NCBI GenBank assembly: GCA_022072085.1
Contig: JAJVII010000001.1
Coordinates: 1 to 64,000 of the forward strand
Reading direction: 5' to 3'
DNA: 64,000 bases
From: Phycisphaerae bacterium
Lineage (GTDB): Bacteria; Planctomycetota; Phycisphaerae; JAJVII01
Below, piece by piece: positions 1-64,000 of the stretch. Positions within the stretch are counted from its first letter, which is position 1. Each line of letters opens with the position of its first letter. Below the pieces are notes generated by a model. That model saw nothing but the letters and a program-made list of their open reading frames with translations. It searched no databases and had not been told where the DNA came from. A program made the position numbers and the translations under genes.

Positions 1-620
1 GGCGGACGCGGGCCGCGCGGGCGGGCCATCGCATCAGGCTCAGGCCGCTCGACGCGGATGACCTTGGGGCCCTTCAGTTCGGCAGGCGCCGGGATGTTCT
101 TGGCCGGTTCGTAGGCGGGCTTGGCCGGCTTCTTCAGTTCCTCCCCAACCTCCGGGACCTCTTCGACCACGGGGCTTTCAGCGGCGACTTCCGGGGACTC
201 ATCGCCAGCCGGCGTCTCGGTCGCGGGGACTTCGGGCGCGGCCTCGACCTGCGGCTCCTCGACCGCAACGACGACTTCGGCATCCGGCGGCGCAGGCTCT
301 TCGGCGGCCGGTGTCTCGGCCGGCGCTTCCTCGACAGCGGTGGCTGCCTCGGCTGCCTCGGCCTCGGGCGTCTCCTCTTCGACCTTCTTCTTCTTGCGGC
401 GTGCGGTGCGGCGTGCCTTCTCCAGGTCGACGTGTTCGGCTTCCTCGACGGCCGTCACGTTGGCGCCGGCGGTGAACCACTCACGGATGGTGGCCACCTG
501 GCCGGCCGACAGGGTCGACATGTGATTCTTGATGTCCAGACCTTCGGCGCGGCACTTCTTCAGGACAGCCTTGCTGTCTACCTCGAGTTCCCTGGCCAGC
601 TCAAAAACTCGCGTGCTCAA
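1..620 (-). CDS. infB: Translation initiation factor IF-2, N-terminal part (3' end outside window)
   Basis: About 206 codons are visible. The protein opens with STRVFELARELEVDSKAVLK, the IF-2 N-terminal helical domain, and then becomes a long Ala/Glu/Pro/Val-rich linker with a basic RRTARRKKKK patch, as is usual before the GTPase core; that core lies beyond the left edge. The start chosen is TTG at 618-620: the frame has no ATG near the conserved beginning, and GGGAGG lies 5 bases upstream. A GTG at 633-635 is in frame but has no ribosome binding site. The gene follows nusA by 123 bp on the same strand, the classical nusA-infB order. IF-2 places initiator tRNA on the 30S subunit and promotes subunit joining. 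Confidence 0.9.
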   Translation of the reverse strand, partial: MSTRVFELARELEVDSKAVLKKCRAEGLDIKNHMSTLSAGQVATIREWFTAGANVTAVEEAEHVDLEKARRTARRKKKKVEEETPEAEAAEAATAVEEAPAETPAAEEPAPPDAEVVVAVEEPQVEAAPEVPATETPAGDESPEVAAESPVVEEVPEVGEELKKPAKPAYEPAKNIPAPAELKGPKVIRVERPEPDAMARPRGPRP

Positions 621-743
621 AAAGACCTCCCGCACATCGTCTCAGATGCGCTCCAGATGCCGTCGACGCCCATCGGGCTCGCCGCCGGCTGATCGAACAA
701 GAGGCGGTCACGGGCCATGCCCGCCCGCCCCGGCCGGGGAAGC

Positions 744-2366
744 TCAGCTCCCCGACGACTCCGTCTGCGACGGGTCAGCCTGCCCGGCCTCGGGCTGCGG
801 CTGATCGGACGCTTCCTCACTCGCTGGGACCGCGTCGGCCGGCGCGGAATCGGATGCCTGCGGAACAGCCGGTTCGTCGGCTGCCGGGGCCTGACCCGCG
901 GCGGCCGCTTCGGCGTCGGCCTGACGCTTGCGGGCGATCGCCAGCCGCTGCTCGAGCGTGAGCGGACCGCCGCCCTCGCGCGGCACAGCCGCCACGTCGT
1001 CCGCCGCCGCCAGCGGCACCCGCGGCACGGTCCCGCCGCCCAGCCCGACGGCTGCGGCGCGGCGTTCGAATTCCTCGGCCTGCATCTTGGCACGGGCCTC
1101 GGCGACCTGCTCGGCGGTCATCTCGCCGGCGGCCAGCTTGCGGGCCCACTCGGCTTCCTGCTCCTCGCGGGCCTTGCGGGCAGCCTCGGCGCGCTGCTTG
1201 GCCTCGGCCTGCTCGGCGAGAATCTTCTTGGCCTCTTCCGCGGCGACGGTGACGATCCGGCCGCCCGTGTCGGCGTCGGCGCCGGCCAGTTCGACCAGCG
1301 AGTCGGCCCCGACGTCCTCGATGTCCAGCAGGCTGATGATGCCCAGGGCGATCATCTTGTCGAGAATCTCGTCCGTAACGCCCTCGACCGGCTTGAGCGT
1401 CTTGACCATGCGGTCCAGGCCGATGTTGTATTCGGCCGGGGTCAGGATATCGATGTCCCAGCCGGTCAGCCGGGCGGCCAGCCGCACGTTCTGGCCGCGC
1501 TTGCCGATCGCGAGCGAAAGCTGGTCCTCGTTGACGACGACGGTCGCCCGTCCCAGTTCGAAGCAGAGGGAGATCTGATTGATCTCCGCGGGCTTGAGGG
1601 CGTTGGCGATGAGCACCTGGGACGACTCGTTCCAACGAACGATGTCCACTCGCTCGCCGCCCAGTTCGTCGACGATGTTGTTGACGCGGCTGCCGCGCAC
1701 GCCCACGCAGGCGCCCAGGGCGTCGACCTTGGCGTCGATGCTGGTGACGGCGATCTTGGTGCGATAGCCGGCCTCGCGGGCCAGGGCCTTGATCTCGATG
1801 ATCCGCTCGGCCACCTCGGGCACTTCCAGCTCGAAGAGCCGGTGAACGAAATCGGGGTGGCTGCGGGACAGGACGATCTTCACCTGATGGGGCGTCTCGC
1901 GGACCTCCAGGATCATCGCCCGGATGCGGTCGCCGACGTGGTGAGTCTCGCCGGGGATCTGCTCGGAGCGCGGCAGGAAGCCCTCGCCGCGGCCGAGGTT
2001 GACGGTAATGGCCCCACCGTCCACGCGGGTGACCGTGCCGGTGACGATGGCGCCTTCACGTTCCTTGTATTCATCGAAAAGGCTGCCGCGTTCGGCTTCG
2101 CGGATGCGCTGAATCATGACCTGCTTGGCGGTCTGGGCGGCGATTCGGCCGAGGTCGCGAACGTCGATCGGGGCCCCCTCGCGCAGGGCGATGATGTCGC
2201 CGCTGCTGCGGTCGATGGAGATGTCGAAGTCCTCGTCCTCCTCGGAGGCGTAGTACTTGCGGGCAGCCGACACCATCGCGGCCTCGAGGTCCTGGAAGAG
2301 GATCTCCTTCTCGATGTTCTTGTCGCGGCTGATAGAGTCGACCAGCCTGATCAGCTCCTGATTCAT
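744..2366 (-). CDS. nusA: Transcription termination/antitermination factor NusA
   Basis: 540 residues. In order: RNA-polymerase-binding N-terminal domain (about 1-100, beginning MNQELIRLVDSISRDK), S1 domain (about 103-170), KH1 with GVRG near 222, KH2 with AIGKRGQNVRLAARLTGW near 286-303, one helix-hairpin-helix region (about 325-380), then a low-complexity Ala/Glu/Pro tail of about 160 residues. The two acidic repeats that end E. coli NusA are not evident. NusA binds RNA polymerase and nascent RNA and modulates pausing, intrinsic termination and antitermination. rimP, usually just upstream of nusA, is missing here; an ABC ATPase gene and a terminator hairpin occupy that position. Confidence 0.96.
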   Translation of the reverse strand: MNQELIRLVDSISRDKNIEKEILFQDLEAAMVSAARKYYASEEDEDFDISIDRSSGDIIALREGAPIDVRDLGRIAAQTAKQVMIQRIREAERGSLFDEYKEREGAIVTGTVTRVDGGAITVNLGRGEGFLPRSEQIPGETHHVGDRIRAMILEVRETPHQVKIVLSRSHPDFVHRLFELEVPEVAERIIEIKALAREAGYRTKIAVTSIDAKVDALGACVGVRGSRVNNIVDELGGERVDIVRWNESSQVLIANALKPAEINQISLCFELGRATVVVNEDQLSLAIGKRGQNVRLAARLTGWDIDILTPAEYNIGLDRMVKTLKPVEGVTDEILDKMIALGIISLLDIEDVGADSLVELAGADADTGGRIVTVAAEEAKKILAEQAEAKQRAEAARKAREEQEAEWARKLAAGEMTAEQVAEARAKMQAEEFERRAAAVGLGGGTVPRVPLAAADDVAAVPREGGGPLTLEQRLAIARKRQADAEAAAAGQAPAADEPAVPQASDSAPADAVPASEEASDQPQPEAGQADPSQTESSGS

Positions 2367-2463
2367 GCCTGTTCCTCACAGCAAAATGGGTCCGACTGAT
2401 CGGCCTGACGGGCGACCGACGCCCGGAGGCCTGCTTGTGCTCGTTCACTCGATGCGCCCAACA

Positions 2464-2491
2464 AAAAAGTGGGCGCCAAGTCCCACTTTTT
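2464..2491 (-). terminator. Intrinsic terminator hairpin between the ABC ATPase and nusA
   Basis: A perfect 10-bp inverted repeat, AAAAAGTGGG (2464-2473) and CCCACTTTTT (2482-2491), with an 8-base loop. Read on the minus strand it ends in a run of six T, so it should terminate transcripts of the ABC ATPase gene that stops at 2650. The A/T tails on both sides could let it work in both directions. A related AAAAGTG/CACTTTT hairpin lies at 7187-7211. Confidence 0.65.
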
Positions 2492-2649
2492 CGAGTCGCG
2501 ACGGATGTCCGCCGCCTCAACCGGAGGGGGATTCCCGGCGGGGCGGACCGCTGCCATGCAGCGGCCCCGGCAAGGGCATAACGCTGCCCTGCCTGCCCGC
2601 ATCCCTGCGTCTCCCGGCGTGCCAGGAGAGGGCGAGTTGCTCGCCCGGC

Positions 2650-3789
2650 CTACCCACCGACGGAAGCTCCGTTGAGGCTGACGTTCATGCCGGTCTCTCC
2701 GGGCTCGAAAAAGTGCACCCGACGCATATCCAGACGCATCGGGAGCTTCTGTCCTTCCTCGATCTTCGCGTGGGCGTCCACGCGACAACAGACGTGGTCG
2801 TGCCGGGCCGTCTTCACGAAGACGTCCATCTTGTCGCCCAGCGGCTCGACCACGGTCACCTCGACGTTCAGGGCGTTGTCCGGACCGGCGAAGTCCCCGT
2901 CGCTCCGCTCCGAGACATTCTCCGGGCGGACGCCCATCACCAGTCCGGCCTGCCCCGCGTATCGGCCCAGCCCTTCGCGATGCCGATCGGGCACGCGAAT
3001 CCGGTTGCCCGGACCCTCCACGAAGTAGAGGTGTCCGCCCTCGGACAACAAGTCGCCCGTGAACATGTTCATCGGCGGCGAACCGATGAAACTGGCCACG
3101 AAGCGGTTGGCCGGGTAGTCGTACACCTCAAGCGGCGGGGCGCACTGCTGCACCAGGCCGTCCTTCATCACCACCACGCGGTCGCCCAGGGTCATAGCCT
3201 CTTCCTGGTCGTGCGTGACGTACATCGTCGTGGTCATCAGCTTGCGGTGGAGTTTTTTCAACTCTCCGCGCATCTCCACCCGCAGCTTGGCGTCCAGGTT
3301 CGACAGCGGTTCGTCGAACAGGAAGGCCTTGGGCTGGCGGACGATCGCCCGTCCGACCGCGACCCGCTGCCGCTGCCCGCCCGAGAGGGCCTTGGGCTTG
3401 CGGTCCAGCAGGTTGCCGATGCCCAGTATTCTGGCCGCCTCCTGGACCCGCTCCTCGATCTCCTTCTTGGGATACTTGCGGAGCTTGAGCCCGAAGGCCA
3501 TGTTCTTGAATACCGTCATGTGCGGATAGAGGGCGTAGTTCTGAAAGACCATCGCGATGTCGCGATCCTTTGGCGGCACGTCGTTGACCACGCGATCGCC
3601 GATCCGGATGCGCCCTTCGGATATCTCTTCCAGTCCCGCCACCATCCGCAACGTCGTGCTCTTGCCGCAGCCCGACGGACCGACCAGCACGACGAACTCC
3701 TGGTCCGCAACGTCGAGATTGAACCTGTCCACGGCCTTGACATTACCCGGATACACCTTGCTGACATCCTCAAGGAGTACCCTGGCCAT
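2650..3789 (-). CDS. ABC transporter ATPase, MsmK/UgpC (MalK-type) sugar family
   Basis: 379 residues, starting MARVLLEDVSKVYPG, with GGAGGAAG ideally placed before the ATG at 3787-3789. Walker A GPSGCGKST (37-45), Q-loop VFQNYALYPHMTV (81-93), signature LSGGQRQRV (135-143), Walker B AFLFDE (155-160) and an H-loop in YVTHDQEEA. The C-terminal third is the OB/TOBE regulatory region typical of MalK-like subunits, so the likely substrates are oligosaccharides or glycerol phosphate. No permease or binding-protein gene lies nearby, so it probably serves permeases encoded elsewhere, as MsmX/MsmK-type shared ATPases do. It has its own promoter at 3878-3905. Confidence 0.93.
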   Translation of the reverse strand: MARVLLEDVSKVYPGNVKAVDRFNLDVADQEFVVLVGPSGCGKSTTLRMVAGLEEISEGRIRIGDRVVNDVPPKDRDIAMVFQNYALYPHMTVFKNMAFGLKLRKYPKKEIEERVQEAARILGIGNLLDRKPKALSGGQRQRVAVGRAIVRQPKAFLFDEPLSNLDAKLRVEMRGELKKLHRKLMTTTMYVTHDQEEAMTLGDRVVVMKDGLVQQCAPPLEVYDYPANRFVASFIGSPPMNMFTGDLLSEGGHLYFVEGPGNRIRVPDRHREGLGRYAGQAGLVMGVRPENVSERSDGDFAGPDNALNVEVTVVEPLGDKMDVFVKTARHDHVCCRVDAHAKIEEGQKLPMRLDMRRVHFFEPGETGMNVSLNGASVGG

Positions 3790-3877
3790 AGACTTCCTCC
3801 GCCGCAGGCTGAACGCCGGTATCGCCGGCGCCCGCCAGACAACCAACGCAACGCCACATTCCGTTGCAGAATCTGGA

Positions 3878-3905
3878 ATTATAAGTCCGCCGGCAGCCGA
3901 GTAAA
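3878..3905 (-). promoter_or_regulatory. Sigma-70-type promoter for the ABC ATPase gene
   Basis: On the minus strand TTTACT (3900-3905), 16 bp, then TATAAT (3878-3883), about 90 bp upstream of the start codon. The -10 is a perfect consensus and the -35 matches 4 of 6. Confidence 0.55.
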
Positions 3906-3950
3906 GGGGATTTTCGCGTATTGTGCCCTCTCCAATCCGTCTGCGGGGGC

Positions 3951-3978
3951 TTGCCATTTGTCCGGGATACGATAAATT
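3951..3978 (+). promoter_or_regulatory. Possible promoter for the secreted propeller gene
   Basis: TTGCCA (3951-3956), 16 bp, TAAATT (3973-3978), in the only AT-richer patch before the plus-strand gene starting at 4062. Both boxes are partial matches. Confidence 0.3.
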
Positions 3979-4061
3979 CGAGACAGAAGCCGGCCGACTG
4001 CACGTTGTCTTCATGTCCCGACAGACCGGCCGGCCAGCCAAACCTTCAGGGAGACCTGCCC

Positions 4062-6518
4062 ATGACGACGCGCTACGTACGCTGGCTGGGGACCATCGCG
4101 TTCTGCCTCGCCGTCGCCCCGGCCGCCTGGGGCGAAATCGGCTTTTCCGACGCCCCCACCGTTACCCGCGCCGACGGGGGCTGGACCGTTGCGTTCGCCG
4201 CCTCGGCGCCCACGGACGTCGAGTTGGCCGTACTGGACAAGGACGGCAAGGTTGTCCGCCACCTGGCCGCCGGCGTCCTGGGCGGCGACAAGGTCGCCGC
4301 ACCGCTGCAACCCGGCCTGGCCCAGAAGATCGCATGGGACGGCGCCGACGACGCCGGCGTCAAGGTTGACCCAGCCGGCCTGCTCGTCCGCGTTCGGCTG
4401 GGCATGGGCGTGAAGTTCGGGCGCATCATCGGCTCCAGCCCCTACACCGGCGAGATCACCACCGGGGCCCCGTCCGACAGCGTGGCCATCGACGGCGAAG
4501 GCAACCTCTATGTGAAGATGGGCTCGTTCGTCCACCAACTCCACGAGCACATTCCCTGGCAACTCGTCAAGTTCGACCGCAACGGCAAGTACGTCCGCAC
4601 GCTGCTGCCCTACCCGCCATCGACCGACCCAGCCAAGGCCGCTGCCTTCCGTCTGATCGACACCGGCGACGGCCATCTGACGCCGGCTTCGCTGGACCCG
4701 ATGGACCCGGTCCTGTTCTCCCTGGGCGACGACCTCTGCCGCCGCCTGGTGGACGGCCGACTGGTCTTCGTCAGCGACGGCGTGCTGAACTTCCTGCCGA
4801 CCGACGGCGCCGGGCCCATCCGCAGCATGCCCATGCGGACCCGGCCCGACAAGCTGAAGTGGGCCAAGTGGCTCTCGCCGCAGGTGGCCTTCAGCCCCGA
4901 CGGCAAGTACGCTTACTACTCGAATGTCGCCAACACGCCGTACGACGGCAAGCAACCCTCGGACATCGACCCCAAGTTTCCTCAGGGGCGTGTCTACCGC
5001 CACGACCTGACCGGCGAGAAGACCGACCCCGAGCCGTTCTTCGACCTCAAGCTGCCCGACTGGGAGACCGCCAAGTATTGGATGCCCAGCGCGTGGGACA
5101 AGAAAACCGCCGCCGCCGGCATCGACGTGGACGCCAAGGGCAACGTGCTGGTCTGCGACCTTGTCAACCAGCAAGTGGTCGAGGTCAGCCCCGAGGGAAA
5201 ACAACTCTCCGCCACCCCCGCCCCGTGGCCCGACAAGGTCCTGGTCAACCGAAAGACCGGCGCTCTCTACGTCGTCAGCCGCAAGGTCTCCCGCGGCGCC
5301 CTGCCGCCGGCCACACTGCTGAAGATCGAAGGCCGCGGCGAGTCAGCCAAGGTGGTCGTCCAATTGCCCCTGAACGGCCAGGTCGGCCAGACGCTCGCGC
5401 TGGACGACTCGGGCGACACGCCGATGCTGTGGCTGGGCGGCGGGACACAGTTGGTCCCGATTCAGGACCGCGGGGAGGAACTCGTCGTCGGCAGGAGCAT
5501 CCTCAACCCCGACCGCGACGCTCTGACCTTCCTCTGCTACAGCGACGTGGACCCGCAGGCCGACCTGGTCTACGTGACCCATTCCATGGGCCCGGCGTGG
5601 CGGTATGACGGAGCGACCGGCGCGGGCGGGCTGGCGCCGATCAAGGCCGTGGACCTGGCCGTCGGACCCGGCGGCATGATCTACACCTGGGGCACGGGCG
5701 GCTGGCACGGGCCAATCACCCGCTACTCCCGGGACTTCAAGCCCGCCCCGCTGCCCAGCGGGAAGAACAGTTACGGCGAACTGAGCGGACGCTATGGCCG
5801 CGGCAACTCGGTCGCCGGCATGGACGTCGATCCGCACGGCCGCGTCTTCGCCAGCAACGGCGGCAACAGTTGCCAGGTCGTCGCCTTCGACGCCCAGGGC
5901 CAGCCGATCACGTTCAAGCAGCCGAGCCAGAGCGGTCCGGGCTCGACCACGCTTATCGGCGGAATGGTCGACCAGAGCGGCAGCATCCGCGTGGACCCAG
6001 CCGGCAACGTCTACGTCCTCCAGATCGGTCTGCCGAAGGATTTCAAGCGCCCGGCCGGCTTTGAACGCGACCCCGCCTACAACCGGGCCAGCGGGACGAT
6101 CTACAAGTTCGGACCCGGGGGCGGGCAGTTCGTCAAGGGTGTCCCCGAGGGTTCGCTGGCCGCCTATGCCGCCTGCGGGCCGATCAGCGGCAACTGGAAC
6201 TCGACCCAGTCGGTCTGCCACTGCACCAAGCCGCGGTTTGACGTGGACGGCTACGGCCGCCTCTACATCCCCAACGCGTTCAGCTTCAGTGTCAAGGTCG
6301 TCGATAACGCGGGCAACGAGATGGTCACCTTCGGCCATTACGGCAACTACGACGCCGCCGGCCCCGAAAGCGCCGAACCCAAGCCCGACATCCCGCTGGG
6401 TTGGCCGATCACCGCGGGCGCCAGCGACCGCTTCATCTACGTCGGCGACTGCCTGAACCACCGCGTCGTCCGCGTCGACAGGACCTACGCCGTGGAGAAG
6501 AGCTGCCCGGTGAATTGA
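4062..6518 (+). CDS. Secreted NHL/SMP-30-type beta-propeller protein with FlgD-like Ig domain
   Basis: 818 residues. A signal peptide (MTTRYVRWLGTIAFCLAVAP, cleavage expected near AWG/EIG) is followed by an Ig-like FlgD-type region (about 35-115; VELAVLDKDGKVVRHLA, IAWDGADDAG). The rest is a chain of propeller blades with recurrent patterns such as 'D.KGNVLVCDLVNQQVVEVSPEGK', 'VDPHGRVFASN' and 'VDGYGRLYIPNAFS'. NHL propellers usually bind ligands or proteins; no catalytic motif is recognised and the substrate is unknown. The ATG at 4062 is preferred over upstream in-frame ATGs because it begins the signal peptide and has CAGGGAG upstream. The gene is convergent with the lipoprotein gene at 6635-7177. 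Confidence 0.8.
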   Translation: MTTRYVRWLGTIAFCLAVAPAAWGEIGFSDAPTVTRADGGWTVAFAASAPTDVELAVLDKDGKVVRHLAAGVLGGDKVAAPLQPGLAQKIAWDGADDAGVKVDPAGLLVRVRLGMGVKFGRIIGSSPYTGEITTGAPSDSVAIDGEGNLYVKMGSFVHQLHEHIPWQLVKFDRNGKYVRTLLPYPPSTDPAKAAAFRLIDTGDGHLTPASLDPMDPVLFSLGDDLCRRLVDGRLVFVSDGVLNFLPTDGAGPIRSMPMRTRPDKLKWAKWLSPQVAFSPDGKYAYYSNVANTPYDGKQPSDIDPKFPQGRVYRHDLTGEKTDPEPFFDLKLPDWETAKYWMPSAWDKKTAAAGIDVDAKGNVLVCDLVNQQVVEVSPEGKQLSATPAPWPDKVLVNRKTGALYVVSRKVSRGALPPATLLKIEGRGESAKVVVQLPLNGQVGQTLALDDSGDTPMLWLGGGTQLVPIQDRGEELVVGRSILNPDRDALTFLCYSDVDPQADLVYVTHSMGPAWRYDGATGAGGLAPIKAVDLAVGPGGMIYTWGTGGWHGPITRYSRDFKPAPLPSGKNSYGELSGRYGRGNSVAGMDVDPHGRVFASNGGNSCQVVAFDAQGQPITFKQPSQSGPGSTTLIGGMVDQSGSIRVDPAGNVYVLQIGLPKDFKRPAGFERDPAYNRASGTIYKFGPGGGQFVKGVPEGSLAAYAACGPISGNWNSTQSVCHCTKPRFDVDGYGRLYIPNAFSFSVKVVDNAGNEMVTFGHYGNYDAAGPESAEPKPDIPLGWPITAGASDRFIYVGDCLNHRVVRVDRTYAVEKSCPVN

Positions 6519-6522
6519 ACCG

Positions 6523-6572
6523 TCGATGCCCCGCTCCACCTTGTCGGGGGGGGGGCTGTGCGCGGGCATCGA
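6523..6572. terminator. Inverted repeat between convergent genes, possible terminator
   Basis: TCGATGCCC (6523-6531) pairs with GGGCATCGA (6564-6572) around a 32-base loop that includes a long run of G (about 6545-6555). There is no T tract, so a terminator role is suggested only by the position between two convergent genes. Confidence 0.3.
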
Positions 6573-6634
6573 TTCCCGGCCCTTTGGCGTCGGTGGCCTG
6601 CGCCTGCCGACCGCCCGACGGACTCAAGGTGTCT

Positions 6635-7177
6635 TCACCCAGCCGGCTGCGTCGTGGCTGCGCGGGCGCGGACAAGCTCTGCCACGCGCGCCTGCACCCA
6701 CACGTCCAGCAGGTCGAAGTCGGCCAACTCCTGCGGCGACAGGTCGTGCATCAACTCGCGATACTGGTTGCAATGGGCCAGCACCTGCCAGACGCCGCCG
6801 CGGCGGACAAGGTACATGGGCGTCGGATCGAATGCCGGTTGGCCGAACTGCAAGTTCTGGTCCACGATGACCGCGGCGCATTCCCCGCGGGTGCGGGCCT
6901 GGAGAATAGCGAAGTCCTGCCGCCGGCGGACCATGCTGATCGACATGCCGGCATAGAATCGCCGGACGTCGGCCTCCCACGCACCTGGCCGCTTCATCTG
7001 CACCATCGCCATGGCCGCGTCCACCCTGCCACCCGCCAGATGGTCGTGGAACACTCGCACCGCCGCCAGGGCCGAGTCGGCCGACATCGCCGCCTGCCCG
7101 TCGCCCGACGGCGCCGAATCGCAGCCGGCCATGACCAGCCCAGTCATCACCACGCCCAACAAACGGACCGGGTGCAT
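6635..7177 (-). CDS. Predicted lipoprotein ending in TTQPAG
   Basis: 180 residues. A short signal peptide with lipobox LVMAGC (Cys near 19) points to lipid anchoring. The rest is a compact alpha+beta domain (MSADSALAAVRVFHDHLAGG... through VWQVLAHCNQY) reminiscent of DUF4878/NTF2-like lipoproteins, but the resemblance is weak and I do not assign a family. The C-terminus is ARAATTQPAG, one of several TTQP-type ends in this window. The function is unknown. The leader carries a hairpin (7187-7211) between promoter and start codon. Confidence 0.75.
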   Translation of the reverse strand: MHPVRLLGVVMTGLVMAGCDSAPSGDGQAAMSADSALAAVRVFHDHLAGGRVDAAMAMVQMKRPGAWEADVRRFYAGMSISMVRRRQDFAILQARTRGECAAVIVDQNLQFGQPAFDPTPMYLVRRGGVWQVLAHCNQYRELMHDLSPQELADFDLLDVWVQARVAELVRARAATTQPAG

Positions 7178-7186
7178 TTGCTCTCC

Positions 7187-7211
7187 GAAAAGTGGACCGG
7201 GTACACTTTTC
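7187..7211 (-). promoter_or_regulatory. Hairpin in the 5' leader of the lipoprotein gene
   Basis: GAAAAGTG (7187-7194) and CACTTTTC (7204-7211) form an 8-bp stem with a 9-base loop containing GACCGGGTA, 10 bases from the start codon. A second GGACCGGGT follows at 7165-7173, overlapping the first codons. It could act as an attenuator or translational element; no T run follows the stem on the transcribed strand. Confidence 0.4.
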
Positions 7212-7225
7212 CGACGGATACCCGG

Positions 7226-7234
7226 ATTATATCA
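7226..7234 (-). promoter_or_regulatory. Extended -10 promoter for the lipoprotein gene
   Basis: Reading the minus strand, TGATATAAT is a perfect extended -10 (TG, one base, TATAAT at 7226-7231). No good -35 box is present, as expected for extended -10 promoters. Confidence 0.5.
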
Positions 7235-7289
7235 GCACCGGGGAGATTTCCTCTTTCCGTCCACCCCGGGCCGACGGACCCTCAGGGGC

Positions 7290-7317
7290 TTGCCTGACGC
7301 GGGCCATCGGGTAGATT
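7290..7317 (+). promoter_or_regulatory. Possible promoter for the WbsX-like gene
   Basis: TTGCCT (7290-7295), 16 bp, TAGATT (7312-7317), 57 bp before the chosen ATG. Each box matches 4 of 6. Confidence 0.35.
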
Positions 7318-7373
7318 GCCGTCGGCGGCGCGGGAACGCCGCCTGGCCCCCCTTGCAGGAAAGTGATGCGGAC

Positions 7374-8540
7374 ATGCAGACGGCCGCTGGACCCCTGACG
7401 GAAATGCTCAGCCACGCAGCCCCCGCGCCGCGCGACGCATTCGACGTGGCTTGCATCTACTACCCCGGTTTTCACCCGACGCCATTCATGGAATCGTGGC
7501 ACGGGTTTGGCTGGGACGAGTGGGACATCGCCGCCCGCTGCCGGCCGCGGTTCCCCGGCCATCGCCAGCCGCTGCTGCCGGCGTGGGGAAAGTTCGATGA
7601 GAGCGACCCGGCCTGCGCCGCCCGCGAGATCGACGCCGCCGCCGACGCCGGCATCGACGTGTTTGTCTTCGACTGGTATTGGTACTGCGGCGTCGAGATA
7701 TGGAACGAGGCCCTGGACCGCGGCTTCCTGGCCGCCGGCAACCGCAGCCGCATGAAGTTCGCCCTGATGTGGGCCAACCACACGTGGCAGAACAACCACC
7801 CCGCCTCGCTCACCGAGGCCCTGCCCAACCTGCTGCCGATCCGCCACAGCGTCGAGGATCTCGATCGCGTCGCCGACCAGTGGTGCCAGCGGTACTTCGC
7901 ACGCGACAACTACTGGCGCATCGACGGCCGCCCGTGGTGCTCATTCTTCCTGCTGAGCGAACTGGTCAACCACCTCGGCGGCGAAGCCGGCGCCGGGCGG
8001 GCCGTCGAACGGTTCCGCCGACGCATCGAGTCCAACGGCCAGGGCAACCCGATGCTGGGCGTGTTCACCTGGTCGCCCGACGAGGCCGCCCGGGCCACGC
8101 GGATGGGGTTCGACGTGGTGACGACCTACAACATCGTGCGCGGCCACGGCCAGCAACCCGCCCAGCCGCTGGTCGATTACGCCGACGTCATGACCGCCCA
8201 CGTCCGCCAGTGGCAGACGATGGCCGAGGCAGGCCTGCCCTACTGGCCCGTCGTCACGCACGGCTGGGACGTGTCGGCCCGCTGCCACCCCTACGAGCCC
8301 TGGCCGCCGGTCCGCTGGAACTGGCCTTGGGGGCACATCGTCGTGAACAACACGCCCGAGCGGTTCGGCCAGCTCGTGGACGCGGCCAGGCGGTTCGTCG
8401 CAACCCAGGCAGCCGACCGCCCCCGGGCCATGGTGCTCAACGCGTGGAACGAGTGGACCGAGGGCAGCGTCCTGCTGCCGACCGCCGACCAGGGCGACGC
8501 CGTGCTGCGGTCATTGCGCGAGGCGTTGGACGGGTACTGA
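7374..8540 (+). CDS. Glycoside hydrolase family 99-like / WbsX-type protein
   Basis: 388 residues, no signal peptide, so probably cytoplasmic. Diagnostic WbsX-family blocks: CIYYPGFHPTPFMESWHGFG, VFVFDWYWYCG, LMWANHTW and the C-terminal NAWNEWTEGSVLLP. These proteins adopt a GH99-like TIM barrel and are linked to O-antigen or polysaccharide metabolism; the precise reaction is not settled. ATG 7374 follows AGGAAAG at a long spacing; an in-frame ATG at 7404 is the alternative. The last Tyr codon and the stop (TAC TGA, 8535-8540) fall inside the repeat element that begins at 8535. Confidence 0.85.
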   Translation: MQTAAGPLTEMLSHAAPAPRDAFDVACIYYPGFHPTPFMESWHGFGWDEWDIAARCRPRFPGHRQPLLPAWGKFDESDPACAAREIDAAADAGIDVFVFDWYWYCGVEIWNEALDRGFLAAGNRSRMKFALMWANHTWQNNHPASLTEALPNLLPIRHSVEDLDRVADQWCQRYFARDNYWRIDGRPWCSFFLLSELVNHLGGEAGAGRAVERFRRRIESNGQGNPMLGVFTWSPDEAARATRMGFDVVTTYNIVRGHGQQPAQPLVDYADVMTAHVRQWQTMAEAGLPYWPVVTHGWDVSARCHPYEPWPPVRWNWPWGHIVVNNTPERFGQLVDAARRFVATQAADRPRAMVLNAWNEWTEGSVLLPTADQGDAVLRSLREALDGY

Positions 8541-8698
8541 ATCCTGTAGAAGCAATCTTCACCACAGAGAACACAGAGAGCACAGAGTCGAGAGTATCAA
8601 GAAATTCTTGATTTCAGGCATTTCTTGACGCTTCTGACCTCCTCTGTGATCTCGGTGTCCTCTGTGGTGAATAAAGATTTCTTTTGCAGGTCTCAATA
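8535..8698. repeat. Dispersed inverted-repeat element, CACAGAG family, copy 1
   Basis: About 164 bp. The left arm has three near-tandem 9-bp units (CACAGAGAA, CACAGAGAG, CACAGAG), the centre is a TCAAGAAAT...ATTTCTTGA hairpin, and the right arm holds the complementary units. The outer ends are imperfect inverted repeats (TACTGAATCCTGTAGAAG and, from the other side, TATTGAGACCTGCAAAAG). A nearly identical copy in opposite orientation is at 63506-63668; I count three differences. Confidence 0.9.
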
Positions 8699-8733
8699 GC
8701 CCCACAAAGAAGGGAACCGCGTACACTCTTCAC

Positions 8734-9774
8734 TCACACCTCGCTCAGCGCAACGCGGCGACCCTCGGCAGCCGACCGCGCGACCGCCTCGGTGAACTGC
8801 ATGTACTTCAGCCCGTCGGCGAAATTCGTGTGCGTCACCGGCCGACCGTCACGGATCGAATCGATGAAGTCTTGCTCGACGCGCCAGGCGCCGCGCTTCG
8901 ACTTGGGGATCGCGACCGGCTTCATCGCTTTGTCGCCCGCCGACGCGAAGGACAGCGTGTCCGTCGCGAAGTCATAGGTGATCGCCCCGGCCGACCCGTA
9001 GGCCTCCAGCCGCGGGCCGCCGCCGTGCACGGCATGGGCGCTGAGATGGAACACGCCCTGAGCCCCGCCCGGCCAGCGGGCGAGAACCGCGACGCTGTCG
9101 GGCACGTCGGCGTCAGCCAATCGGCCCGTCGCCGGATCGGTCCGCCGCGGCGCGAAGGTCCGCGACTGGGCGACGACCGACTCGGCCATGCCGAACCAGC
9201 GCTGGGCCGTCTCGTAGTAGATGCCCAGCGCCATGACATTCAGGCCCGACAGGTCGGTCCGCTGCCGCCAACTCAGCGGCGCAGCGGCGTCCAGGCCCGC
9301 GCCCGACAGGTTGCGGAGATACAACTCGCGCATTTCGCCGAGTCGGCCGGCGGTCAGCATCGACAGGATCGTCGGCTCGCCCATGAGTCCGAACGGCGAA
9401 GGCACGACCTGCGCGACCTGCCCGCTCTGCTGCGAGGCCGCCAGCATGTCGCGGGCCTCGGCGGCGTTCATCGCCATCCGCGCCTCGCAGAGCACGTGCT
9501 TGCCCGACTCCAGCGCGGCGATCGTGGCGGCGGCGTGCAGATAGGGCCACGTGCCGATGCAGACCGCGTCGACCTTCTCGTCCTCGACCACCTCCATCCA
9601 GTGCTCGTAGACGACGGGAATCCCGAACTGACTGGCGACTTCTCGGCCCGACGCCAGCGTGCGGTTGGCGACGCAAACGATCTCGACACCGGGCATCTTC
9701 TGGAAGCCGGGGATGTGCCGGCTGCGGGTGTTGCCGCCGGCGCCGATCAGTCCGACGCGAATCTTTCGTGCCAT
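8734..9774 (-). CDS. Gfo/Idh/MocA-family NAD(P)-dependent oxidoreductase
   Basis: 346 residues. An N-terminal Rossmann fold (KIRVGLIGAGGNTRSRHIPG, with the GxGxx[N/G] dinucleotide loop near 9-14) is followed by the family's alpha/beta C-terminal domain. The usual EKP triad motif is replaced by CEARMAMNAAEARDM near 95-108, so the catalytic Lys-Pro pair is not in its canonical form. Members oxidise or reduce sugars, inositols or related polyols with bound nicotinamide; the substrate here is unknown. CCAGGAGACG precedes the ATG. The gene begins 37 bp after ribD on the same strand and is probably last in the transcription unit that starts near 12474. Confidence 0.88.
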   Translation of the reverse strand: MARKIRVGLIGAGGNTRSRHIPGFQKMPGVEIVCVANRTLASGREVASQFGIPVVYEHWMEVVEDEKVDAVCIGTWPYLHAAATIAALESGKHVLCEARMAMNAAEARDMLAASQQSGQVAQVVPSPFGLMGEPTILSMLTAGRLGEMRELYLRNLSGAGLDAAAPLSWRQRTDLSGLNVMALGIYYETAQRWFGMAESVVAQSRTFAPRRTDPATGRLADADVPDSVAVLARWPGGAQGVFHLSAHAVHGGGPRLEAYGSAGAITYDFATDTLSFASAGDKAMKPVAIPKSKRGAWRVEQDFIDSIRDGRPVTHTNFADGLKYMQFTEAVARSAAEGRRVALSEV

Positions 9775-9810
9775 GAGCGTCTCCTGGTTTGCAGGCGAAA
9801 ACGATCTGAG

Positions 9811-10926
9811 CTAGTGATAGACCAGCCGCCCGGCGGTCAGCTTGTCGCGGCCGACCTGCGTCACTTCCGCGTCGGCGACGTCGAACGGCCGGCCTTCGGG
9901 CCACAGCGCCACGCCCTGCCCGCCCACGTCGGGCGAGGCGAAGATGGCGGCGCGGTCCGCGGCCCGGGCGGCGATCAGCGAGCGGAGCACGTCGGCCCCG
10001 CCCTCGACCAGCAGGCGCGTCACGCGACGTCGGCCGAGTTCCGCGAGCAGGTCGGCCCAGGCGACGCGAGGGCCGTCGCCAAGCGACAGCACCTCAACCC
10101 CCGCGGCCCGCAGCGCCGCGGCCCGGGCGATGCGATCCTGCCCGTCCAGCGGACCGGTCACGACGGTTATCGGCGCCAAGTCGACGGTCCGCACCAGGCG
10201 GCAGTCCGTCGGCGTGCACAGCCGCCCGTCCAGCACGTAGCGATGCGGGCTGGGCCCCTCGACGTGCCGCGTGGTCAGCTCCGGATCGTCCGCCAGCACC
10301 GTGCCGACGCCGACCAGGATCGCCTGGCAGATCGCCCGCAGGCGGTGGGCCTCGTCGCGGGCGGCCTGGCCGGTGATCCATCGGGCCAGCGACGGCGCGG
10401 CGATCAGCCCGTCGGCGGTCTGGGCCCACTTGGCGATCACCAGCGGGCGGCCGCGTTCGATCAGCGTGAGATACGCCTCATTCAGGTCGCGGGCTTCGGT
10501 CTCCAGGCAGCCCACGTCACAGGCGACGCCCGCGGCCCGCAGCGTCTCGACGCCGCGCCCGGCCACGCGATCGAACGGATCGATCATCGCACAGACGACC
10601 CGCGCCACGCCGGCGGCGACTATCGCCTCAGTGCAGGGCCCGGTCTTGCCGCGGTGGCAGCAGGGCTCGAGGCTGACGTAGAGCGTCGCGCCGCGAGCGG
10701 CCGGTCCCGCGGCCCGCAGGGCGTTGACTTCCGCGTGCGGCCCGCCGAACCGTTCGTGGATGCCCTGGCCGACGCAGCGCCCGCCGGCGACAACGGCGGC
10801 GCCGACCATCGGGTTGGGTTCGACGGCGCCAATGCCTCTTTGCGCGGCGTCGATCGCGCCCGCCATCCAGCGGCGGTCTTCGTCGCTGAACGGTCGGCGG
10901 CCATCGGCGTCGGTCGCATCGCTCAT
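9811..10926 (-). CDS. ribD: Riboflavin biosynthesis deaminase/reductase RibD
   Basis: 371 residues with both domains. The N-terminal deaminase has NPMVGAAVV, the zinc/catalytic HAE motif at 64-66 (GGPHAEVNAL) and EPCCHRGKTGPC (87-98) supplying the Cys ligands. The C-terminal pyrimidine reductase (from about 150, RPLVIAKWAQTADG) ends with the LLVEGGADVLRSL signature. The enzyme deaminates 2,5-diamino-6-ribosylamino-pyrimidinone 5'-phosphate and then reduces the ribose side chain. The ATG at 10924-10926 has GGAG 5 bases upstream; an earlier in-frame start is less well supported. No other rib gene is nearby. Confidence 0.95.
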   Translation of the reverse strand: MSDATDADGRRPFSDEDRRWMAGAIDAAQRGIGAVEPNPMVGAAVVAGGRCVGQGIHERFGGPHAEVNALRAAGPAARGATLYVSLEPCCHRGKTGPCTEAIVAAGVARVVCAMIDPFDRVAGRGVETLRAAGVACDVGCLETEARDLNEAYLTLIERGRPLVIAKWAQTADGLIAAPSLARWITGQAARDEAHRLRAICQAILVGVGTVLADDPELTTRHVEGPSPHRYVLDGRLCTPTDCRLVRTVDLAPITVVTGPLDGQDRIARAAALRAAGVEVLSLGDGPRVAWADLLAELGRRRVTRLLVEGGADVLRSLIAARAADRAAIFASPDVGGQGVALWPEGRPFDVADAEVTQVGRDKLTAGRLVYH

Positions 10927-11014
10927 GTTCGCTCCGCGCGGCGCGGGGAGTCGCCCGCCAGGATTCAATTAATAGCGATTGCGGAAGGGCATTGCCAGAG
11001 CCCAGCGGGGACGA

Positions 11015-11614
11015 TCAGCCGCCCTGGGCGGCCTCGGCCGGCCGCGGCATGCGGAACTGGCTGAGCAGGATGATGCAGACGCCGGTGATCAGCGAGGCGT
11101 CGGCGACGTTCCATATCCAGGGCCAGACGCCGTGCGCCGGCCAGCCGCCGTAGATGTCCACGTTGATCCGCGGGGTGATGTGCATGAAGTCGCGGACCAT
11201 GCCGATGACCACTCGGTCGTAGATGTTGCCCAGCGCCCCGGCCATCACGAGCCCGACGCCGACGTGGAAGAACCACTGCCCCGCCCGGCTGCGGGCGAAC
11301 AGCAGCAGCAGCACTCCGAAGGCCACGCCGCCGATGGCCACGAACAGCGCCCCGTAGCCCTGGAGAATGCCCAGCGCGGCGCCCTGGTTGTAGGCCGTCT
11401 GGAACTCGAGGAAGTGCGGGACCACCTGGACCGTCCGGGGCCGAGAGTCCGGGTCGGGCTCGCCCAGCCAGTTGAAGACGGCATACTTGCTGCCCAGGTC
11501 CAGCGCCAGCACGAACACCAGCACCAGCCACAGCCGCAGATGGGCGGCTTGACTGTGCCAGGCCAGCAACCGAGACTCCCTCGGCTCAGGCTGATCGGAA
11601 ACCTTGGAAGACAT
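11015..11614 (-). CDS. lspA: Lipoprotein signal peptidase (signal peptidase II)
   Basis: 199 residues, slightly longer than the usual 160-170. Four membrane segments (about 27-45, 88-107, 115-133, 165-188). The catalytic aspartates lie in GNIYDRVVIG (Asp133) and NVADASLITG (Asp172), and the conserved YNQGAALG (75-82) is present. Extra length comes from a polar N-terminus and a longer periplasmic loop (NVDIYGGWPAHGVWPW). It cleaves prolipoproteins after diacylglyceryl transfer, matching the many lipobox proteins encoded in this window. It starts 50 bp after the dksA-like gene, a common pairing. Confidence 0.95.
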   Translation of the reverse strand: MSSKVSDQPEPRESRLLAWHSQAAHLRLWLVLVFVLALDLGSKYAVFNWLGEPDPDSRPRTVQVVPHFLEFQTAYNQGAALGILQGYGALFVAIGGVAFGVLLLLFARSRAGQWFFHVGVGLVMAGALGNIYDRVVIGMVRDFMHITPRINVDIYGGWPAHGVWPWIWNVADASLITGVCIILLSQFRMPRPAEAAQGG

Positions 11615-11663
11615 GATGGCAAGGCCTCAGAGCGTGCGGGGTGCGCTGCGAGCGGCCGCGCGG

Positions 11664-12305
11664 TCATTCCTCTTCGTCACCGGCGTCGTCGTCATCGTCC
11701 TCGCCGTCCTCATCGTCGCCGGCGGACCCGTTGACGTCGATGTCGGCGGCCAGGCCGCGCTCCACCAGCCGGGCGTATTCGATGTTGTATTTCGCCCAGG
11801 GCTTGGCTTCGAGGCGGACTTTGCTGATCGCCTCGCCCGTGCCCAGGCAGATGCCGTACGTGCCGCGGTTCATCCGCTCCAGCGCCTGGTCGATCTGGCG
11901 AAGCAGCGTCCGCTCGCTCTCCAGCAGGCCCAGCGTGAACTCCTGCTCGTAGTTGTCGCTGCCGATGTCGGCCATGTGGATCGGCATGTTCGACAGGTCG
12001 CCGCTGGCATCCTGGCGGTTCTTGCCCAGGGCCTCGGCGGTCATGCTGCTCACGTCGCCCAGCAGCGTCGCGCGCTTGTTCAGCAGCAGGTCGCGGAAGT
12101 GGCTGAGTTCCTTGCGGGTCAGGCCGGCGTTGCGGGGAAGCTTGCGGGCGGCCGGCTTGGCAGCCGACTTGGACCCGGCGTCGGCTGGCGATGCGCCTTT
12201 CCTGCCGGACTTGGCGGCGGCGGGCTTGGACGCCTTCGGGGGCGCCGACTTGCCGCGGGTTGCCTTCTTTACCGTCTTCTTGGCGGTCTTGCTTGCTTTT
12301 GCCAC
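11664..12305 (-). CDS. TraR/DksA-family protein with degenerate zinc finger and H1-like N-terminus
   Basis: 213 residues. Residues 1-58 are Lys/Ala/Ser/Pro-rich and resemble histone-H1-like tails. Residues 62-145 form the DksA coiled coil (LTRKELSHFRDLLLNKRATL...LRQIDQALERMNRGTYGIC). The zinc-finger region keeps YGIC and RLEAKPWA but has only Cys153 of the four expected; the others are Thr, Asn and Tyr. The C-terminus is strongly acidic (DDEDGEDDDDDAGDEEE). DksA proteins insert the coiled coil into the RNA polymerase secondary channel and alter promoter kinetics, often with ppGpp. The start is GTG with GAGG upstream. It heads a likely unit with lspA, ribD and the oxidoreductase. Confidence 0.88.
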   Translation of the reverse strand: MAKASKTAKKTVKKATRGKSAPPKASKPAAAKSGRKGASPADAGSKSAAKPAARKLPRNAGLTRKELSHFRDLLLNKRATLLGDVSSMTAEALGKNRQDASGDLSNMPIHMADIGSDNYEQEFTLGLLESERTLLRQIDQALERMNRGTYGICLGTGEAISKVRLEAKPWAKYNIEYARLVERGLAADIDVNGSAGDDEDGEDDDDDAGDEEE

Positions 12306-12473
12306 AATCCTCTTCCTGACCGGCCCGGCCGGCCGTGGGGAGACGGGCGGCTGAGCCGCTTGGTGAACCCGGCCCCGAAACTGGGGCCAAACGCAGTGCC
12401 TGTCCGCGGAGAACGCGACGTTTCCGGTCCTGCATCGCCGGAGCGAGTCGTGCCCCCGCCTGGAAACCTAGTG

Positions 12474-12502
12474 AATATAGGGACCGCTGTCGGGACTGTC
12501 AA
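12474..12502 (-). promoter_or_regulatory. Strong sigma-70-type promoter for the dksA-like/lspA/ribD unit
   Basis: On the minus strand TTGACA (12497-12502, perfect consensus), exactly 17 bp, TATATT (12474-12479, 5 of 6). This is the best sigma-70-type match I found in the window. Confidence 0.75.
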
Positions 12503-12595
12503 GCGTAACCCCGGCGCGGTTCCCGGCAGGCGGTATATCGACCTGACTGAGGCGGGGACTTCAATCCGCCAAGCCCGATTGCCGGACCTTGCCGC

Positions 12596-12625
12596 TTGCC
12601 CCGCAGTCGCGTGCGGCCATAGAAT
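12596..12625 (+). promoter_or_regulatory. Possible promoter for the DUF362 gene
   Basis: TTGCCC (12596-12601), 18 bp, TAGAAT (12620-12625), 23 bp before the GTG start. Confidence 0.4.
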
Positions 12626-12648
12626 CCCCGGCTGACCGCGGAGGAACT

Positions 12649-13605
12649 GTGAGCGACACGGCAACCGTAGCACTTGAGACCTGCCGGGGATACGCCCCCG
12701 ACATGCTGGAACCGGCCCTGGACCGGCTGCTCGGAAGCCTCGGCGGGCTGGAGCGATTCGTGCAACCTGGCCAGCGGGTGCTGCTCAAGCCCAACTGCAT
12801 CGCCGGGCGCCCGCCCGAGAAGGCCACCCAGACCGACGGGGCGGTCATCCTGTCGCTGGCCCGCCGGGCCCAGGCGCTGGGCGCCCAGGTGCTCGTCGGC
12901 GACTCGCCGGCGTGGGGAACGATCCAGGCCAACCTGCATCGCCTCGGCGTCCACCACCCGCTCCAGGAGATGGGCGTGCAGGTCGTCGACTTCCGCAACG
13001 CCCGCCGCGTGGACACGCCGCCGCATTGCCACTACTCGCACTTCCTGGTCGCCTCGGAGGCGCTCGCGGCCGACGTGGTCATCAATCTACCCAAGCTCAA
13101 AGCTCACAAACAGCTCGGCCTGACCGCAGCGATCAAGAACATGTTCGGTTGCGTCGCCGGCAAGCGGAAGGCCTTCTGGCACTTCAGTGCCGGCGACCGG
13201 TCCAACTGCTTCGGCTGGATGCTCGTCGAGCTGTTGGCGACGATCGCCCCGGCGTTGACCATCGTTGACGGCGTGCTCGGACAACAGGGCAACGGGCCGA
13301 TCGACGGCGAGCCCCGGGCGTTCAACTGGCTGATCGCCGGCGCAGACGCCGTTGCCGCCGAGCGGGTCTGCGCCGAGTTGCTGGGTATCGCCCCGGACGA
13401 ACTGCGGACGCTGCGGGCCGCCGTCGAGTGCGGCATCGGCTGCGCAGACCTGGCACGCATCGAGGTGCTGGGGGAGCGCATCGAGTCGCTACGGATCGAC
13501 GACTTCGTTCGGCCGGACATGATGCCGATCAAGTTCCCCCTGTTCCGAATTGCCCGCAGCGCCCTGAAGAACATCTTCCTGCGCAACGGCGTCAAGGCCG
13601 GCTGA
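12649..13605 (+). CDS. DUF362-domain protein
   Basis: 318 residues starting at GTG, with GGAGGAA just upstream. Family features: VLLKPNCIAG near 45, the DSPAW motif near 85, and VINLPKLKAHKQLGLTAAIKNMFG, the hallmark block of DUF362. Many DUF362 proteins are fused to or sit beside ferredoxins, but no Cys-rich ferredoxin motif is present here. The biochemical role is unestablished; redox or nickel/metal-centre assembly roles have been suggested for relatives. No signal peptide. A TPR lipoprotein gene follows on the same strand 136 bp later. Confidence 0.85.
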   Translation: MSDTATVALETCRGYAPDMLEPALDRLLGSLGGLERFVQPGQRVLLKPNCIAGRPPEKATQTDGAVILSLARRAQALGAQVLVGDSPAWGTIQANLHRLGVHHPLQEMGVQVVDFRNARRVDTPPHCHYSHFLVASEALAADVVINLPKLKAHKQLGLTAAIKNMFGCVAGKRKAFWHFSAGDRSNCFGWMLVELLATIAPALTIVDGVLGQQGNGPIDGEPRAFNWLIAGADAVAAERVCAELLGIAPDELRTLRAAVECGIGCADLARIEVLGERIESLRIDDFVRPDMMPIKFPLFRIARSALKNIFLRNGVKAG

Positions 13606-13741
13606 TGTCGCGCCGAGCCCGCAGGGCCATTTATCGCTTGCAGGAAAAACAGGCTGTCCGCTACCCTATCTGCGAGCCGATAAGTTCAGGATGGAGGGCC
13701 GGCCTTGGGGCCGCCCGCGCCGTCATGCCCGGAGAGCCCTG

Positions 13742-14767
13742 GTGAATCGCCGTCCGATCGCCGTCATCTCGATCCTGTCAGCCGTGCTGCTGCCGGCCTT
13801 GGCCGGTTGCGGCGGCAGCGTCGAGCGCAGCACGCCGACGCAGGCCCGGGCCGCCGACCACTTCCTCGCCGGCCAACTCTACATCGACCAGGGCAACATG
13901 AACCTGGCGCTGGAGGAACTGGCCAAGGCCGTCGAACTCAACCCCCGCATGTCGCTGGCCTACAGCAAAATCGGCAAGATTTACAGATCGCGCCAGCAGC
14001 TCACCGAGGCCGTCGCCGCCTACGAGCAGGCCGTCGCCATCGACCCGCGCAGTGTCAGCGATCTGATCGACCTGGGCGGCCTCTATCAGACGCTGGAGCG
14101 TTTCGCAGACGCTGCCACCGTCTACGCTCGGGCGGTCGCGATCGAGCCCAATGATTACCAAGCCAACTTCGAGCTGGGCACGCTTTACTATCGCCTGGGC
14201 AAGCTGGCTGAAGCCGAACAGACCTTCAACCGCTGCATTGCCCTGGACGAGAACCGCCCCGACGCCCACACGCACCTGGGCATCGTCCACTACGACCAGG
14301 CCCGATACTACGAAGCCAGCAAGGAGTTTCTGGCCTCGCTGGAGTGCAAGAGCCAGCAGCCGCGGGTCATGCTCTACCTGGCCGGCACGTACATGAAACA
14401 GAACCGCATGATCTCGGCCATCGACGTGCTGAAGGTGGCCCGCTCGATCGACGAGCAAAACGCGGAGATCCCCGCCCAACTCGGCGAATGCTACTTCGTC
14501 CAGCGCAAGTACGAAGAAGCCAAGGACGCCTACGCCGACGCCCTCAAGCTCGAGCCGCGCAACGCCAAGACTCTCGCCGGCCTGGGCTCGACGCTGATGA
14601 TCCTCGCCCTCAAGAGCCCCAACGTCGTCCAGCAGGAGACGCTGCGGCGGCAGGCGGTCGAATACTGGCACCGCTCGCTGGAAGAGGACCCCAACCAGCC
14701 CAAGATCATCACCCTGCTGGAGAAGTTCGGTCCCCAGCGGACGGCCGGCGACGCGCTGAACCCCTGA
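13742..14767 (+). CDS. TPR-repeat lipoprotein
   Basis: 341 residues, GTG start with GGAGAG 5 bases upstream. A signal peptide ends in lipobox ALAGC (Cys about 23). From about 38 onward it is almost wholly tetratricopeptide repeats (HFLAGQLYIDQGNMNLALEE, AYSKIGKIYRSRQQLTEAV, NFELGTLYYRLGKLAEAEQ, AHTHLGIVHYDQARYYEA and others), about eight units. TPR lipoproteins usually scaffold outer-membrane or secretion complexes; no partner is obvious here. Moderate confidence that it is transcribed independently of the DUF362 gene. Confidence 0.85.
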   Translation: MNRRPIAVISILSAVLLPALAGCGGSVERSTPTQARAADHFLAGQLYIDQGNMNLALEELAKAVELNPRMSLAYSKIGKIYRSRQQLTEAVAAYEQAVAIDPRSVSDLIDLGGLYQTLERFADAATVYARAVAIEPNDYQANFELGTLYYRLGKLAEAEQTFNRCIALDENRPDAHTHLGIVHYDQARYYEASKEFLASLECKSQQPRVMLYLAGTYMKQNRMISAIDVLKVARSIDEQNAEIPAQLGECYFVQRKYEEAKDAYADALKLEPRNAKTLAGLGSTLMILALKSPNVVQQETLRRQAVEYWHRSLEEDPNQPKIITLLEKFGPQRTAGDALNP

Positions 14768-14817
14768 CCGCCCCCGTTTACCTGCTGCCTGTTTCCACAT
14801 CTTGCCGATACGTGGGA

Positions 14818-14845
14818 TTGAATCGACCCGCGACGATGGTATTCT
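14818..14845 (+). promoter_or_regulatory. Possible promoter for the PAP2 gene
   Basis: TTGAAT (14818-14823), 16 bp, TATTCT (14840-14845), 31 bp before the ATG. Confidence 0.45.
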
Positions 14846-14875
14846 GAATGTCGACCCGTCCAGGGAGGCCAACCC

Positions 14876-16048
14876 ATGACTGCAATCCGCCCCATCGCCG
14901 GATGCCTTTGCGCCGTCGCGCTAATTGCCGTCCCGCTTGCACTGGCCGGCTGCGCCACCGCCTCGCCCGCAGACGATCCGTACGCTCAACACGTGAACGC
15001 CGCGCTGGCCAATCGACCGCAAGCCCTGGCCGGCCCGCCTCGGATACTGGCCGCCGGACCGTCAGGCGACCAGACGCCCGTCGTGCTGACTGCGTGGGCC
15101 GCACCGGCGCAGCCGGTACAGCGGCCGGCCCCGGCGTCGAGTGACGAGGCCGCCATCCGCGCCCTCAGCCGGTCGCTCAATGCCCCGGCCCGATCGGCCC
15201 GCGTCGCGCTGGCTGACGACAAGTCGGCGCTGGACGAGCCCGTTCCGGGCCAGCCCCCGCGCCGCGGAACGGCGCCGCCGCCGCGAGCGGCCGAGCCGTC
15301 CGCCGCCGGCCGAAGCCCCAACGCCCCCGCCGCCACGTTCGCCCAGACGCTCCGTCGCGACCTGGCCGCCGCCCCGATGGACCTCTGGCTGGACACCAAG
15401 GGCATCGCAACGCTGCCGAACCTGGCGATCCTGCTGGCTGCGGGCGGCGCCTCGGCGGCGGCGCGCTGGATCAACCACGGCGGCGACGGCGGATCGCTGG
15501 ACCACCAGGTCGATCAGCAGTTCGGCAAGCATAACGTGATGGAGCGCGACTGGAACGAGGCCTTCGGCGCGGTGGGCAACCCGATCTCGCACTTCCTCTT
15601 CGCCGGGGCCGCCTACGCCTACGGCGCCTGGGCCGGCAACGACGAGTCCTACAGCCTGGGCAAGACGCTGCTGTCGGCGCAGATCATCAACGGCCTGGCC
15701 ACCGTCGCCCTCAAGGGCGCCGCGATGAACGACCACAGCCCCAACGGCGAAAGCTGGGCCTGGCCGAGCGGCCACACGTCGGCCGTCTTTACCACCGCCG
15801 CAGTGCTCGAGGTCCGCTACGGCTGGAAGGCCGGCGTGCCGGCTTACGCGCTGGCGTCGCTGGCGGCGTTCCAGCGGATCGACACCCGCGAACACTGGCT
15901 CAGCGACGTGATCTTCGGGGCCGCCATGGGTATCGTGATCGGGCGATCCGTCGCCCAGGGGCACGAACTCCAGGTGGCCGGCTGGCACGTGATGCCCTAC
16001 GCCGGCTCGCAGGGCGGCGGCGTCCTGCTGGTCAAGACGATGAAGTGA
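14876..16048 (+). CDS. PAP2-superfamily phosphatase lipoprotein
   Basis: 390 residues. A signal peptide with lipobox ALAGC (Cys about 26), then a disordered Ala/Pro linker to about 155, then a PAP2 phosphatase domain. Active-site motifs: KGAAMNDHSPNG (degenerate motif 1), WPSGHTSAVFTTAAV (motif 2) and REHWLSDVIFGAAMG (motif 3, catalytic His). Such enzymes dephosphorylate lipid phosphates such as undecaprenyl diphosphate or phosphatidic acid. Lipid anchoring combined with a PAP2 fold is less usual than the integral-membrane form. GGGAGG precedes the ATG. The gene is closed by a clear terminator at 16098-16136. Confidence 0.87.
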   Translation: MTAIRPIAGCLCAVALIAVPLALAGCATASPADDPYAQHVNAALANRPQALAGPPRILAAGPSGDQTPVVLTAWAAPAQPVQRPAPASSDEAAIRALSRSLNAPARSARVALADDKSALDEPVPGQPPRRGTAPPPRAAEPSAAGRSPNAPAATFAQTLRRDLAAAPMDLWLDTKGIATLPNLAILLAAGGASAAARWINHGGDGGSLDHQVDQQFGKHNVMERDWNEAFGAVGNPISHFLFAGAAYAYGAWAGNDESYSLGKTLLSAQIINGLATVALKGAAMNDHSPNGESWAWPSGHTSAVFTTAAVLEVRYGWKAGVPAYALASLAAFQRIDTREHWLSDVIFGAAMGIVIGRSVAQGHELQVAGWHVMPYAGSQGGGVLLVKTMK

Positions 16049-16412
16049 CCGCCGGCACATCGAGCCCAAGTTCAGTTCCGCGACTGAACCCGCACCAGGC
16101 ATGGCCCGCCCCACCGGGTCATGCCGCCTTCTTTTCAAGGGGCGCAGGTTCAGTTCGCCAGAGCTGACGCAGTCCATTCTCTTCCCGCAGTTGGCGTTCG
16201 CAACCGGGCTTGCCTCAAGGGGAGGCGATTCCCCCCTTCTCTCTTGGCGGTCATGGCGACTCCACGTCGGCATCCCGGCGATTCACTTCTCCCCCGAAAC
16301 TGTTGGCCGCCGGGCGGGGCGTCGGTAAGATGCGTTGGCCTGAACGACCGGCGGGGCGGCCCGGACCCGCTTCGGATTTCGCGAACCCGCGTCGAGGAAT
16401 TGCGTAATACCC
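16049..16412. other. Gene-free spacer between PAP2 and the sigma factor
   Basis: Contains a small hairpin (GTTCAGT/ACTGAAC near 16069-16088), the terminator at 16098-16136, and otherwise GC-rich sequence with no coding signal. I see no convincing promoter for the sigma factor. Confidence 0.4.
16098..16136 (+). terminator. Intrinsic terminator after the PAP2 gene
   Basis: GGCATGGCCCG (16098-16108) pairs with CGGGTCATGCC (16115-16125), 11 bp including one G-U pair, with a 6-base loop; a T-rich stretch (GCCTTCTTTTC) follows. Confidence 0.65.
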
Positions 16413-17018
16413 GTGGAAGCGTCGAACACCGCCACCGATGAAGCCCTGCTGTCGGCCTACCGCGACGGCAGGCCCGACGCCTTCGACCTGCTGATCGAGC
16501 GTTACTGGAAGCAGGTCTACGCGTTCCTGGCCCGCTTTACCGGCGACGCGGCGCTGGCCGAGGACCTGACGCAGGAAGCGTTCCTCCAGGTTCACCTGTC
16601 AGCCGACCGGTTCGACCCGGCCCAGAAGTTCCGGCCCTGGCTGTTCACGATCGCCGCCAACAAGGCCCGGGACCGGATGCGGCGGAGCGGGCGGCGTCCC
16701 AGCGTGTCGCTTGACACAGCCATCAGCGGGGAGATGAACGACGGCGGGACGTTCGCGGACCTGGTGGCCTCGGCGGCGCCCGGCCCGGACGAGCAGTTCG
16801 ATGAGCAGGAGACAGCCGACCGCGTGCGCCGGGTCATCGAGACCATGCCGGCCAACTTTCGCGAGGTGCTGCTGCTGAGCTACTTCCACGAGTTCAGCTA
16901 TCGCGACATGGCCGAGATGATTGGCGTTCCGGTGGGAACGGTCAAGAGCCGGCTGCACGGCGCGGTGGCGTGGTTCGCCCGCCGCTGGCGGCAGGAGATC
17001 GAGAAGAGCGAGTCATGA
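16413..17018 (+). CDS. ECF-type RNA polymerase sigma factor
   Basis: 201 residues, GTG start with only a distant GAGGA. Sigma region 2 (about 22-90): FDLLIERYWKQVYAFLARFT, AEDLTQEAFLQV, FRPWLFTIAANKARDRMR. Region 4 (about 140-190): NFREVLLLSYFHEFSYRDMAEMIG then VPVGTVKSRLHGA, the helix-turn-helix for the -35 box. No region 1 or 3, as in ECF factors. It overlaps the next gene by ATGA (17015-17018), so the two are translationally coupled. The neighbour carries an anti-sigma-like N-terminus and a membrane segment, the usual partner for an ECF factor sensing envelope signals. Confidence 0.95.
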   Translation: MEASNTATDEALLSAYRDGRPDAFDLLIERYWKQVYAFLARFTGDAALAEDLTQEAFLQVHLSADRFDPAQKFRPWLFTIAANKARDRMRRSGRRPSVSLDTAISGEMNDGGTFADLVASAAPGPDEQFDEQETADRVRRVIETMPANFREVLLLSYFHEFSYRDMAEMIGVPVGTVKSRLHGAVAWFARRWRQEIEKSES

Positions 17019-17992
17019 GCCAGACCCCCGCACAACCCGACCCCACGCCCCGCAGCCGCGACGCAACGCTGCTGGACTGGGCGCTGGGCCGACTGGAGCA
17101 GGCCGAGCGGGCCGACATCGAGCGGGCAATGGCCGAGTCGCCCGAGTTGCGATCTCGCGGCCAGGCGATCCGCCGCACGCTGGAGCTGCTGAGCCGCGAC
17201 CGCGCCCCCGAGCCGCCGCCCGACCTGCCGGCGCGGATTCGCAACGCGGTGGCCGACGAACGGCGGGCATCGTCGCGGCTGACTCGGCGGGAGTCAGCCA
17301 GGCCGTCGATCTTCAGCCTGGCCGAGGTGGCCGCGGTGGCTGCTGCGCTGCTGCTGATGGCGCTGGTGTTCTTCCCGCCGGTGCAGAAGGCCCGGACGAT
17401 GGCCCAGCAGAACGCCTGCCAGGACAATCTGCGCCGGATCGGCGTGGCGATGGCCCACTACGCCAACGCCAACCAGAACGCGCTGCCCTACCTGGACATG
17501 ACCGGCAACTGGCTGGACCGTCAGAACGGGCGTCAGCCGACCGGGACCGCGCCGCTGTTCCTGCTGGTCAAGAACGGCCAGATCGAGCCGCGGTTCATGG
17601 TCTGCCCCGAGACCGAGGACAAGCCCTACGACGGTCCGACGCAGGGGCTGGAAGATTTCCCCGATCCGACCTTCTGCTCCTACAGTTTCCAGAACCTGTT
17701 CGGCGGCCACGGGCCGATGTTCCGCGACTCGGCCAGTCGCATGCCCGTGCTGGCCGACCGCAACCCCCTGTTCCACGCCGATCGTTTCCGCCAGGACGCC
17801 AGCGGCCGCGACAACAGCCCCAACCACACCGGCCGCGGACAGAACGTGCTCTACAACGACGGCCGCGTGAGGTGGTGGACCAGCCCGCGGGTGGGCGTTA
17901 ACAGCGACAACATCTGGCTGGCCGGCGACCGCAGCGACTACAGCGGCGTCGAAACGGTCGCGACGCCGGAGGACACGTTCCTGGCGCCGTAG
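17015..17992 (+). CDS. Anti-sigma-like protein fused to a DUF1559-like pseudopilin domain
   Basis: 325 residues. Residues 1-95 are cytoplasmic and helical (DATLLDWALGRLEQAERADI, LRSRGQAIRRTLELLSRD), like zinc-less anti-sigma regions. Residues 100-120 are one membrane helix. What follows matches planctomycete DUF1559/type II pseudopilins: PPVQKARTMAQQNACQDNLR then RIGVAMAHYANANQNALPY, ending with NVLYNDGRVRWW, equivalent to their conserved C-terminal DG.V motif. The anti-sigma region thus sits where a prepilin leader would be. Likely role: hold the upstream sigma factor and release it on a periplasmic signal. The fusion is read directly from the sequence; the regulatory role is inferred from gene order. 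Confidence 0.8.
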   Translation: MSQTPAQPDPTPRSRDATLLDWALGRLEQAERADIERAMAESPELRSRGQAIRRTLELLSRDRAPEPPPDLPARIRNAVADERRASSRLTRRESARPSIFSLAEVAAVAAALLLMALVFFPPVQKARTMAQQNACQDNLRRIGVAMAHYANANQNALPYLDMTGNWLDRQNGRQPTGTAPLFLLVKNGQIEPRFMVCPETEDKPYDGPTQGLEDFPDPTFCSYSFQNLFGGHGPMFRDSASRMPVLADRNPLFHADRFRQDASGRDNSPNHTGRGQNVLYNDGRVRWWTSPRVGVNSDNIWLAGDRSDYSGVETVATPEDTFLAP

Positions 17993-18101
17993 GGAACCGA
18001 AAGCCCGGGGCGACATTCAGCTTCGACGCCCCTCTCGATCTTCCGCGATACGGCGTCTCCGCGAACTTCCGAGCCGCCGGCGCGGCGTCCTGCCCGCCCC
18101 A

Positions 18102-18130
18102 TTGTCGGCTCCGCGCGAACGCGGTAGACT
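18102..18130 (+). promoter_or_regulatory. Possible promoter for the transglutaminase gene
   Basis: TTGTCG (18102-18107), 17 bp, TAGACT (18125-18130), 28 bp before the start codon; GAGGAG lies between. Confidence 0.5.
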
Positions 18131-18158
18131 GACTGCTTCCCTTCGCGAGGAGCCTGCC

Positions 18159-19634
18159 ATGCGAACGCTGCTGATGCTGCCGTTGATCGTGCTGGTCTCC
18201 GCCGGCCTCCTGCGCGCGGCTGATTCCGGCGCCGTCGTCAACCCGCTGGTCACAACGGACCGCTCGATCGACACTTCGACGGCCGACACCATCCTGGCCG
18301 GCCTGATCCGCAAGGACATGACCGACGAACAGAAGGTGCTGGCGGTGTTCAACTGGGTCCGCCGGATGCTCTATCACGGCGACGGGCCGGTGCAGTACGC
18401 CTATAACTTCCACAACATGATCGGCATCTTCGGCAACGGCAGTTGCCTGCGGCAGACGACGCCGATGTGGGTGCTGCTGGATCGCCTCGGCTACAAGTGT
18501 CGCACCGGCGCGGTCGGGGGCCATCACATCATCGAGGTGCAGTATGGCGGGGCGTGGCACCTGTTCGATCCGCACACGACTTTCTACGTCTACGACCGGG
18601 CCACGCCGCGAGCCATCGCGTCCATCGAGCAGATCAAGGCCGACCCGACGCTGGTCTCCGACGCAGTGAGAGAGGGCCGGGCATGCCCGGGGTTCCTGCT
18701 GTGCGGCGACGGCATCGGCATGTTCACCGATCCCAAGGCGTGGAAGGTTTTCGGCGACTTCCCCGAGAGCCGCAAGTATACGCCAGTCATCGAGGAGCCG
18801 TTCGGGCGGATCAAACTGCCACGCGGCACGACCTACATCCGCACCTGGATGCCGGGCCAATACTGGTTCAAGCCTAACTGGTACAAGAAGGATGAGGGCC
18901 CGCGGCACGGCTGCGGCATCCGCTGCGACGCGAAGGACACGGTGAACCTGCCGTTCTACGAGCCGCACGCGGCCGGGAGCGCCTATCGCCACTGGGGCGC
19001 CGGTCGGCTGGTCTACACGCCCGACCTGACGAGCGACCACTACACTGACGCCGTCGCCAGTCAGAGCAACGTGAAACCCGTCGCCGGCAAGGGGCTGACG
19101 GCCGTCGACCCGGGCCAAGCGGCCGAGGTCGTCTTCCGCGTGGATTGCCCGTACGTCATCACGGCCGCCCACTTGTCTGTAAAGACGACGGCGCCGATCG
19201 AGGCGGCCGTCAGCGTGGACGCCGGCAAGAGTTGGACGCCTGTCCTGCTGGAGGGCGAACAGACCGGCGGCCGCGAGGGCATGGCCTTCAACCAAGCCAC
19301 CGGCCCGATGGCCGGCACGCTGAGCGGCTACCAACTCAAGTTGACATGGAAGGGCGATCAGCCGCTGCGGAGCCTGGGCCTGACCAGCCACTTCCAATTG
19401 AACCCTTACGCCCTGCCCTGCCTCCTGCCCGGCCGCAACATCGTGAACGTGGCGGGCGAGCGCTTCGGCTCGCCCCTGACGGTCCAGTGGAATTACGCCG
19501 AGGGACCCAAGTGGGACAAGGAAACGTCGGCCTCGAAGACCTTCGACAAGCCCGGCACGTTTGAGATCGTCGTCGAAGAGAAGTCCGGCAAGCACCCCCG
19601 CAACGTCGAACTGACCCTCACGGTTGCGCCGTGA
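18159..19634 (+). CDS. Secreted transglutaminase-like protein
   Basis: 491 residues. Signal peptide MRTLLMLPLIVLVSAGLLRA (1-20). A transglutaminase-like papain fold at about 55-150: Cys96 in GNGSCLRQTTPMW, His122/123 in GGHHIIEVQYGG and Asp137 in WHLFDPHTTFY complete the C-H-D triad. The remaining 340 residues look like beta-sandwich modules (for example TAAHLSVKTTAPIEAAVSVD) that may bind carbohydrate or cell wall. It could cross-link or cleave peptide or amide bonds outside the cytoplasm; the substrate is unknown. GAGGAG precedes the ATG. A repeat element follows immediately (19644-19742). Confidence 0.85.
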   Translation: MRTLLMLPLIVLVSAGLLRAADSGAVVNPLVTTDRSIDTSTADTILAGLIRKDMTDEQKVLAVFNWVRRMLYHGDGPVQYAYNFHNMIGIFGNGSCLRQTTPMWVLLDRLGYKCRTGAVGGHHIIEVQYGGAWHLFDPHTTFYVYDRATPRAIASIEQIKADPTLVSDAVREGRACPGFLLCGDGIGMFTDPKAWKVFGDFPESRKYTPVIEEPFGRIKLPRGTTYIRTWMPGQYWFKPNWYKKDEGPRHGCGIRCDAKDTVNLPFYEPHAAGSAYRHWGAGRLVYTPDLTSDHYTDAVASQSNVKPVAGKGLTAVDPGQAAEVVFRVDCPYVITAAHLSVKTTAPIEAAVSVDAGKSWTPVLLEGEQTGGREGMAFNQATGPMAGTLSGYQLKLTWKGDQPLRSLGLTSHFQLNPYALPCLLPGRNIVNVAGERFGSPLTVQWNYAEGPKWDKETSASKTFDKPGTFEIVVEEKSGKHPRNVELTLTVAP

Positions 19635-19643
19635 AAGCGGGAT

Positions 19644-19742
19644 TGTCTCACGAAGGACCGCCAAGGGGGTCAGGGCTCCTCGAAATCTGAACTTATGTCG
19701 CGTTCTTCTCTGTACTCTTCGTGACCTTTCGTGGGGGTCTCT
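19644..19742. repeat. Dispersed inverted-repeat element, CACGAAG family (diverged)
   Basis: The left arm (CTCACGAAGGACCGCCAAGG) and right arm (CTTCGTGACCTTTCGTGGGG) are imperfect inverted repeats around a 40-base centre. It fills the gap between the convergent transglutaminase and dnaE2 genes. Confidence 0.65.
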
Positions 19743-19746
19743 CTTC

Positions 19747-22700
19747 TCAGCGTCTCAGCGGCCAATCCTCTTCCTCCGCCGCCCAACTGATCGGGATGGC
19801 GTCGACCAGGGACTCGGCCTGCTGCACGTTCAGCGTCACCGCGCCGCGCTCGTCCTCGGCCCGGCCCTCCACCCGGAACGGGCCGACGTGATAGAACAGG
19901 TGGCCGAACCGCCGGTAGGCCTCGGGAAACAGCGTACACTCGACCGTGCCGGTCGCGTCCTCCAGCGTCACGAACCGCATCAGCCGCCCGCGGCTGGTCT
20001 GCACCGTCCGCGTCGCATCCAGGATCCCCGCCACCGCGACGCGTTGCCCGACACGACGCTCCAGCGACGCCGCCTCCACCCAGTCGCCCGTCGCCAGTTC
20101 CATCGGATGGCCGCTCACGAACAGCCCCAGCACGTCGATCTCCGCCTGGAGCCGCTCGACCGGCGTGAACGGACGGGCCCACGGAAAACGCGGATCAGGA
20201 GATTGGTGATTGCAGATTGAAGATTTCTGATTGGCGATCGAAGAGGCCCCAACCGCCGCCTCTTCCAATCTGCAATCCGAAATCTGCAATCTGAAATCCC
20301 CTGCCAGCAGTTCGCCCACCGGCGATTCCAGCGTCATCTCGGCCAGCATCGCCCGGCGGTTGGCGCCCAGGCCGTCGCACGCACCGCAACGGATCAGGCC
20401 CTCCAGTTCCGTCTCCGCTGGCCTGGCCCGCGTCCGCAGGCGGCACAGGTCGCGATAGGGCCGCCCGGCCACGATCCGCTCGATCGTGCCTACCCCCAGC
20501 CCGCGTGCGAAACGCAGCCCCAGCCGGATCGCACCGTTGCCCTCCAGCGTGCTTTCGGCTGACGAGCGGTTCACGTGCGGCGGCAGCACCCGCAGGCCGT
20601 GGCGGATCGCGTCGGCCACGTGCACGCGCATCGGATACATCCCCATGTGGTTGTTGAAGACGGCGGTGTAGAAGGCGGCCGCGTGGCGGGCCTTCAACCA
20701 GGCCGTCTGCCAGGCGATCCGCCCGTAGACGCAGGCGTGGGCCCGGCAGAAGGAGTAGCTGGCGAACCGGGCGATCTGCTCCCAGATCGCGTCGGCGGAT
20801 TCGGGTGCAAGGTCCGGCGTGTGCGCCGCGGCCTTTGCCAGGAACCGCCGCCGCAGCGCCGCCATCCGCTCAGGCGATCGCTTCTTGCTGACGGCCTTGC
20901 GGAGCATGTCGGCCTCGGCGGGCGTGAAGCCAGCCAGCCCCTCCGCGACGCGCATCGTGTCCTCCTGGTAGAGCATCACGCCGTGGGTCCGCCCGAGCAG
21001 ACGCTGGAGCCTTGGGTGCAGGTAGGCGGCCGCCTCCTGCCCGAGGTGGCGGCGGATGTACGCCGTCTTCATGCCCACGCCCGCCGGCCCGGGCCGGATC
21101 ACCGACAGTGCGACGGTCAGTTCCTCGCGCGACGCGACGCGAAGCTGGCGGCAGAGGTGCCGCATCCCCGGCGACTCGGCCTGGAACACCCCCAGCGTGT
21201 CGCCGGAGGCCACCAGCGCGGCCGTCGCTGGGTCGGCCGGATCGAGATCGTCCAATGTCGAGTGTCGAATGTCGAATGTCGAATGGTCAAATTCTCCGCC
21301 GGAATGGCGGACAGACCGCGAAACCGCCGCCTTCGCACTCGACATTCGACATTCGCCCTTCGACATTGCCCGGCCCGCCTCCGCGACCTCGCTCAGCGCC
21401 CGGTTGCCCAGCAGGTCCATCTTCACCAGGCCGATCGCTTCGACCGCGTTCATCTCGTACTGCGTGACGACGATGCCCTTGGCCGCCCGCTGGAGCGGCA
21501 GGTAGTCGGTCAACGGACGCGGGGCTATCACCAGCCCGCCGCAGTGGATGCCGAGATTGCGCGGGGCGCCCTCCAGCCTGGCGGCCATCGCCAGCACCGC
21601 GCGGAAGTGCGGATCGTCCAACGGCAGGTTCCGCCGCGCCTCAGCCAACTCGCGCCAGTCACGCTGGAGGTAGGCCGCAATGCCCTCAGGGATGTGACGG
21701 CTGAGCGAATGGGCCTGTGTCGCGGTCAGGCCCATCACCTTGGCCACCTCGCCGAACGCCCCGCGGGCCCGGCTGGTGTTGTGCGTGCAGATCATCGCCA
21801 CCCGCTCGCCGCCCCAGCGGTGGTAGCAAAAATCGATCACCTCGTCCCGCCGACGCCAGCACAAGTCAATGTCGATGTCCGGGCAATCGGTCCGCCCCTC
21901 GTGCAGGAACCGCTCGAAGTAGAGGTCGTGCGCGATCGGGCAGACCTGCGTGAAGCCCAGCACGTAGGCCACCAGGCTGCCGGCCGCCGAGCCGCGCACG
22001 TCCACCGGGATGCCCCGCCCGCGCGAGAACGCGACGATCTCGTTGACGAACAGAAAGTAGTCCGCGAACCCCAGTTTCTCGATCACCGCCAGTTCGCGGG
22101 CCAGCCGCGTCACCGCCTCCGGCTGCACCGGCCGATACCGCCGCCGCAGCCCGCGCTCGCAGAGTCGGTGCAGGTGCGAGAAGGCCGTCTGCCCACGCGG
22201 CACCCGGCTGACAGGGAAATGGAACACGCCCAGTTCCACCACGTCGTCCTCGCACGCAGCGGCGATCGCGTTGGCGTTGGCCAGCGCCTCGGGGCAGCGG
22301 GCGAAGAACGCAACCATGTCGGCGGACGGGCGGAAGTGCCGCTCAGCCGGCTGGTAGTCCTCCTCCCGCGGCGGGTGGGCCGACGGCAGCAGACGGATGT
22401 CGGTCGCAACGCGGTGCAGGTCGTGGTCGGCGGGCGAAGCGAAGTAGCTGTCCAGGGTGGCCGCCAGCGGCACAGCCGCGTCGCGGGCCGCCATGAACAG
22501 CCGCCGCAGCCGCTGGCGGTGCTCCGGCCCGTCGCCGGGGCTCAACGCCGCGTAGAGCTGCCCGGTCGGCATCGCGTCCGTCAGCGGCTTCAGCCAGTCG
22601 GGCCGATCGCACAGGACGATCAGCCCATCGCGATGGGTCGCCACGTCGGCCAGCAGGTCGAAAGTCTCGGGCGTCAGCCGACGTCGGCTGGTCAGCCGAC

Positions 22701-23157
22701 AGCAGTTGCGATACCCCTCGCGCGTCGCGGCGACGAGGATCAGCCGACCGGGCGGAGACGAGGGCGCGTCGCCGCGACGGGGAACGGGATCGCCCGTCAG
22801 CCTGCGTCCGCGGGGAGATTTCAAATTGCAAATTGAAAATTGCAAATCGACCATTGAAGAGGCGGCAGGCGTCCCCTCTTCCAATCTGCAATCTGAAATC
22901 TGCAATCTGCAATGTTCAGTTCCCTCCCCCCCGTGCAGTTCGACTCCCAGGATCGCCTTGAGCCCCGCGTCGCGGGCGGCCCGGTAGAAACCGACTGCGC
23001 CGTACATGCCGTCCACGTCGGCCAGGTGCAGCGCAGAATATCCGCCGGCGACGGCCTGTGCGATCAGGTCCGCGGGGCTCCGCGTGCCACACAGGATGGA
23101 GAAGTGGCTGTGAACTCCCAGCGCCGCCGCCAGCACCCGCTCGCCATTGCCGCCCAT
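19747..23157 (-). CDS. dnaE2: Error-prone DNA polymerase III alpha subunit (DnaE2/ImuC type) with three in-frame insertions
   Basis: 1136 residues from the ATG at 23155-23157; a TTG at 23197-23199 would add 14. A PHP domain (LGVHSHFSILCGTRSP, HLADVDGMYG), the Pol III core with CPDIDIDLCWRRRDEVIDF near 424-442 and KMDLLGNRAL near 579 (the metal-binding aspartates), fingers with MLYQEDTMRVAEGLAGF, and a C-terminal OB fold (VAVAGILDATRTVQTSRGRL). No tau-binding tail, so DnaE2 rather than DnaE1. Residues about 81-116, 597-636 and 950-987 are encoded by palindromic repeat elements and look foreign (RLQISDCRLEE twice, STFDIRHSTLD once). It would support translesion synthesis after DNA damage; its usual partners imuA/imuB are not adjacent. 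Confidence 0.9.
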   Translation of the reverse strand: MGGNGERVLAAALGVHSHFSILCGTRSPADLIAQAVAGGYSALHLADVDGMYGAVGFYRAARDAGLKAILGVELHGGEGTEHCRLQISDCRLEEGTPAASSMVDLQFSICNLKSPRGRRLTGDPVPRRGDAPSSPPGRLILVAATREGYRNCCRLTSRRRLTPETFDLLADVATHRDGLIVLCDRPDWLKPLTDAMPTGQLYAALSPGDGPEHRQRLRRLFMAARDAAVPLAATLDSYFASPADHDLHRVATDIRLLPSAHPPREEDYQPAERHFRPSADMVAFFARCPEALANANAIAAACEDDVVELGVFHFPVSRVPRGQTAFSHLHRLCERGLRRRYRPVQPEAVTRLARELAVIEKLGFADYFLFVNEIVAFSRGRGIPVDVRGSAAGSLVAYVLGFTQVCPIAHDLYFERFLHEGRTDCPDIDIDLCWRRRDEVIDFCYHRWGGERVAMICTHNTSRARGAFGEVAKVMGLTATQAHSLSRHIPEGIAAYLQRDWRELAEARRNLPLDDPHFRAVLAMAARLEGAPRNLGIHCGGLVIAPRPLTDYLPLQRAAKGIVVTQYEMNAVEAIGLVKMDLLGNRALSEVAEAGRAMSKGECRMSSAKAAVSRSVRHSGGEFDHSTFDIRHSTLDDLDPADPATAALVASGDTLGVFQAESPGMRHLCRQLRVASREELTVALSVIRPGPAGVGMKTAYIRRHLGQEAAAYLHPRLQRLLGRTHGVMLYQEDTMRVAEGLAGFTPAEADMLRKAVSKKRSPERMAALRRRFLAKAAAHTPDLAPESADAIWEQIARFASYSFCRAHACVYGRIAWQTAWLKARHAAAFYTAVFNNHMGMYPMRVHVADAIRHGLRVLPPHVNRSSAESTLEGNGAIRLGLRFARGLGVGTIERIVAGRPYRDLCRLRTRARPAETELEGLIRCGACDGLGANRRAMLAEMTLESPVGELLAGDFRLQISDCRLEEAAVGASSIANQKSSICNHQSPDPRFPWARPFTPVERLQAEIDVLGLFVSGHPMELATGDWVEAASLERRVGQRVAVAGILDATRTVQTSRGRLMRFVTLEDATGTVECTLFPEAYRRFGHLFYHVGPFRVEGRAEDERGAVTLNVQQAESLVDAIPISWAAEEEDWPLRR
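20201..20307. repeat. In-frame repeat insertion 3 in dnaE2 (GATTGCA family)
   Basis: The left arm has GATTG/GATTT-type 8-9 bp units (GATTGGTGATTGCAGATTG), with the inner stem GAAGAGGC/GCCTCTTC, and a right arm TCTGCAATCCGAAATCTGCA. It encodes FRLQISDCRLEE...SSICN in dnaE2, between the GELLAGD and RFPWARPF segments. Confidence 0.85.
21252..21369. repeat. In-frame repeat insertion 2 in dnaE2 (TCGAATG family)
   Basis: The left arm CAATGTCGAGTGTCGAATGT continues with 7-bp TCGAATG units; the right arm ends CTTCGACATTG and is its imperfect reverse complement. It encodes ECRMSSAK...STFDIRHSTLD within dnaE2. Confidence 0.85.
22817..22914. repeat. In-frame repeat insertion 1 in dnaE2 (GATTGCA family)
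   Basis: GATTTCAAATTGCAAATTGA with AATTGCA units on the left, inner GAAGAGG/CCTCTTC, and CAATCTGCAATCTGAAATCT on the right. It encodes CRLQISDCRLEE...FSICNLKS, the same peptide frame as insertion 3, just after the PHP segment ILGVELHGGE. Confidence 0.85.
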
Positions 23158-23189
23158 GCCCGCACCGTCGGCCCGAAAAGTCCACGCCC

Positions 23190-23239
23190 CATATACCAAA
23201 CATATACCTAACTATAGCACGCGGCTTCAGCCTGAGCAA
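23190..23239 (-). promoter_or_regulatory. dnaE2 promoter with tandem operator-like repeats
   Basis: On the minus strand TTGCTC (23234-23239), 17 bp, TATAGT (23211-23216). Directly downstream, over the expected start of transcription, two copies of CATATACC (plus strand, 23190-23197 and 23201-23208) lie 11 bp apart, one helical turn. Such placement suits a repressor site; which regulator binds is unknown. Confidence 0.5.
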
Positions 23240-23257
23240 CAGGACAGAGGATTCGTG

Positions 23258-23325
23258 GTCTCTTCTTCGCCCTCTTCCCTCTTGGCGGCCTTGGCGTCTA
23301 CACCTAGGCGCTTTGGCGGTTCTCC
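23258..23325. repeat. Single-arm remnant of the dispersed repeats
   Basis: Contains CTTGGCGGCCTTGGCGTC and GGCGCTTTGGCGG units resembling one arm of the intergenic inverted-repeat elements. No matching second arm was seen. Confidence 0.4.
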
Positions 23326-23441
23326 TCGCCCGCATTGCAGGCGTCGCCGGCGGAGCTCTGCAATTGGCACTGGAAAGTCGGTTACGTGCCGGGTTAAATA
23401 GGTGGCGAGATCAAGCCCCATTGCGGAAACACAGGTTGCCC

Positions 23442-24977
23442 ATGAAGTCGCGAATCGAAGGCCGTCACATGCCCCCCGAGGCGCTGGCCGCCCTGCTCGA
23501 GGCATCGGCGGCGATCAACTCCTCACTCGACGTCACCGACGTGCTCAACCAGGTGGCCCGCTCGGCGGCCGCCGTCGCCCGCGGTGAGGCCGCGTCGGTC
23601 ATGCTCCTGGACCGGGCCCAGAACAAGCTGGTCTTCCGCGGCGCCTGCGGCGATCGCGGCGACGTGCTCATGGGCGAGCAATTCGACGCCGGCCTGGGCA
23701 TCGCCGGCTACGTCGCCCAGACCGGCAAGAGCGTGCTGGCCCCGGACGCCCACGGCGACCCGCACTGGTTCAGCGGTATCGAGGACAAGCTCTCCTACCG
23801 CACGCGCGACCTGATCGCCGCCCCGATGATTTACCAGGGCCGCATCATCGGCGTCATCGAGGTGCTCAACAAGGTCGATGAACTGCCCTTCGTCGAGTCC
23901 GACCTGTCGCTGCTCCAGGTCTTCGCCAACCTGGCGGCCATCGGCACGATCAACGCCCAGAAGTTCGAGGGGCTCATCCGCGAGAACCAGTCGCTGCGCG
24001 ACGTGCAGGCGGCTGACCACCAGCAGCTCATCGGCAACAGCAAACCGATGGACGAGGTGCGCGACCTCTGCCGGCGGGTGGCCGGCTCGACGGCAACCGT
24101 CCTGCTGAACGGCCCGACCGGGACCGGCAAGGAACTGGCGGCCCGCTGCATCCACATGCACAGCCCGCGGCGGGAGCGGCCGTTCGTCGCGGTCAACTGC
24201 GCCGCCCTGCCCGAGACGCTGCTGGAAAGCGAACTGTTCGGGCACGAGAAGGGATCGTTCACCGGGGCCGACGCCCGGCGGATCGGACGATTCGAGCTGG
24301 CCGCCGGCGGCACGCTGTTCCTTGACGAGGTCGGCGAACTGAGCCTGGCAACGCAGGTGAAACTGCTCCGCGTGCTCCAGGAGCGCGAGTTCGTCCGCGT
24401 CGGCGGAACCGAGACGCTGATCAGCGACGCCCGCATCATCGCAGCCACCAACCGCGACCTCCAGGAGGCGATCGCCCAGGGGCGGTTCCGCGAAGACCTG
24501 TTCTATCGGCTGAACGTCTTCCCGATCCGCATGCCGCCGCTACGCGAACGGCCGGAGGACATCCCGACGCTGGTCGATCATTTCATCCGACGCACCAGCC
24601 GCGAACTGAAGGTGCCGATGCCGACCATGGGCAGCGAGGCGATGGCCCTGCTCTGCCGATACGACTGGCCGGGCAACGTGCGGGAAATGCAGAACGTGAT
24701 CGAGCGGGCAGCCTTGCTCAGCGGAGGCGGCGAGATCACGCCCGCGCTGCTGCCGCGCGAAGTGAACGGCGACGGCCAAGCCCCGGCGGCCGAGACGGGC
24801 CCGTCGGGCAGGTCGTCCACCAGCCTGTGGGACTATGAGCGAGCGATGATCGTGCAGGCGCTGGAGAAGGCCGGTTGGAACCAGTCGCGCGCAGCCAGGG
24901 ACCTGGGGATCAGCCGGGACAACCTGCGTTACCGCGTGAAGAAGTACGAGATTCGCCGGCCGCCCCGCCAGAAATAG
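23442..24977 (+). CDS. Sigma-54-dependent transcriptional activator with GAF domain
   Basis: 511 residues. GAF sensor domain (about 15-180), AAA+ domain (about 195-425) and a Fis-type helix-turn-helix at the C-terminus ([20 protein letters not shown]). Walker A GPTGTGKE (224-231); the sigma-54 contact loop reads GSFTGA (271-276), a variant of GAFTGA; Walker [13 protein letters not shown] (289-300); R-finger region [20 protein letters not shown]. There is no receiver domain, so activity is probably set by a small molecule bound to GAF. Two sigma-54 promoters lie just downstream (25120-25135, 25461-25476), making them the obvious targets. ATG 23442 was chosen; ATG 23469 also has a plausible GAAGG. 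Confidence 0.93.
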
Positions 24978-25029
24978 CTTATTTTACCCATTACCGCCAG
25001 CCCGTCTGCGCACAATTACCCATAAGCTA
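24975..25029. promoter_or_regulatory. Candidate activator-binding region (paired TTACCCAT sites)
   Basis: Two direct TTACCCAT copies (24984-24991 and 25016-25023), 32 bp apart (about three helical turns), are framed by TAGCTTAT (24975-24982) and ATAAGCTA (25022-25029). They lie about 100-140 bp upstream of the first -24/-12 promoter, the usual distance for enhancer-like sites of sigma-54 activators. Confidence 0.45.
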
Positions 25030-25119
25030 GGCGGTCTAGCGGAGACGATTTCTCGGGTTACTTTATATCTCATTGGTTCACAAATACATAAGTTATTTCG
25101 CCCCAACCGACTCGGGCTT

Positions 25120-25135
25120 CGGCACACCGTTTGCA
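25120..25135 (+). promoter_or_regulatory. Sigma-54 promoter 1 (-24/-12)
   Basis: CGGCACACCGTTTGCA: GG at 25121-25122 and GC at 25133-25134, with the required spacing. It matches TGGCACG-N4-TTGCA at all but two of the fixed positions. The expected transcription start is near 25146. Confidence 0.65.
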
Positions 25136-25145
25136 TGAATGGAGG

Positions 25146-25262
25146 GGTGAGAGAATAGGTGGGCCGCGCAGCGGCGGCCCATCCGGGCAGATTCGCGACG
25201 GGCGATCGACTCGGTCCGGGGAGAAGACGAGTCGGGGCCAGCCGGCGGATCTGCCCTCTTCA
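25146..25262 (+). ncRNA. Candidate sigma-54-dependent structured small RNA
   Basis: Begins at the predicted start of promoter 1. Hairpin 1: TGGGCCGC (25160-25167) with GCGGCCCA (25174-25181). Hairpin 2: GGGCAGAT (25185-25192) with ATCTGCCC (25249-25256), enclosing GACTCG (25208-25213) with CGAGTC (25228-25233). All three stems are perfect. No open frame with a ribosome binding site covers this stretch. The 3' end is only a guess at the pyrimidine run after 25256. It could instead be a structured leader of the downstream gene. Confidence 0.4.
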
Positions 25263-25460
25263 TGCGCCGCGTCGCGTGCGAAAGCCGTTGGCCAATAACG
25301 ATGATGCGTTTTCGCGACATGCGCACCCACGAATGTTGCCAAAAAGCAACACCCGGCACAGTTCGAAGCGCCCCCCCGCCGCCCCTGTAACGATTTTGGC
25401 ACGCGCAACCATTTGGCGATTCCATCTTTGCGTAGTCCCCCTCCTATCCCTCCAGGACTC

Positions 25461-25476
25461 TGGCACGCCGCTTGCA
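25461..25476 (+). promoter_or_regulatory. Sigma-54 promoter 2, consensus, for the 83-residue protein
   Basis: TGGCACGCCGCTTGCA is an exact match to TGGCACG-N4-TTGCA. The start of transcription is expected near 25487, leaving a leader of about 25 bases with AGAGAGGA before the ATG at 25512. Confidence 0.85.
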
Positions 25477-25511
25477 GTGTTTTCTTGGCGGAATCAGAGA
25501 GAGGATTTCCA

Positions 25512-25763
25512 ATGACCAAAGAACTGCAAGCTCGCAAGCTCGTTGAGTTGACGGTCGAACTGTCTGTCCTGCCGGCCAGCTACCGGGCCGACCTCCGCCG
25601 CATGCTGCGTGAGAAGATGGACCAGCGCGATCCCGAGTTGCTGGCTGAGCAGTGCATGGACTACCTGACGCTAGCGGTCAAGTACATGAGCTTCGACCTG
25701 GAAGCCACCCGGCGGGAGAACGAGTATCTCCGCACCATGCTGGAGAACCAGTCGGGCAGCTAG
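25512..25763 (+). CDS. Small helical protein of unknown function under sigma-54 control
   Basis: 83 residues beginning MTKELQARKLVELTVELSVL. Predicted almost entirely helical: an amphipathic first helix, a charged middle (YRADLRRMLREKMDQRDPEL) and a C-terminal coiled-coil-like stretch (FDLEATRRENEYLRTMLEN). No signal peptide, membrane segment or Cys motif. I do not recognise a family. Evidence that it is a real gene: a good ribosome binding site, a consensus sigma-54 promoter 36 bp upstream of its ATG, codon use like its neighbours, and a strong terminator at 25880-25915. With the activator gene upstream it forms a self-contained sigma-54 regulon; a regulator-binding or RNA polymerase-binding role is possible but unproven. 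Confidence 0.8.
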   Translation: MTKELQARKLVELTVELSVLPASYRADLRRMLREKMDQRDPELLAEQCMDYLTLAVKYMSFDLEATRRENEYLRTMLENQSGS

Positions 25764-25879
25764 CTTCAGTTCACGATTCAACGGGCGGCTGACGGATCGG
25801 CTGCCCCCACTTTCGGTTTGAGACGGCGTCCTGGTGCGGCTGACGGCCGCGACCCTCAAGCCCAAAGACCCACAGCACC

Positions 25880-25915
25880 AACCGGTCCCGGCCAACCCGG
25901 GACCGGTTTGCTTTT
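25880..25915 (+). terminator. Strong intrinsic terminator of the sigma-54 unit
   Basis: AACCGGTCCCGG (25880-25891) and CCGGGACCGGTT (25897-25908) form a perfect 12-bp stem with a 5-base loop, followed by TGCTTTTG. Confidence 0.75.
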
Positions 25916-25949
25916 GCGCCCAACGCGCACCGGCCGACGGGAGAGAACG

Positions 25950-25996
25950 AAGAGAGCCCATCTCCCACGAAAGACCACGAAGAGTCCACGAATGCG
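25950..25996. repeat. Single-arm remnant of a CACGAAG-family repeat
   Basis: CCCACGAAAGACCACGAAGA and CCACGAATG units match one arm of the element at 58003-58105; the second arm is missing. Confidence 0.55.
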
Positions 25997-26066
25997 TCGG
26001 CGCCAGCCGGGGCCGGCCTCAACGCCGAGTGGGCATCGCGAAGATGACTAGAAGCTGTTTCAAGAC

Positions 26067-27026
26067 CTACGCGGTTCGCGACGACGGGTATTGCGGTCGC
26101 GGCCAAGGAGTCGAGGAGGAGTCGATATGTGACCGAATATCGTCGACGACGAGCGACGCCGGCCGCGACCGCAAGACCCGCCGTCCCGGCGGGTTGGGCC
26201 GCAAAGGGCCCGTCTGCGGCGGCGCCGCTCCTCGACGATACTCAGTTTCGGGCTGGGTCGTGGGCGGGGGCTGGGACATCATCTCAGATAGCAAGGGCTG
26301 CATGGCCTGGGCCCAGAGGCGGTAGCCCGGCTCGGCGGGGTGGGTCTTGTCCTTCATCGCGCCGGGCAGGAAGTTGCCCTCCTTGTCGATGAAGCGATCG
26401 CCTATGTCGAGGTAGCGGACCTTGTCCCCGTCGTCCAGGCGGGCCGCGATCGAATTGATCTGCGCAATCTGCTTCCGCCACTTGCTGCCCGCGCCCTGGC
26501 TAGGAAAGATGCCCAGCAGCAGCACGCGGCTGGCCGGGGCCTTGGCTCGCAGCGCCCGCACGCAGGCCGCAATGCCCGCGGCGATGTCCTCGCTCGAATC
26601 GCTGCCCACGTTGTTGGTGCCGATCAGCAGGACGATGACCTTCGGCTGGATGAACTTCGGGTCCACCTCGCCGTCCAGCACCCGCCACAGGACGTTCTGC
26701 GTCGTGTCGCCGCTGATGCCGAAGTTGGCGGCGTTGAGCTTGGCGTAATACTCCTGCCAGACCGCGTTGTCCCGCCAGCCCTCGGTGATCGAATCGCCCA
26801 TGAACAGCAGGTCGATGCGACCCTCTCGGACGCGGGCGAGGTTCTTCGCGTGCCGCTTGGCGTTGTGCTCCGCGGGCTGGGTCGATGCGGGGCGATGGCC
26901 GGTCGGCACGCCGGGAATCGGCGTGAGCGCCGGCTGAGTCGTCGGGGCGTCGGCGGCCCGGGCCAACGTCGGCCCGACCAGGCTGGCCGCCAGGGCAATC
27001 AACGCGCAGAGTCGCAGTCGGCTCAT
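26067..27026 (-). CDS. Secreted SGNH/GDSL-family hydrolase
   Basis: 319 residues. Signal peptide MSRLRLCALIALAASLVGPT. A Pro/Thr/Gln linker (APTTQPALTP, ASTQPAEH) then an SGNH hydrolase domain (about 60-245): block I FMGDSITEGW with the nucleophile Ser, ISGDTTQNVLWR, block III LLIGTNNVG, and block V DKTHPAEPGY with the catalytic Asp and His. It resembles the platelet-activating-factor acetylhydrolase-like group, acting on acetyl esters of sugars or lipids. After PPPTTQPETEYRRG, where related proteins would end, it runs on for about 55 Arg/Pro/Ser-rich residues that look non-native. TGGAGACG precedes the ATG. Confidence 0.88.
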   Translation of the reverse strand: MSRLRLCALIALAASLVGPTLARAADAPTTQPALTPIPGVPTGHRPASTQPAEHNAKRHAKNLARVREGRIDLLFMGDSITEGWRDNAVWQEYYAKLNAANFGISGDTTQNVLWRVLDGEVDPKFIQPKVIVLLIGTNNVGSDSSEDIAAGIAACVRALRAKAPASRVLLLGIFPSQGAGSKWRKQIAQINSIAARLDDGDKVRYLDIGDRFIDKEGNFLPGAMKDKTHPAEPGYRLWAQAMQPLLSEMMSQPPPTTQPETEYRRGAAPPQTGPLRPNPPGRRVLRSRPASLVVDDIRSHIDSSSTPWPRPQYPSSRTA

Positions 27027-27134
27027 GGTCGTCTCCAGTTGAGTGAAGTCCCATGTTACCTTCGCGAGGCGACTGAAGGAAGCGGACGCGGCTCCGCCCA
27101 GCCGACACGCCGCTGAAATGCCGGATGCCCGACG

Positions 27135-27164
27135 GTGACAATCGCCCGAGCGGCGGTTTAAACT
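27135..27164 (+). promoter_or_regulatory. Possible promoter for the DUF4091 gene
   Basis: GTGACA (27135-27140, 5 of 6), 18 bp, TAAACT (27159-27164). Confidence 0.45.
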
Positions 27165-27212
27165 CTTGTGGCCGCGACGCACGCGACCCCGTCCGCCACG
27201 AGAGGAACCGCC

Positions 27213-29876
27213 ATGAGAATCACTTTGCTGTCGGCGCCGGCTGCCCTGCTTCTCCTGTCCTCCATCGCATGGGCCGACGGGCCGGCGGCTGCACCCGCAC
27301 GAACCGTCGTCCTGGACACCGATGGATTCTACCGCGTCCAAATGACCTGGATCGACGAGCAGGAGCGGCTGGCCGACGGGAGCCTCGTTTACGTCACCGC
27401 CGGCACGGTCAACAGCCGCCTGGTCGCAAAGCAGATCGACAAGCCATTTCGCACCGAGCCCCCAGCCGCCAACTGGCGGTCCGTCGATTTCGACGACTCG
27501 GATTGGGCTCGCGTACGGGGCCCTCTGTTCACCCGCAAGACGCGGAAGATCGCCCTGCTCTGCCTGCGCGGACGCTTCGACGTGCCCGACCCGGGCCATG
27601 CGGCGGACCTCAAGCTGACGCTCTTATTTCGTGGCGGAGTTGCCGTTTACCTGAACGGCAAGGAAATCGCCCGGGCCCACCTGCCCGCGGGCGAACTAAC
27701 GCCCGACACGCCGGCGGAGGACTACCCGACCGACGCCTACGTTGATCCGAACGGCGGGCTGCTGCGATGGGTCGGCTTCGGCGATCCCGAGAAGTATCCC
27801 GACCGCTTCAAGCTGCGCGTGCGGACGCTGGAGGCCGACATGCCGGCGGAGGCGCTGCGCAAGGGCGTCAACGTGCTGGCCGTCGAGATTCACCGCTCGC
27901 CCGTAGCCGAGACGCTCTTCACCGCCAGAGTCCTGCCCAACGGGGCGTCCTATTCCTACTGGTCGCAACTCGGGCTGGAGAAGCTGGAGTTGTCCGCCGC
28001 CGGCGGGACGACGCCAAACGCGTCGCGGCCGCCGGGCGTGCAGTTGTGGAACCAGGCCGTCCAGACTTCCGTGCACACGCCGGACTACGGCGACCCGGGC
28101 CAGGCGGTGTATCCCATCCGGCTCTACGGCACGCGCAACGGCGCGTTCAGCGGGCAGGTGGTTCTCAGCAGCGACGGTCCGATCCGCGGCGTCAAGGCGA
28201 CATGCGACGGACTGACTGGGCTCGGCGGGGCGAAGATCGCGGCGTCGGCGGTGCAGGTGCGTTTCGCGACGCCCGGCTTCGTCGCCGAGGGGGGCCAGGA
28301 GACGAAGTTCCCCTACAAAGACGGGCCCGGCCCGCGTTTCGGGCGCGACGTGGTGCGATTGGCCGGGCTGGAGGAATCGGCGCCGCCGGAAGTCGCCCCG
28401 GACAAGGCCGGCGGCGGCGCCATCGTGCCGGTCTGGGTGACCGTGAACGTGCCGGCCGATGCGGCTGCGGGCGACTACGCAGGTCAACTCGTCGTGTCGG
28501 CCGACGGGTTCGGGCCGGCGGCCGTGCCGGTCAAGCTGGCGGTCGCCGGCTGGACGCTGCCGGCGCCGGCGGAGTACCGAACGTTCGTCGGGCTGATCCA
28601 ATCGCCCGACTCGCTGGCGATGCAGTATCACGTCGAGCCGTGGTCGGAGGCGCACTGGAAGCTGATCGACCGGTCTTTCGAGCTGCTGGCCCAGGCCGGC
28701 GACAAGGTAATTTACCTGCCGCTGCTGCGCGGGACATACTTCGGCAACGAGCAGTCGATGGTTCGCTGGATCCCCAGGAGCGACGGCACGTACGACCACG
28801 ACTTCTCGATCATGCAGCGGTACCTCGAGACGGCGATCCGGCGGCTGGGCAAGGTTCCGGTCGTCTGCGCCTACTGCTGGGACGTGAACACCGGGTCCAG
28901 CTACATGGGCGGCGGGCACGACGTGCCCAAGCTGGGCATGCCCGTGACGTTCAAGGACGCCGCTACCGGCGCACTGAGCAAGGGCAACGGACCGACCTGG
29001 GGCGACCCGGCAGTGCGGACGTTCTGGAAGCCGGTGCTCGACGAACTGGCCCGCCAGTGCGAGCGGCTGGGCGTGGGCGACTCGCTGATGCTGGGCATCG
29101 CCGGCGACCGCCGCCCGGGCAAGGACTGCGTCGAGGACCTGGCCGCGGTCGCGCCCAAAGTGCCGTGGGTGGTCAGCTCGCACAGTTCACCCAGCGACCT
29201 CTACGGCGTGCAGAAGGTCGGCTACAACACGATCGTCTGGGGCGTGGGCAACGCCCCCGACCCGGCGGCCAAGCGGGTGCGCGGCTGGGCGCGGCCGCGC
29301 CTGATCGCGTGCTTCCCTCGCTACATCGCCCCGCCGGTGGGCGAGTTCATGCGCTGCTTCTCGCCGTGGGGCGTCTATCGCATCGCGGCCGAGGGGATGA
29401 TCACCAGCAACTCCGAGCTGCGCGGCTTCGGCCGGGTCGGCGCGGACTTCTGGCCGCTGCTCAAGAGCAAACGCTCGTGGGAGCCGGACGCCCCGCTGTG
29501 CGGCCGGTACCCCGACACCAACGCATGGCATGGCGGCTGGCTGCACAACTCGACGCCCTACGTCCTGATGCCCGGCAGGGAGAGGCCAATCAGTTCCGCG
29601 GCGTTCGAAATGATCCGCGAAGGCGTGCAATTGGCCGAGGCCCGCATCTTCATCGAGCGGGCGCTGACGGACGCGACGTCGGCTGCTGCGCTGGGGCCGG
29701 ACATGGCCCGCCGGGCCCAGGAGCTGCTCGACCGCCGCGTGCGGCTGAATCTGCTGGCGACCGACGGCATGGGCGGCGACCTCGGCTGGGCGTGGTATGC
29801 CGCCCCGCAGATGGAGGTCCGCAACGGCGACCTGTTCGCCCTCGCGGCCGAGGTCGCGGCCAGGTTGAAGCAGTAG
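27213..29876 (+). CDS. Secreted DUF4091 / glycoside hydrolase-like protein
   Basis: 887 residues. Signal peptide MRITLLSAPAALLLLSSIAW. The N-terminal part (about 60-270) has galactose-binding-like folds (WRSVDFDDSDWARVRGPL, LLFRGGVAVYLNGKEIA). A middle Ig-like segment (PVWVTVNVPADAAAGDYAGQ) leads to a TIM-barrel-like C-terminal half (from about 460: FVGLIQSPDSLAMQYHVEPW, VCAYCWDVNTGSS, LMLGIAGDRRPG), the arrangement of DUF4091 proteins. These are thought to act on polysaccharides; no catalytic pair is assigned. It lies directly upstream of the ceramidase-like gene (62 bp). AGAGGAAC precedes the ATG at 27213. Confidence 0.75.
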   Translation: MRITLLSAPAALLLLSSIAWADGPAAAPARTVVLDTDGFYRVQMTWIDEQERLADGSLVYVTAGTVNSRLVAKQIDKPFRTEPPAANWRSVDFDDSDWARVRGPLFTRKTRKIALLCLRGRFDVPDPGHAADLKLTLLFRGGVAVYLNGKEIARAHLPAGELTPDTPAEDYPTDAYVDPNGGLLRWVGFGDPEKYPDRFKLRVRTLEADMPAEALRKGVNVLAVEIHRSPVAETLFTARVLPNGASYSYWSQLGLEKLELSAAGGTTPNASRPPGVQLWNQAVQTSVHTPDYGDPGQAVYPIRLYGTRNGAFSGQVVLSSDGPIRGVKATCDGLTGLGGAKIAASAVQVRFATPGFVAEGGQETKFPYKDGPGPRFGRDVVRLAGLEESAPPEVAPDKAGGGAIVPVWVTVNVPADAAAGDYAGQLVVSADGFGPAAVPVKLAVAGWTLPAPAEYRTFVGLIQSPDSLAMQYHVEPWSEAHWKLIDRSFELLAQAGDKVIYLPLLRGTYFGNEQSMVRWIPRSDGTYDHDFSIMQRYLETAIRRLGKVPVVCAYCWDVNTGSSYMGGGHDVPKLGMPVTFKDAATGALSKGNGPTWGDPAVRTFWKPVLDELARQCERLGVGDSLMLGIAGDRRPGKDCVEDLAAVAPKVPWVVSSHSSPSDLYGVQKVGYNTIVWGVGNAPDPAAKRVRGWARPRLIACFPRYIAPPVGEFMRCFSPWGVYRIAAEGMITSNSELRGFGRVGADFWPLLKSKRSWEPDAPLCGRYPDTNAWHGGWLHNSTPYVLMPGRERPISSAAFEMIREGVQLAEARIFIERALTDATSAAALGPDMARRAQELLDRRVRLNLLATDGMGGDLGWAWYAAPQMEVRNGDLFALAAEVAARLKQ

Positions 29877-29938
29877 GCCGGGCCTTTCTGACCGGAATCT
29901 GCTATCATCCTCCGCTGTCTTGAACACGGGAGGCCGAT

Positions 29939-31225
29939 ATGCTCTGCGGCGCCGCTCGACGCGTGATCAATCCGGAACCCGGCCACGCCCTGAGCGGGTA
30001 CTCCGGCGACATCTTCTGCACCGGCGTACACGACGACCTCACGGTCGACGCGCTCTATCTTTCGGACGGCCGGGCCGCGGCGCTGGTGCTCTGCTACGAC
30101 CTGCTCTACCTGCCGCGGGAACTGGAGCCCCGGCTGCGTCGCGCGGCGGCCGACGCGACCGGCATGCCGGCCGATCACGTCGTCTGCACCTGCACGCACA
30201 CGCACAGCGGGCCGGCCATGTCGCCGGGGCACTCCTCCCAGCCCGACGTGGTCCGCGCCTACCTCCGCCGCCTGACGCGCTGGACGCACGAGGCGGCCGC
30301 CGACGCGAAGGCGTCGGTTGAGCGATGCGACCTGCGCTTCAATTTCGCCCCCGTCGCTCAGAACATGAACCGGCGGTTCTACTTCCCAGACCGCCGCCAT
30401 CTATACATCCCCGAGCACAAGCAACTCATCGGCCTGAGCCCCGACTACGTGGACCGCGAGCTGGGCATCCTGGCGTTCCGCCGCCACGGCCGCAGCAGCC
30501 AATACAAGGCCGTCCTGACCAACTACACCAGCCATCCCCTGTGCGTGGGCAACACGTCCACGCAGGCGAGCGCCGACTACCAGGGCGTCATCCGCGCCGC
30601 GTTCGAGGAAAGCTTCACCGGCTCGCTCTGCGTCGCGACCACCGGCGCCGCCGGCGACAACCACCCCCTGCGTCCGGAGGGCGGGTTCGTGGCCGCACGC
30701 GAGATGGGGTCCGCCATCGCACGCGAGGGCATCGCCCGCGTCTACGACGCCGCCGATGGCAGCTACGACGAGCGGCTGCGCGTGAAACGAATCTCCGTTC
30801 GCCTGCGTCGCCGCGATGAAGCGACGCGCACCATGCACCCCGCGGCCCCGGTCCGCAAACGCAACCCGCGACGCAGGGAAGGCGGCTGGATACGCACCGA
30901 GGTCGGACTGATCGGCGTGGGCCCGGTGCTGCTGGTCGGCCTGCCGGGCGAGCCGGCGTCCGCACTGGGGGCGATGCTCAAGTGGTCCAGCCCGTTCCCG
31001 CGGACCTACGTGCTCTTCCACGCCGTCGGCGGCACGGGATACATGCCGACGGCCAACCAGTTCCTCTGGGGCGGATACGAGGCGGCCAGTTGCCCGCTGG
31101 CCAGCGGCGAAGGCGAGCGGCTGATCCACGCGACACTCGAAGCGGCCCGCGGCCTGGTCAAGTCGCAACCGCTGAACCTGCCCCCGGCTGAATGGCTGGC
31201 CACGGGCATGGCCCAGAAGGTATAA
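29939..31225 (+). CDS. Neutral/alkaline ceramidase-like hydrolase
   Basis: 428 residues with GGGAGG before the ATG. Similar to the N-terminal domain of neutral ceramidases: GYSGDIFCTGVHDDLTVDAL, the metal-site motif CTCTHTHSGPAMSPG near 85, YTSHPLCVGN and GAAGDNHPLR. It lacks a signal peptide and the ceramidase C-terminal immunoglobulin-like domain, so the substrate may not be ceramide. Proteins of this type are common beside carbohydrate-active genes in planctomycetes. It converges on the ABC ATPase gene at 31324. Confidence 0.85.
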   Translation: MLCGAARRVINPEPGHALSGYSGDIFCTGVHDDLTVDALYLSDGRAAALVLCYDLLYLPRELEPRLRRAAADATGMPADHVVCTCTHTHSGPAMSPGHSSQPDVVRAYLRRLTRWTHEAAADAKASVERCDLRFNFAPVAQNMNRRFYFPDRRHLYIPEHKQLIGLSPDYVDRELGILAFRRHGRSSQYKAVLTNYTSHPLCVGNTSTQASADYQGVIRAAFEESFTGSLCVATTGAAGDNHPLRPEGGFVAAREMGSAIAREGIARVYDAADGSYDERLRVKRISVRLRRRDEATRTMHPAAPVRKRNPRRREGGWIRTEVGLIGVGPVLLVGLPGEPASALGAMLKWSSPFPRTYVLFHAVGGTGYMPTANQFLWGGYEAASCPLASGEGERLIHATLEAARGLVKSQPLNLPPAEWLATGMAQKV

Positions 31226-31323
31226 CCTCGCACGCGCCTTGACATGGCGATACCACGAGCCCGGCACGCACCGCCGCAACGGGCCTTCACTGGAATCCGT
31301 AAACGGGACAGGACGCGTCTGTT

Positions 31324-32151
31324 CTATTCCCGCGGCAGGATGACGGGCTTGCCCGTCTTGGGGTGGGAGACGATGTCCACGCTCACGCCGTAGGCGCTGG
31401 CGATTGTCTCGGCGGTCAGGACCTGTTCAGCCAGCCCGGTGGCGACGACCTCGCCGTCAGCCAACAGGACGATCTCGTCGGCGAACTGGGCCGCCAGGCT
31501 CAGGTCGTGGCTGACGCAGATCACCGTCATGCCGTCGGCGGCCAGGCTCCGCAGCAGCCGATAGATCTGCAACTGGTGGCCGATGTCCAGAAAGCTCGTC
31601 GGCTCGTCCAGCAGCAGCACCCGCGGCTGCTGGGCCAGCGCCCGGGCGATGACCACGCGCTGCCGCTCGCCGCTGGAGAGTTCGTCGAACAGCCGGTCCT
31701 CGAACCGCAGCGTGTCGGTCAGCCGAAGGCAGTCGCGGGCGGCGGCCAGGTCGCCGGGGCCCTCGAAACCGAATCGGCCCATGTGCGGGCTTCGGCCCAT
31801 CAGCACGACCTGGAGCACGGTGAACTCGAAGGCGAGTTGCGTCTCCTGCGGCACCAGGCCCAGCACGCGGGCCAGCCGGCGCGGCGGGAGTCGGCTGATC
31901 GACGCCCCGCCCAGGAGGATCTGGCCGCCTGCCGGCTGAAGGATGCCGGCCATGCAGCGCAGCAGCGTGGTCTTGCCCGACCCGTTGGGCCCGATGACCA
32001 CGAGCAGTCGCCCAGCCAAGGCCTGGAGCGACACCTTCCGAAGCACCCGCACCTCGTCGGTTCCGCTGTGCGAGGGGTAGGCGAACTCCACGCCGCGCAC
32101 GTCGAAGGCGGGCGCGTCGGCGGCAACCGGGATAGCGGGGCCGTTGGTCAT
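31324..32151 (-). CDS. Iron-siderophore/cobalamin-type ABC transporter ATPase
   Basis: 275 residues. Walker A GPNGSGKTT, signature LSSGERQRV, Walker B VLLLDEPTS, H-loop CVSHDLSLA, as in FecE/BtuD/FhuC. The short C-terminal extension contains VSVDIVSHPKTGKPVILP, typical of this group. It overlaps the permease gene by 4 bp (ATGA, 32148-32151), so the two are co-translated. It powers import of a chelate or corrinoid through the permease and binding protein upstream. Confidence 0.93.
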   Translation of the reverse strand: MTNGPAIPVAADAPAFDVRGVEFAYPSHSGTDEVRVLRKVSLQALAGRLLVVIGPNGSGKTTLLRCMAGILQPAGGQILLGGASISRLPPRRLARVLGLVPQETQLAFEFTVLQVVLMGRSPHMGRFGFEGPGDLAAARDCLRLTDTLRFEDRLFDELSSGERQRVVIARALAQQPRVLLLDEPTSFLDIGHQLQIYRLLRSLAADGMTVICVSHDLSLAAQFADEIVLLADGEVVATGLAEQVLTAETIASAYGVSVDIVSHPKTGKPVILPRE

Positions 32152-33218
32152 TCGCTCAGCCTCCGCGCGTAGTGCCGCCGCAGCAGGTAAATGAAGAACG
32201 GCCCGCCGAACAGCGCCGTCACCACGCCGACCGGGACCTCGCCGCCCGTGGAAGGCGCGACCGTTCGCACCAGCGTGTCGGCTGCCAGCAGGAAGATCGC
32301 CCCGAACGCCGTCGCGGTGACCATCAGAACGCGGTGGTCCGGCCCGAACAGCCGCCGGCAGATGTGCGGGCAGATCAGCCCGACAAAACCGATCGGTCCG
32401 GAGATCGACACCGCCAGCGCCGTCACGCCCGAGGCCACGAAGAAGCTGACGACCCGCAGCCGCTGGAGCCGCACCCCCAGCGTGCGGGCGGTCTGCTCGC
32501 CGAGCGACTGGAGGTTGAACTGCTGGGCCAGCGCTAGCATGACGGCGATGCCCGCGCCGATGCCCGCGGCCACCCAGCCCAGCGTCGACCAGCGGACGTT
32601 CTCGCTGACCATGCCCATCATCCAGACGACGAAGTCGCCGCGGATGCCGCCGGGGACCATGAGGTTGAAGACCATGATGACCGCGCCGTTGAACGCGGTG
32701 ACCATCACGCCGACCAGCAGCAGCGTGAGCGGGTCGAGCTGCCCGCGCCGTCGGGCCAGCAGGTAGACCAGCCCGATCGTCGCCACGCCGAACGCCAGCG
32801 CCAGCACGTGTTGCGGCGCCTGGGCCAGAATCGAATTCGGGAACGCCAGCGCGACGTAAAGCCCCACGACCACGCCGACCGTCGCGCCCGAGCTGATGCC
32901 CAGGATGTACGGCGACGCCAGCGGGTTCCGCAGCAGCGCCTGGAATGTCACGCCCGCCGCGGCCAGGCCCGCGCCGATCAGCGACGCCGCCAGAACACGC
33001 CCCAGCCGCAGCTTCAGCAGCGACGGCGACAGCAGCGTGACCAGCCGATCGCCCAGTTCCAGCCTCAGCGACCCGCCCGGGCCGAAGCAGAGACAGATCG
33101 CCGCCGCCGCCGCCCACGCCAGCAGCGAGAAGGCGACGAACGCCGCGAACCGCCCGCCCGTCAGCGACAGCCGCGAAGGCCTGTTGTCCGGTAGCTCGCT
33201 CAAATCGCTCTCCGTCAC
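32148..33218 (-). CDS. FecCD-family ABC transporter permease
   Basis: 356 residues, GTG start. About ten membrane helices with family motifs RLGRVLAASLIGAGLAAAG, RNPLASPYILGISSGAT, GPIGFVGLICPHICRRLFG (ATPase-coupling region) and DTLVRTVAPSTGGEVPVGVV. It overlaps the binding-protein gene by 4 bp and the ATPase gene by 4 bp. One copy presumably forms a homodimer. Substrate: iron chelate, haem or cobalamin; sequence alone does not decide. Confidence 0.94.
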   Translation of the reverse strand: MTESDLSELPDNRPSRLSLTGGRFAAFVAFSLLAWAAAAAICLCFGPGGSLRLELGDRLVTLLSPSLLKLRLGRVLAASLIGAGLAAAGVTFQALLRNPLASPYILGISSGATVGVVVGLYVALAFPNSILAQAPQHVLALAFGVATIGLVYLLARRRGQLDPLTLLLVGVMVTAFNGAVIMVFNLMVPGGIRGDFVVWMMGMVSENVRWSTLGWVAAGIGAGIAVMLALAQQFNLQSLGEQTARTLGVRLQRLRVVSFFVASGVTALAVSISGPIGFVGLICPHICRRLFGPDHRVLMVTATAFGAIFLLAADTLVRTVAPSTGGEVPVGVVTALFGGPFFIYLLRRHYARRLSE

Positions 33219-34168
33219 TGCGTCGCGTCCTCACCCGCGAACGCCTCGGGGTGAATCAGCCGGGCCAGCGTCCACGCCGTCCGGCCCACGTGCGACCCGG
33301 GAATCGTGATCGACCCGTCCTGCACGACGTGAACCTGCCCGCGATCCACCGCCGGGCAGCCGGACAGCGTCTTCCAGAACTCCCGCCGCCGCTGCATGGC
33401 CGGAGAGTCGGCGTCCTGGTCGCCCAGGTCCGAGGCGACGTCGATGATCACGTCCGGCCGAAGGTTCAGGATCATCTCCTTGTTGAGGATCGGGTAGGTC
33501 CCCTCCCCGATCTGCACGACGTTGACGCCGCCAGCCGCCTCGACTAGGTCGCTGACGAACGTGCCCGGACCGGCTGCCCGCACTTCGGTGTTGACCGCCA
33601 ACAGCACGCGCGGGCGGCCGAGGTCAGCGACGCGTTGCCCGACGCGCAGCAGGTCGGCCTCGATGCCGCCCAGGACCTCCGCGGTGCGCGGGGCGTCCGT
33701 CATGTCGCCCAGCCGCAACAGCGTCAGCTTGATCTGGACAAGCCTCGTCGTCCGCAGGTCCATCCAGGGGATGCGATACTCGCCGGCCAGCAATTCCAGC
33801 CGCGGCGTCGGCTTCTGCTGGATGAGAATCACGTCGGGCTTGAGCCGCAGGATGTCCTCGACGCTCAGGCTCTGGGCATCGCCGACGCGCGGACGGTCGA
33901 TCCGCGGCGGCGAGAATCGGCTGACCGCGACGACCCGGTCGCCCGCGCCGATGTCGAACAGCATCGTCGTCAGCGCCGGCGAGAGCGAGATGATGCGGCG
34001 GTACTGCCCGGCGGCCGCAACCCTGGCGGTCCCGGCGTCGCCGCCGGAGGCGGCAATCACCTTCACGCGGCGGACGCTGGTCGCGACCACGCCGGCCGCC
34101 ACCGCCGCCAGGGCGATCGCGAAGACGCCCAGCACCGTCACCGACACGTATCCGCCACTCCTGCGCAC
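33215..34168 (-). CDS. Cobalamin/iron-chelate-type ABC substrate-binding protein
   Basis: 317 residues from GTG at 34166-34168, with AAGGGG upstream. An N-terminal hydrophobic segment (VSVTVLGVFAIALAAVAAGV) serves as signal or anchor. The class III binding-protein fold is shown by RIISLSPALTTMLFDIGAGD, VGDAQSLSVEDILRLKPDVI, the long backbone helix around 140-165 and FWKTLSGCPAVDRGQVHVV. There is no lipobox Cys, so it is either periplasmic or anchored by its N-terminal helix. It starts 5 bp after the mutarotase-like gene, so all four genes form one unit. Confidence 0.9.
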   Translation of the reverse strand: MRRSGGYVSVTVLGVFAIALAAVAAGVVATSVRRVKVIAASGGDAGTARVAAAGQYRRIISLSPALTTMLFDIGAGDRVVAVSRFSPPRIDRPRVGDAQSLSVEDILRLKPDVILIQQKPTPRLELLAGEYRIPWMDLRTTRLVQIKLTLLRLGDMTDAPRTAEVLGGIEADLLRVGQRVADLGRPRVLLAVNTEVRAAGPGTFVSDLVEAAGGVNVVQIGEGTYPILNKEMILNLRPDVIIDVASDLGDQDADSPAMQRRREFWKTLSGCPAVDRGQVHVVQDGSITIPGSHVGRTAWTLARLIHPEAFAGEDATQ

Positions 34169-34173
34169 GCGAG

Positions 34174-35139
34174 CTACCCCTTCAGCGGCTTGCCATAGAA
34201 GAAGGCCGTCAGTTCGGTCGAAAGCGAGCGTCCGGGCGCGATCGTCACCGACGGGCCTGCGGCGCCTTCCTTGTCCATGCCGGCCGGCAGCGACGTGAAC
34301 GGCTCGACCGCGGCGGCGTACCACCGCCCGAAGGCCGGCGGCTTGTCGTTGGCGTTGAATTCCTGCCACAGCCAGAGGTAGCGGAACAGCTCCGCGTCGA
34401 ACCGCACACCGACACCCAACTTCAGCCTGGGGTTGAACAGACCGAACCACCCCTCCGCCAGGTCGGCGGCGTAGAACATGTTGCCCACCTTCGCGCCGGG
34501 GGCGGGGATGTCGAGCATCGACGCGTCGCCCTCGATGAACCGGCAGCCGGGCAACTCGATCCGCACGCCGGCTTCGAGGAACGGCGCGCCGAACGTCGGG
34601 TGATGGCCCCACATGATCGGGATCGGAAGCTGCGAGAGATTCTCGGCCCGTTCGCGCAGGACGATCTGGGCGGCGCCGGGCTCGAGGATCATGTCGCGGA
34701 CCAGCCGAAGCGGGGCGTTGCGGCAGGTGAGCGTGAAGCGGACCATCGCCTGTCTCGGACCGGCCTCGACGACGGCGTAGTCCCACCGCCGCTGATTGCT
34801 CTCGCCGTGGAACGGCTGGGGCAGCCCGAAGTAGTCGTCCAGGCGGCTGCCAGTGGGGAACAGTTCCGGCCAGCCGCCGACCTTTCGGTTGAAGTAAATC
34901 TGCGGCGGGGTGATCGGGTGCTGGAGGTTGATGACGTTCTGCACCGCGCCGGGGTCGGGCGCCAGCACGTCGACGCCGGACGCCTTATCGGTCAGTTCCA
35001 CGATGGCCGCCCCGAACCACGGCAGCACCGCGCAGCGGACGCGCTCGTTTTCCAGGACGACCAGCGGCCCGCCGCGGTCGCCCGCGAGAGTGACCCGATC
35101 ATGTGCGACTGCCCCCGCGCCGGGATACAGCAGATTCAT
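34174..35139 (-). CDS. Aldose-1-epimerase-like (mutarotase-fold) protein
   Basis: 321 residues. Beta-sandwich pattern of the galactose mutarotase superfamily: VRCAVLPWFGAAIVELTDKA, GGWPELFPTG, MWGHHPTFGAPFLE (His of the active site) and LFRYLWLWQEFN. It resembles DUF4432 and related sugar-binding proteins more than classical GalM. It may act on or bind a hexose. GAGGAG precedes the ATG. The tight spacing to the chelate importer is puzzling, because the two functions are not obviously related. Confidence 0.75.
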   Translation of the reverse strand: MNLLYPGAGAVAHDRVTLAGDRGGPLVVLENERVRCAVLPWFGAAIVELTDKASGVDVLAPDPGAVQNVINLQHPITPPQIYFNRKVGGWPELFPTGSRLDDYFGLPQPFHGESNQRRWDYAVVEAGPRQAMVRFTLTCRNAPLRLVRDMILEPGAAQIVLRERAENLSQLPIPIMWGHHPTFGAPFLEAGVRIELPGCRFIEGDASMLDIPAPGAKVGNMFYAADLAEGWFGLFNPRLKLGVGVRFDAELFRYLWLWQEFNANDKPPAFGRWYAAAVEPFTSLPAGMDKEGAAGPSVTIAPGRSLSTELTAFFYGKPLKG

Positions 35140-35189
35140 CCGAGTTGCTCCTCACCTGGGTTGTCCGGGTTGGATTCCGACAGGACCAC

Positions 35190-36089
35190 TCACTTGTTGG
35201 GTGCTCGCACGACCCGCGGGCGGAACAGCAGGACGTGCTCGCGCGTCTGGCCCATCCGTTCGTCGCAGTAGAACGCTCGCCCGATCACATTGACCGGCTG
35301 GGCCTCGGCGTTGGGCGCCAGCAGCAGGAACTGACCGCGCCCCATCGCCAGGTTGATGCGGACCTCCTCGAACAGCCGCCCGACGTCGCGATACTGGCCC
35401 GCCCGCTGAAGGGTCGGCCTGTACACGTCCGGCCGCGCCTGCCCCCACCGAAGTTCGGGCACGAGCGTCAGGTTCACCGCGTCGATTTGCTTGATGTCGT
35501 GCCATGCCTGCACCCAGAGGATGCTGGCGCACGCGGGCCACTCGTCGCCGGCCGCCCGGCCGTCGTCGGAGATCACCCAGGTTCGCCGCTGGCGAGCCTC
35601 GGCCTGCACGTAAACCTCCACCGCGCTGCGGATGCTGAACTGGAGCAGCCCGCGTTGCACCTTGACATCGCGCAGCCCGCTGATGATCTTCTCGACCGCG
35701 GGCAGATCGCCGCGCCGCCCGACCCCGACGCGGATGCCGTTGCGCGTCAGGTGGTCGGACTGCCGCACGCCGACGGCCTCTTCACGCACGCGGGCCCATA
35801 TCTCCGCATTTCCGGAGACCGCCCCCACAGGGGCGTCGATCGACAGCACGTCGCACTGAATCTGGAACGAAACCTGGCTGGTCAGCTCTTCGGGGGGGTT
35901 GCTCTCCTGCCCCGGCCGCGGGGCGACCGGCGGAGACGACGGTGGCGGAGGCGGCGGAGGAGGCGGGGCGATCGGCGGCTGCTCGATGCAGCCGGCGCAC
36001 AACAGCGCCGGCAGCACTGCCGCCCAGAACGCCGCTCGAATCGCTTTGGTTGTTCCCATCTCCAGAGCCCCGGCAAGTCGGTCGGGCAC
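35190..36089 (-). CDS. Lipoprotein of unknown function with poly-proline linker
   Basis: 299 residues if the GTG at 36087-36089 is used; an ATG at 36057-36059 gives 289 but has no properly spaced ribosome binding site. A signal peptide ends in lipobox LLCAGC, followed by a run of prolines (IAPPPPPPPPPSSPP), then a mixed alpha/beta region of about 220 residues (SFQIQCDVLSIDAPVGAVSG, GIRVGVGRRGDLPAVEKIIS). No family recognised. Its stop is 50 bp from the mutarotase-like start, so it may lead that operon. Confidence 0.7.
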   Translation of the reverse strand: MPDRLAGALEMGTTKAIRAAFWAAVLPALLCAGCIEQPPIAPPPPPPPPPSSPPVAPRPGQESNPPEELTSQVSFQIQCDVLSIDAPVGAVSGNAEIWARVREEAVGVRQSDHLTRNGIRVGVGRRGDLPAVEKIISGLRDVKVQRGLLQFSIRSAVEVYVQAEARQRRTWVISDDGRAAGDEWPACASILWVQAWHDIKQIDAVNLTLVPELRWGQARPDVYRPTLQRAGQYRDVGRLFEEVRINLAMGRGQFLLLAPNAEAQPVNVIGRAFYCDERMGQTREHVLLFRPRVVRAPNK

Positions 36090-36176
36090 GAATGGTTCAT
36101 GGTAAGAGGCCCCGCGCGACCTGTCAACGCCGGACGCGAGGTCCGCAGAGGCCGGGCCCGGGAACGCGGGAATTCC

Positions 36177-36206
36177 GTCACACGGCCGCGGGCCTTTTCG
36201 TATACT
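36177..36206 (+). promoter_or_regulatory. Promoter giving a nearly leaderless modAB transcript
   Basis: GTCACA (36177-36182), 18 bp, TATACT (36201-36206, 5 of 6). The ATG at 36213 is only 6 bases beyond the -10 box, so transcription would start at or next to the start codon; no ribosome binding site is present. Confidence 0.55.
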
Positions 36207-36212
36207 TCCCGG

Positions 36213-37766
36213 ATGTTAAACCGCCGGACCGCATGGTTCTGGTGCTTGGCCGGGTGGGCAGCGTTGCTGGCTGCGCCCGGCGCTCTGCGCCCGCTCCGAG
36301 CCGACAACTCCCCGGCCGCCGCAGGCAAGCCCCTTGTCATCTTCGCCGCCGCCAGCCTCACCGACGTGCTGAACGAACTCGGCAAGACCTACCAGGCCCG
36401 CACCGGACAACCCGTCGAGTTCAACTACGGCGGATCGACCGCGTTGGCCCGCCAGATCGAACTGGGCGTGCAGGCCGACCTGTTCGTCTCGGCCGGCCCC
36501 GCGCCCTTCGACGACCTGACGCCCCTGAACCGGATTGACCTGGCCACCGCCCGGGAATTGCTGAGCAACGATCTGGTTCTGGCCATCACTGCCGGATCCC
36601 GACTGGCCGGCAAGGACCTGGCGTCCGCGATCCGCGACGCGCACATGATCGCCATTGCCGACCCGCAACGGGCGCCAGCCGGCCGATACGCCCGTCAGGC
36701 CCTGGAGCACATGGGCCTGTGGGCGGGCCTTCGGGACCGGCTCGATCGCCCGCACGACGTGCGCGTCGCCCTGGGCCAGCTTCGGAGCGGCGCCGTTGAG
36801 GCCGCGATCTGCTACCGCACCGACGTGTTGGCCGCCGCCGCGCCCGGCGCCCTGCGACAGGTGGAGATACTGGCCTCGTTCCCGACCAACTCTCACGACC
36901 GCATCGTGTATCCCGCCTGCGTGCTGACGGCGTCGCAGCAGCCGGCGTCGGCGCGGGCGTTCCTCGACTACCTCGCCGGTCCGGATGCGGCGGAGGCCTT
37001 TCGGCGATACGGCTTCGTTCCCCTGCCGGCCAAGGCCTGGACCCCCGCCTCCAGGCCCGCCCCGCCCGCGGCGACTGGCCTGATCACCTCGGCTGAGTGG
37101 GATGTGATCGGCCGAAGCCTCTGGGTGTCGGCGACGGCGGCGCTGGCGTTGCTGCCCATCGGCCTGGCGCTGGGCTGGCTGCTGGGACGGCGCCAGTTTC
37201 GCGGACGCTGGCTGATCGAAGGCGTCGTGATGCTGCCGCTGGTGCTGCCGCCCGTGGTCAGCGGCTATCTCGCGCTGCTGGTACTCACGCCCGAGGCCCC
37301 GCTGGGCCGACTGCTCAAGCGGCTGCTCGGCGAGCAGGTTCCGCTGACGCCGCTGGCTGCGGTAATCGCCGCCGCCATCGTCGCCCTGCCGCTGATGGTC
37401 CGCAGCGTCCGCACGTCGATGGAGGGCGTGGACCGTCGGCTGGAACTGGCGGCCTCGACGCTGGGCGCGTCGCGCTGGCGGACGTTCTGGACGGTGACCG
37501 TGCCGCTGTCGATCCACGGCATTGTGGCCGGCCTGCTGCTCGCGTTCGGACGGGCACTGGGCGAGTTCGGCGCGACGATCGTTCTGGCCGGCGACACGTC
37601 GCGGACGCAGACGATTCCGCTGGCCATCTTCCGCGCGATCGGCTCGAAGGACCCCGGCGGCATCCGCGCCGGGCGGCTGATCGTCGTCGCAATCGTCCTG
37701 GCTCTGCTCAGCACGCTGGGCAGCGAGCTGCTGACCCGTCGGGCCCGCAGCCGGGAGGGCCGCTGA
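36213..37766 (+). CDS. modAB: Molybdate ABC transporter: fused binding protein (ModA) and permease (ModB)
   Basis: 517 residues, roughly the sum of ModA (about 250) and ModB (about 225). Signal peptide about 1-30. ModA part 40-275: LVIFAAASLTDVLNELGKTY, NYGGSTALARQIELGVQADL, YPACVLTASQQPASARAFLD. After a Pro/Ala linker (SRPAPPAATG) the ModB part 295-510: SLWVSATAALALLPIGLALG, PLVLPPVVSGYLALLVL, the EAA coupling loop ELAASTLGASRWRTFWTVTV, RALGEFGATIVLAGDTSRTQ. The fusion would tether the receptor to its channel at 1:1. modC follows after one base. Confidence 0.92.
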   Translation: MLNRRTAWFWCLAGWAALLAAPGALRPLRADNSPAAAGKPLVIFAAASLTDVLNELGKTYQARTGQPVEFNYGGSTALARQIELGVQADLFVSAGPAPFDDLTPLNRIDLATARELLSNDLVLAITAGSRLAGKDLASAIRDAHMIAIADPQRAPAGRYARQALEHMGLWAGLRDRLDRPHDVRVALGQLRSGAVEAAICYRTDVLAAAAPGALRQVEILASFPTNSHDRIVYPACVLTASQQPASARAFLDYLAGPDAAEAFRRYGFVPLPAKAWTPASRPAPPAATGLITSAEWDVIGRSLWVSATAALALLPIGLALGWLLGRRQFRGRWLIEGVVMLPLVLPPVVSGYLALLVLTPEAPLGRLLKRLLGEQVPLTPLAAVIAAAIVALPLMVRSVRTSMEGVDRRLELAASTLGASRWRTFWTVTVPLSIHGIVAGLLLAFGRALGEFGATIVLAGDTSRTQTIPLAIFRAIGSKDPGGIRAGRLIVVAIVLALLSTLGSELLTRRARSREGR

Positions 37767-37767
37767 C

Positions 37768-38868
37768 ATGGGCGACCTCCGTGTCGACATCCAGTTCCGC
37801 CGCCGGCTGCGGCGATCCGAGCAGCCGTTCGCTCTCCAGTTCGCGCACACATTCTCCAGCCCGGTCACCAGCGTCGTCGGGCCCAACGGCTGCGGCAAGA
37901 CGACGTTGCTGAACCTGCTGGCCGGCCTGCTGCGGCCCGACGCCGGACGGATCCACTGCGACGGCGACACCTGGTTCGACGCTTCGAGCCGCCGATGCCT
38001 GCCCGCCCGGGGGCGCGGCGTGGGCTACGTCTTCCAGGAAGGCCGACTCTTCGACCACATGACCGTCCGCGGCAACCTGCGCTACGGCGCCAGCCGACCG
38101 GGCCCTCAGGCCGTCGCGTTTGACGAGTTGGTCGAACTGCTGGGCTTGGGCGCGCTGCTGGAACGCTGGCCGGCGGCGCTCTCCGGCGGGCAACGCCAGC
38201 GCGTCGCGCTGGGCCGGGCGCTGCTCAGCCGCCCCAGGCTGCTGCTGATGGACGAACCGATGGCGTCGCTGGATCGGCCGACGGCCTGGCGGCTGCTGGG
38301 CGAACTTCACCCGCTGCTGCGGCGGATCGGCGTGCCGGCGATCTACGTCACGCACCACCTGTCCGAGGCCGTCTACCTCGCCGGCGACGACGGCGAACTC
38401 GTCGTCATGGCCCAGGGCGCCCTCCAGGCCGCCGGCAGGCCGACGCAGATGCTCGACCGGCCCGGCATGGGGCACCTGACCACCGAGGAGCCGCTGGAAA
38501 ACGTCTGGACGCTCGCGGTGACGCACCGCGACGGACAGGCCTTCGCCCGGCTGGGCGACGCGAACGAACTGGAACTTGAACTGCCGGCCGACGTGCCGCC
38601 GGATGCGACGAAGGTCATGATCGCCCTGCGGGCCAACGACGTGATCCTCGCGACGACCCGGCCCGTCGGGCTGTCGGCGCGGAACGTGCTGCCCGGGACC
38701 ATCGAGCACGTTGGTCCGCTGGACGGCCACGCCTGGGTCCGCGTGAACATCGGCGTGCCGCTGCTGGTCAGCGTAACGGACGGGACGGTCCGCAGCATGG
38801 GCCTGGCCGAGGGCGGCCAGGTGTTCGCCGTCATCAAGACCACGTCGCTCCAGATCATCAACCCGTAA
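37768..38868 (+). CDS. modC: Molybdate ABC transporter ATPase
   Basis: 366 residues. Walker A GPNGCGKTT, Q-loop YVFQEGRLFDHMTV, signature LSGGQRQRV, Walker B LLLMDEPMASLD, H-loop YVTHHLSEAVYL. The C-terminal 70 residues are a molybdate-binding TOBE (Mop) domain (MIALRANDVILATTRPVGLS, RNVLPGTIEHVG), characteristic of ModC. GGGAGGGC lies inside the end of modAB. Import of molybdate would supply molybdopterin enzymes; no ModE-type regulator is nearby. Confidence 0.94.
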   Translation: MGDLRVDIQFRRRLRRSEQPFALQFAHTFSSPVTSVVGPNGCGKTTLLNLLAGLLRPDAGRIHCDGDTWFDASSRRCLPARGRGVGYVFQEGRLFDHMTVRGNLRYGASRPGPQAVAFDELVELLGLGALLERWPAALSGGQRQRVALGRALLSRPRLLLMDEPMASLDRPTAWRLLGELHPLLRRIGVPAIYVTHHLSEAVYLAGDDGELVVMAQGALQAAGRPTQMLDRPGMGHLTTEEPLENVWTLAVTHRDGQAFARLGDANELELELPADVPPDATKVMIALRANDVILATTRPVGLSARNVLPGTIEHVGPLDGHAWVRVNIGVPLLVSVTDGTVRSMGLAEGGQVFAVIKTTSLQIINP

Positions 38869-38971
38869 TCGCTCCACTCTCCAGCGCCCACCGACGATGC
38901 GAATTCCTGTCACCCTCCGCCGCAATCGTCCGATATCTGTATCAATGACCCGACCCTGAAAGGATCGGCCG

Positions 38972-39772
38972 ATGCCCGGCATGGGACACAACAGCGAGTT
39001 CGAGCAGGACACATGGCGGATCTTCCGCATCATGGCCGAGTTCGTCGACGGGTTCGAGGTGCTCGGCCGACTCGGGGCAGCCGTGTCGATCTTCGGCTCG
39101 GCCCGCACGCCGCCGGACGACCCCTATTACGGCCAGGCCCAGCGGCTGGCAGCCATGCTCGTGCAGCGGCAGTTCGCAATCATCACCGGCGGCGGGCCCG
39201 GCATCATGGAGGCAGCCAATAAGGGGGCCCTCGAAGCCGGCGGCCGAAGCGTCGGGCTCAACATCCACCTGCCAATGGAGCAGGACCCCAACGAGTATCA
39301 GAACGTCTCGCTGGGCTTCCACTACTTCTTCTGCCGCAAGGTCATGTTCGTGAAGTACGCCTCCGCGTTCATCTGCTTCCCCGGCGGCTACGGCACGATG
39401 GACGAGTTCTTCGAGTCGATGACGCTGATCCAGACGCACAAGATCGCGCGGTTCCCCGTCGTGCTGATCGGCAGCGAGTTCTGGAACGGCCTGGTGGATT
39501 GGCTGAGCGAGACGATGCTGGTCCGCCACGAGACCATCAGCCCCGAGGATCTGCTGCTGTTCGAGGTGACCGACGACCTGGACCGCGCCGTCGAGGTCGT
39601 GTCGCGCTGCCTGCTGGACGAGAACGTCGAGGCCCCGCTGTCGCACACCGTCCGCGAAGCCGAGATCGAGGACGCCCGCCGAAGCGGCATCCAGCCGATC
39701 ACCGCCGAGGGCACCCGGGCCGGCGTCCTGGGCGCCCTCCGCCCGACTCCGCGATCCGGCGGGTCCCGTTAG
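38972..39772 (+). CDS. LOG-family (TIGR00730) nucleotide phosphoribohydrolase-like protein
   Basis: 266 residues. FGSARTPPDDPYY, ITGGGPGIMEAANKGALEAG and the signature PGGYGTMDEFFE (137-148) define the LOG family, often mislabelled lysine decarboxylase. Characterised members hydrolyse cytokinin riboside 5'-monophosphates or AMP-like nucleotides to base and ribose phosphate. The preceding bases AAAGGATCGGCCG give a usable ribosome binding site. The last 4 bp overlap the end of the convergent DUF1802 gene (39769-39772). Confidence 0.9.
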   Translation: MPGMGHNSEFEQDTWRIFRIMAEFVDGFEVLGRLGAAVSIFGSARTPPDDPYYGQAQRLAAMLVQRQFAIITGGGPGIMEAANKGALEAGGRSVGLNIHLPMEQDPNEYQNVSLGFHYFFCRKVMFVKYASAFICFPGGYGTMDEFFESMTLIQTHKIARFPVVLIGSEFWNGLVDWLSETMLVRHETISPEDLLLFEVTDDLDRAVEVVSRCLLDENVEAPLSHTVREAEIEDARRSGIQPITAEGTRAGVLGALRPTPRSGGSR

Positions 39773-40338
39773 ATCAGCGCTTCGCGGACGCCGGCCAACG
39801 ACTCCTCCGCCTGCGAATCAGACATTGCCGCGACAGCCTTGCGAAGCTCAATGGACCGCTCCAGCGGAACCCAGCTTCGGCAGCCGCCGTAGCGCGGCAG
39901 CACTTCGATCGTCGGCGGGTCAGCGAAGCGATAGAGCCGCAGGGCCATCACGTAGAGCGGCAGGTCCGGCTTGTAGTCCCAGCGCATTTCGAGCTGCGGC
40001 GCCTCGTAGATCGTCAGCGGCAGCAGCGCCGCCAGCCGGTCGCGCGAGGGAACCTCGAACACTTCCGTCACCGCCGCCCAGCCCGGCAGCCGCAGGTAGT
40101 CCGGCTCGCTCGTACGCGGGATGATCTGGTCCCGCCACTCCGGCTGGACGCGGTCGGCCTGCTGGTGCAGGAATGTCGGGAACAGCAGGAAGGCATCGTG
40201 CTCGGGCTCGAAACGGCCGTGTCGTTCGTGGATGCCCCCCTTGCGCAGCAGCAGCGACTGTCGGCCGGCCAGCATCGCCCGGCAGACGACGTCCCATTCC
40301 TTCAGCGCCATCGAGAGTTGCGCCGGCTGGCTGCTCAT
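39769..40338 (-). CDS. DUF1802-family protein
   Basis: 189 residues, GGAGG before the ATG. The family core SMALKEWDVVCRAMLAGRQS plus LLLRKGGIHE is clear, followed by FLLFPTFLHQQADRVQPEW and a second beta-rich half. DUF1802 proteins occur in cyanobacteria, firmicutes and others; no function is established. No membrane segment or Cys motif. Confidence 0.85.
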   Translation of the reverse strand: MSSQPAQLSMALKEWDVVCRAMLAGRQSLLLRKGGIHERHGRFEPEHDAFLLFPTFLHQQADRVQPEWRDQIIPRTSEPDYLRLPGWAAVTEVFEVPSRDRLAALLPLTIYEAPQLEMRWDYKPDLPLYVMALRLYRFADPPTIEVLPRYGGCRSWVPLERSIELRKAVAAMSDSQAEESLAGVREALI

Positions 40339-40392
40339 GGTCTGCCTCCGCGTCGGCCGCGTGTGGGCGGCTGATAGTCTGCGCCGTCGCGT

Positions 40393-43300
40393 TCACTTGC
40401 CCGCCGAGACCGGCAGTTCCAGGCCGGCCGGGGCGACCGGCTCAGCCGCTTCCGGCGTCGCCTCGCGTTGCCGCCAGCGGACCGTGCCCCACTGGATCAG
40501 CAGCCACGCCAGCAGCGCAGCCGCCAGCACGCTGCCGGCGCCGATCAGCATCCAGCGGTCGCGCCGGTCCAGTTCCTGGACGCCCGCCATGTCGGCCTCC
40601 GACGTGGCCACCTGAAGCCACGCCCCGCTCAGTTGGGGCGAGGATATCCTGGCCATCTCCGTCTGAAGGGCCCCGACCGCGTCGCGGGCCTGCGCCAGTT
40701 GCTCGACGAGTTGCTTGTAGGCGTTCCGCTGGCCCCACAGTTGCACCTGCTCGTCGCCGAGCCGCGTCAGTTCAGCCGACAGATCCTCGATCTGGCCGCC
40801 CGCACCGGCCAGCCGGGCCTTCAGCCAGGCCATCCGCTCGATGCGATGCTGGGCCCGCGACTGATCGGCGATCTGGCCCAGGAAGTTCTCGACGCGCGCC
40901 CGCGTCGCGGCAATGCGGACATCCAGGGCCTCGACCTTCTTGTTCACGCGGTCGCTGGCGTTGTCCATCGCGTCCTTGTAGGCGTCCTGGGCCGACTGGA
41001 ACGCGCCGACCGCCGTCAGCATTTCCGCCTCGCGGCCAGCCGACTCGGGAAGATCGCGCGCCCGCTGCAATCGGTCGCGGGCGGCCCGCCAGGCCCGCTC
41101 CGCAGCGGCCAGGTCCGCGTCGGCCTGGCGGCGCATGGCGGTCTTCTCGGCTTCCCACGCGTCGACCTGCTTCTGGTCCTGGCGCGCCTGGATGGCCATG
41201 TTCTCGATCGTGTGGTCGTCCAGCGTCGGCCCGCCCGCCGCCGACAGCAGATCGAAATCCGACTGCCAGTTCGCCCGCTGCCCCCGGATCCAACTGAGCA
41301 ACTGCCGCCGGTCGCCGATCGAAGTGCCCAGCACCGCCAGCCGCTCGTCCATCGCCGCGAGCACTTCCCCCGGCGTCGCGCTGGCAACGTGCGGTCCGAA
41401 GCCGAACGCCTCGCTCACGCGCTGTCGCGCGTCCTGATGGGAGCGGTCGCAAAACTCGACCCGCTTCTGCGCACGCGCCAGGTCAAGATAGAGACCGGGC
41501 AGCCGCCGACCGACGCCGGCCTGCTTCAGCTTGCCGTCGCGCCACGCCGGATAGCCGTCGATCACCGCGTTGGCCTCGGATACCGCCTGGCCGGCTGACT
41601 CGCCCGTCGCCCGCACCCGCAGCGTCGCTTCGGCGCTGGAGGCGCCATCTTCCCGGGCGATCTCCACCTGCCAGCGAGGCGCGATCACGCTGCTCTCGGT
41701 GCGGCGGATCGACAGGTTCGGCCATGTCTGTCGTGCCCAGTTTTCCACCTCGCCCAGCGCCAGCGTGCCGGCCTCACGGCTCTGCGCCTCGGGCGACTGC
41801 ACGCGAAGCCAGCCGACGCTCTGGAACTGCGGCTTTACCGCGGCCCAGATCGTGGCCAGCGTCACGATCATCAATCCCGCCGCCACGCCGGCCAGCGCGA
41901 GAGGCCACCGGCGATACGCGCCGCCGGCCGGGGCTTCCGCAGCCAGGGCACGCCGCGGTCGGCGGATCGGCTCGGGCAGCGGAATGGGCTTGAACTCGAC
42001 CTGCCGGCCCTCCAGCATCGCCTGGGCCTGCGCCGCCAGCCGCTCCTGCGTGACGGCGATCTCTTCCTTCGCGCGGCGGACTTCTTCCCAGCCCGTCAGC
42101 ACCGCACGCTCTTTGAGGTTGATCTCCTCGCGATAGGCCTCGACCTGCCGGGCGAGCTTCTCCAGTTCGTCCCGCTCCTGCGTGAACGCCTCGCGCTGCT
42201 GGCGCAGATGGCGGGCGTCGGCGTCGTGGGCTTCCTTCGCCCGCGACAATTCCTCCTGCTCCTGCTTCACGCGGGCCTGGGCCGCCGACACCTCTTCGCG
42301 CATCTGCGCCAGCGAGCGACTGATCCGCTCGGATACGCGCTTCTCCGCCCGCGTCAGTTTCTCGTCGCGCTTCTGGAGAGCCTTCTCCTCGCTCTGCATC
42401 TCTGCCAGCCGCCGGCGCAGTTCCTCGCCCTGCCGGGCGTGCTGCCGCTGCATCTGGCGAGCCTGCTCGCGCAAGCCGGCCTGTTCCTGCTTCAACTCCT
42501 CCGCCGTCGCGGCCACCTTCTGCTCGCGGGCCGACAGGTCGGCCTCGTGGGCGTCGAGCTTCTGGCTGAGCTTCTCCGCGTCAGCCGCTCGACGTTCGAC
42601 GTCCGCCTTGCGGAGCGCCAGGTGTGCCTCGGCCTCTTTCACCCCGGCCTCGCGGACCGCCAGTTGGGCCGCCAGGTCCTCCTGCGACTTCCGCTGCTCA
42701 GCCAGCCGCACCGACTCGCTCCGAATGCGGGCCTCGTCGCGGTCGATCTGCTCGATCCGCCGCCGCACTTCGGCCGTCTCGCGGCGGAACGCGTCCTGCC
42801 TGCCCGCCAGGTCCGCTTCGTCGGCTGTCCGCCGCGCGACGAACTCCGACACGTCCTTCTCGTAGGCCTCACGCCGCTCGCGCTCGACCCGGTCCAGCGT
42901 TTCAGTCCGGCGGTTCAACTCCGCCCGCCGCGAGTCGAGCGCCGCCCGCTCGGCCGCGTGGGCCGCCGCGATCTCGCGCTCCGCCCTTTCCCGCCGTTCG
43001 ATCAGCTCCACCTCGGCCCGCCGCCGCAGTTCTGCCAGTTCGCGGTCGGTCCGCTCGTGCAACTCCGCCGCCTGGACCTCGCTCTTCTCGCGAAGCACGC
43101 GGACATCCCGCGCCGTCCCCTCGCGCAGGGCACGGGTTTCCGTGTCCGCCCGCGCCCGCAGATCGGACGCCTCGCGGTCGGCAGACTCCTGCGTCTGACG
43201 GGCACGGGCCAGCAGTTTCTCCGCCTCGGCCCGGTCACGCTCGGCCTGCTCAGCCGTCTTGGCCAGCCGCTTTTCGAGATCCTTCAGCGCGTCCGCCTCG

Positions 43301-44007
43301 CGCTTTTCGATCCGCCGCAGGGCGTCGGATTCGGACCGGGCGATCTTCTCCTCGCCGTCGGCCTGTCGCTGGAGCAGGCGGGCCTCGGCCTGCTCGCGGC
43401 GGGCCGACATTTCCTGGTCGATCTCCGCCCGCCGCTGCTTTCGCAGCTCGACGAATCCAGCATCGGCGTCCTTCTCCCGCCGCTCCACGTCGGCCAGCCG
43501 CGTGCGGATTTCGTCGCGCAGCGATGCCTGCCGCGCCGACAATTCGCGGACCGACGCGTCCAGTTCCGTCTGCCGCCGCCCGAGATCCGCCTCCAGCGCC
43601 GCCCGGCGCTGGCGAAGCTGGGTTTCGAATTCTCCGCGTCGCTGGTCGAATTGCTCGCGCAACTCCGCCAGCTGCGCCCGTTCGAGCGAGAGTTGATCGC
43701 CCTGACGTTCGAGCCGGTCGGCCTGCCCCTTGAGGGCCAGCCGCTGCCCGGCCAGCGCCTCCCGCGTCTGGCGAAGTTGATCGCGTTCGTGGGCGAGGTC
43801 GGCCTGCACCTGGGCCAGCTCCGACCGGGCCTGGCGCAGCTCGCGGGCCATGCGGGCGAACTCGGCCCGGGCGGCCGCGGTCACCTTCTCCGCGTCCAGC
43901 CCCGCCGCCGACGGCGTAGCCGGTTCGCTTACCGGTTCAGCCGGCATGCGCGGCAGAGGCGGCTGGCCTCGCGCGGGTGGGTCGGGTTGATTGGTCTGCT
44001 CGGCCAT
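40393..44007 (-). CDS. Large coiled-coil membrane protein with Wzz-like two-helix topology
   Basis: 1204 residues. A Pro-rich start (1-45), then about 640 residues of nearly unbroken coiled coil (heptads rich in Arg, Glu, Ala; for example LRQARSELAQVQADLAHERD). One membrane helix at about 703-725 (LALAGVAAGLMIVTLATIWA), an extracytoplasmic part of about 420 residues that is again largely helical, and a second membrane helix near 1153-1175 (MLIGAGSVLAAALLAWLLIQ) with a short tail. Two helices flanking an extracytoplasmic helical domain recall polysaccharide co-polymerases (Wzz/GumC), but no kinase or PCP motif is secure. The cytoplasmic rod is unusual. AAGGCG precedes the ATG. Confidence 0.75.
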   Translation of the reverse strand: MAEQTNQPDPPARGQPPLPRMPAEPVSEPATPSAAGLDAEKVTAAARAEFARMARELRQARSELAQVQADLAHERDQLRQTREALAGQRLALKGQADRLERQGDQLSLERAQLAELREQFDQRRGEFETQLRQRRAALEADLGRRQTELDASVRELSARQASLRDEIRTRLADVERREKDADAGFVELRKQRRAEIDQEMSARREQAEARLLQRQADGEEKIARSESDALRRIEKREADALKDLEKRLAKTAEQAERDRAEAEKLLARARQTQESADREASDLRARADTETRALREGTARDVRVLREKSEVQAAELHERTDRELAELRRRAEVELIERRERAEREIAAAHAAERAALDSRRAELNRRTETLDRVERERREAYEKDVSEFVARRTADEADLAGRQDAFRRETAEVRRRIEQIDRDEARIRSESVRLAEQRKSQEDLAAQLAVREAGVKEAEAHLALRKADVERRAADAEKLSQKLDAHEADLSAREQKVAATAEELKQEQAGLREQARQMQRQHARQGEELRRRLAEMQSEEKALQKRDEKLTRAEKRVSERISRSLAQMREEVSAAQARVKQEQEELSRAKEAHDADARHLRQQREAFTQERDELEKLARQVEAYREEINLKERAVLTGWEEVRRAKEEIAVTQERLAAQAQAMLEGRQVEFKPIPLPEPIRRPRRALAAEAPAGGAYRRWPLALAGVAAGLMIVTLATIWAAVKPQFQSVGWLRVQSPEAQSREAGTLALGEVENWARQTWPNLSIRRTESSVIAPRWQVEIAREDGASSAEATLRVRATGESAGQAVSEANAVIDGYPAWRDGKLKQAGVGRRLPGLYLDLARAQKRVEFCDRSHQDARQRVSEAFGFGPHVASATPGEVLAAMDERLAVLGTSIGDRRQLLSWIRGQRANWQSDFDLLSAAGGPTLDDHTIENMAIQARQDQKQVDAWEAEKTAMRRQADADLAAAERAWRAARDRLQRARDLPESAGREAEMLTAVGAFQSAQDAYKDAMDNASDRVNKKVEALDVRIAATRARVENFLGQIADQSRAQHRIERMAWLKARLAGAGGQIEDLSAELTRLGDEQVQLWGQRNAYKQLVEQLAQARDAVGALQTEMARISSPQLSGAWLQVATSEADMAGVQELDRRDRWMLIGAGSVLAAALLAWLLIQWGTVRWRQREATPEAAEPVAPAGLELPVSAGK

Positions 44008-44492
44008 AGACGCCTTATGATAACCGATTGACCCGGTGGCGTCAGCTTGCGAACGGGCGCCGCCGGGGAGCGCCGCCGATGCGGACAAATGCAACCCCCC
44101 GCGCGCGGAAGAGGGGACCTGGGTCGCTGAAGGGCCCAGGCCGAGTCGCCCGCGCGCCCGCGCGCTGGAGCGTAATGGTGTGGGGGTTCGTCACTCCTAA
44201 CTCCGCATTCCGACTCCGGCACTCCCCTCCCCCCACTCTGTAACTGACTGTAAGTGCCTGTATTTTCCTGCATCTTAAGTGGTTGGCTCACAACGCGTTG
44301 TGGGCGAGCCCGGCCAATGCGATTAGACGCATCCGGCCGGTCCGCCTCGACTCCGGGTCGATCAGATCGGCCTCGTCGGCCCTGCGCAAGCAGAACCCCC
44401 TTAGAACGCATTTGGTGATTCGCTAGGGGCGGCCTCAGGGTGGCCGCGGTTCACCCCCTCGCGGCCCTTCGCGGGAGACTCCTTTCGCGGTT
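44008..44492. other. 485-bp intergenic region with palindromes and repeat remnants
   Basis: Holds a single-arm repeat (CCTAACTCCGCATTCCGACT at about 44197-44216), a perfect 14-bp palindrome CACAACGCGTTGTG (44289-44302), a hairpin CCGGCCAATGCG / CGCATCCGGCCGG (44310-44340), and a 33-codon minus-strand open frame (44288-44389, TTG start with AAGGGGG) that overlaps both. I cannot assign a function to any of these. Confidence 0.45.
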
Positions 44493-45308
44493 CTACTCCG
44501 GTTGCGTCGTCGGGGCCGGCGGGATGAGGGACTCGTAGCTCGCGCTGGCCGGGTCCAGGCGGCTGAAGTTGCGGACGGTGATCGTCGACTGCGGCCAGCG
44601 GTCGAAGTCTTCCACGATGAACACCGACTCGAGGGCAAGCTGCTCAGCCGACCAGTCGGCCCAGAGCATGGCCTTGGGGAAGTGAAGTTCCCGCCGCGTC
44701 GGCGTCGCGTCGATCGTCGCGAAGTAGTCCTTGCCTTCGCGGTGGACCGCCAGCAGCGACGTTCGGCCCGTCGGCAGCGGCGAAAGAGCGATCATCACCA
44801 GGTGCATCGCCGAGCCCGGCGAGTAGAGCCCGGAGTCGAACCCCATCACGTGCGGCTGGTCCGGCGGCCGCGACGAGAAGAAGTAGCGGACCACGCCGCA
44901 GGGGTTGAAGTCCGGCGCGGTCGTCGCCGCCCCGGCCTGCCCGCCGGGATAGTCGATGCGGATCCGATAGGGCCGCGTCAGGCCGTTGGCGTCGTAGAGC
45001 AGTTCGCTGAACCCCGCGGCGCCGAGTTTGGGCGGGTCAGCCAGCGAACGCGGGGCGTCGGCGGTCATCTGCACGCGCGGGACGGACCAGGCAACCGGCC
45101 TCATCCGCATACGCATGACCTCGCCGCGCCGGGTGAAGGTCATCTCGATCCGCGGCCCGCGAAACTGGAGCGTCCAGCCGTCAGCCAGAATGCGGTCGCG
45201 CCAGTCGTGAACGCCGGGCCCAGCGGACGGCGGGGCCGGCGGCGTCGGCGCGCAGCCGGTCAGCAGCAGGCAGTTGAACAGCGGAATGACCAAGCGAAAT
45301 CGGATCAT
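44493..45308 (-). CDS. Lipoprotein ending in PTTQPE
   Basis: 271 residues from the ATG at 45306-45308. The frame stays open upstream only because it runs through repeat sequence, so the longer version is rejected. Signal peptide MIRFRLVIPLFNCLLL with lipobox LLTGC. The body is beta-rich (WTLQFRGPRIEMTFTRRGEV, YRIRIDYPGGQAG, LLAVHREGKDYFATIDATPT). No family recognised. The C-terminus SLIPPAPTTQPE carries the window's recurrent motif. It is divergent from the MoxR cluster. Confidence 0.7.
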   Translation of the reverse strand: MIRFRLVIPLFNCLLLTGCAPTPPAPPSAGPGVHDWRDRILADGWTLQFRGPRIEMTFTRRGEVMRMRMRPVAWSVPRVQMTADAPRSLADPPKLGAAGFSELLYDANGLTRPYRIRIDYPGGQAGAATTAPDFNPCGVVRYFFSSRPPDQPHVMGFDSGLYSPGSAMHLVMIALSPLPTGRTSLLAVHREGKDYFATIDATPTRRELHFPKAMLWADWSAEQLALESVFIVEDFDRWPQSTITVRNFSRLDPASASYESLIPPAPTTQPE

Positions 45309-45343
45309 GCGTTCACTCGACAAGCGAAGAAGACCAGCCATGA

Positions 45344-45393
45344 GAACCCTCGCCCTGCCCCTCTCCCTCGGGGACGAGGGCGAGGGGGAAGAG
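45344..45393. repeat. GC-rich palindromic element (CCCTCTCCCTC type)
   Basis: CCCTCG (45365-45370) and CGAGGG (45375-45380) form the inner stem, with CCTCGCCCTGCCCCTCT and CGAGGGGGAAGAG as imperfect outer arms. It adjoins the TCGAATG-type half-element at 45421-45449. Confidence 0.5.
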
Positions 45394-45420
45394 AGCGGAA
45401 CCAGCGTCCCTTCCCTCCTC

Positions 45421-45449
45421 ACCATTCGACACTCGACATTCGACATTGT
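45421..45449. repeat. Single-arm TCGAATG-family repeat
   Basis: ATTCGACACTCGACATTCGA and the following CATTGTC match one arm of the element inserted in dnaE2 at 21252-21369. Confidence 0.65.
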
Positions 45450-45480
45450 CGCCCCCCTGTCGGGGCCGGTGACTACACTC

Positions 45481-45486
45481 TATAAT
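45481..45486 (+). promoter_or_regulatory. -10 box for the MoxR cluster
   Basis: A perfect TATAAT 41 bp before the GTG start of the MoxR gene. The -35 region is poor, so only the -10 is marked. Confidence 0.45.
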
Positions 45487-45526
45487 ATCGGGCACGAGGG
45501 CCGGACAACTTTTCCTCGGAGGCGAC

Positions 45527-46516
45527 GTGAGCGACAAGACCACCCAGACGGCGGCCACACCAGGGACCGAGGGGTCGTCCGGCAACGGGCACGCCGTTTT
45601 GGAGCGGCTGCGGGCGAACATCGAGTCGGTCTTCATGGGCAAACGTGACGTCGTCGACCTGCTGCTGACCGCCCTGGTCGCCGGCGGACACCTGCTCATC
45701 GAGGACGTGCCGGGCGTCGGCAAGACGGTCCTGGCCCGGGCGTTGGCCAAGAGCCTGGACGCGACCTTCGCCCGCATCCAACTCACCCCCGACCTGCTGC
45801 CGTCGGACATCCTGGGCGTGTCGGTCTACTCGCAGCAGACCGGGACGTTCGAGTTCAAACGCGGGCCGATCTTCGCGCACGTCATCCTGGCCGACGAAAT
45901 CAACCGCACGACGCCGCGCACGCAGTCGGCGCTGCTGGAGGCGATGAATGAGGCCCAGGTGACGGTGGACGGGACGACCATGACGCTGCCCGACCCGTTC
46001 ATGGTGCTTGCAACGCAGAACCCGTTCGAGTTCGAGGGGACGTACTTCCTGCCGGAGAACCAGCTCGACCGGTTCCTCATGCGGCTGCGGATCGGCTACC
46101 CGGCGCGGGACGACGAACTGAGGATTCTCCGCGCGACGCCGTCGGCTGTCGCGCTGCCGGCGCTGACGCCCGTCGCCGGCGTCCAGCAGATCGTCGCGCT
46201 CCAGTCGCAGGCCCGCCAGGTGAGCGTCGAGGACAACCTGCTCGACTATCTGCTGCGGATCGTGCAGGCGACGCGCGATCACGAACAACTGCACATCGGC
46301 GTCTCGCCGCGCGGGGCGCTGGCACTCAAGCGGGCATCGCAGGCGTTCGCCCTGCTGCACGGGCGGGACTATGTCGTGCCCGACGACCTCAAGACGCTCG
46401 CGGCGCCCGTGTTCGCCCATCGGCTGGTCGGCAAGGGATACCTCCAGGACGGCCAGGACGGATCAGCCGACGTTCTGATGGCCGAGATTCTCAACGAAGT
46501 GCCCGCGCCGCAGTGA
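45527..46516 (+). CDS. MoxR-family AAA+ ATPase
   Basis: 329 residues, GTG start with CGGAGGCGAC. Walker A VPGVGKTVLA (61-70), Walker B VILADEINRT, sensor LATQNPFEFEGTYFLPENQL and the MoxR C-terminal lid (YVVPDDLKTLAAPVFAHRLV). MoxR ATPases act as chaperone-like remodellers for neighbouring vWA/DUF58 proteins. It is followed within 19 bp by DUF58 and then a TgpA-type transglutaminase, the standard three-gene arrangement. Confidence 0.95.
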   Translation: MSDKTTQTAATPGTEGSSGNGHAVLERLRANIESVFMGKRDVVDLLLTALVAGGHLLIEDVPGVGKTVLARALAKSLDATFARIQLTPDLLPSDILGVSVYSQQTGTFEFKRGPIFAHVILADEINRTTPRTQSALLEAMNEAQVTVDGTTMTLPDPFMVLATQNPFEFEGTYFLPENQLDRFLMRLRIGYPARDDELRILRATPSAVALPALTPVAGVQQIVALQSQARQVSVEDNLLDYLLRIVQATRDHEQLHIGVSPRGALALKRASQAFALLHGRDYVVPDDLKTLAAPVFAHRLVGKGYLQDGQDGSADVLMAEILNEVPAPQ

Positions 46517-46535
46517 CTCGGGGACGCCCAACGCA

Positions 46536-47834
46536 ATGGCCAGCGATTCCACGCCCAGAACTTCGCCGCCCGCGCGCCCGATGACGCGGACGTGGCGCTA
46601 TCGGCGGGCAGCGCGCGGCCAGGCGTTCCGCCACGGCGTGGTCTTCACGCTCGGCGGCGGGGCCTACATCGCAGTGTGCTTCCTCGTCGGCCTGGCGGCG
46701 GCCAACAGCCAGATCAACCTGCTGTTCCTCATCTTCGGCATCGTGCTGGGCGGGCTGGTCATCAGCGGCGTCCTCTCGCGGATTACGCTGGGCGGGTTGC
46801 GCGTGACCCGACGACTGCCGCTGGCGGCGATGGCCGGGACCGCGATCCCGATCACCTACCGACTGGTCAACCGCAAGCGTCGGCTGACCAGCTACTCGCT
46901 TCACGTGCGCGAGTATCGCCCGCCGGCCCCGACGACCGAGAGCTACCTGCCGGCGATTCCCGGGCGGAGCACACAGATGCAGCGGGCGGCCATCGTCTGC
47001 CGTCGGCGCGGGGTCTACCGGCTGGACGCGATGACGGTCTTCACGCGGTTCCCCTTCTCGCTGTTCGTCCATTTCGCGCGGTTCAAGGACCATGCCGAGT
47101 TGATCGTCTACCCGGCGATCGGGCGGCTGGCACACGACATCACGACCATTGCCGTGCGGACCGGGGCGGCGGCGTATCGCCCGCTGGACCGGCGTGGCGG
47201 CGACGAGGAGTTCTTCGGCCTGCGCGAATACCGCGCCGGCGACAACCCCAAACGCATCCACTGGCGGCGGTCGGCCCGGCTGGGCACGCCCCTGGTGCGC
47301 GAGATGAGCCCCCCGATGCCGCGCCGGTTCATGGTGATCGTCTCGGCGCAACCCCTGCATGAGGCCGAGATGACCCGCGGGCCCGACGGCGAGGACGTGC
47401 TGCTGGAGCAGGCCCTCTCGCTGGCGGCAACGCTCGTTCACGACGCGATGAACCAGGCGTTCGACGTGGGGCTGGTCGTGGCCGACGGCCCGGACCATTG
47501 GATCCCCGCGTCGCGCGGACCGGGACAGCGATACGCGATGATGCGGGCGCTCGCCGTCATGGGCGGCCGGGCGGCGACACCCCTGACTCAACTCGGGCGG
47601 CGGGCGACGCGGCACATGGCCGGGGCGCAGTGCATCTGGATCACCCGCGGACTGGGCCGCCAGGAAGTCGAGCGGCAATGCGAGGCGTTGGCGGCGGTGA
47701 ACATCGCGGTCTCGCCGATGCGGGCGGAGGACCTCAACTTTGCCCGGCTGCTTCGGCTCGGCCCGGGGGCGGCAGCGGCCGCCGGAACGTCCGGGAACGG
47801 CCCGCGCCCCAGGGCCGCCAGTGCGGTACAATAG
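46536..47834 (+). CDS. DUF58-domain membrane protein
   Basis: 432 residues. Two close membrane helices near 40-85 (FTLGGGAYIAVCFLVGLAAA, LLFLIFGIVLGGLVISGVLS), then the DUF58 core with FFGLREYRAGDNPKRIHWRR at about 225-245 and a vWA-like fold after it. It partners with the MoxR ATPase upstream. Related proteins are tied to cell-envelope assembly or stress, but the molecular function is not known. No independent promoter is seen. Confidence 0.92.
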   Translation: MASDSTPRTSPPARPMTRTWRYRRAARGQAFRHGVVFTLGGGAYIAVCFLVGLAAANSQINLLFLIFGIVLGGLVISGVLSRITLGGLRVTRRLPLAAMAGTAIPITYRLVNRKRRLTSYSLHVREYRPPAPTTESYLPAIPGRSTQMQRAAIVCRRRGVYRLDAMTVFTRFPFSLFVHFARFKDHAELIVYPAIGRLAHDITTIAVRTGAAAYRPLDRRGGDEEFFGLREYRAGDNPKRIHWRRSARLGTPLVREMSPPMPRRFMVIVSAQPLHEAEMTRGPDGEDVLLEQALSLAATLVHDAMNQAFDVGLVVADGPDHWIPASRGPGQRYAMMRALAVMGGRAATPLTQLGRRATRHMAGAQCIWITRGLGRQEVERQCEALAAVNIAVSPMRAEDLNFARLLRLGPGAAAAAGTSGNGPRPRAASAVQ

Positions 47835-47889
47835 TGGCGCCCGGGCGGCGAGGCCAGCGGCCTTCCCTTCGGCCCGGCGCAGGGATGCG

Positions 47890-50193
47890 ATGAGGCAATA
47901 CGACCGCAAACTGGCCCGCGCCGTCTACCTGATGGCCCTGCTGGCGATCCTGGCCATGGTGCTGGCCGAAGGATCGGTCGTGTACTTCGCGCTGGCGCTG
48001 GTGGCGGCGGTAATCAGTTGGCCGATCGCCCACGGAAGATCGCGTGCGTCGGTCGTGCCGCGCTGGCTGATCTCGCTGGCCGTGCTGTTGGCGCTGATGT
48101 TCTTCTTCTTCGAGCTGTTGGGCGGGTTGCCGCTGGTGCCGGCGCTGGCCCACTTCATGATCTTCGTGCAGGTCTGCAAGTTCTTCGAGACCAAACGGGC
48201 CCGCGACTACGGCCAGCTCATCGTGCTGTCGATGCTCGAAATCGTGATCGCAGCCATCCTCAGCGCGTCACTGAACTTCGCGGTCATGCTGCTGGCCTAC
48301 ATGGGCCTGTGCGTCTACACGCTGCTGCTGTTCCACTTCAAACGCGAGATGGAACTGTTCGAGAAAGGCCACGGCCGCCAGCTCGCTCCGACGGCCGCGG
48401 CCATGACCGACGCGACCGGATCGCTGAACGCGCTGAGCCGCTGGCGGCTGTGGCGCGTGAGCCTGTCCACGGGAACCTTCGCGCTGATCGTCGGGGCGAT
48501 GCTCTTCGTCGCGTTCCCGCGAATCGGCGAGGGCATCCTCGGCCGACAGGCGCCGCAGGCCGCCAGCAACTTCGCCGGCTTCACGCCCGACCCCAAGCTG
48601 GGGGCCATCGGTCAGATCAAGGAAAGCGAAGAGCTGGTCATGCGCGTCCGCGTGCTGCGCAACGGTCAGCCGACCGTCCCGACCGACGGCCTGCTGCTCC
48701 GCGGCGCGGTGTGGGACTGGTACGAGCCGCGATCCGACGGGACGAGCGGCTACTGGGAGGGCCGCTGGCACTCGCCCGAAAGAAGCGAGCACACCCGCGG
48801 GCGCAGCGCCCGCCAGGGCCAGGTCTCGTCGGTGCTTGACGCGAACGACTCGGCTGTCTTCAACGAAGGCCTGACCGGCCGGACCGGCCTTCAGAAGCTC
48901 GACATCGAACTCGAGCCCCCGGGCATGAACAACCTGTTCAGCACGTACCCGCCGATCGAATTGACGGCCAGGACGCGGTTCACGCTCCTGTTCAACGCGG
49001 TGGGCCAGGTGATCGGGGCCCAGCCGGCGACGCAGTCAATGTCGCGCGTCGAGGCCGACCAGCCGATGCGCTATGTCGTCACCGTCCCGCAGGGCGAGAT
49101 CGGTCGGCCGATCCCGGAGGACCAGGACCGGCAGCTCAACGAGCGAATGGCCGCGGCCAGACGGCATCCGGAACTGTCCGACCCGCTGACGAAACTGGCC
49201 CGGCAATGGCGCGATGAAGCCGGCGCGACGAGCAATATGGACATCGCCCGGGCGATCGACGGCCATCTCCAGCACGGCTTCAGCTACTCGCTCCAGATGC
49301 AGGCTGAGCGCGGTCGCGACCCGCTGGAGACGTTCCTGTTCACGACGCACAAAGGGCACTGCGAATATTTCGCATCGGCGATGACCGTCCTCTGCCAGCG
49401 GCTGGGCGTGCCGGCGCGGATGGTGGGCGGGTTCAAGTGCGTCGAGTTCAACCACCAGGGCAACTACTTCATCGTTCGCCAGAAGCACGCCCACGCGTGG
49501 GTCGAGGTCTTCGACCCGTCGCGCGGGTGGGTGACGTTCGACCCGACGCCGTCAGCCGGCGACAACAGTTTCGACGCGCCCACCGGTCTGCTGGGCTGGC
49601 TGAATCACTCCATGGACTATCTGAACTATCAGTGGCAGCAGCGGGTGGTGAACTATTCGCGCTACGACCGGGCGCTGCTGCTGTCGAAGATGCGGGCCTG
49701 GGCGGCGGACGCGTGGGGGTGGGTGAAGGCGACGGCTGCGAGTGTCTGGGCGTGGCTGGCAGCGGCGTTCTGGTTCGGCAGGGGCATGGGCTTCTGGCAA
49801 GCGGCCGCCCACGCGTCGCTGCTGCTGGCGGCCCTCGCGGGGATCGCCTGGCTGCTGCTCGCGCTGCGGCGTCGGCGGCCCTGGCAGCGCTGGATGCGCC
49901 GGCGGCGGGACCAAAGGCTTCGGGCGCGGGGGCTGAGTTTCTGGGCCGATCTGCTGCGGCTGCTGGACCGCCGCCGCCTGACCCCGCCGCCGCATCGGAC
50001 GCCGCTGGAAGTGACGGCCGAGTTGTCGCGGTCGCTGCCATCAGCCGGCGACCTGACGCCGCTAGCCTACAGTTACTACAAGATCCGTTACGGGGCAATT
50101 GAACTGGACAGCGCCGAGCAACGTCGCGTCGCGCAGATTCTTGACGCCGTGCGCGAGGCCCTGGGCATGCGGCCGGCCGCCGCGGCCGACTGA
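47890..50193 (+). CDS. TgpA-type membrane transglutaminase
   Basis: 767 residues. About five to six N-terminal membrane helices (1-200), an extracytoplasmic region with a transglutaminase core, one more membrane helix near 625-665, and a C-terminal DUF4129-like tail (LTPLAYSYYKIRYGAIELDS). Catalytic triad: Cys491 in KGHCEYFASAMTVLCQRLG, His535 in HAHAWVEVF, Asp551 in VTFDPTPS. In Pseudomonas the related TgpA is essential and acts in the periplasm. It ends one base before the convergent rdgB. Confidence 0.94.
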   Translation: MRQYDRKLARAVYLMALLAILAMVLAEGSVVYFALALVAAVISWPIAHGRSRASVVPRWLISLAVLLALMFFFFELLGGLPLVPALAHFMIFVQVCKFFETKRARDYGQLIVLSMLEIVIAAILSASLNFAVMLLAYMGLCVYTLLLFHFKREMELFEKGHGRQLAPTAAAMTDATGSLNALSRWRLWRVSLSTGTFALIVGAMLFVAFPRIGEGILGRQAPQAASNFAGFTPDPKLGAIGQIKESEELVMRVRVLRNGQPTVPTDGLLLRGAVWDWYEPRSDGTSGYWEGRWHSPERSEHTRGRSARQGQVSSVLDANDSAVFNEGLTGRTGLQKLDIELEPPGMNNLFSTYPPIELTARTRFTLLFNAVGQVIGAQPATQSMSRVEADQPMRYVVTVPQGEIGRPIPEDQDRQLNERMAAARRHPELSDPLTKLARQWRDEAGATSNMDIARAIDGHLQHGFSYSLQMQAERGRDPLETFLFTTHKGHCEYFASAMTVLCQRLGVPARMVGGFKCVEFNHQGNYFIVRQKHAHAWVEVFDPSRGWVTFDPTPSAGDNSFDAPTGLLGWLNHSMDYLNYQWQQRVVNYSRYDRALLLSKMRAWAADAWGWVKATAASVWAWLAAAFWFGRGMGFWQAAAHASLLLAALAGIAWLLLALRRRRPWQRWMRRRRDQRLRARGLSFWADLLRLLDRRRLTPPPHRTPLEVTAELSRSLPSAGDLTPLAYSYYKIRYGAIELDSAEQRRVAQILDAVREALGMRPAAAAD

Positions 50194-50194
50194 C

Positions 50195-50824
50195 TCACAA
50201 GCCCGACATCGACTCCAGCAATTCCTTGAGCATCACGTGGAGCTTGCGAACCGCCTGGCCGCGATGGCTGATGGCGTTCTTGCGATCCGGCGGCAGTTCC
50301 GCCGTCGTGCAACCGATGGCCGGGACGTAGAACAGCGGGTCGTAGCCGAAGCCGTTGGACCCGCGCGGCCTCTTGCCGATCACGCCCTCGATCGCGCCCT
50401 CCGCTCGCAACAGGATCCGCTCGCCGTCAGCCAGCGACAGGGCGCAGCGGAACCGTGCGGTCCGCCGCTCGGCTGGGCGATCGCCCAGTTCTGCCAGCAG
50501 CCGGGCGTTGTTGGACGCGTCATTCTGGGCCGGTCCGGCATAGCGAGCCGAGTGCACGCCGGGCGCGCCGCCGAGGGCGTCCACAACCAGGCCGGAATCG
50601 TCGGCCAGCGTCCACAGGCCGGTGACGTTGCTGTAGTAGACGGCCTTGAGGTCGGCGTTGGCGGCGAAGGTGTCGCCGGTTTCCTGCGGCGGGATGATCG
50701 CGGGGAAGTCCGCCAGCGTTCGCCAGCGCACGGGCAGGTCGGCCATCTCGGCCTGGATCTCGCGCAGCTTGCCAGGGTTGCCGGTGGCCAGCAGGATGGT
50801 CTGCGGATCGCGGGCGGCGCTCAT
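50195..50824 (-). CDS. rdgB: Non-canonical purine NTP pyrophosphatase (RdgB/HAM1)
   Basis: 209 residues. ILLATGNPGKLREIQAEM (nucleotide-binding start), ADDSGLVVDALGGAPGVHSA (catalytic Asp) and KRPRGSNGFGYDPLFYVP are diagnostic, as is the C-terminal NAISHRGQAVRKL. It hydrolyses dITP and XTP to the monophosphates, clearing damaged nucleotides. It overlaps the lipoprotein gene upstream by 4 bp, and the rph gene begins this minus-strand series further upstream, a common rph-rdgB association. Confidence 0.96.
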   Translation of the reverse strand: MSAARDPQTILLATGNPGKLREIQAEMADLPVRWRTLADFPAIIPPQETGDTFAANADLKAVYYSNVTGLWTLADDSGLVVDALGGAPGVHSARYAGPAQNDASNNARLLAELGDRPAERRTARFRCALSLADGERILLRAEGAIEGVIGKRPRGSNGFGYDPLFYVPAIGCTTAELPPDRKNAISHRGQAVRKLHVMLKELLESMSGL

Positions 50825-51735
50825 TCGAAGTATCCGCCCGGCCCGCCGCGAGGAATCTCGACCAGGAACGACCGCTGCGGGACCTTCTTGACCTGCCCGT
50901 TGCCCAGGGGGATTCGCTTGTACAGGATCAGGCCGTTCTCCCTGTTGTACTCGAATACCTCGCGAAGCTTGTGGACGGCCGGGTCGAGGTAGTCGTCCTT
51001 CTCGGGATCGTACTTCTTGTACTCGTGGCTGTTCGGGTCGTACTCGAACGCCTCCTTGGGGAACGTGCCGACGGTGACCATGCTCATCCGCGGGCCGTGG
51101 TAATAGTAGGCCTCGTAGCCCTTCTGCCGCAGTTCCTCGCAGGCCTTCACGGCTTCCTTGCGTCGGTCCCAGTCCGGCGGCAGGTCCATGAGCTGGGTGG
51201 CCGGGAAGACCGGGCTGGGGTCCACAAAGTGATACGCCTGGAGCGTCCAGTAGCCCTTGGCGTGGCGAAGGTCATACTGCGCGGGTCCGACGGGTTTGCC
51301 GGGCAGCTCGTGGATGTAGGCCCCGCGGAACCGCCGCTCGCCACGGGCATCGGTGTAGTTGTGAATCTGATCGAGCTTCTGCTCCAGCGCCCTGTCGTGA
51401 TAGCGGAATGGCCCGAAGAAGGTGTAGCTGATCTTCGCGTCGCCGTCGTGCACGACGCCCACGCCGGTCCAGCCGCTGGCCTGCAATTGCTGCTTAAGGG
51501 CCTTGGCCTGCTGCTCGCGGTCGCGGTCGGAGAACTCCTCAAGGACGATCACCCACTCGCCGCCGAGGTCCGACTCGCTGAGCTGGCGCGGCGCGGTGTC
51601 CACCGGCCCGTAGGCCGAGTTGTCGGGGGCCGTCCAGTGCGTATTGCCGTCGCAGCCCGCGAGCAGCCCGACCGCCAGCAGAAGTCCGCCGGCCGACCAT
51701 AGCCCCACGCCGCTGAGCGATCGTCTTGCATTCAT
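50821..51735 (-). CDS. Lipoprotein with duplicated SPOR-like segments
   Basis: 304 residues. Signal peptide with lipobox LLAGC. Two similar alpha/beta units appear: EWVIVLEEFSDRDREQQAKA...SYTFFGPF and TLQAYHFVDPS...KACEELRQKGYEAYYYHG...TVGTFPKEAF. The pattern (strand, helix with LKQQL/CEELR, strand, final G.F) resembles SPOR-type peptidoglycan-binding repeats, though without a secure match. It sits between rph and rdgB and overlaps rdgB by 4 bp. Confidence 0.65.
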   Translation of the reverse strand: MNARRSLSGVGLWSAGGLLLAVGLLAGCDGNTHWTAPDNSAYGPVDTAPRQLSESDLGGEWVIVLEEFSDRDREQQAKALKQQLQASGWTGVGVVHDGDAKISYTFFGPFRYHDRALEQKLDQIHNYTDARGERRFRGAYIHELPGKPVGPAQYDLRHAKGYWTLQAYHFVDPSPVFPATQLMDLPPDWDRRKEAVKACEELRQKGYEAYYYHGPRMSMVTVGTFPKEAFEYDPNSHEYKKYDPEKDDYLDPAVHKLREVFEYNRENGLILYKRIPLGNGQVKKVPQRSFLVEIPRGGPGGYFE

Positions 51736-51787
51736 CGCTTGGCCCGTCCGGGATGAACCATCGGGGAATCCTGGCTCCAGTCGCCGT

Positions 51788-52498
51788 TCAGCCCGCCAGG
51801 GCCGCGCGCTGGGCAGCCAGCAACCTGCGGATTCCGGAACGCCCCAATTTTAGCATGCGATCCAGTTCCTGACCAGAAAACGTCGCCCCCTCGCCGGTCC
51901 CCTGAACCTCGACGAACCGATCATCGCCCGTCATCACCAGGTTCATGTCCACGGCGGCCCGGCTGTCCTCGCTGTAGTCCAGGTCCAGCAGCGACCGACC
52001 GTCTACAACGCCCACCGAGACGGCAGCCACCTGGCCGGTCAGCGGCGATCTTGCGATGCGGCCCTGCGAGACGAGCCAGTCGGCGGCGTCGGCCAGCGCA
52101 ACCCAGGCCCCGGTGATGGCCGCGGTCCGCGTGCCACCGTCGGCCTGGAGCACGTCGCAATCGACCCACAGCGTCCGCGGGCCCAGCAAGGCACGGTCGA
52201 CGACGCTGCGGAGGCTTCGGCCGACCAGCCGCTTGATCTCGATGGCCCGGCTGTCCTCGCCGCGGCGTTTGCGGTCGGGAGTCGAGCCGGGAAGCATGCC
52301 ATATTCGGCGGTGACCCAGCCGACGGGCGGCTCGGTCTTGACCAGCCAGCGCGGAACGTCCTCCTCGACGCTGACGGTGCAGAGCACGCGCGTCCTTCCC
52401 GTCTCTATGAGCACCGAGCCTGGCGCGGATTCCGTGAAATGCCGGGTAATCTTGAGCGGCCGAAGCTGCTCGGCCCGCCGACCGTCGTTTCGTGGCAT
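51788..52498 (-). CDS. rph: Ribonuclease PH
   Basis: 236 residues, normal length. [73 protein letters not shown] and [20 protein letters not shown] are all RNase PH blocks. It trims tRNA 3' ends using phosphate. The ATG at 52496-52498, with CGAGG upstream, is chosen over a longer frame that would begin inside the repeat element at 52523-52676. Confidence 0.96.
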
Positions 52499-52522
52499 GG
52501 CAACCTCGCAGGAAACGGAAGA

Positions 52523-52676
52523 TTCACCACAGAGACACAGAGGCACGGAGAAGAGGGAAGCCTGATTTCAGACAGGAGTTGCATCGGAAAGATGGACGAA
52601 CCGGCACAAAAGGCTTCTTCTCGTCTTCTTCAAACCATGTTCTCTTCTTCTCTGTGCCTCTGTGTCTCCGTGGTAA
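52523..52676. repeat. Dispersed inverted-repeat element, CACAGAG family (8-bp units)
   Basis: Left arm TTCACCACAGAGACACAGAG followed by GCACGGAG; right arm TCTGTGCCTCTGTGTCTCCG followed by TGG. It fills the gap between rph and argF. The units are 8 bp (CACAGAGA, CACAGAGG, CACGGAG) rather than the 9 bp of the copy at 8535. Confidence 0.8.
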
Positions 52677-52690
52677 GTCCTCCCGACTCC

Positions 52691-53604
52691 TCACGCACAC
52701 ATCAGCGCCTTGAGCAGGCCCTTCTGGAAGTGGAGGCGGTTCTCGGCCTGCTGGAAGACGACCGACTGCTCCGACTCCAGGACCTCCTCGGTTATTTCCT
52801 GGCCGCGGTAGGCCGGCAGGCAGTGCATCACGACGGCCTCGGCGGGCGCCTTGGCCATCATCGCAGCATTCACCTGGTAGGGCGCCAGCCGAGTCAGCCG
52901 CTGTTCGCGCTCGTCCTCCTGGCCCATCGACACCCACGTGTCGGTGTAAACGACGTGAGCGCCGGCGACCGCGGCAGCCGGGTCAGCCGACTGGCTGAAA
53001 CGCATCCCCGGGCATTGCGCCGCCAGCCGCGCGACGAAGGAGTCATCGAGCCGATGGCCGTCGGGGGCAGCCAGTTGGAAGGCCATGTCGAACCGGCCGC
53101 AGGCGACCGCCAGCGAGCGGGCCACGTTGTTGCCATCGCCGATGAAGGCGAGCTTGAGCCCGGCAAGTCGGCCGAACACCTCGCGCGCGGTCATCAGGTC
53201 GGCCATCGCCTGACAGGGGTGCGAGAAATCGGTCAGGGCGTTGATCACCGGAATCGACGCGTAGCGGGCCATCTCGACCACCGTGTCGTGTTCGAAGGTC
53301 CGCGCCACGACGGCCTGCACCATCGAGCTGAGCACGCGGGCGACGTCGCGGACCGGCTCGCGCTTGCCCAGGCCGATGTCGTTCCGCGTGAGGTAGATCG
53401 CGTGCCCGCCGAGCTGCGTGACGCCGGCCTCGAAGCTCAGCCGCGTTCGCAGGGAGGGCTTCTCGAAGATCATCGCGACCGACTGGCCGGCCAGGAAATG
53501 CGAGGGAATCCCCGCGGTGTAAGCGTCCTTCAGGCTCGCGGCCTCGGCCAGGTAGCCTTCGAGACACTCGCGGTCGCAGTCGGCGATGGAGACGAAGTCG
53601 CGTT

Positions 53605-53608
<4 letters not shown>
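52691..53608 (-). CDS. argF: Ornithine carbamoyltransferase
   Basis: 305 residues. Carbamoyl-phosphate motif FEKPSLRTRLSFE (49-61), FSHPCQAMADLMTA, GDGNNVARSLAVAC, and the ornithine-side HCLPAYRGQEI. It forms citrulline from ornithine and carbamoyl phosphate. Its start overlaps the end of argD by 4 bp, and argB lies upstream, so argB-argD-argF are one arginine operon. SLRTR instead of STRTR is a common variant. Confidence 0.95.
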
Positions 53609-54843
<1,235 letters not shown>

Positions 54844-54932
54844 GCGTCTCACCGATTCATCCCCGTCGCAAGTGACGGGGCTTAGAGGAAGACCCCCTGC
54901 CGCCCCCCAATTCCTGGCCCCGATCCCCGATC

Positions 54933-55805
54933 CTACTTCACGATCTCCGTGCCCACGCCAGCGGCGGTGTAGATTTCCAGCAACAGCGAGTGGGCGAACC
55001 GGCCGTCGATGATGTGCGTCTTGCCGACGCCTGCCTCAAGGGCCCGCAGGCAGGCCTGCACCTTGGGCAGCATGCCCTTGTCGATCACGCCGGTCCGGAT
55101 CATCTCCTGCACCTGGGCCTCGGTCAGGGACGACGCGAGGCTCTGGGGATCCTTGGGATCGGTGCGGATGCCGTGGGTGTCGCTGAGCATGACGAGCTTC
55201 TCGGCCTTGAGGGCCGCCGCCACTTCGCCGGCCACTATATCCGCATTGATGTTCAGCTTGCCGCCGCGGCGGTCGCGGGCGATCGGGGCAATGACCGGGA
55301 TCGTCCCGGCGCTGCACAGCACCCGCAGCAGGTGGGCGTTGACGTCGCAGACCTTGCCCACCAGGCCGATGTCCACGCGGCGGTCGCCGTCCTCCAGGTA
55401 CATCCGCTCGCCGACGACGACGCAGGAACTGAGGCTGTGCAGCCCCATGGCCGATCCGCCCAGCGACTGGATCGTCTGCACAAGGAACAGGTTGATGTCG
55501 ATGCAGAGCACCTGCTCGACGATCGCCAGCGTGCGTTCGTCGGTGTATCGGTAGCCCTGGACGAACTGCGGCTCCAGGCCTGCTTCGTTCATCTTGGCCG
55601 AGATCGCCTTGCCGCCGCCATGCACCAGCACCGGCTGCATGCCGACCGTGGCCATGAACAGGACGTCAGCCAGCAACTTGCCCTGCTCTTCCGGGTCGTC
55701 CATGATCGAGCCGCCCAGTTTCACGACGACGATCTTGTCGCGGAACTTGCGGATGTAATCCATCGCCTCGATCAGCGCGTTGGCTTTGCCGATTGCTTCC
55801 TGCAT
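54933..55805 (-). CDS. argB: Acetylglutamate kinase
   Basis: 290 residues. VVKLGGSIMDD (ATP-binding glycine loop), VLVHGGGKAISAKMNEAGLE, and the C-terminal HIIDGRFAHSLLLEIYTAAG typical of ArgB. It phosphorylates N-acetylglutamate, usually the feedback-controlled step. First gene of argBDF, with GAGGG before the ATG and a strong promoter at 55840-55867. Confidence 0.96.
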   Translation of the reverse strand: MQEAIGKANALIEAMDYIRKFRDKIVVVKLGGSIMDDPEEQGKLLADVLFMATVGMQPVLVHGGGKAISAKMNEAGLEPQFVQGYRYTDERTLAIVEQVLCIDINLFLVQTIQSLGGSAMGLHSLSSCVVVGERMYLEDGDRRVDIGLVGKVCDVNAHLLRVLCSAGTIPVIAPIARDRRGGKLNINADIVAGEVAAALKAEKLVMLSDTHGIRTDPKDPQSLASSLTEAQVQEMIRTGVIDKGMLPKVQACLRALEAGVGKTHIIDGRFAHSLLLEIYTAAGVGTEIVK

Positions 55806-55839
55806 GGTTCCCTCGCCTTATTCCAGCCAGAAACGGTTG

Positions 55840-55870
55840 AATGTAACATCTGGGGGAGCGTTGTCAACGC
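55840..55870 (-). promoter_or_regulatory. argBDF promoter with overlapping palindromic operator
   Basis: On the minus strand TTGACA (55862-55867, perfect), 16 bp, TACATT (55840-55845). The palindrome GCGTTG-T-CAACGC (55858-55870) covers the -35 box, a good position for repression, for example by an arginine repressor; the regulator is not identified. Confidence 0.65.
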
Positions 55871-55913
55871 ATTCCGCCGGCCCCCGGGGACAGGCCGGTC
55901 GCGAAGCAGATGC

Positions 55914-55942
55914 TTGAACCCTTCGGCCGGAATTCTTACTAT
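55914..55942 (+). promoter_or_regulatory. Promoter for the arylsulfotransferase-like operon
   Basis: TTGAAC (55914-55919), 17 bp, TACTAT (55937-55942), divergent from the argB promoter. Confidence 0.6.
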
Positions 55943-55992
55943 TGCGGCTCGCCTGCCTCGCGGTCGTTGCCCGGCAGGCCGCCGAGGTAGCC

Positions 55993-57168
55993 ATGCCCGC
56001 ATTCGAACGGCGACTGACGCAGGATGTGACGATCCACGACTCCGCCCGGTCCCTGAGCGGTTACACGCTGTTCTCGCCCACGTTCGGCCGAAACTGCTGG
56101 ATCGTGGACATGGCCGGCCGGGTCTGCCACTACTGGACCCTCCCCACCCCGCCGGCGTCGCAGGGTAAACTGCTGCGCAGCGGCAACCTCATGTGGCAGG
56201 GCAAAGGTCCCGGTTCCAACGTCGATTTCGTCGGCTCGGGCACCGAGCTGGTCGAGTATGACTGGGACGGTCGCGAGGTCTGGCGGTTCGACCAGCCCGG
56301 CCTCAATCACGACTTCATCGAACTGCCCGACGGCCACTTCATCGTCAATGTCTACGTTGAGATTCCGCCCGAGCGGGCCGCCCGCATCCGCGGCGGCATC
56401 CCCGGCAGCGAGCTGCGCGGGAAGGTATGGACCTGTCAGCTCCGCGAGATCGACCGCGGCGGCAACGTGCTCTGGTCCTGGACCGCAGCCGACGATCTGG
56501 ACATCGAGACCGACGACATCTGCCCCCTTTGCCCGCGACACTGCTGGGGCTTCGTCAACGGCATGGACCTGCTCCCCGACGGCGACCTGCTGGTCTGCCT
56601 GCGACTGCTGAACGACCTGGCCATCGTCGACCGCAAGGCCGGCCGCATCCGGTGGCGCCTCGGCCGCGACCGCGAACTGGGCCACCCGCACTTCCCTACG
56701 CACACCGGCGACGGCCGCGTAATGGTCTTCGACAACGGCCTGCACCGCCGCGGCGCCAACCCGCACCTTCAGATCGCCGACATCGCCGCGTCGCGCGTCG
56801 TCGAGTTTGACGTGGCCGCCCGTCAGCCCGTCTGGCAATACATGGATCCCCTGGCGCCGCGGTTCTTCTCGGCCATCTGCTCGTCGGCCCAGCGACTGGG
56901 CAACGGCAACACGCTGATCTGCGAAGCGACCAAGGGACACTTCATCGAGGTCTCGCCCGACGGGGCCATCGTGTGGGAGTATTGGAGCCCCTTCGTCATC
57001 ACCCGACCGAACTATTGGGGTTGGACCAAGGCCCTGACGGTCTGGGCGGCCCATCGCTACGCTGCTGACGACTCGCGGCTGGCGGGGCGCGACCTTGACC
57101 CGGGGCGATTCGAGTGGGACATACGCGCCCGGAAATCCGCATCCGCCGCCAAACAGGAGAAGCAATGA
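55993..57168 (+). CDS. Arylsulfotransferase-like beta-propeller protein
   Basis: 391 residues from the ATG at 55993 with GAGGTAG. ASST-like propeller signatures: LVEYDWDGREVWRFDQPGLN plus HDFIELPDGHFIV, GMDLLPDGDLLVCLRLLNDL, RKAGRIRWRLG, THTGDGRVMVFDNG and RLGNGNTLICEATKGHFIEV. A CPLCPRHC cluster sits near 178-185. There is no signal peptide, unlike periplasmic ASST. Classical enzymes transfer sulfate between phenols; whether the catalytic His is kept here is unclear. It overlaps the CysD-like gene by 4 bp, a link that also points to sulfur chemistry. Confidence 0.75.
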   Translation: MPAFERRLTQDVTIHDSARSLSGYTLFSPTFGRNCWIVDMAGRVCHYWTLPTPPASQGKLLRSGNLMWQGKGPGSNVDFVGSGTELVEYDWDGREVWRFDQPGLNHDFIELPDGHFIVNVYVEIPPERAARIRGGIPGSELRGKVWTCQLREIDRGGNVLWSWTAADDLDIETDDICPLCPRHCWGFVNGMDLLPDGDLLVCLRLLNDLAIVDRKAGRIRWRLGRDRELGHPHFPTHTGDGRVMVFDNGLHRRGANPHLQIADIAASRVVEFDVAARQPVWQYMDPLAPRFFSAICSSAQRLGNGNTLICEATKGHFIEVSPDGAIVWEYWSPFVITRPNYWGWTKALTVWAAHRYAADDSRLAGRDLDPGRFEWDIRARKSASAAKQEKQ

Positions 57169-57992
57169 ACAGGAAGGAACTGGAATCGGCCCCGCTGAAC
57201 GTGAAACTCGACAAGTGCCGCGAGGTCATCGCCGAGGCGTTCGACCGCTACCCCCTGGACCGCCTGGCCATCGCCTGGACCGGAGGCAAGGACAGCACGC
57301 TGGTGCTCTGGATGGCGATGGAGGTCTGCCGGAAGCGCGGCCACAAGCTGCCGGCCTGCTTCTGCATCGACGAGGGCGACGTGTTCGACGAGATCCGGGC
57401 GTTCCTGGCCAAGCACACCGCCGACTGGGGCCTGGATTTCCACATGATCCACAACCACGACGTCTCCAGCAAGGCCGAGGCGTTGGGCGCCCCCATCCGC
57501 GTCGCCGAACTGAACGAGCGCAACCGCAAGGAGGTGGCCCGACTGGGCTACGCTGAGGAGGAGTTCTTCTACGAGCCCGAGTCGCTGGTGGGCAACCACC
57601 TGATGAAGACCGCAACGCTGAACATGTTCCTGGATGAACGCAAGGTGGCCGCCTTCTTCGAGGGCATCCGCTGGGACGAGCAGGGCGCGCGGAGCGAGGA
57701 GAAGTTCTTCAGCCCCCGCGCAGCCAGCGAAACCAGCCCCGCGCACATGCGCGTCAGCCCGATCCTCCACCTGAAGGAACGCGAGGTGTGGGAGGCCATG
57801 TTCAAGCTGGGCGTCCCCTACTGCGAACTCTACAAGCAAGGCTACCGCTCGCTGGGCGCCCGCGTGACCACGCGCAAGACCGGCGACGCGCCGGCCTGGG
57901 AGCAGGACCTGGAAAGCGCCCCGGAGCGCGTCGGCCGACGCCAGGACAAGGAAGGCATGATGGGCAAACTCCGCGAGCTGGGCTACATGTGA
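57165..57992 (+). CDS. CysD/PAPS-reductase-family PP-loop protein
   Basis: 275 residues, AGGAGAAG before an ATG that overlaps the previous stop. PP-loop motif AIAWTGGKDSTLVLWMAME near 36-54, FCIDEGDVFDEI, EGIRWDEQGARSEEKFF, and the C-terminal ERVGRRQDKEGMMGKLRELG that parallels the end of CysD (sulfate adenylyltransferase small subunit). No CysN partner is next to it, and the Cys motif of CysH reductases is absent. It may adenylate or bind a sulfur substrate used by the neighbouring ASST-like proteins. Confidence 0.85.
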   Translation: MNRKELESAPLNVKLDKCREVIAEAFDRYPLDRLAIAWTGGKDSTLVLWMAMEVCRKRGHKLPACFCIDEGDVFDEIRAFLAKHTADWGLDFHMIHNHDVSSKAEALGAPIRVAELNERNRKEVARLGYAEEEFFYEPESLVGNHLMKTATLNMFLDERKVAAFFEGIRWDEQGARSEEKFFSPRAASETSPAHMRVSPILHLKEREVWEAMFKLGVPYCELYKQGYRSLGARVTTRKTGDAPAWEQDLESAPERVGRRQDKEGMMGKLRELGYM

Positions 57993-58002
57993 CCGATCGG
58001 AC

Positions 58003-58105
58003 CTCCCACGAAGGGCCACGAAGGACCACGAAGTAAAAAGAAAAGAATCGGGAGTCTTCTCCTTTCGGACCTTCGTGGTGCTTCGTGGCCCTTCGTGGGA
58101 AACCT
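58003..58105. repeat. Dispersed inverted-repeat element, CACGAAG family
   Basis: Left arm CCCACGAAGGGCCACGAAGG plus ACCACGAAG; right arm CTTCGTGGTGCTTCGTGGCC plus CTTCGTGGG. The arms are nearly perfect inverted repeats of 10-bp units around a 30-base centre, filling most of the gap between the CysD-like and propeller genes. Confidence 0.85.
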
Positions 58106-58133
58106 CTTTCCTGTCTTGAGGAGCGGTGAACGA

Positions 58134-59444
58134 ATGTCATCGCGCGACGGCATCGTCGAGTTTCCCTGCGACGTGGAACGGTTGGCCAACGGCAACACGC
58201 TCATCACCGACGCCGGCGACGAGGCCGGCGACGGCAGCGAGGTGGTCGAGGTCGATCCGTCCGGCCGAATCGTCTGGCGATACGGCCAGGGCCTCCGCTT
58301 CGCCCACTCGGCCAAGCGGCTGGGCAATGGCAACACGCTGATCGCCGACACGACCAACGACCGCGTGATCGAAGTGTCCGCGGACGGGCAGGTCGTCTTC
58401 TCCACCGACGACTGGGGCGGCGGCACGGGCCGACTCTCCGACGGCTCGCACCTGCACTACCCCAACAAGGCCAGGCTGCTCGACGACGGCACGCTGCTGA
58501 TCACCGACCGCAACAACGACCGCGCCGTGCAGGCAGCCCGCGACGGCCGCGTCGTCTGGCAATACGCCGGCCGCGTCAAGCACCCGCACAACGCCCAGTT
58601 CACCGCCGCCGGCCACCTGCTGATCGCCGACAGCGACGGCCACCGCGCGGTCGAGGTCAGCCGTGACGGCCGCGAGCTGTGGGCCTACGGCGACGGCTCA
58701 ACGAACGTGCTCAACTGGCCCCGCGACGCAGACCGCCTGCCCAGCGGCAACACCCTTATCGTTGACAGCAAGCACGCCCGCGTCGTCGAGGTCACGCCCG
58801 ACGGCCGCGTCGCGTGGGAATACGTCGCCGACCACTGGGCCAACTTCTACGACGCCGACCGGCTGCCCAACGGCAACACCCTGATGGCCAGCCAGCAGCA
58901 CCAGGCCGTGCTGGAGGTCGATCCCGCCGGCCGCGTCGTCTGGCAGTTCCGCAATTACACGCGTCGCTACCCGATCAACGACAAGCTGCTCAACTGCAAG
59001 TTCGAGGAAGTCGACTCCGCCGGCGCCCCGCTGCACTGGGTGCTGGCCCGGCGGCTGAGCGAAGGCGGCGGCGAGCTGACCTGGACGCAGAACGCCGCGG
59101 GCAAGCGATGCCCGGGCCTCGCGTTCGACCGCTCGGGCGCCTTTTGCCTCCAGCAGACCCGTCGCGTCGAGCCGGGCAAGACCTATCGCGTCAGCGGCCT
59201 GGTAAAGGCCGAAGCGCTCAAGAGCGGGTTCGCCTGCGTGCAGATCGCCTTTCTGGATGCCGACAACGGCCAACTCTGCGACGCCACGACCAGCCCGCGC
59301 AGCGACCTGTTCAGCGGCGACACGCCCTGGTCGCGCGTGCTGTTCAAAGCCGACGCCCCACCCGGCGCCGTGGCAGCCGACGTGCGGCTGTTCATCAACG
59401 GCCAAGGCAGGGCTTTCGTGGATGAGTTGTTCTGCTTCGGGTGA
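58134..59444 (+). CDS. Repeat beta-propeller protein with C-terminal carbohydrate-binding-like domain
   Basis: 436 residues from the ATG at 58134 with GAGGAG 9 bases upstream. Residues 8-280 contain six or seven blades with the repeated pattern RLxNGNTLIAD...RVVEVxPDGRVVWxY (for example RLGNGNTLIADTTNDRVIEV), related to ASST/PQQ-like propellers and to the gene at 55993. Residues 285-436 form a jelly-roll like CBM4/9 domain (KTYRVSGLVKAEALKSGFAC, VRLFINGQGRAFVDELFCFG). No signal peptide. Probably in one operon with the two genes before it despite the repeat element between. Confidence 0.75.
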   Translation: MSSRDGIVEFPCDVERLANGNTLITDAGDEAGDGSEVVEVDPSGRIVWRYGQGLRFAHSAKRLGNGNTLIADTTNDRVIEVSADGQVVFSTDDWGGGTGRLSDGSHLHYPNKARLLDDGTLLITDRNNDRAVQAARDGRVVWQYAGRVKHPHNAQFTAAGHLLIADSDGHRAVEVSRDGRELWAYGDGSTNVLNWPRDADRLPSGNTLIVDSKHARVVEVTPDGRVAWEYVADHWANFYDADRLPNGNTLMASQQHQAVLEVDPAGRVVWQFRNYTRRYPINDKLLNCKFEEVDSAGAPLHWVLARRLSEGGGELTWTQNAAGKRCPGLAFDRSGAFCLQQTRRVEPGKTYRVSGLVKAEALKSGFACVQIAFLDADNGQLCDATTSPRSDLFSGDTPWSRVLFKADAPPGAVAADVRLFINGQGRAFVDELFCFG

Positions 59445-59453
59445 TCCGCCCCC

Positions 59454-60131
59454 TCAGACTTCCCCGCGTTTGACCTGGCCGACGAGTTGGTCCGCCAGGC
59501 GCGTCGGCTCGGGCAGGCGATACCGCGTGCAGCACGCCAGCGTCATCCGCACGGCGTCAGCGAGCGTCGCGCGATGGCCGATCGAGACGAACACCGGCTT
59601 GGCCCCGTCCCGCGTCCGCAGCACCTTGCCGATCGCCTCGCCGTCGAGCACGAGGTCGGCCGCCGCCCCGCGCTGCCGGCCCGGCTCGTCGGCTTGGCCG
59701 CACAGGCGGCTCTTCGCGACGCCGACGCTCGGCCGATCCAGCACGACGCCCATGTGACACGCCAGCCCGCACCGCCGCGGATGGGCGTAGCCGTTGCCGT
59801 CGAACATCAGCAGGTCCGGCTGCGACCCCAGCAGCCGCCACGCCTGCAGCAGCGCCGGCCCCTCGCGAAACGTCAGCAGCCCCGGCACGTAGGGAAACTC
59901 CAGCGGCGACGCCGCCCACGCCCGCTCGACGACCTCGCCGGTCTCCCGGTCCCACACGACCCACGCGGCGAACGCCCGGCTGCCGCCCTTGTCGAACGCG
60001 CAGTCCCCGCCGGCAATCAGCCGAACGCGTGCGGGCAGCGGCTGCATCCGGATAGCCGGCCGAATCACGTCCCGCTGAATCCGAATCGCCTCCCGCGGCG
60101 TGACGTTCCACGGATGCGCGATGGCCGCCAT
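59454..60131 (-). CDS. nfi: Endonuclease V
   Basis: 225 residues, the usual size, starting at the ATG 60129-60131 with GGGGAG upstream; a longer frame reading into the next gene is rejected. Conserved acidic residues: Asp43 in IAGGDCAFDKGG, Glu90 in PYVPGLLTFREGPALL, Asp111 in PDLLMFDGNGYAHPRRCG. It nicks DNA (or RNA) one base beyond inosine, initiating repair of deaminated adenine. It begins 4 bp after the end of the secreted-protein gene upstream. Confidence 0.95.
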   Translation of the reverse strand: MAAIAHPWNVTPREAIRIQRDVIRPAIRMQPLPARVRLIAGGDCAFDKGGSRAFAAWVVWDRETGEVVERAWAASPLEFPYVPGLLTFREGPALLQAWRLLGSQPDLLMFDGNGYAHPRRCGLACHMGVVLDRPSVGVAKSRLCGQADEPGRQRGAAADLVLDGEAIGKVLRTRDGAKPVFVSIGHRATLADAVRMTLACCTRYRLPEPTRLADQLVGQVKRGEV

Positions 60132-60135
60132 GCCT

Positions 60136-61377
60136 TCACTCCCCTGCCGGCTGGGTCGTCGGCAGGTCCGCCGGGTCGTGCTGCTCGACCACCGGCTTGT
60201 CGCTGAGCTGCCTGAGCACCACGTCGTCGAACCAGGCGTGGCCCTTAGGCCAATAGGCGTAGATGTCGATGCGAATCCAGTGCGGCGGGTACTGGTCGTG
60301 CCGCGGAACAAAGTCGGCGGTCGTCTGGGTCCAGCCACCTTCGAGCTTCCGCTTCGGATCGGCGTCGCTGGTCGGGTGGACCTGGCGGCGGTAGACTTCG
60401 CGCCGCTGGAACCTGAACGCCCTGCCCTGGGCGTCCAGTTCGTCGCCGATTGGTCGAAGGGCGTAACCTTTGATGAAAACCTTGGGCGTGGGGCCGGCCA
60501 CCCGCCAGCGGTAGGCGAAGCGATAGATGCAGCCGGGCGTGACCGGAATCCAGTCGCTGTAGACCGCGACGCCATACGTTCCGGCGACGTCGGCGTTGAT
60601 GGCCATGTGCAGGCAACGATTCCTCGCGTCGGCCGGGTCGTCCGCCCACACCGCCTGCCGCGTCAGATCGGCAACGATCGGCGCCTGGCTCCCATCAAGT
60701 CGCAAGGGGTGATAGCGCCGGTCAGCCAGCACGCACTCCCAGCGGGCCAGCGACTTGCCGTCGGCGGTCGCGTCGTCGAAGCCGGGATCGGGCACAAGAT
60801 TGGGCGCCGTCGTCCAGCGGGCCTCCTGGTCGGCGGTGAGCTTGACCAGCGCGGGGACCTCCATGTTCACCGACGAGTAGCCCACGAGTTGATTGAGAAC
60901 GATCTCGACAGCCGGACGAAGCTGCGTCGGATAAGTGATGTGGAACGAGCGGTCGACCGCCAGCGACGGCCCGGCCCGCAGGTCGATGGCCCGCACCCGC
61001 AGCGTCATCTCGCCGTGGCCGCCGGCCTTGAGCACGTCGCCGTAGATGAGGATGTCCGCGCCCAGCGGATCGCGCGCGAAGGCCGCCGCCTTGGCGGCCG
61101 GCGTGTCCCAGGCGATCGTCACCTTGGCCTGGGCCGCCAGGTCGTCGTAGCTGTAGCGATCCACGGCCTCGGTCAAAGGCCAACGGGCCAGTTTCAGCCG
61201 AAAGGCGTCGGTCGCCTGCCCGCCCCACGTTCCGTCGTCGAACGTCGAAGCGAACGGCGCGACGGCCACGACGGCCTTGCGGGCATCGGGCTGGCTGGTC
61301 GGCGCGTCGTCGGCTTCGGCGGCAACGGCAGTGGCCAGGAAGGCAAACGTCCACGCGATGGCGGTTTGCGGCTTCAT
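60136..61377 (-). CDS. Secreted two-domain protein ending in PTTQPAGE
   Basis: 413 residues. Signal peptide MKPQTAIAWTFAFLATAVAA. An N-terminal domain (about 30-195; AVVAVAPFASTFDDGTWGGQ, ILIYGDVLKAGGHGEM) resembles proteins computing an outer-membrane or TolB-like function, but weakly. The C-terminal domain (about 205-400; NLVPDPGFDDATADGKSLAR, GCIYRFAYRWRVAG, HAWFDDVVLRQL) is a carbohydrate-binding-type jelly roll. It ends DLPTTQPAGE. No clear ribosome binding site. Function unknown. Confidence 0.7.
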   Translation of the reverse strand: MKPQTAIAWTFAFLATAVAAEADDAPTSQPDARKAVVAVAPFASTFDDGTWGGQATDAFRLKLARWPLTEAVDRYSYDDLAAQAKVTIAWDTPAAKAAAFARDPLGADILIYGDVLKAGGHGEMTLRVRAIDLRAGPSLAVDRSFHITYPTQLRPAVEIVLNQLVGYSSVNMEVPALVKLTADQEARWTTAPNLVPDPGFDDATADGKSLARWECVLADRRYHPLRLDGSQAPIVADLTRQAVWADDPADARNRCLHMAINADVAGTYGVAVYSDWIPVTPGCIYRFAYRWRVAGPTPKVFIKGYALRPIGDELDAQGRAFRFQRREVYRRQVHPTSDADPKRKLEGGWTQTTADFVPRHDQYPPHWIRIDIYAYWPKGHAWFDDVVLRQLSDKPVVEQHDPADLPTTQPAGE

Positions 61378-61469
61378 CGAGGGATAGTGTACGCGACAGC
61401 GGCCTTTGGCGGTATCCCCGGCCGGCGAGGAACGCCCGGCAGGATATTTGTGGGCACGCCGGATTCTGC

Positions 61470-61475
61470 TATAAT
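61470..61475 (+). promoter_or_regulatory. -10 box for asd
   Basis: Perfect TATAAT 57 bp before the asd start; the best -35 (TTGTGG, 61448-61453, 16 bp away) is weak. Confidence 0.5.
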
Positions 61476-61532
61476 GCCCCATTCGTACGTCCCCCGCGTG
61501 CGGGGACAGGGATTCAACGCGGAGTTTCGGTC

Positions 61533-62576
61533 ATGAGCAACGCCAGGAACGTCGTCATTGTCGGCGCGACCGGCGCCGTCGGTCAGCAGTTCATCAGCAT
61601 CCTCGAACAGCGGAATTTCCCCACGAAGCGCGTCCGCTTCCTGGCGTCCGCCCGTTCGGTCGGCAAGAAAGTGACGTTCCGCGGCAAGCAGTATCCCGTC
61701 GAGGAACTGACGGAGAAGAGCTTCGACGGTGACCAGATCGGCCTGTTCAGCGCCGGCGGGTCGATCAGCAAGCAGTTCGCCCCCATCGCCGCCAAGGCCG
61801 GCTGCCTGGTCATCGACAACTCGTCGGCGTTCCGCATGGAGCGCGACGTGCCGCTGGTCGTGCCGGAGGTCAACGGCGAGGAAGTGACCAACGCCCCGCG
61901 CAACATCATCGCCAACCCCAACTGCTCGACGATCCAGATGGTCGTCGCCCTCAAGCCGCTGCACGACGCCGCCCGCATCCGCCGGATCGTGGTGACCACG
62001 CTCCAGTCAGTCAGCGGCGCCGGGGCCCGAGCCATCGAGGAGCTGCGCGTCCAGACCCGCGACGTGCTGGACGGCAAGGGCCGCGACCAGCTCGACCGCT
62101 CGATCTTCAAGCACCCGATCGCGTTCAACGCGATGCCGCAGATCCCCTCCAAGGCCGACTTCAACGAGGCCGGCTACACCAGCGAGGAGATGAAGCTGCT
62201 GAACGAGACCCGTAAGATCATGGGCGACCCCTCCATCAACGTCACCATGACATGCGTGCGCGTGCCGGTCTTCTTCGCCCACAGCGAGGCCGTCAACATC
62301 GAAACCGAGAAGAAGCTGTCGGCCGCCCAGGCCCGGGCGATCCTCTCCAGGGCGCCCGGCGTGCAGGTCGTGGACGACCCGATGGCCATGAAGTATCCGC
62401 TGGCCATCGACGCCGGCGGGACCGACCCGGTCTTCGTCGGGCGCATCCGCGAGGACCAGTCGATCCCCAACGGACTGAACCTCTGGGTGGTCGCGGACAA
62501 CCTCCGCAAGGGCGCAGCCCTGAACGCGATCCAGATCGCCGAGGAAGTCCTCCGCCGCGAGCCGGCAAAGGTCTGA
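61533..62576 (+). CDS. asd: Aspartate-semialdehyde dehydrogenase
   Basis: 347 residues. NADP loop VGATGAVGQQF (10-20), catalytic Cys131 in NPNCSTIQMV, SVSGAGARAIEEL, and the acid/base His in CVRVPVFFAHSEAVNIETE. It reduces aspartyl phosphate to the semialdehyde, feeding lysine/diaminopimelate, threonine and methionine. The preceding bases (CGGAGTTTCGGTC) give GGAG 9 bases from the ATG. truA lies downstream beyond a repeat element. Confidence 0.97.
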   Translation: MSNARNVVIVGATGAVGQQFISILEQRNFPTKRVRFLASARSVGKKVTFRGKQYPVEELTEKSFDGDQIGLFSAGGSISKQFAPIAAKAGCLVIDNSSAFRMERDVPLVVPEVNGEEVTNAPRNIIANPNCSTIQMVVALKPLHDAARIRRIVVTTLQSVSGAGARAIEELRVQTRDVLDGKGRDQLDRSIFKHPIAFNAMPQIPSKADFNEAGYTSEEMKLLNETRKIMGDPSINVTMTCVRVPVFFAHSEAVNIETEKKLSAAQARAILSRAPGVQVVDDPMAMKYPLAIDAGGTDPVFVGRIREDQSIPNGLNLWVVADNLRKGAALNAIQIAEEVLRREPAKV

Positions 62577-62580
62577 TCGA

Positions 62581-62712
62581 GGAAGTTGAACCGCAAAGAC
62601 GCGAAGGACGCAAAGGAAGAAAACGTTCCGGATTTCCCCTTGTCTTTATCCCTCTTCCAATCGTCCTTTATTCCTCTTTGCGCCCTCTGCGTCTTTGCGG
62701 TGAGTTCCTTTT
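62581..62712. repeat. Dispersed inverted-repeat element, CGCAAAG family
   Basis: Left arm GAACCGCAAAGACGCGAAGG with CGCAAAGG; right arm CTCTTTGCGCCCTCTGCGTC with TTTGCGGTGAG. It fills the asd-truA gap almost completely, so truA has only a weak ribosome binding site of its own. Confidence 0.85.
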
Positions 62713-62731
62713 CTTCTTCTCCGGACCGGCG

Positions 62732-63511
62732 ATGAAGCTCAAGCTGACCATCGCATATTTCGGACAGCGTTACCACGGCTGGCAGCACCAGCCCGGCCTG
62801 CCGACGGTCCAGGGATGCCTCCAGGATGTCGCCCGTCGCGTGCTGCGCGAGCCGGTCGAGGTCATCGGGGCCTCGCGGACCGACGCCGGCGTGCACGCCG
62901 AGGGCCAGGTCGCCCACGTCCAGGTGGCCGACCTGCACATCCCGCCGCATCGTGTCGCCGAGGCGTTGACCGCCCGGTTGCCGAGCGACATCGACGTCCG
63001 CCGCGCCGACGTGATGGACGAGGCCTTCCACGCCCGGCTGAACGCCTGCTGGAAATGGTATCGCTACCGCGTCCACAACGCCGACAGCCGCCCCGTCGGC
63101 GACTGGGGCCGCTCGTGGCATTACTGGCGTAAGGTGGACGACGGCCGCCTGCGGGCGGCGGCGGCCCGGTTCGTCGGCACACGCGACTTCGCGGCCCTCC
63201 AGGCCCGCTCCTCACAGCCGCGCGAAAGCACCGTCCGCACCGTCCATCGCGTGGACGTCTATCGCCACTACGACGAACTGATCTTCGACGTCGTCGGAAA
63301 CGGCTTTCTCTACAAGATGGTCCGCAACATCGTCGGCGTGGTGCTGGAGGTCGGCCGCGGGAAGCGCGACCCGGACTGGATCGACGAAGCGCTGGCGGCC
63401 GGCGACGCGGCCCGCGACATCGGCGGCATGGTCACGGCCCCGGCACATGGGCTGACGCTGATGGAGATCCACTACGAGCCTTACGGGGCCCTGTCGCCAG
63501 TCGCTTATTGA
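62732..63511 (+). CDS. truA: tRNA pseudouridine synthase A
   Basis: 259 residues. LTIAYFGQRYHGWQHQPGLP, catalytic Asp51 in GASRTDAGVHAEGQVAHV, FHARLNACWKWYRYRV and GNGFLYKMVRNIVGVVLEVG are TruA blocks. It makes pseudouridine 38-40 in tRNA anticodon arms. The final Tyr codon and stop (TAT TGA, 63506-63511) lie inside the repeat element that starts at 63506, as also happens for the gene ending at 8540. Confidence 0.96.
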   Translation: MKLKLTIAYFGQRYHGWQHQPGLPTVQGCLQDVARRVLREPVEVIGASRTDAGVHAEGQVAHVQVADLHIPPHRVAEALTARLPSDIDVRRADVMDEAFHARLNACWKWYRYRVHNADSRPVGDWGRSWHYWRKVDDGRLRAAAARFVGTRDFAALQARSSQPRESTVRTVHRVDVYRHYDELIFDVVGNGFLYKMVRNIVGVVLEVGRGKRDPDWIDEALAAGDAARDIGGMVTAPAHGLTLMEIHYEPYGALSPVAY

Positions 63512-63668
63512 GACCTGCAAAAGAAATCTTTATTCACCACAGAGGACACCGAGATCACAGAGGAGGTTAGAAGCGTCAAGAAATGCCTGAAATAAGAATT
63601 TCTTGATACTCCCGACTCTGTGCTCTCTGTGTTCTCTGTGGTGAAGATTGCTTCTACAGGATTCAGTA
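63506..63668. repeat. Dispersed inverted-repeat element, CACAGAG family, copy 2
   Basis: Almost exact reverse complement of 8535-8698: two substitutions and one single-base length difference by eye. Ends TATTGAGACCTGCAAAAG and, from the other side, TACTGAATCCTGTAGAAG. Confidence 0.9.
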
Positions 63669-63739
63669 GCCTCGACCGTCAGGGAACGCAGACGCGCACA
63701 AGAGATGCGTCCATTCGCGGGGCGATTCCATCCACGAAC

Positions 63740-64000
63740 TCACTGTCCGTCGGAGCCCGGGCGGGGGCGGGCCTTTCGGGGGACTTCCTTCACGTCGCCG
63801 CTGATGCTGCGGACGATCGCGTCGAAGACGGCCAGCAGGTTGAGCAGTCCGGCGACCCCCGCGTAGACCACGCCGATGTCGTGGCTCTTTCCCCAGGACA
63901 TTCCCACGGTGCTGTTGGGGTCCCAGAGCGGCGTCCGGTTGATCCCCAGCACGAACAGGGCGTGTCCGCCGGCGCATATCTGGCCGAGGAACCAGTGCGT
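63740..64000 (-). CDS. C-terminal part of a membrane protein (5' end outside window)
   Basis: 86 codons and a stop are visible, open to the right edge. THWFLGQICAGGHALFVLGI and KSHDIGVVYAGVAGLLNLLA suggest membrane helices; the tail (SGDVKEVPRKARPRPGSDGQ) is basic and soluble. The pattern is reminiscent of planctomycete DUF6677-type membrane proteins, but too little is present to be sure. Confidence 0.6.
   Translation of the reverse strand, partial: THWFLGQICAGGHALFVLGINRTPLWDPNSTVGMSWGKSHDIGVVYAGVAGLLNLLAVFDAIVRSISGDVKEVPRKARPRPGSDGQ

Follow-up and report, generated by a model that had tools for sequence, protein, structure and literature searches.

The stretch of DNA analysed here (the window, 64,000 nucleotides from a Phycisphaerae bacterium) carries a gene for a DnaE2-like paralogue of the DNA polymerase III alpha subunit, and three palindromic blocks lie within the reading frame of this gene. 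The features considered below are as follows.

19747-23157, minus strand: DnaE2-like DNA polymerase III alpha paralogue with PHP, palm, fingers, HhH and OB-fold regions; D441, D443 and D595 intact
22814-22914, no strand assigned: heptad palindrome of family A, residues ~96-128, in a loop of the PHP domain
21250-21369, no strand assigned: heptad palindrome of family B (ATTCGAC 7-mers), residues ~611-650, in a loop at the palm/finger junction
20196-20303, no strand assigned: heptad palindrome of family A, residues ~965-1000, in the linker from the HhH region to the OB-fold
21253-21285, no strand assigned: left arm of the family B palindrome (tandem 7-mers), from the inverted-repeat search
21336-21368, no strand assigned: right arm of the family B palindrome, from the inverted-repeat search
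20196-20234, no strand assigned: left arm of the 20196-20303 palindrome, from the inverted-repeat search
20265-20303, no strand assigned: right arm of the 20196-20303 palindrome, from the inverted-repeat search

Position 23157 is the ATG of MGGNGERVL and lies inside a longer frame on the minus strand (19747-23199), which is open for 1150 codons and has a TTG at 23199 as its upstream limit. In a phylogenetic tree, the window gene and 16 others form a DnaE2-like clade with 100/100 support, split from 20 DnaE1 genes; L284 groups with DnaE2 and not with DnaE1. A normal DnaE1 is also encoded by the same genome, on contig C33. The three catalytic aspartates (D441, D443 and D595) are invariant in an alignment with homologues. 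When scored against the NCBIfam model for error-prone polymerase (PRK05672), the window protein reaches 594 bits and falls short of the cut-off of 939. It is also below the DnaE1 equivalog cut-offs and passes that of the general polc superfamily alone, and for this reason the gene is called "DnaE2-like". The DnaE2 label is a fair one, though uncertified by a curated NCBIfam cut-off. DnaE2 proteins lack a C-terminal tau-binding domain, and the window protein likewise stops about 20 residues past the OB-fold, without such a domain. No imuA, imuB or other mutasome partner was found adjoining the gene in the 64-kb window. In two relatives, a Y-family polymerase gene lies directly upstream of the DnaE2-like gene (L261 9322-10704 and L263 9367-10635, both on the minus strand), an adjacency that is as expected for a translesion pair. 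A search of genome contigs with the window protein found no named close relatives.

The three palindromes and their insertion sites

The initial annotation had described three inverted-repeat blocks within one uninterrupted frame, and the run of open codons, the inverted arms and the folding statistics all bear this out. The arms of the 20196-20303 palindrome are 39 nt long and 77% complementary, and those of the family B palindrome (21253-21368) are 33 nt long and 88% complementary. The RNA folding z-scores are -6.2 for 20196-20303, -8.3 for 21250-21369 and -4.5 for 22814-22914, values that no shuffled sequence equalled. Two of the blocks had been assigned to one family, read in the same frame into nearly the same peptide, and this too holds: 22814-22914 shares 79% identity with 20196-20303 over 100 nt, and translation of both in the same frame yields RLQISDCRLEE..SICN twice (peptides RLQISDCRLEEAAVGASSIANQKSSICN and RLQISDCRLEEGTPAASSMVDLQFSICN). 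The middle block, which encodes STFDIRHSTLD, had been attributed to a different family. It is indeed built of another 7-mer family, but it is not unrelated; because it has the same architecture of tandem 7-mers in inverted arms, it represents a sister family of family A.

Alignment with homologues had been named in advance as the test that could overturn an insertional origin. When aligned, the DnaE-type proteins of the class prove to be gapped at each of the three sites and to lack the segments. The extra segments of the window protein comprise residues ~92-150 (of which 96-128 are palindrome), 611-650 and 963-1005. Residues 129-149, beside the first palindrome, are also extra relative to the homologues and lie outside the palindrome itself. 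A G+C-rich inverted repeat at window positions 22714-22788 adjoins the PHP-domain insert and corresponds to these residues (~129-149, missing in homologues). Codon use is coding-like beside most of the insert edges.

An AlphaFold2 model of the window protein has a mean confidence of 81.5, with confidence below 50 at residues 92-148, 617-647, 960-966 and 968-1000 and at both termini. The closest solved structures to the model are Pol III alpha subunits, the best being that of M. tuberculosis (7pu7, TM 0.75). The three inserts are predicted to be disordered loops between folded blocks, with the remainder of the protein modelled as a well-ordered Pol III alpha fold. This prediction agrees with the earlier proposal that the repeats entered tolerated loops between the DnaE blocks.

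Dispersal of the repeats within and beyond the genome

Each family is built from tandem degenerate 7-mers (ATTNNNN) in inverted arms, with a G+C-rich loop between them, and the number of 7-mers per arm varies among copies. On the other strand, the family A units read AATCTGA, AATCTGC, AATCTTC and AATCTCC; those of family B are TCGACAT, TCGTCAT and TCGCCAT. When the genome (5.49 Mb in 72 contigs) was searched with a family A 18-mer (CAATCTGMAATCTGMAAT, up to 2 mismatches), 89 matches were found, compared to 1 for the reversed control; a family B 20-mer (TTCGACATTCGACATTCGAC, up to 3 mismatches) gave 155 matches and its reversed control gave 0. Chance is excluded as the origin of the matches, because the genome-wide counts far exceed those of the reversed controls. 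The three blocks in the polymerase gene are translated copies of these two dispersed families of palindromic heptad repeats.

Copies were catalogued in stretches around the matches and in 13 arbitrary ones, so that most of the sampled stretches had been picked for containing elements. This census yielded 97 pieces, including 52 complete palindromes of 67-195 bp. A simple score based on codon usage places five of the 97 inside one coding frame, namely the three of the window gene, one in PurL and another in a U32 peptidase gene. The remainder lie between genes or at gene ends, or are too near a contig end to judge. The PurL gene (FGAM synthase; L073 818-3814, minus strand) contains an in-frame family A element along with a further heptad-like segment (PSALRTPHSALSH), and the U32 peptidase gene (L116 2045-4165, minus strand) contains a half element of family B in frame (PIRHSTLDIRHSP). 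The genome search suggested by the initial annotation has located members of the same families within other proteins. Among elements outside the window gene, the frames through complete palindromes are open in 31% of cases on average. If insert lengths are assumed to be random, the frame would be kept with a probability of ~0.10 per insertion (31% open, times one third for length) and of ~0.001 for three insertions. The maintenance of the frame through three insertions argues for selection on the window gene.

Other repeats were also encountered. A third dispersed palindromic family (CACCACAGAGRCACAGAG) occurs at window positions 8558-8671, 52523-52675 and 63533-63645, and has 57 matches in the genome. 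The heptad palindrome at L089 2994-3188 contains a second long palindrome within its loop, apparently a nested insertion. A RAYT-like Y1 transposase gene (L318, on contig C54 of genome G000) has its own short flanking repeats (KSGPGPLF when translated) and constitutes a separate REP-like system.

The range of family A extends well beyond this genome. An exact 25-mer was found in at least 118 stretches, which include isolates and represent about eleven phyla: Chloroflexota, Acidobacteriota, Planctomycetota, Cyanobacteriota, Armatimonadota, Gemmatimonadota, Bacteroidota, Verrucomicrobiota, Nitrospinota, WOR-3 and Patescibacteria. Carriage by phages was considered and rejected, since the repeat is rare on viruses (15 of 2.9 million viral contigs, versus 1 for the control). 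In the literature searched, the repeat strings had no match and nothing specific was found for the insert peptides; the dispersed 7-mer palindromes, common to many phyla, are apparently unnamed there.

The same gene in other genera and the DnaE1 control

Different palindromic repeats are present in frame in the same gene of at least five other genera (G050, G036, G256, G134 and G128), where they sit at linkers, mostly the same ones as in the window gene. The PHP loop of the G050 protein holds GTCACCCTGAGCGAAGCGAAGGGTCTC..CTCAGAATGAC, from a family (SEAKG) with 15 matches in G050 and 0 in four other genomes searched, and a second copy of this family lies just before RRVAVRLGL. The linker before the OB-fold in G036 contains GGGGCAAGATGCCCC and CACGGGCAGGATGCCCGTG units of another family (GQDARAT), which matches 234 times in G036 and 0 to 2 times in other genomes searched. 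The G256 gene carries in frame a CACCACAGGGACACGG..CCGTGTCTCCGTGGTG palindrome (CACAGAG), whose family matches 6 times in G256, 10 times in G345 and 57 times in the genome of the window. Two further genes contain heptad palindromes in frame in the PHP domain. That of G134 (L271, residues ~98-140) is near family A and harbours a nested repeat, TTCGACTCCGCTCAGCACCCTGAGCCCGTCGAAGGG, with the reading frame kept throughout, and that of G128 is built of another 7-mer. The extra segments of G345 and G262 (direct units), G186 (a palindrome, family unverified) and G043 are only probably repeats.

The replicative paralogue DnaE1 serves as an internal control for the entry of repeats into the DnaE2-like genes of several genera. 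No convincing match to these families was found in 45 DnaE1 genes (35 plus 10 paired), a few isolated 3-mismatch matches having been discounted. Such inserts are counted in 6 of 17 DnaE2-like genes and 0 of 45 DnaE1 genes (hypergeometric probability ~2e-4, calculated by hand), a count biased by the choice of motifs, which came from DnaE2 inserts. A motif-free measure, the strength of the best inverted repeat found in a span of 200 nt, does not have that bias and is also higher in DnaE2 than in DnaE1 (p=5e-6), although DnaE2 genes have the higher G+C content (66% versus 60%). In the comparison of paired genomes (n=11), the palindrome is stronger in DnaE2 in 9 and tied in 2 (p=0.002). This convergence is new: in several genera, unrelated palindromic repeats occupy one and the same polymerase gene and favour the same linkers, and the DnaE1 genes compared are clean.

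Persistence in the polymerase gene and relation to known systems

It is probable, in our judgement, that selfish and mostly intergenic repeats persist in the DnaE2-like gene as tolerated, frame-keeping loops, and that this gene is a recurrent sink for them. A copying process would spread the repeats through the genome, with most copies landing between genes, where they are in fact located. A genic copy would survive only if the frame is kept, no in-frame stop is introduced and the fold tolerates an added loop, a rule that we infer from the open frames, the alignment gaps and the AlphaFold2 model. The DnaE2-like polymerase would be well suited to such insertions, because its linkers are long and flexible and it is a second, probably conditionally used polymerase; selection would then keep the frame and the catalytic core but not the linker lengths. 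With linker lengths unselected, the same gene could fill independently, in each lineage, with whichever palindromic repeat happens to be active there. Most likely the elements serve no function in the polymerase and are passengers, either neutral or slightly harmful. Constraint on the DnaE2-like gene is probably weak, and the earlier idea of relaxed constraint on a spare polymerase gains indirect support from the unrelated palindromic repeats in the DnaE2-like genes of other genera and their absence from DnaE1. However, PurL is a conserved biosynthetic gene and carries an insert as well, which counts against the weak-constraint account; weak constraint is therefore not a requirement.

Two proposals address the spread and the origin of the repeats. 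Mobilization of REP elements by Y1 transposase has been proposed, and heptad palindromes might be mobilized by a Y1 (IS200/REP-type) enzyme in the same manner, which would concern spread only and would be compatible with a sink in the polymerase gene. Family A is carried by 67 of the 176 genomes of the class that encode a Y1 transposase and by none of the 22 that do not (p=7e-5), a stronger association than that with DDE_Tnp_1 (58 of 146 versus 9 of 52, p=0.0035), but neither value is corrected for phylogeny. Moreover, no convincing heptad element lies within 3 kb of the three Y1 genes of this genome (two weak 3-mismatch family B matches are near one), and the clearest of these genes, on C54, is flanked by its own, different repeat. 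Neither defined element ends nor a constant target duplication was apparent in the inspected flanks. We regard Y1 mobilization as unlikely. We also doubt that replication slippage and template switching at existing short 7-mers built the palindromes in place, a proposal about origin only. The arms do consist of tandem degenerate 7-mers in varying number, 7-mer repeats have been tied to polymerase slippage (PMC4692102), and the P6b stems of Nostoc differ in length by 7-nt units (PMC4476775). Nonetheless, growth in place alone fails to explain dispersal, because more than 50 places in this genome draw on the same two 7-mer vocabularies; in addition, homologues have no extra residues at the insert sites.

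A more ambitious possibility, which we consider distinctly unlikely, is that heptad palindromes constitute one trans-phylum class of mobile DNA with an undescribed mechanism and with the translesion polymerase gene as preferred target. Repair polymerases might then move the repeats by self-primed or template-switching synthesis, and the translesion gene might be targeted through being open or transcribed while the mechanism is active, beyond simply tolerating inserts. It is very unlikely that the inserts are kept for a function, with the peptides tuning the polymerase or the mRNA hairpins regulating translation or decay. Independent inserts do gather at the same linkers in different genera, and the RNA hairpins are very stable by computed folding, but the sequences are unrelated between genera, the inserts are predicted to be disordered, and the same elements are mostly intergenic. 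Least probable of all is a decaying pseudogene that accumulates insertions freely and is open by luck: low constraint would account for several insertions and no mutasome partner gene adjoins, but the gene has 1150 open codons with three invariant catalytic aspartates, its codon use is coding-like at most insert edges, three in-frame open insertions would arise by chance with a probability of only ~0.001, and the fold is modelled with confidence outside the inserts.

The repeats have partial parallels in several known systems. The Nostoc trnL intron P6b stems and cyanobacterial STRR also have inverted arms of degenerate 7-nt repeats, and the P6b heptanucleotide motifs are TDNGATT (Class I) and NNTGAGT (Class II) (PMC4476775). 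Family A corresponds to NNNGATT and has the unit AATCTTC in common with the P6b stems (PMC4476775), but the P6b repeats lie within an RNA intron stem, whereas the heptad palindromes here are dispersed and translated inside proteins. The TAACTGA and GGGAATC heptamer repeats are likewise dispersed 7-mer repeats, and TAACTGA is patchy over phyla, with a transfer mechanism that is not known (PMC4679880, PMC4692102); these repeats are mainly direct and between genes, in contrast to the large palindromes in coding frames described here. ERIC, Correia/NEMIS, YPAL and other small MITEs are small non-autonomous palindromes that can be fused in frame to genes (PMC2229807), but these MITEs possess defined terminal repeats and, in many cases, target duplications, neither of which was seen in the flanks inspected here. 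Nematomorpha mitochondria are also reported to have long inverted repeats in functional protein genes (PMC6649704), those repeats being perfect and mitochondrial, and the ones here having imperfect arms in a bacterial genome.

In-frame palindromic insertions have so far been a Rickettsia-centred curiosity. The comparison across genera makes it testable whether in-frame inserts are junk or useful, and DnaE2-like polymerases offer a natural record of the repeats active in a lineage. The Rickettsia palindromic elements are dispersed palindromes of ~100-150 bp that are mostly intergenic, and they too are found in frame in conserved protein genes and translated as extra segments (PMC2229807). The link to them drawn in the initial annotation stands as an analogy of behaviour and not of sequence: no sequence relation is known, and the Rickettsia elements are not described as tandem 7-mers. 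The likeness in behaviour is supported, and descent from the Rickettsia elements is not claimed. Unlike the Rickettsia case, several unrelated families here enter one gene in different genera.
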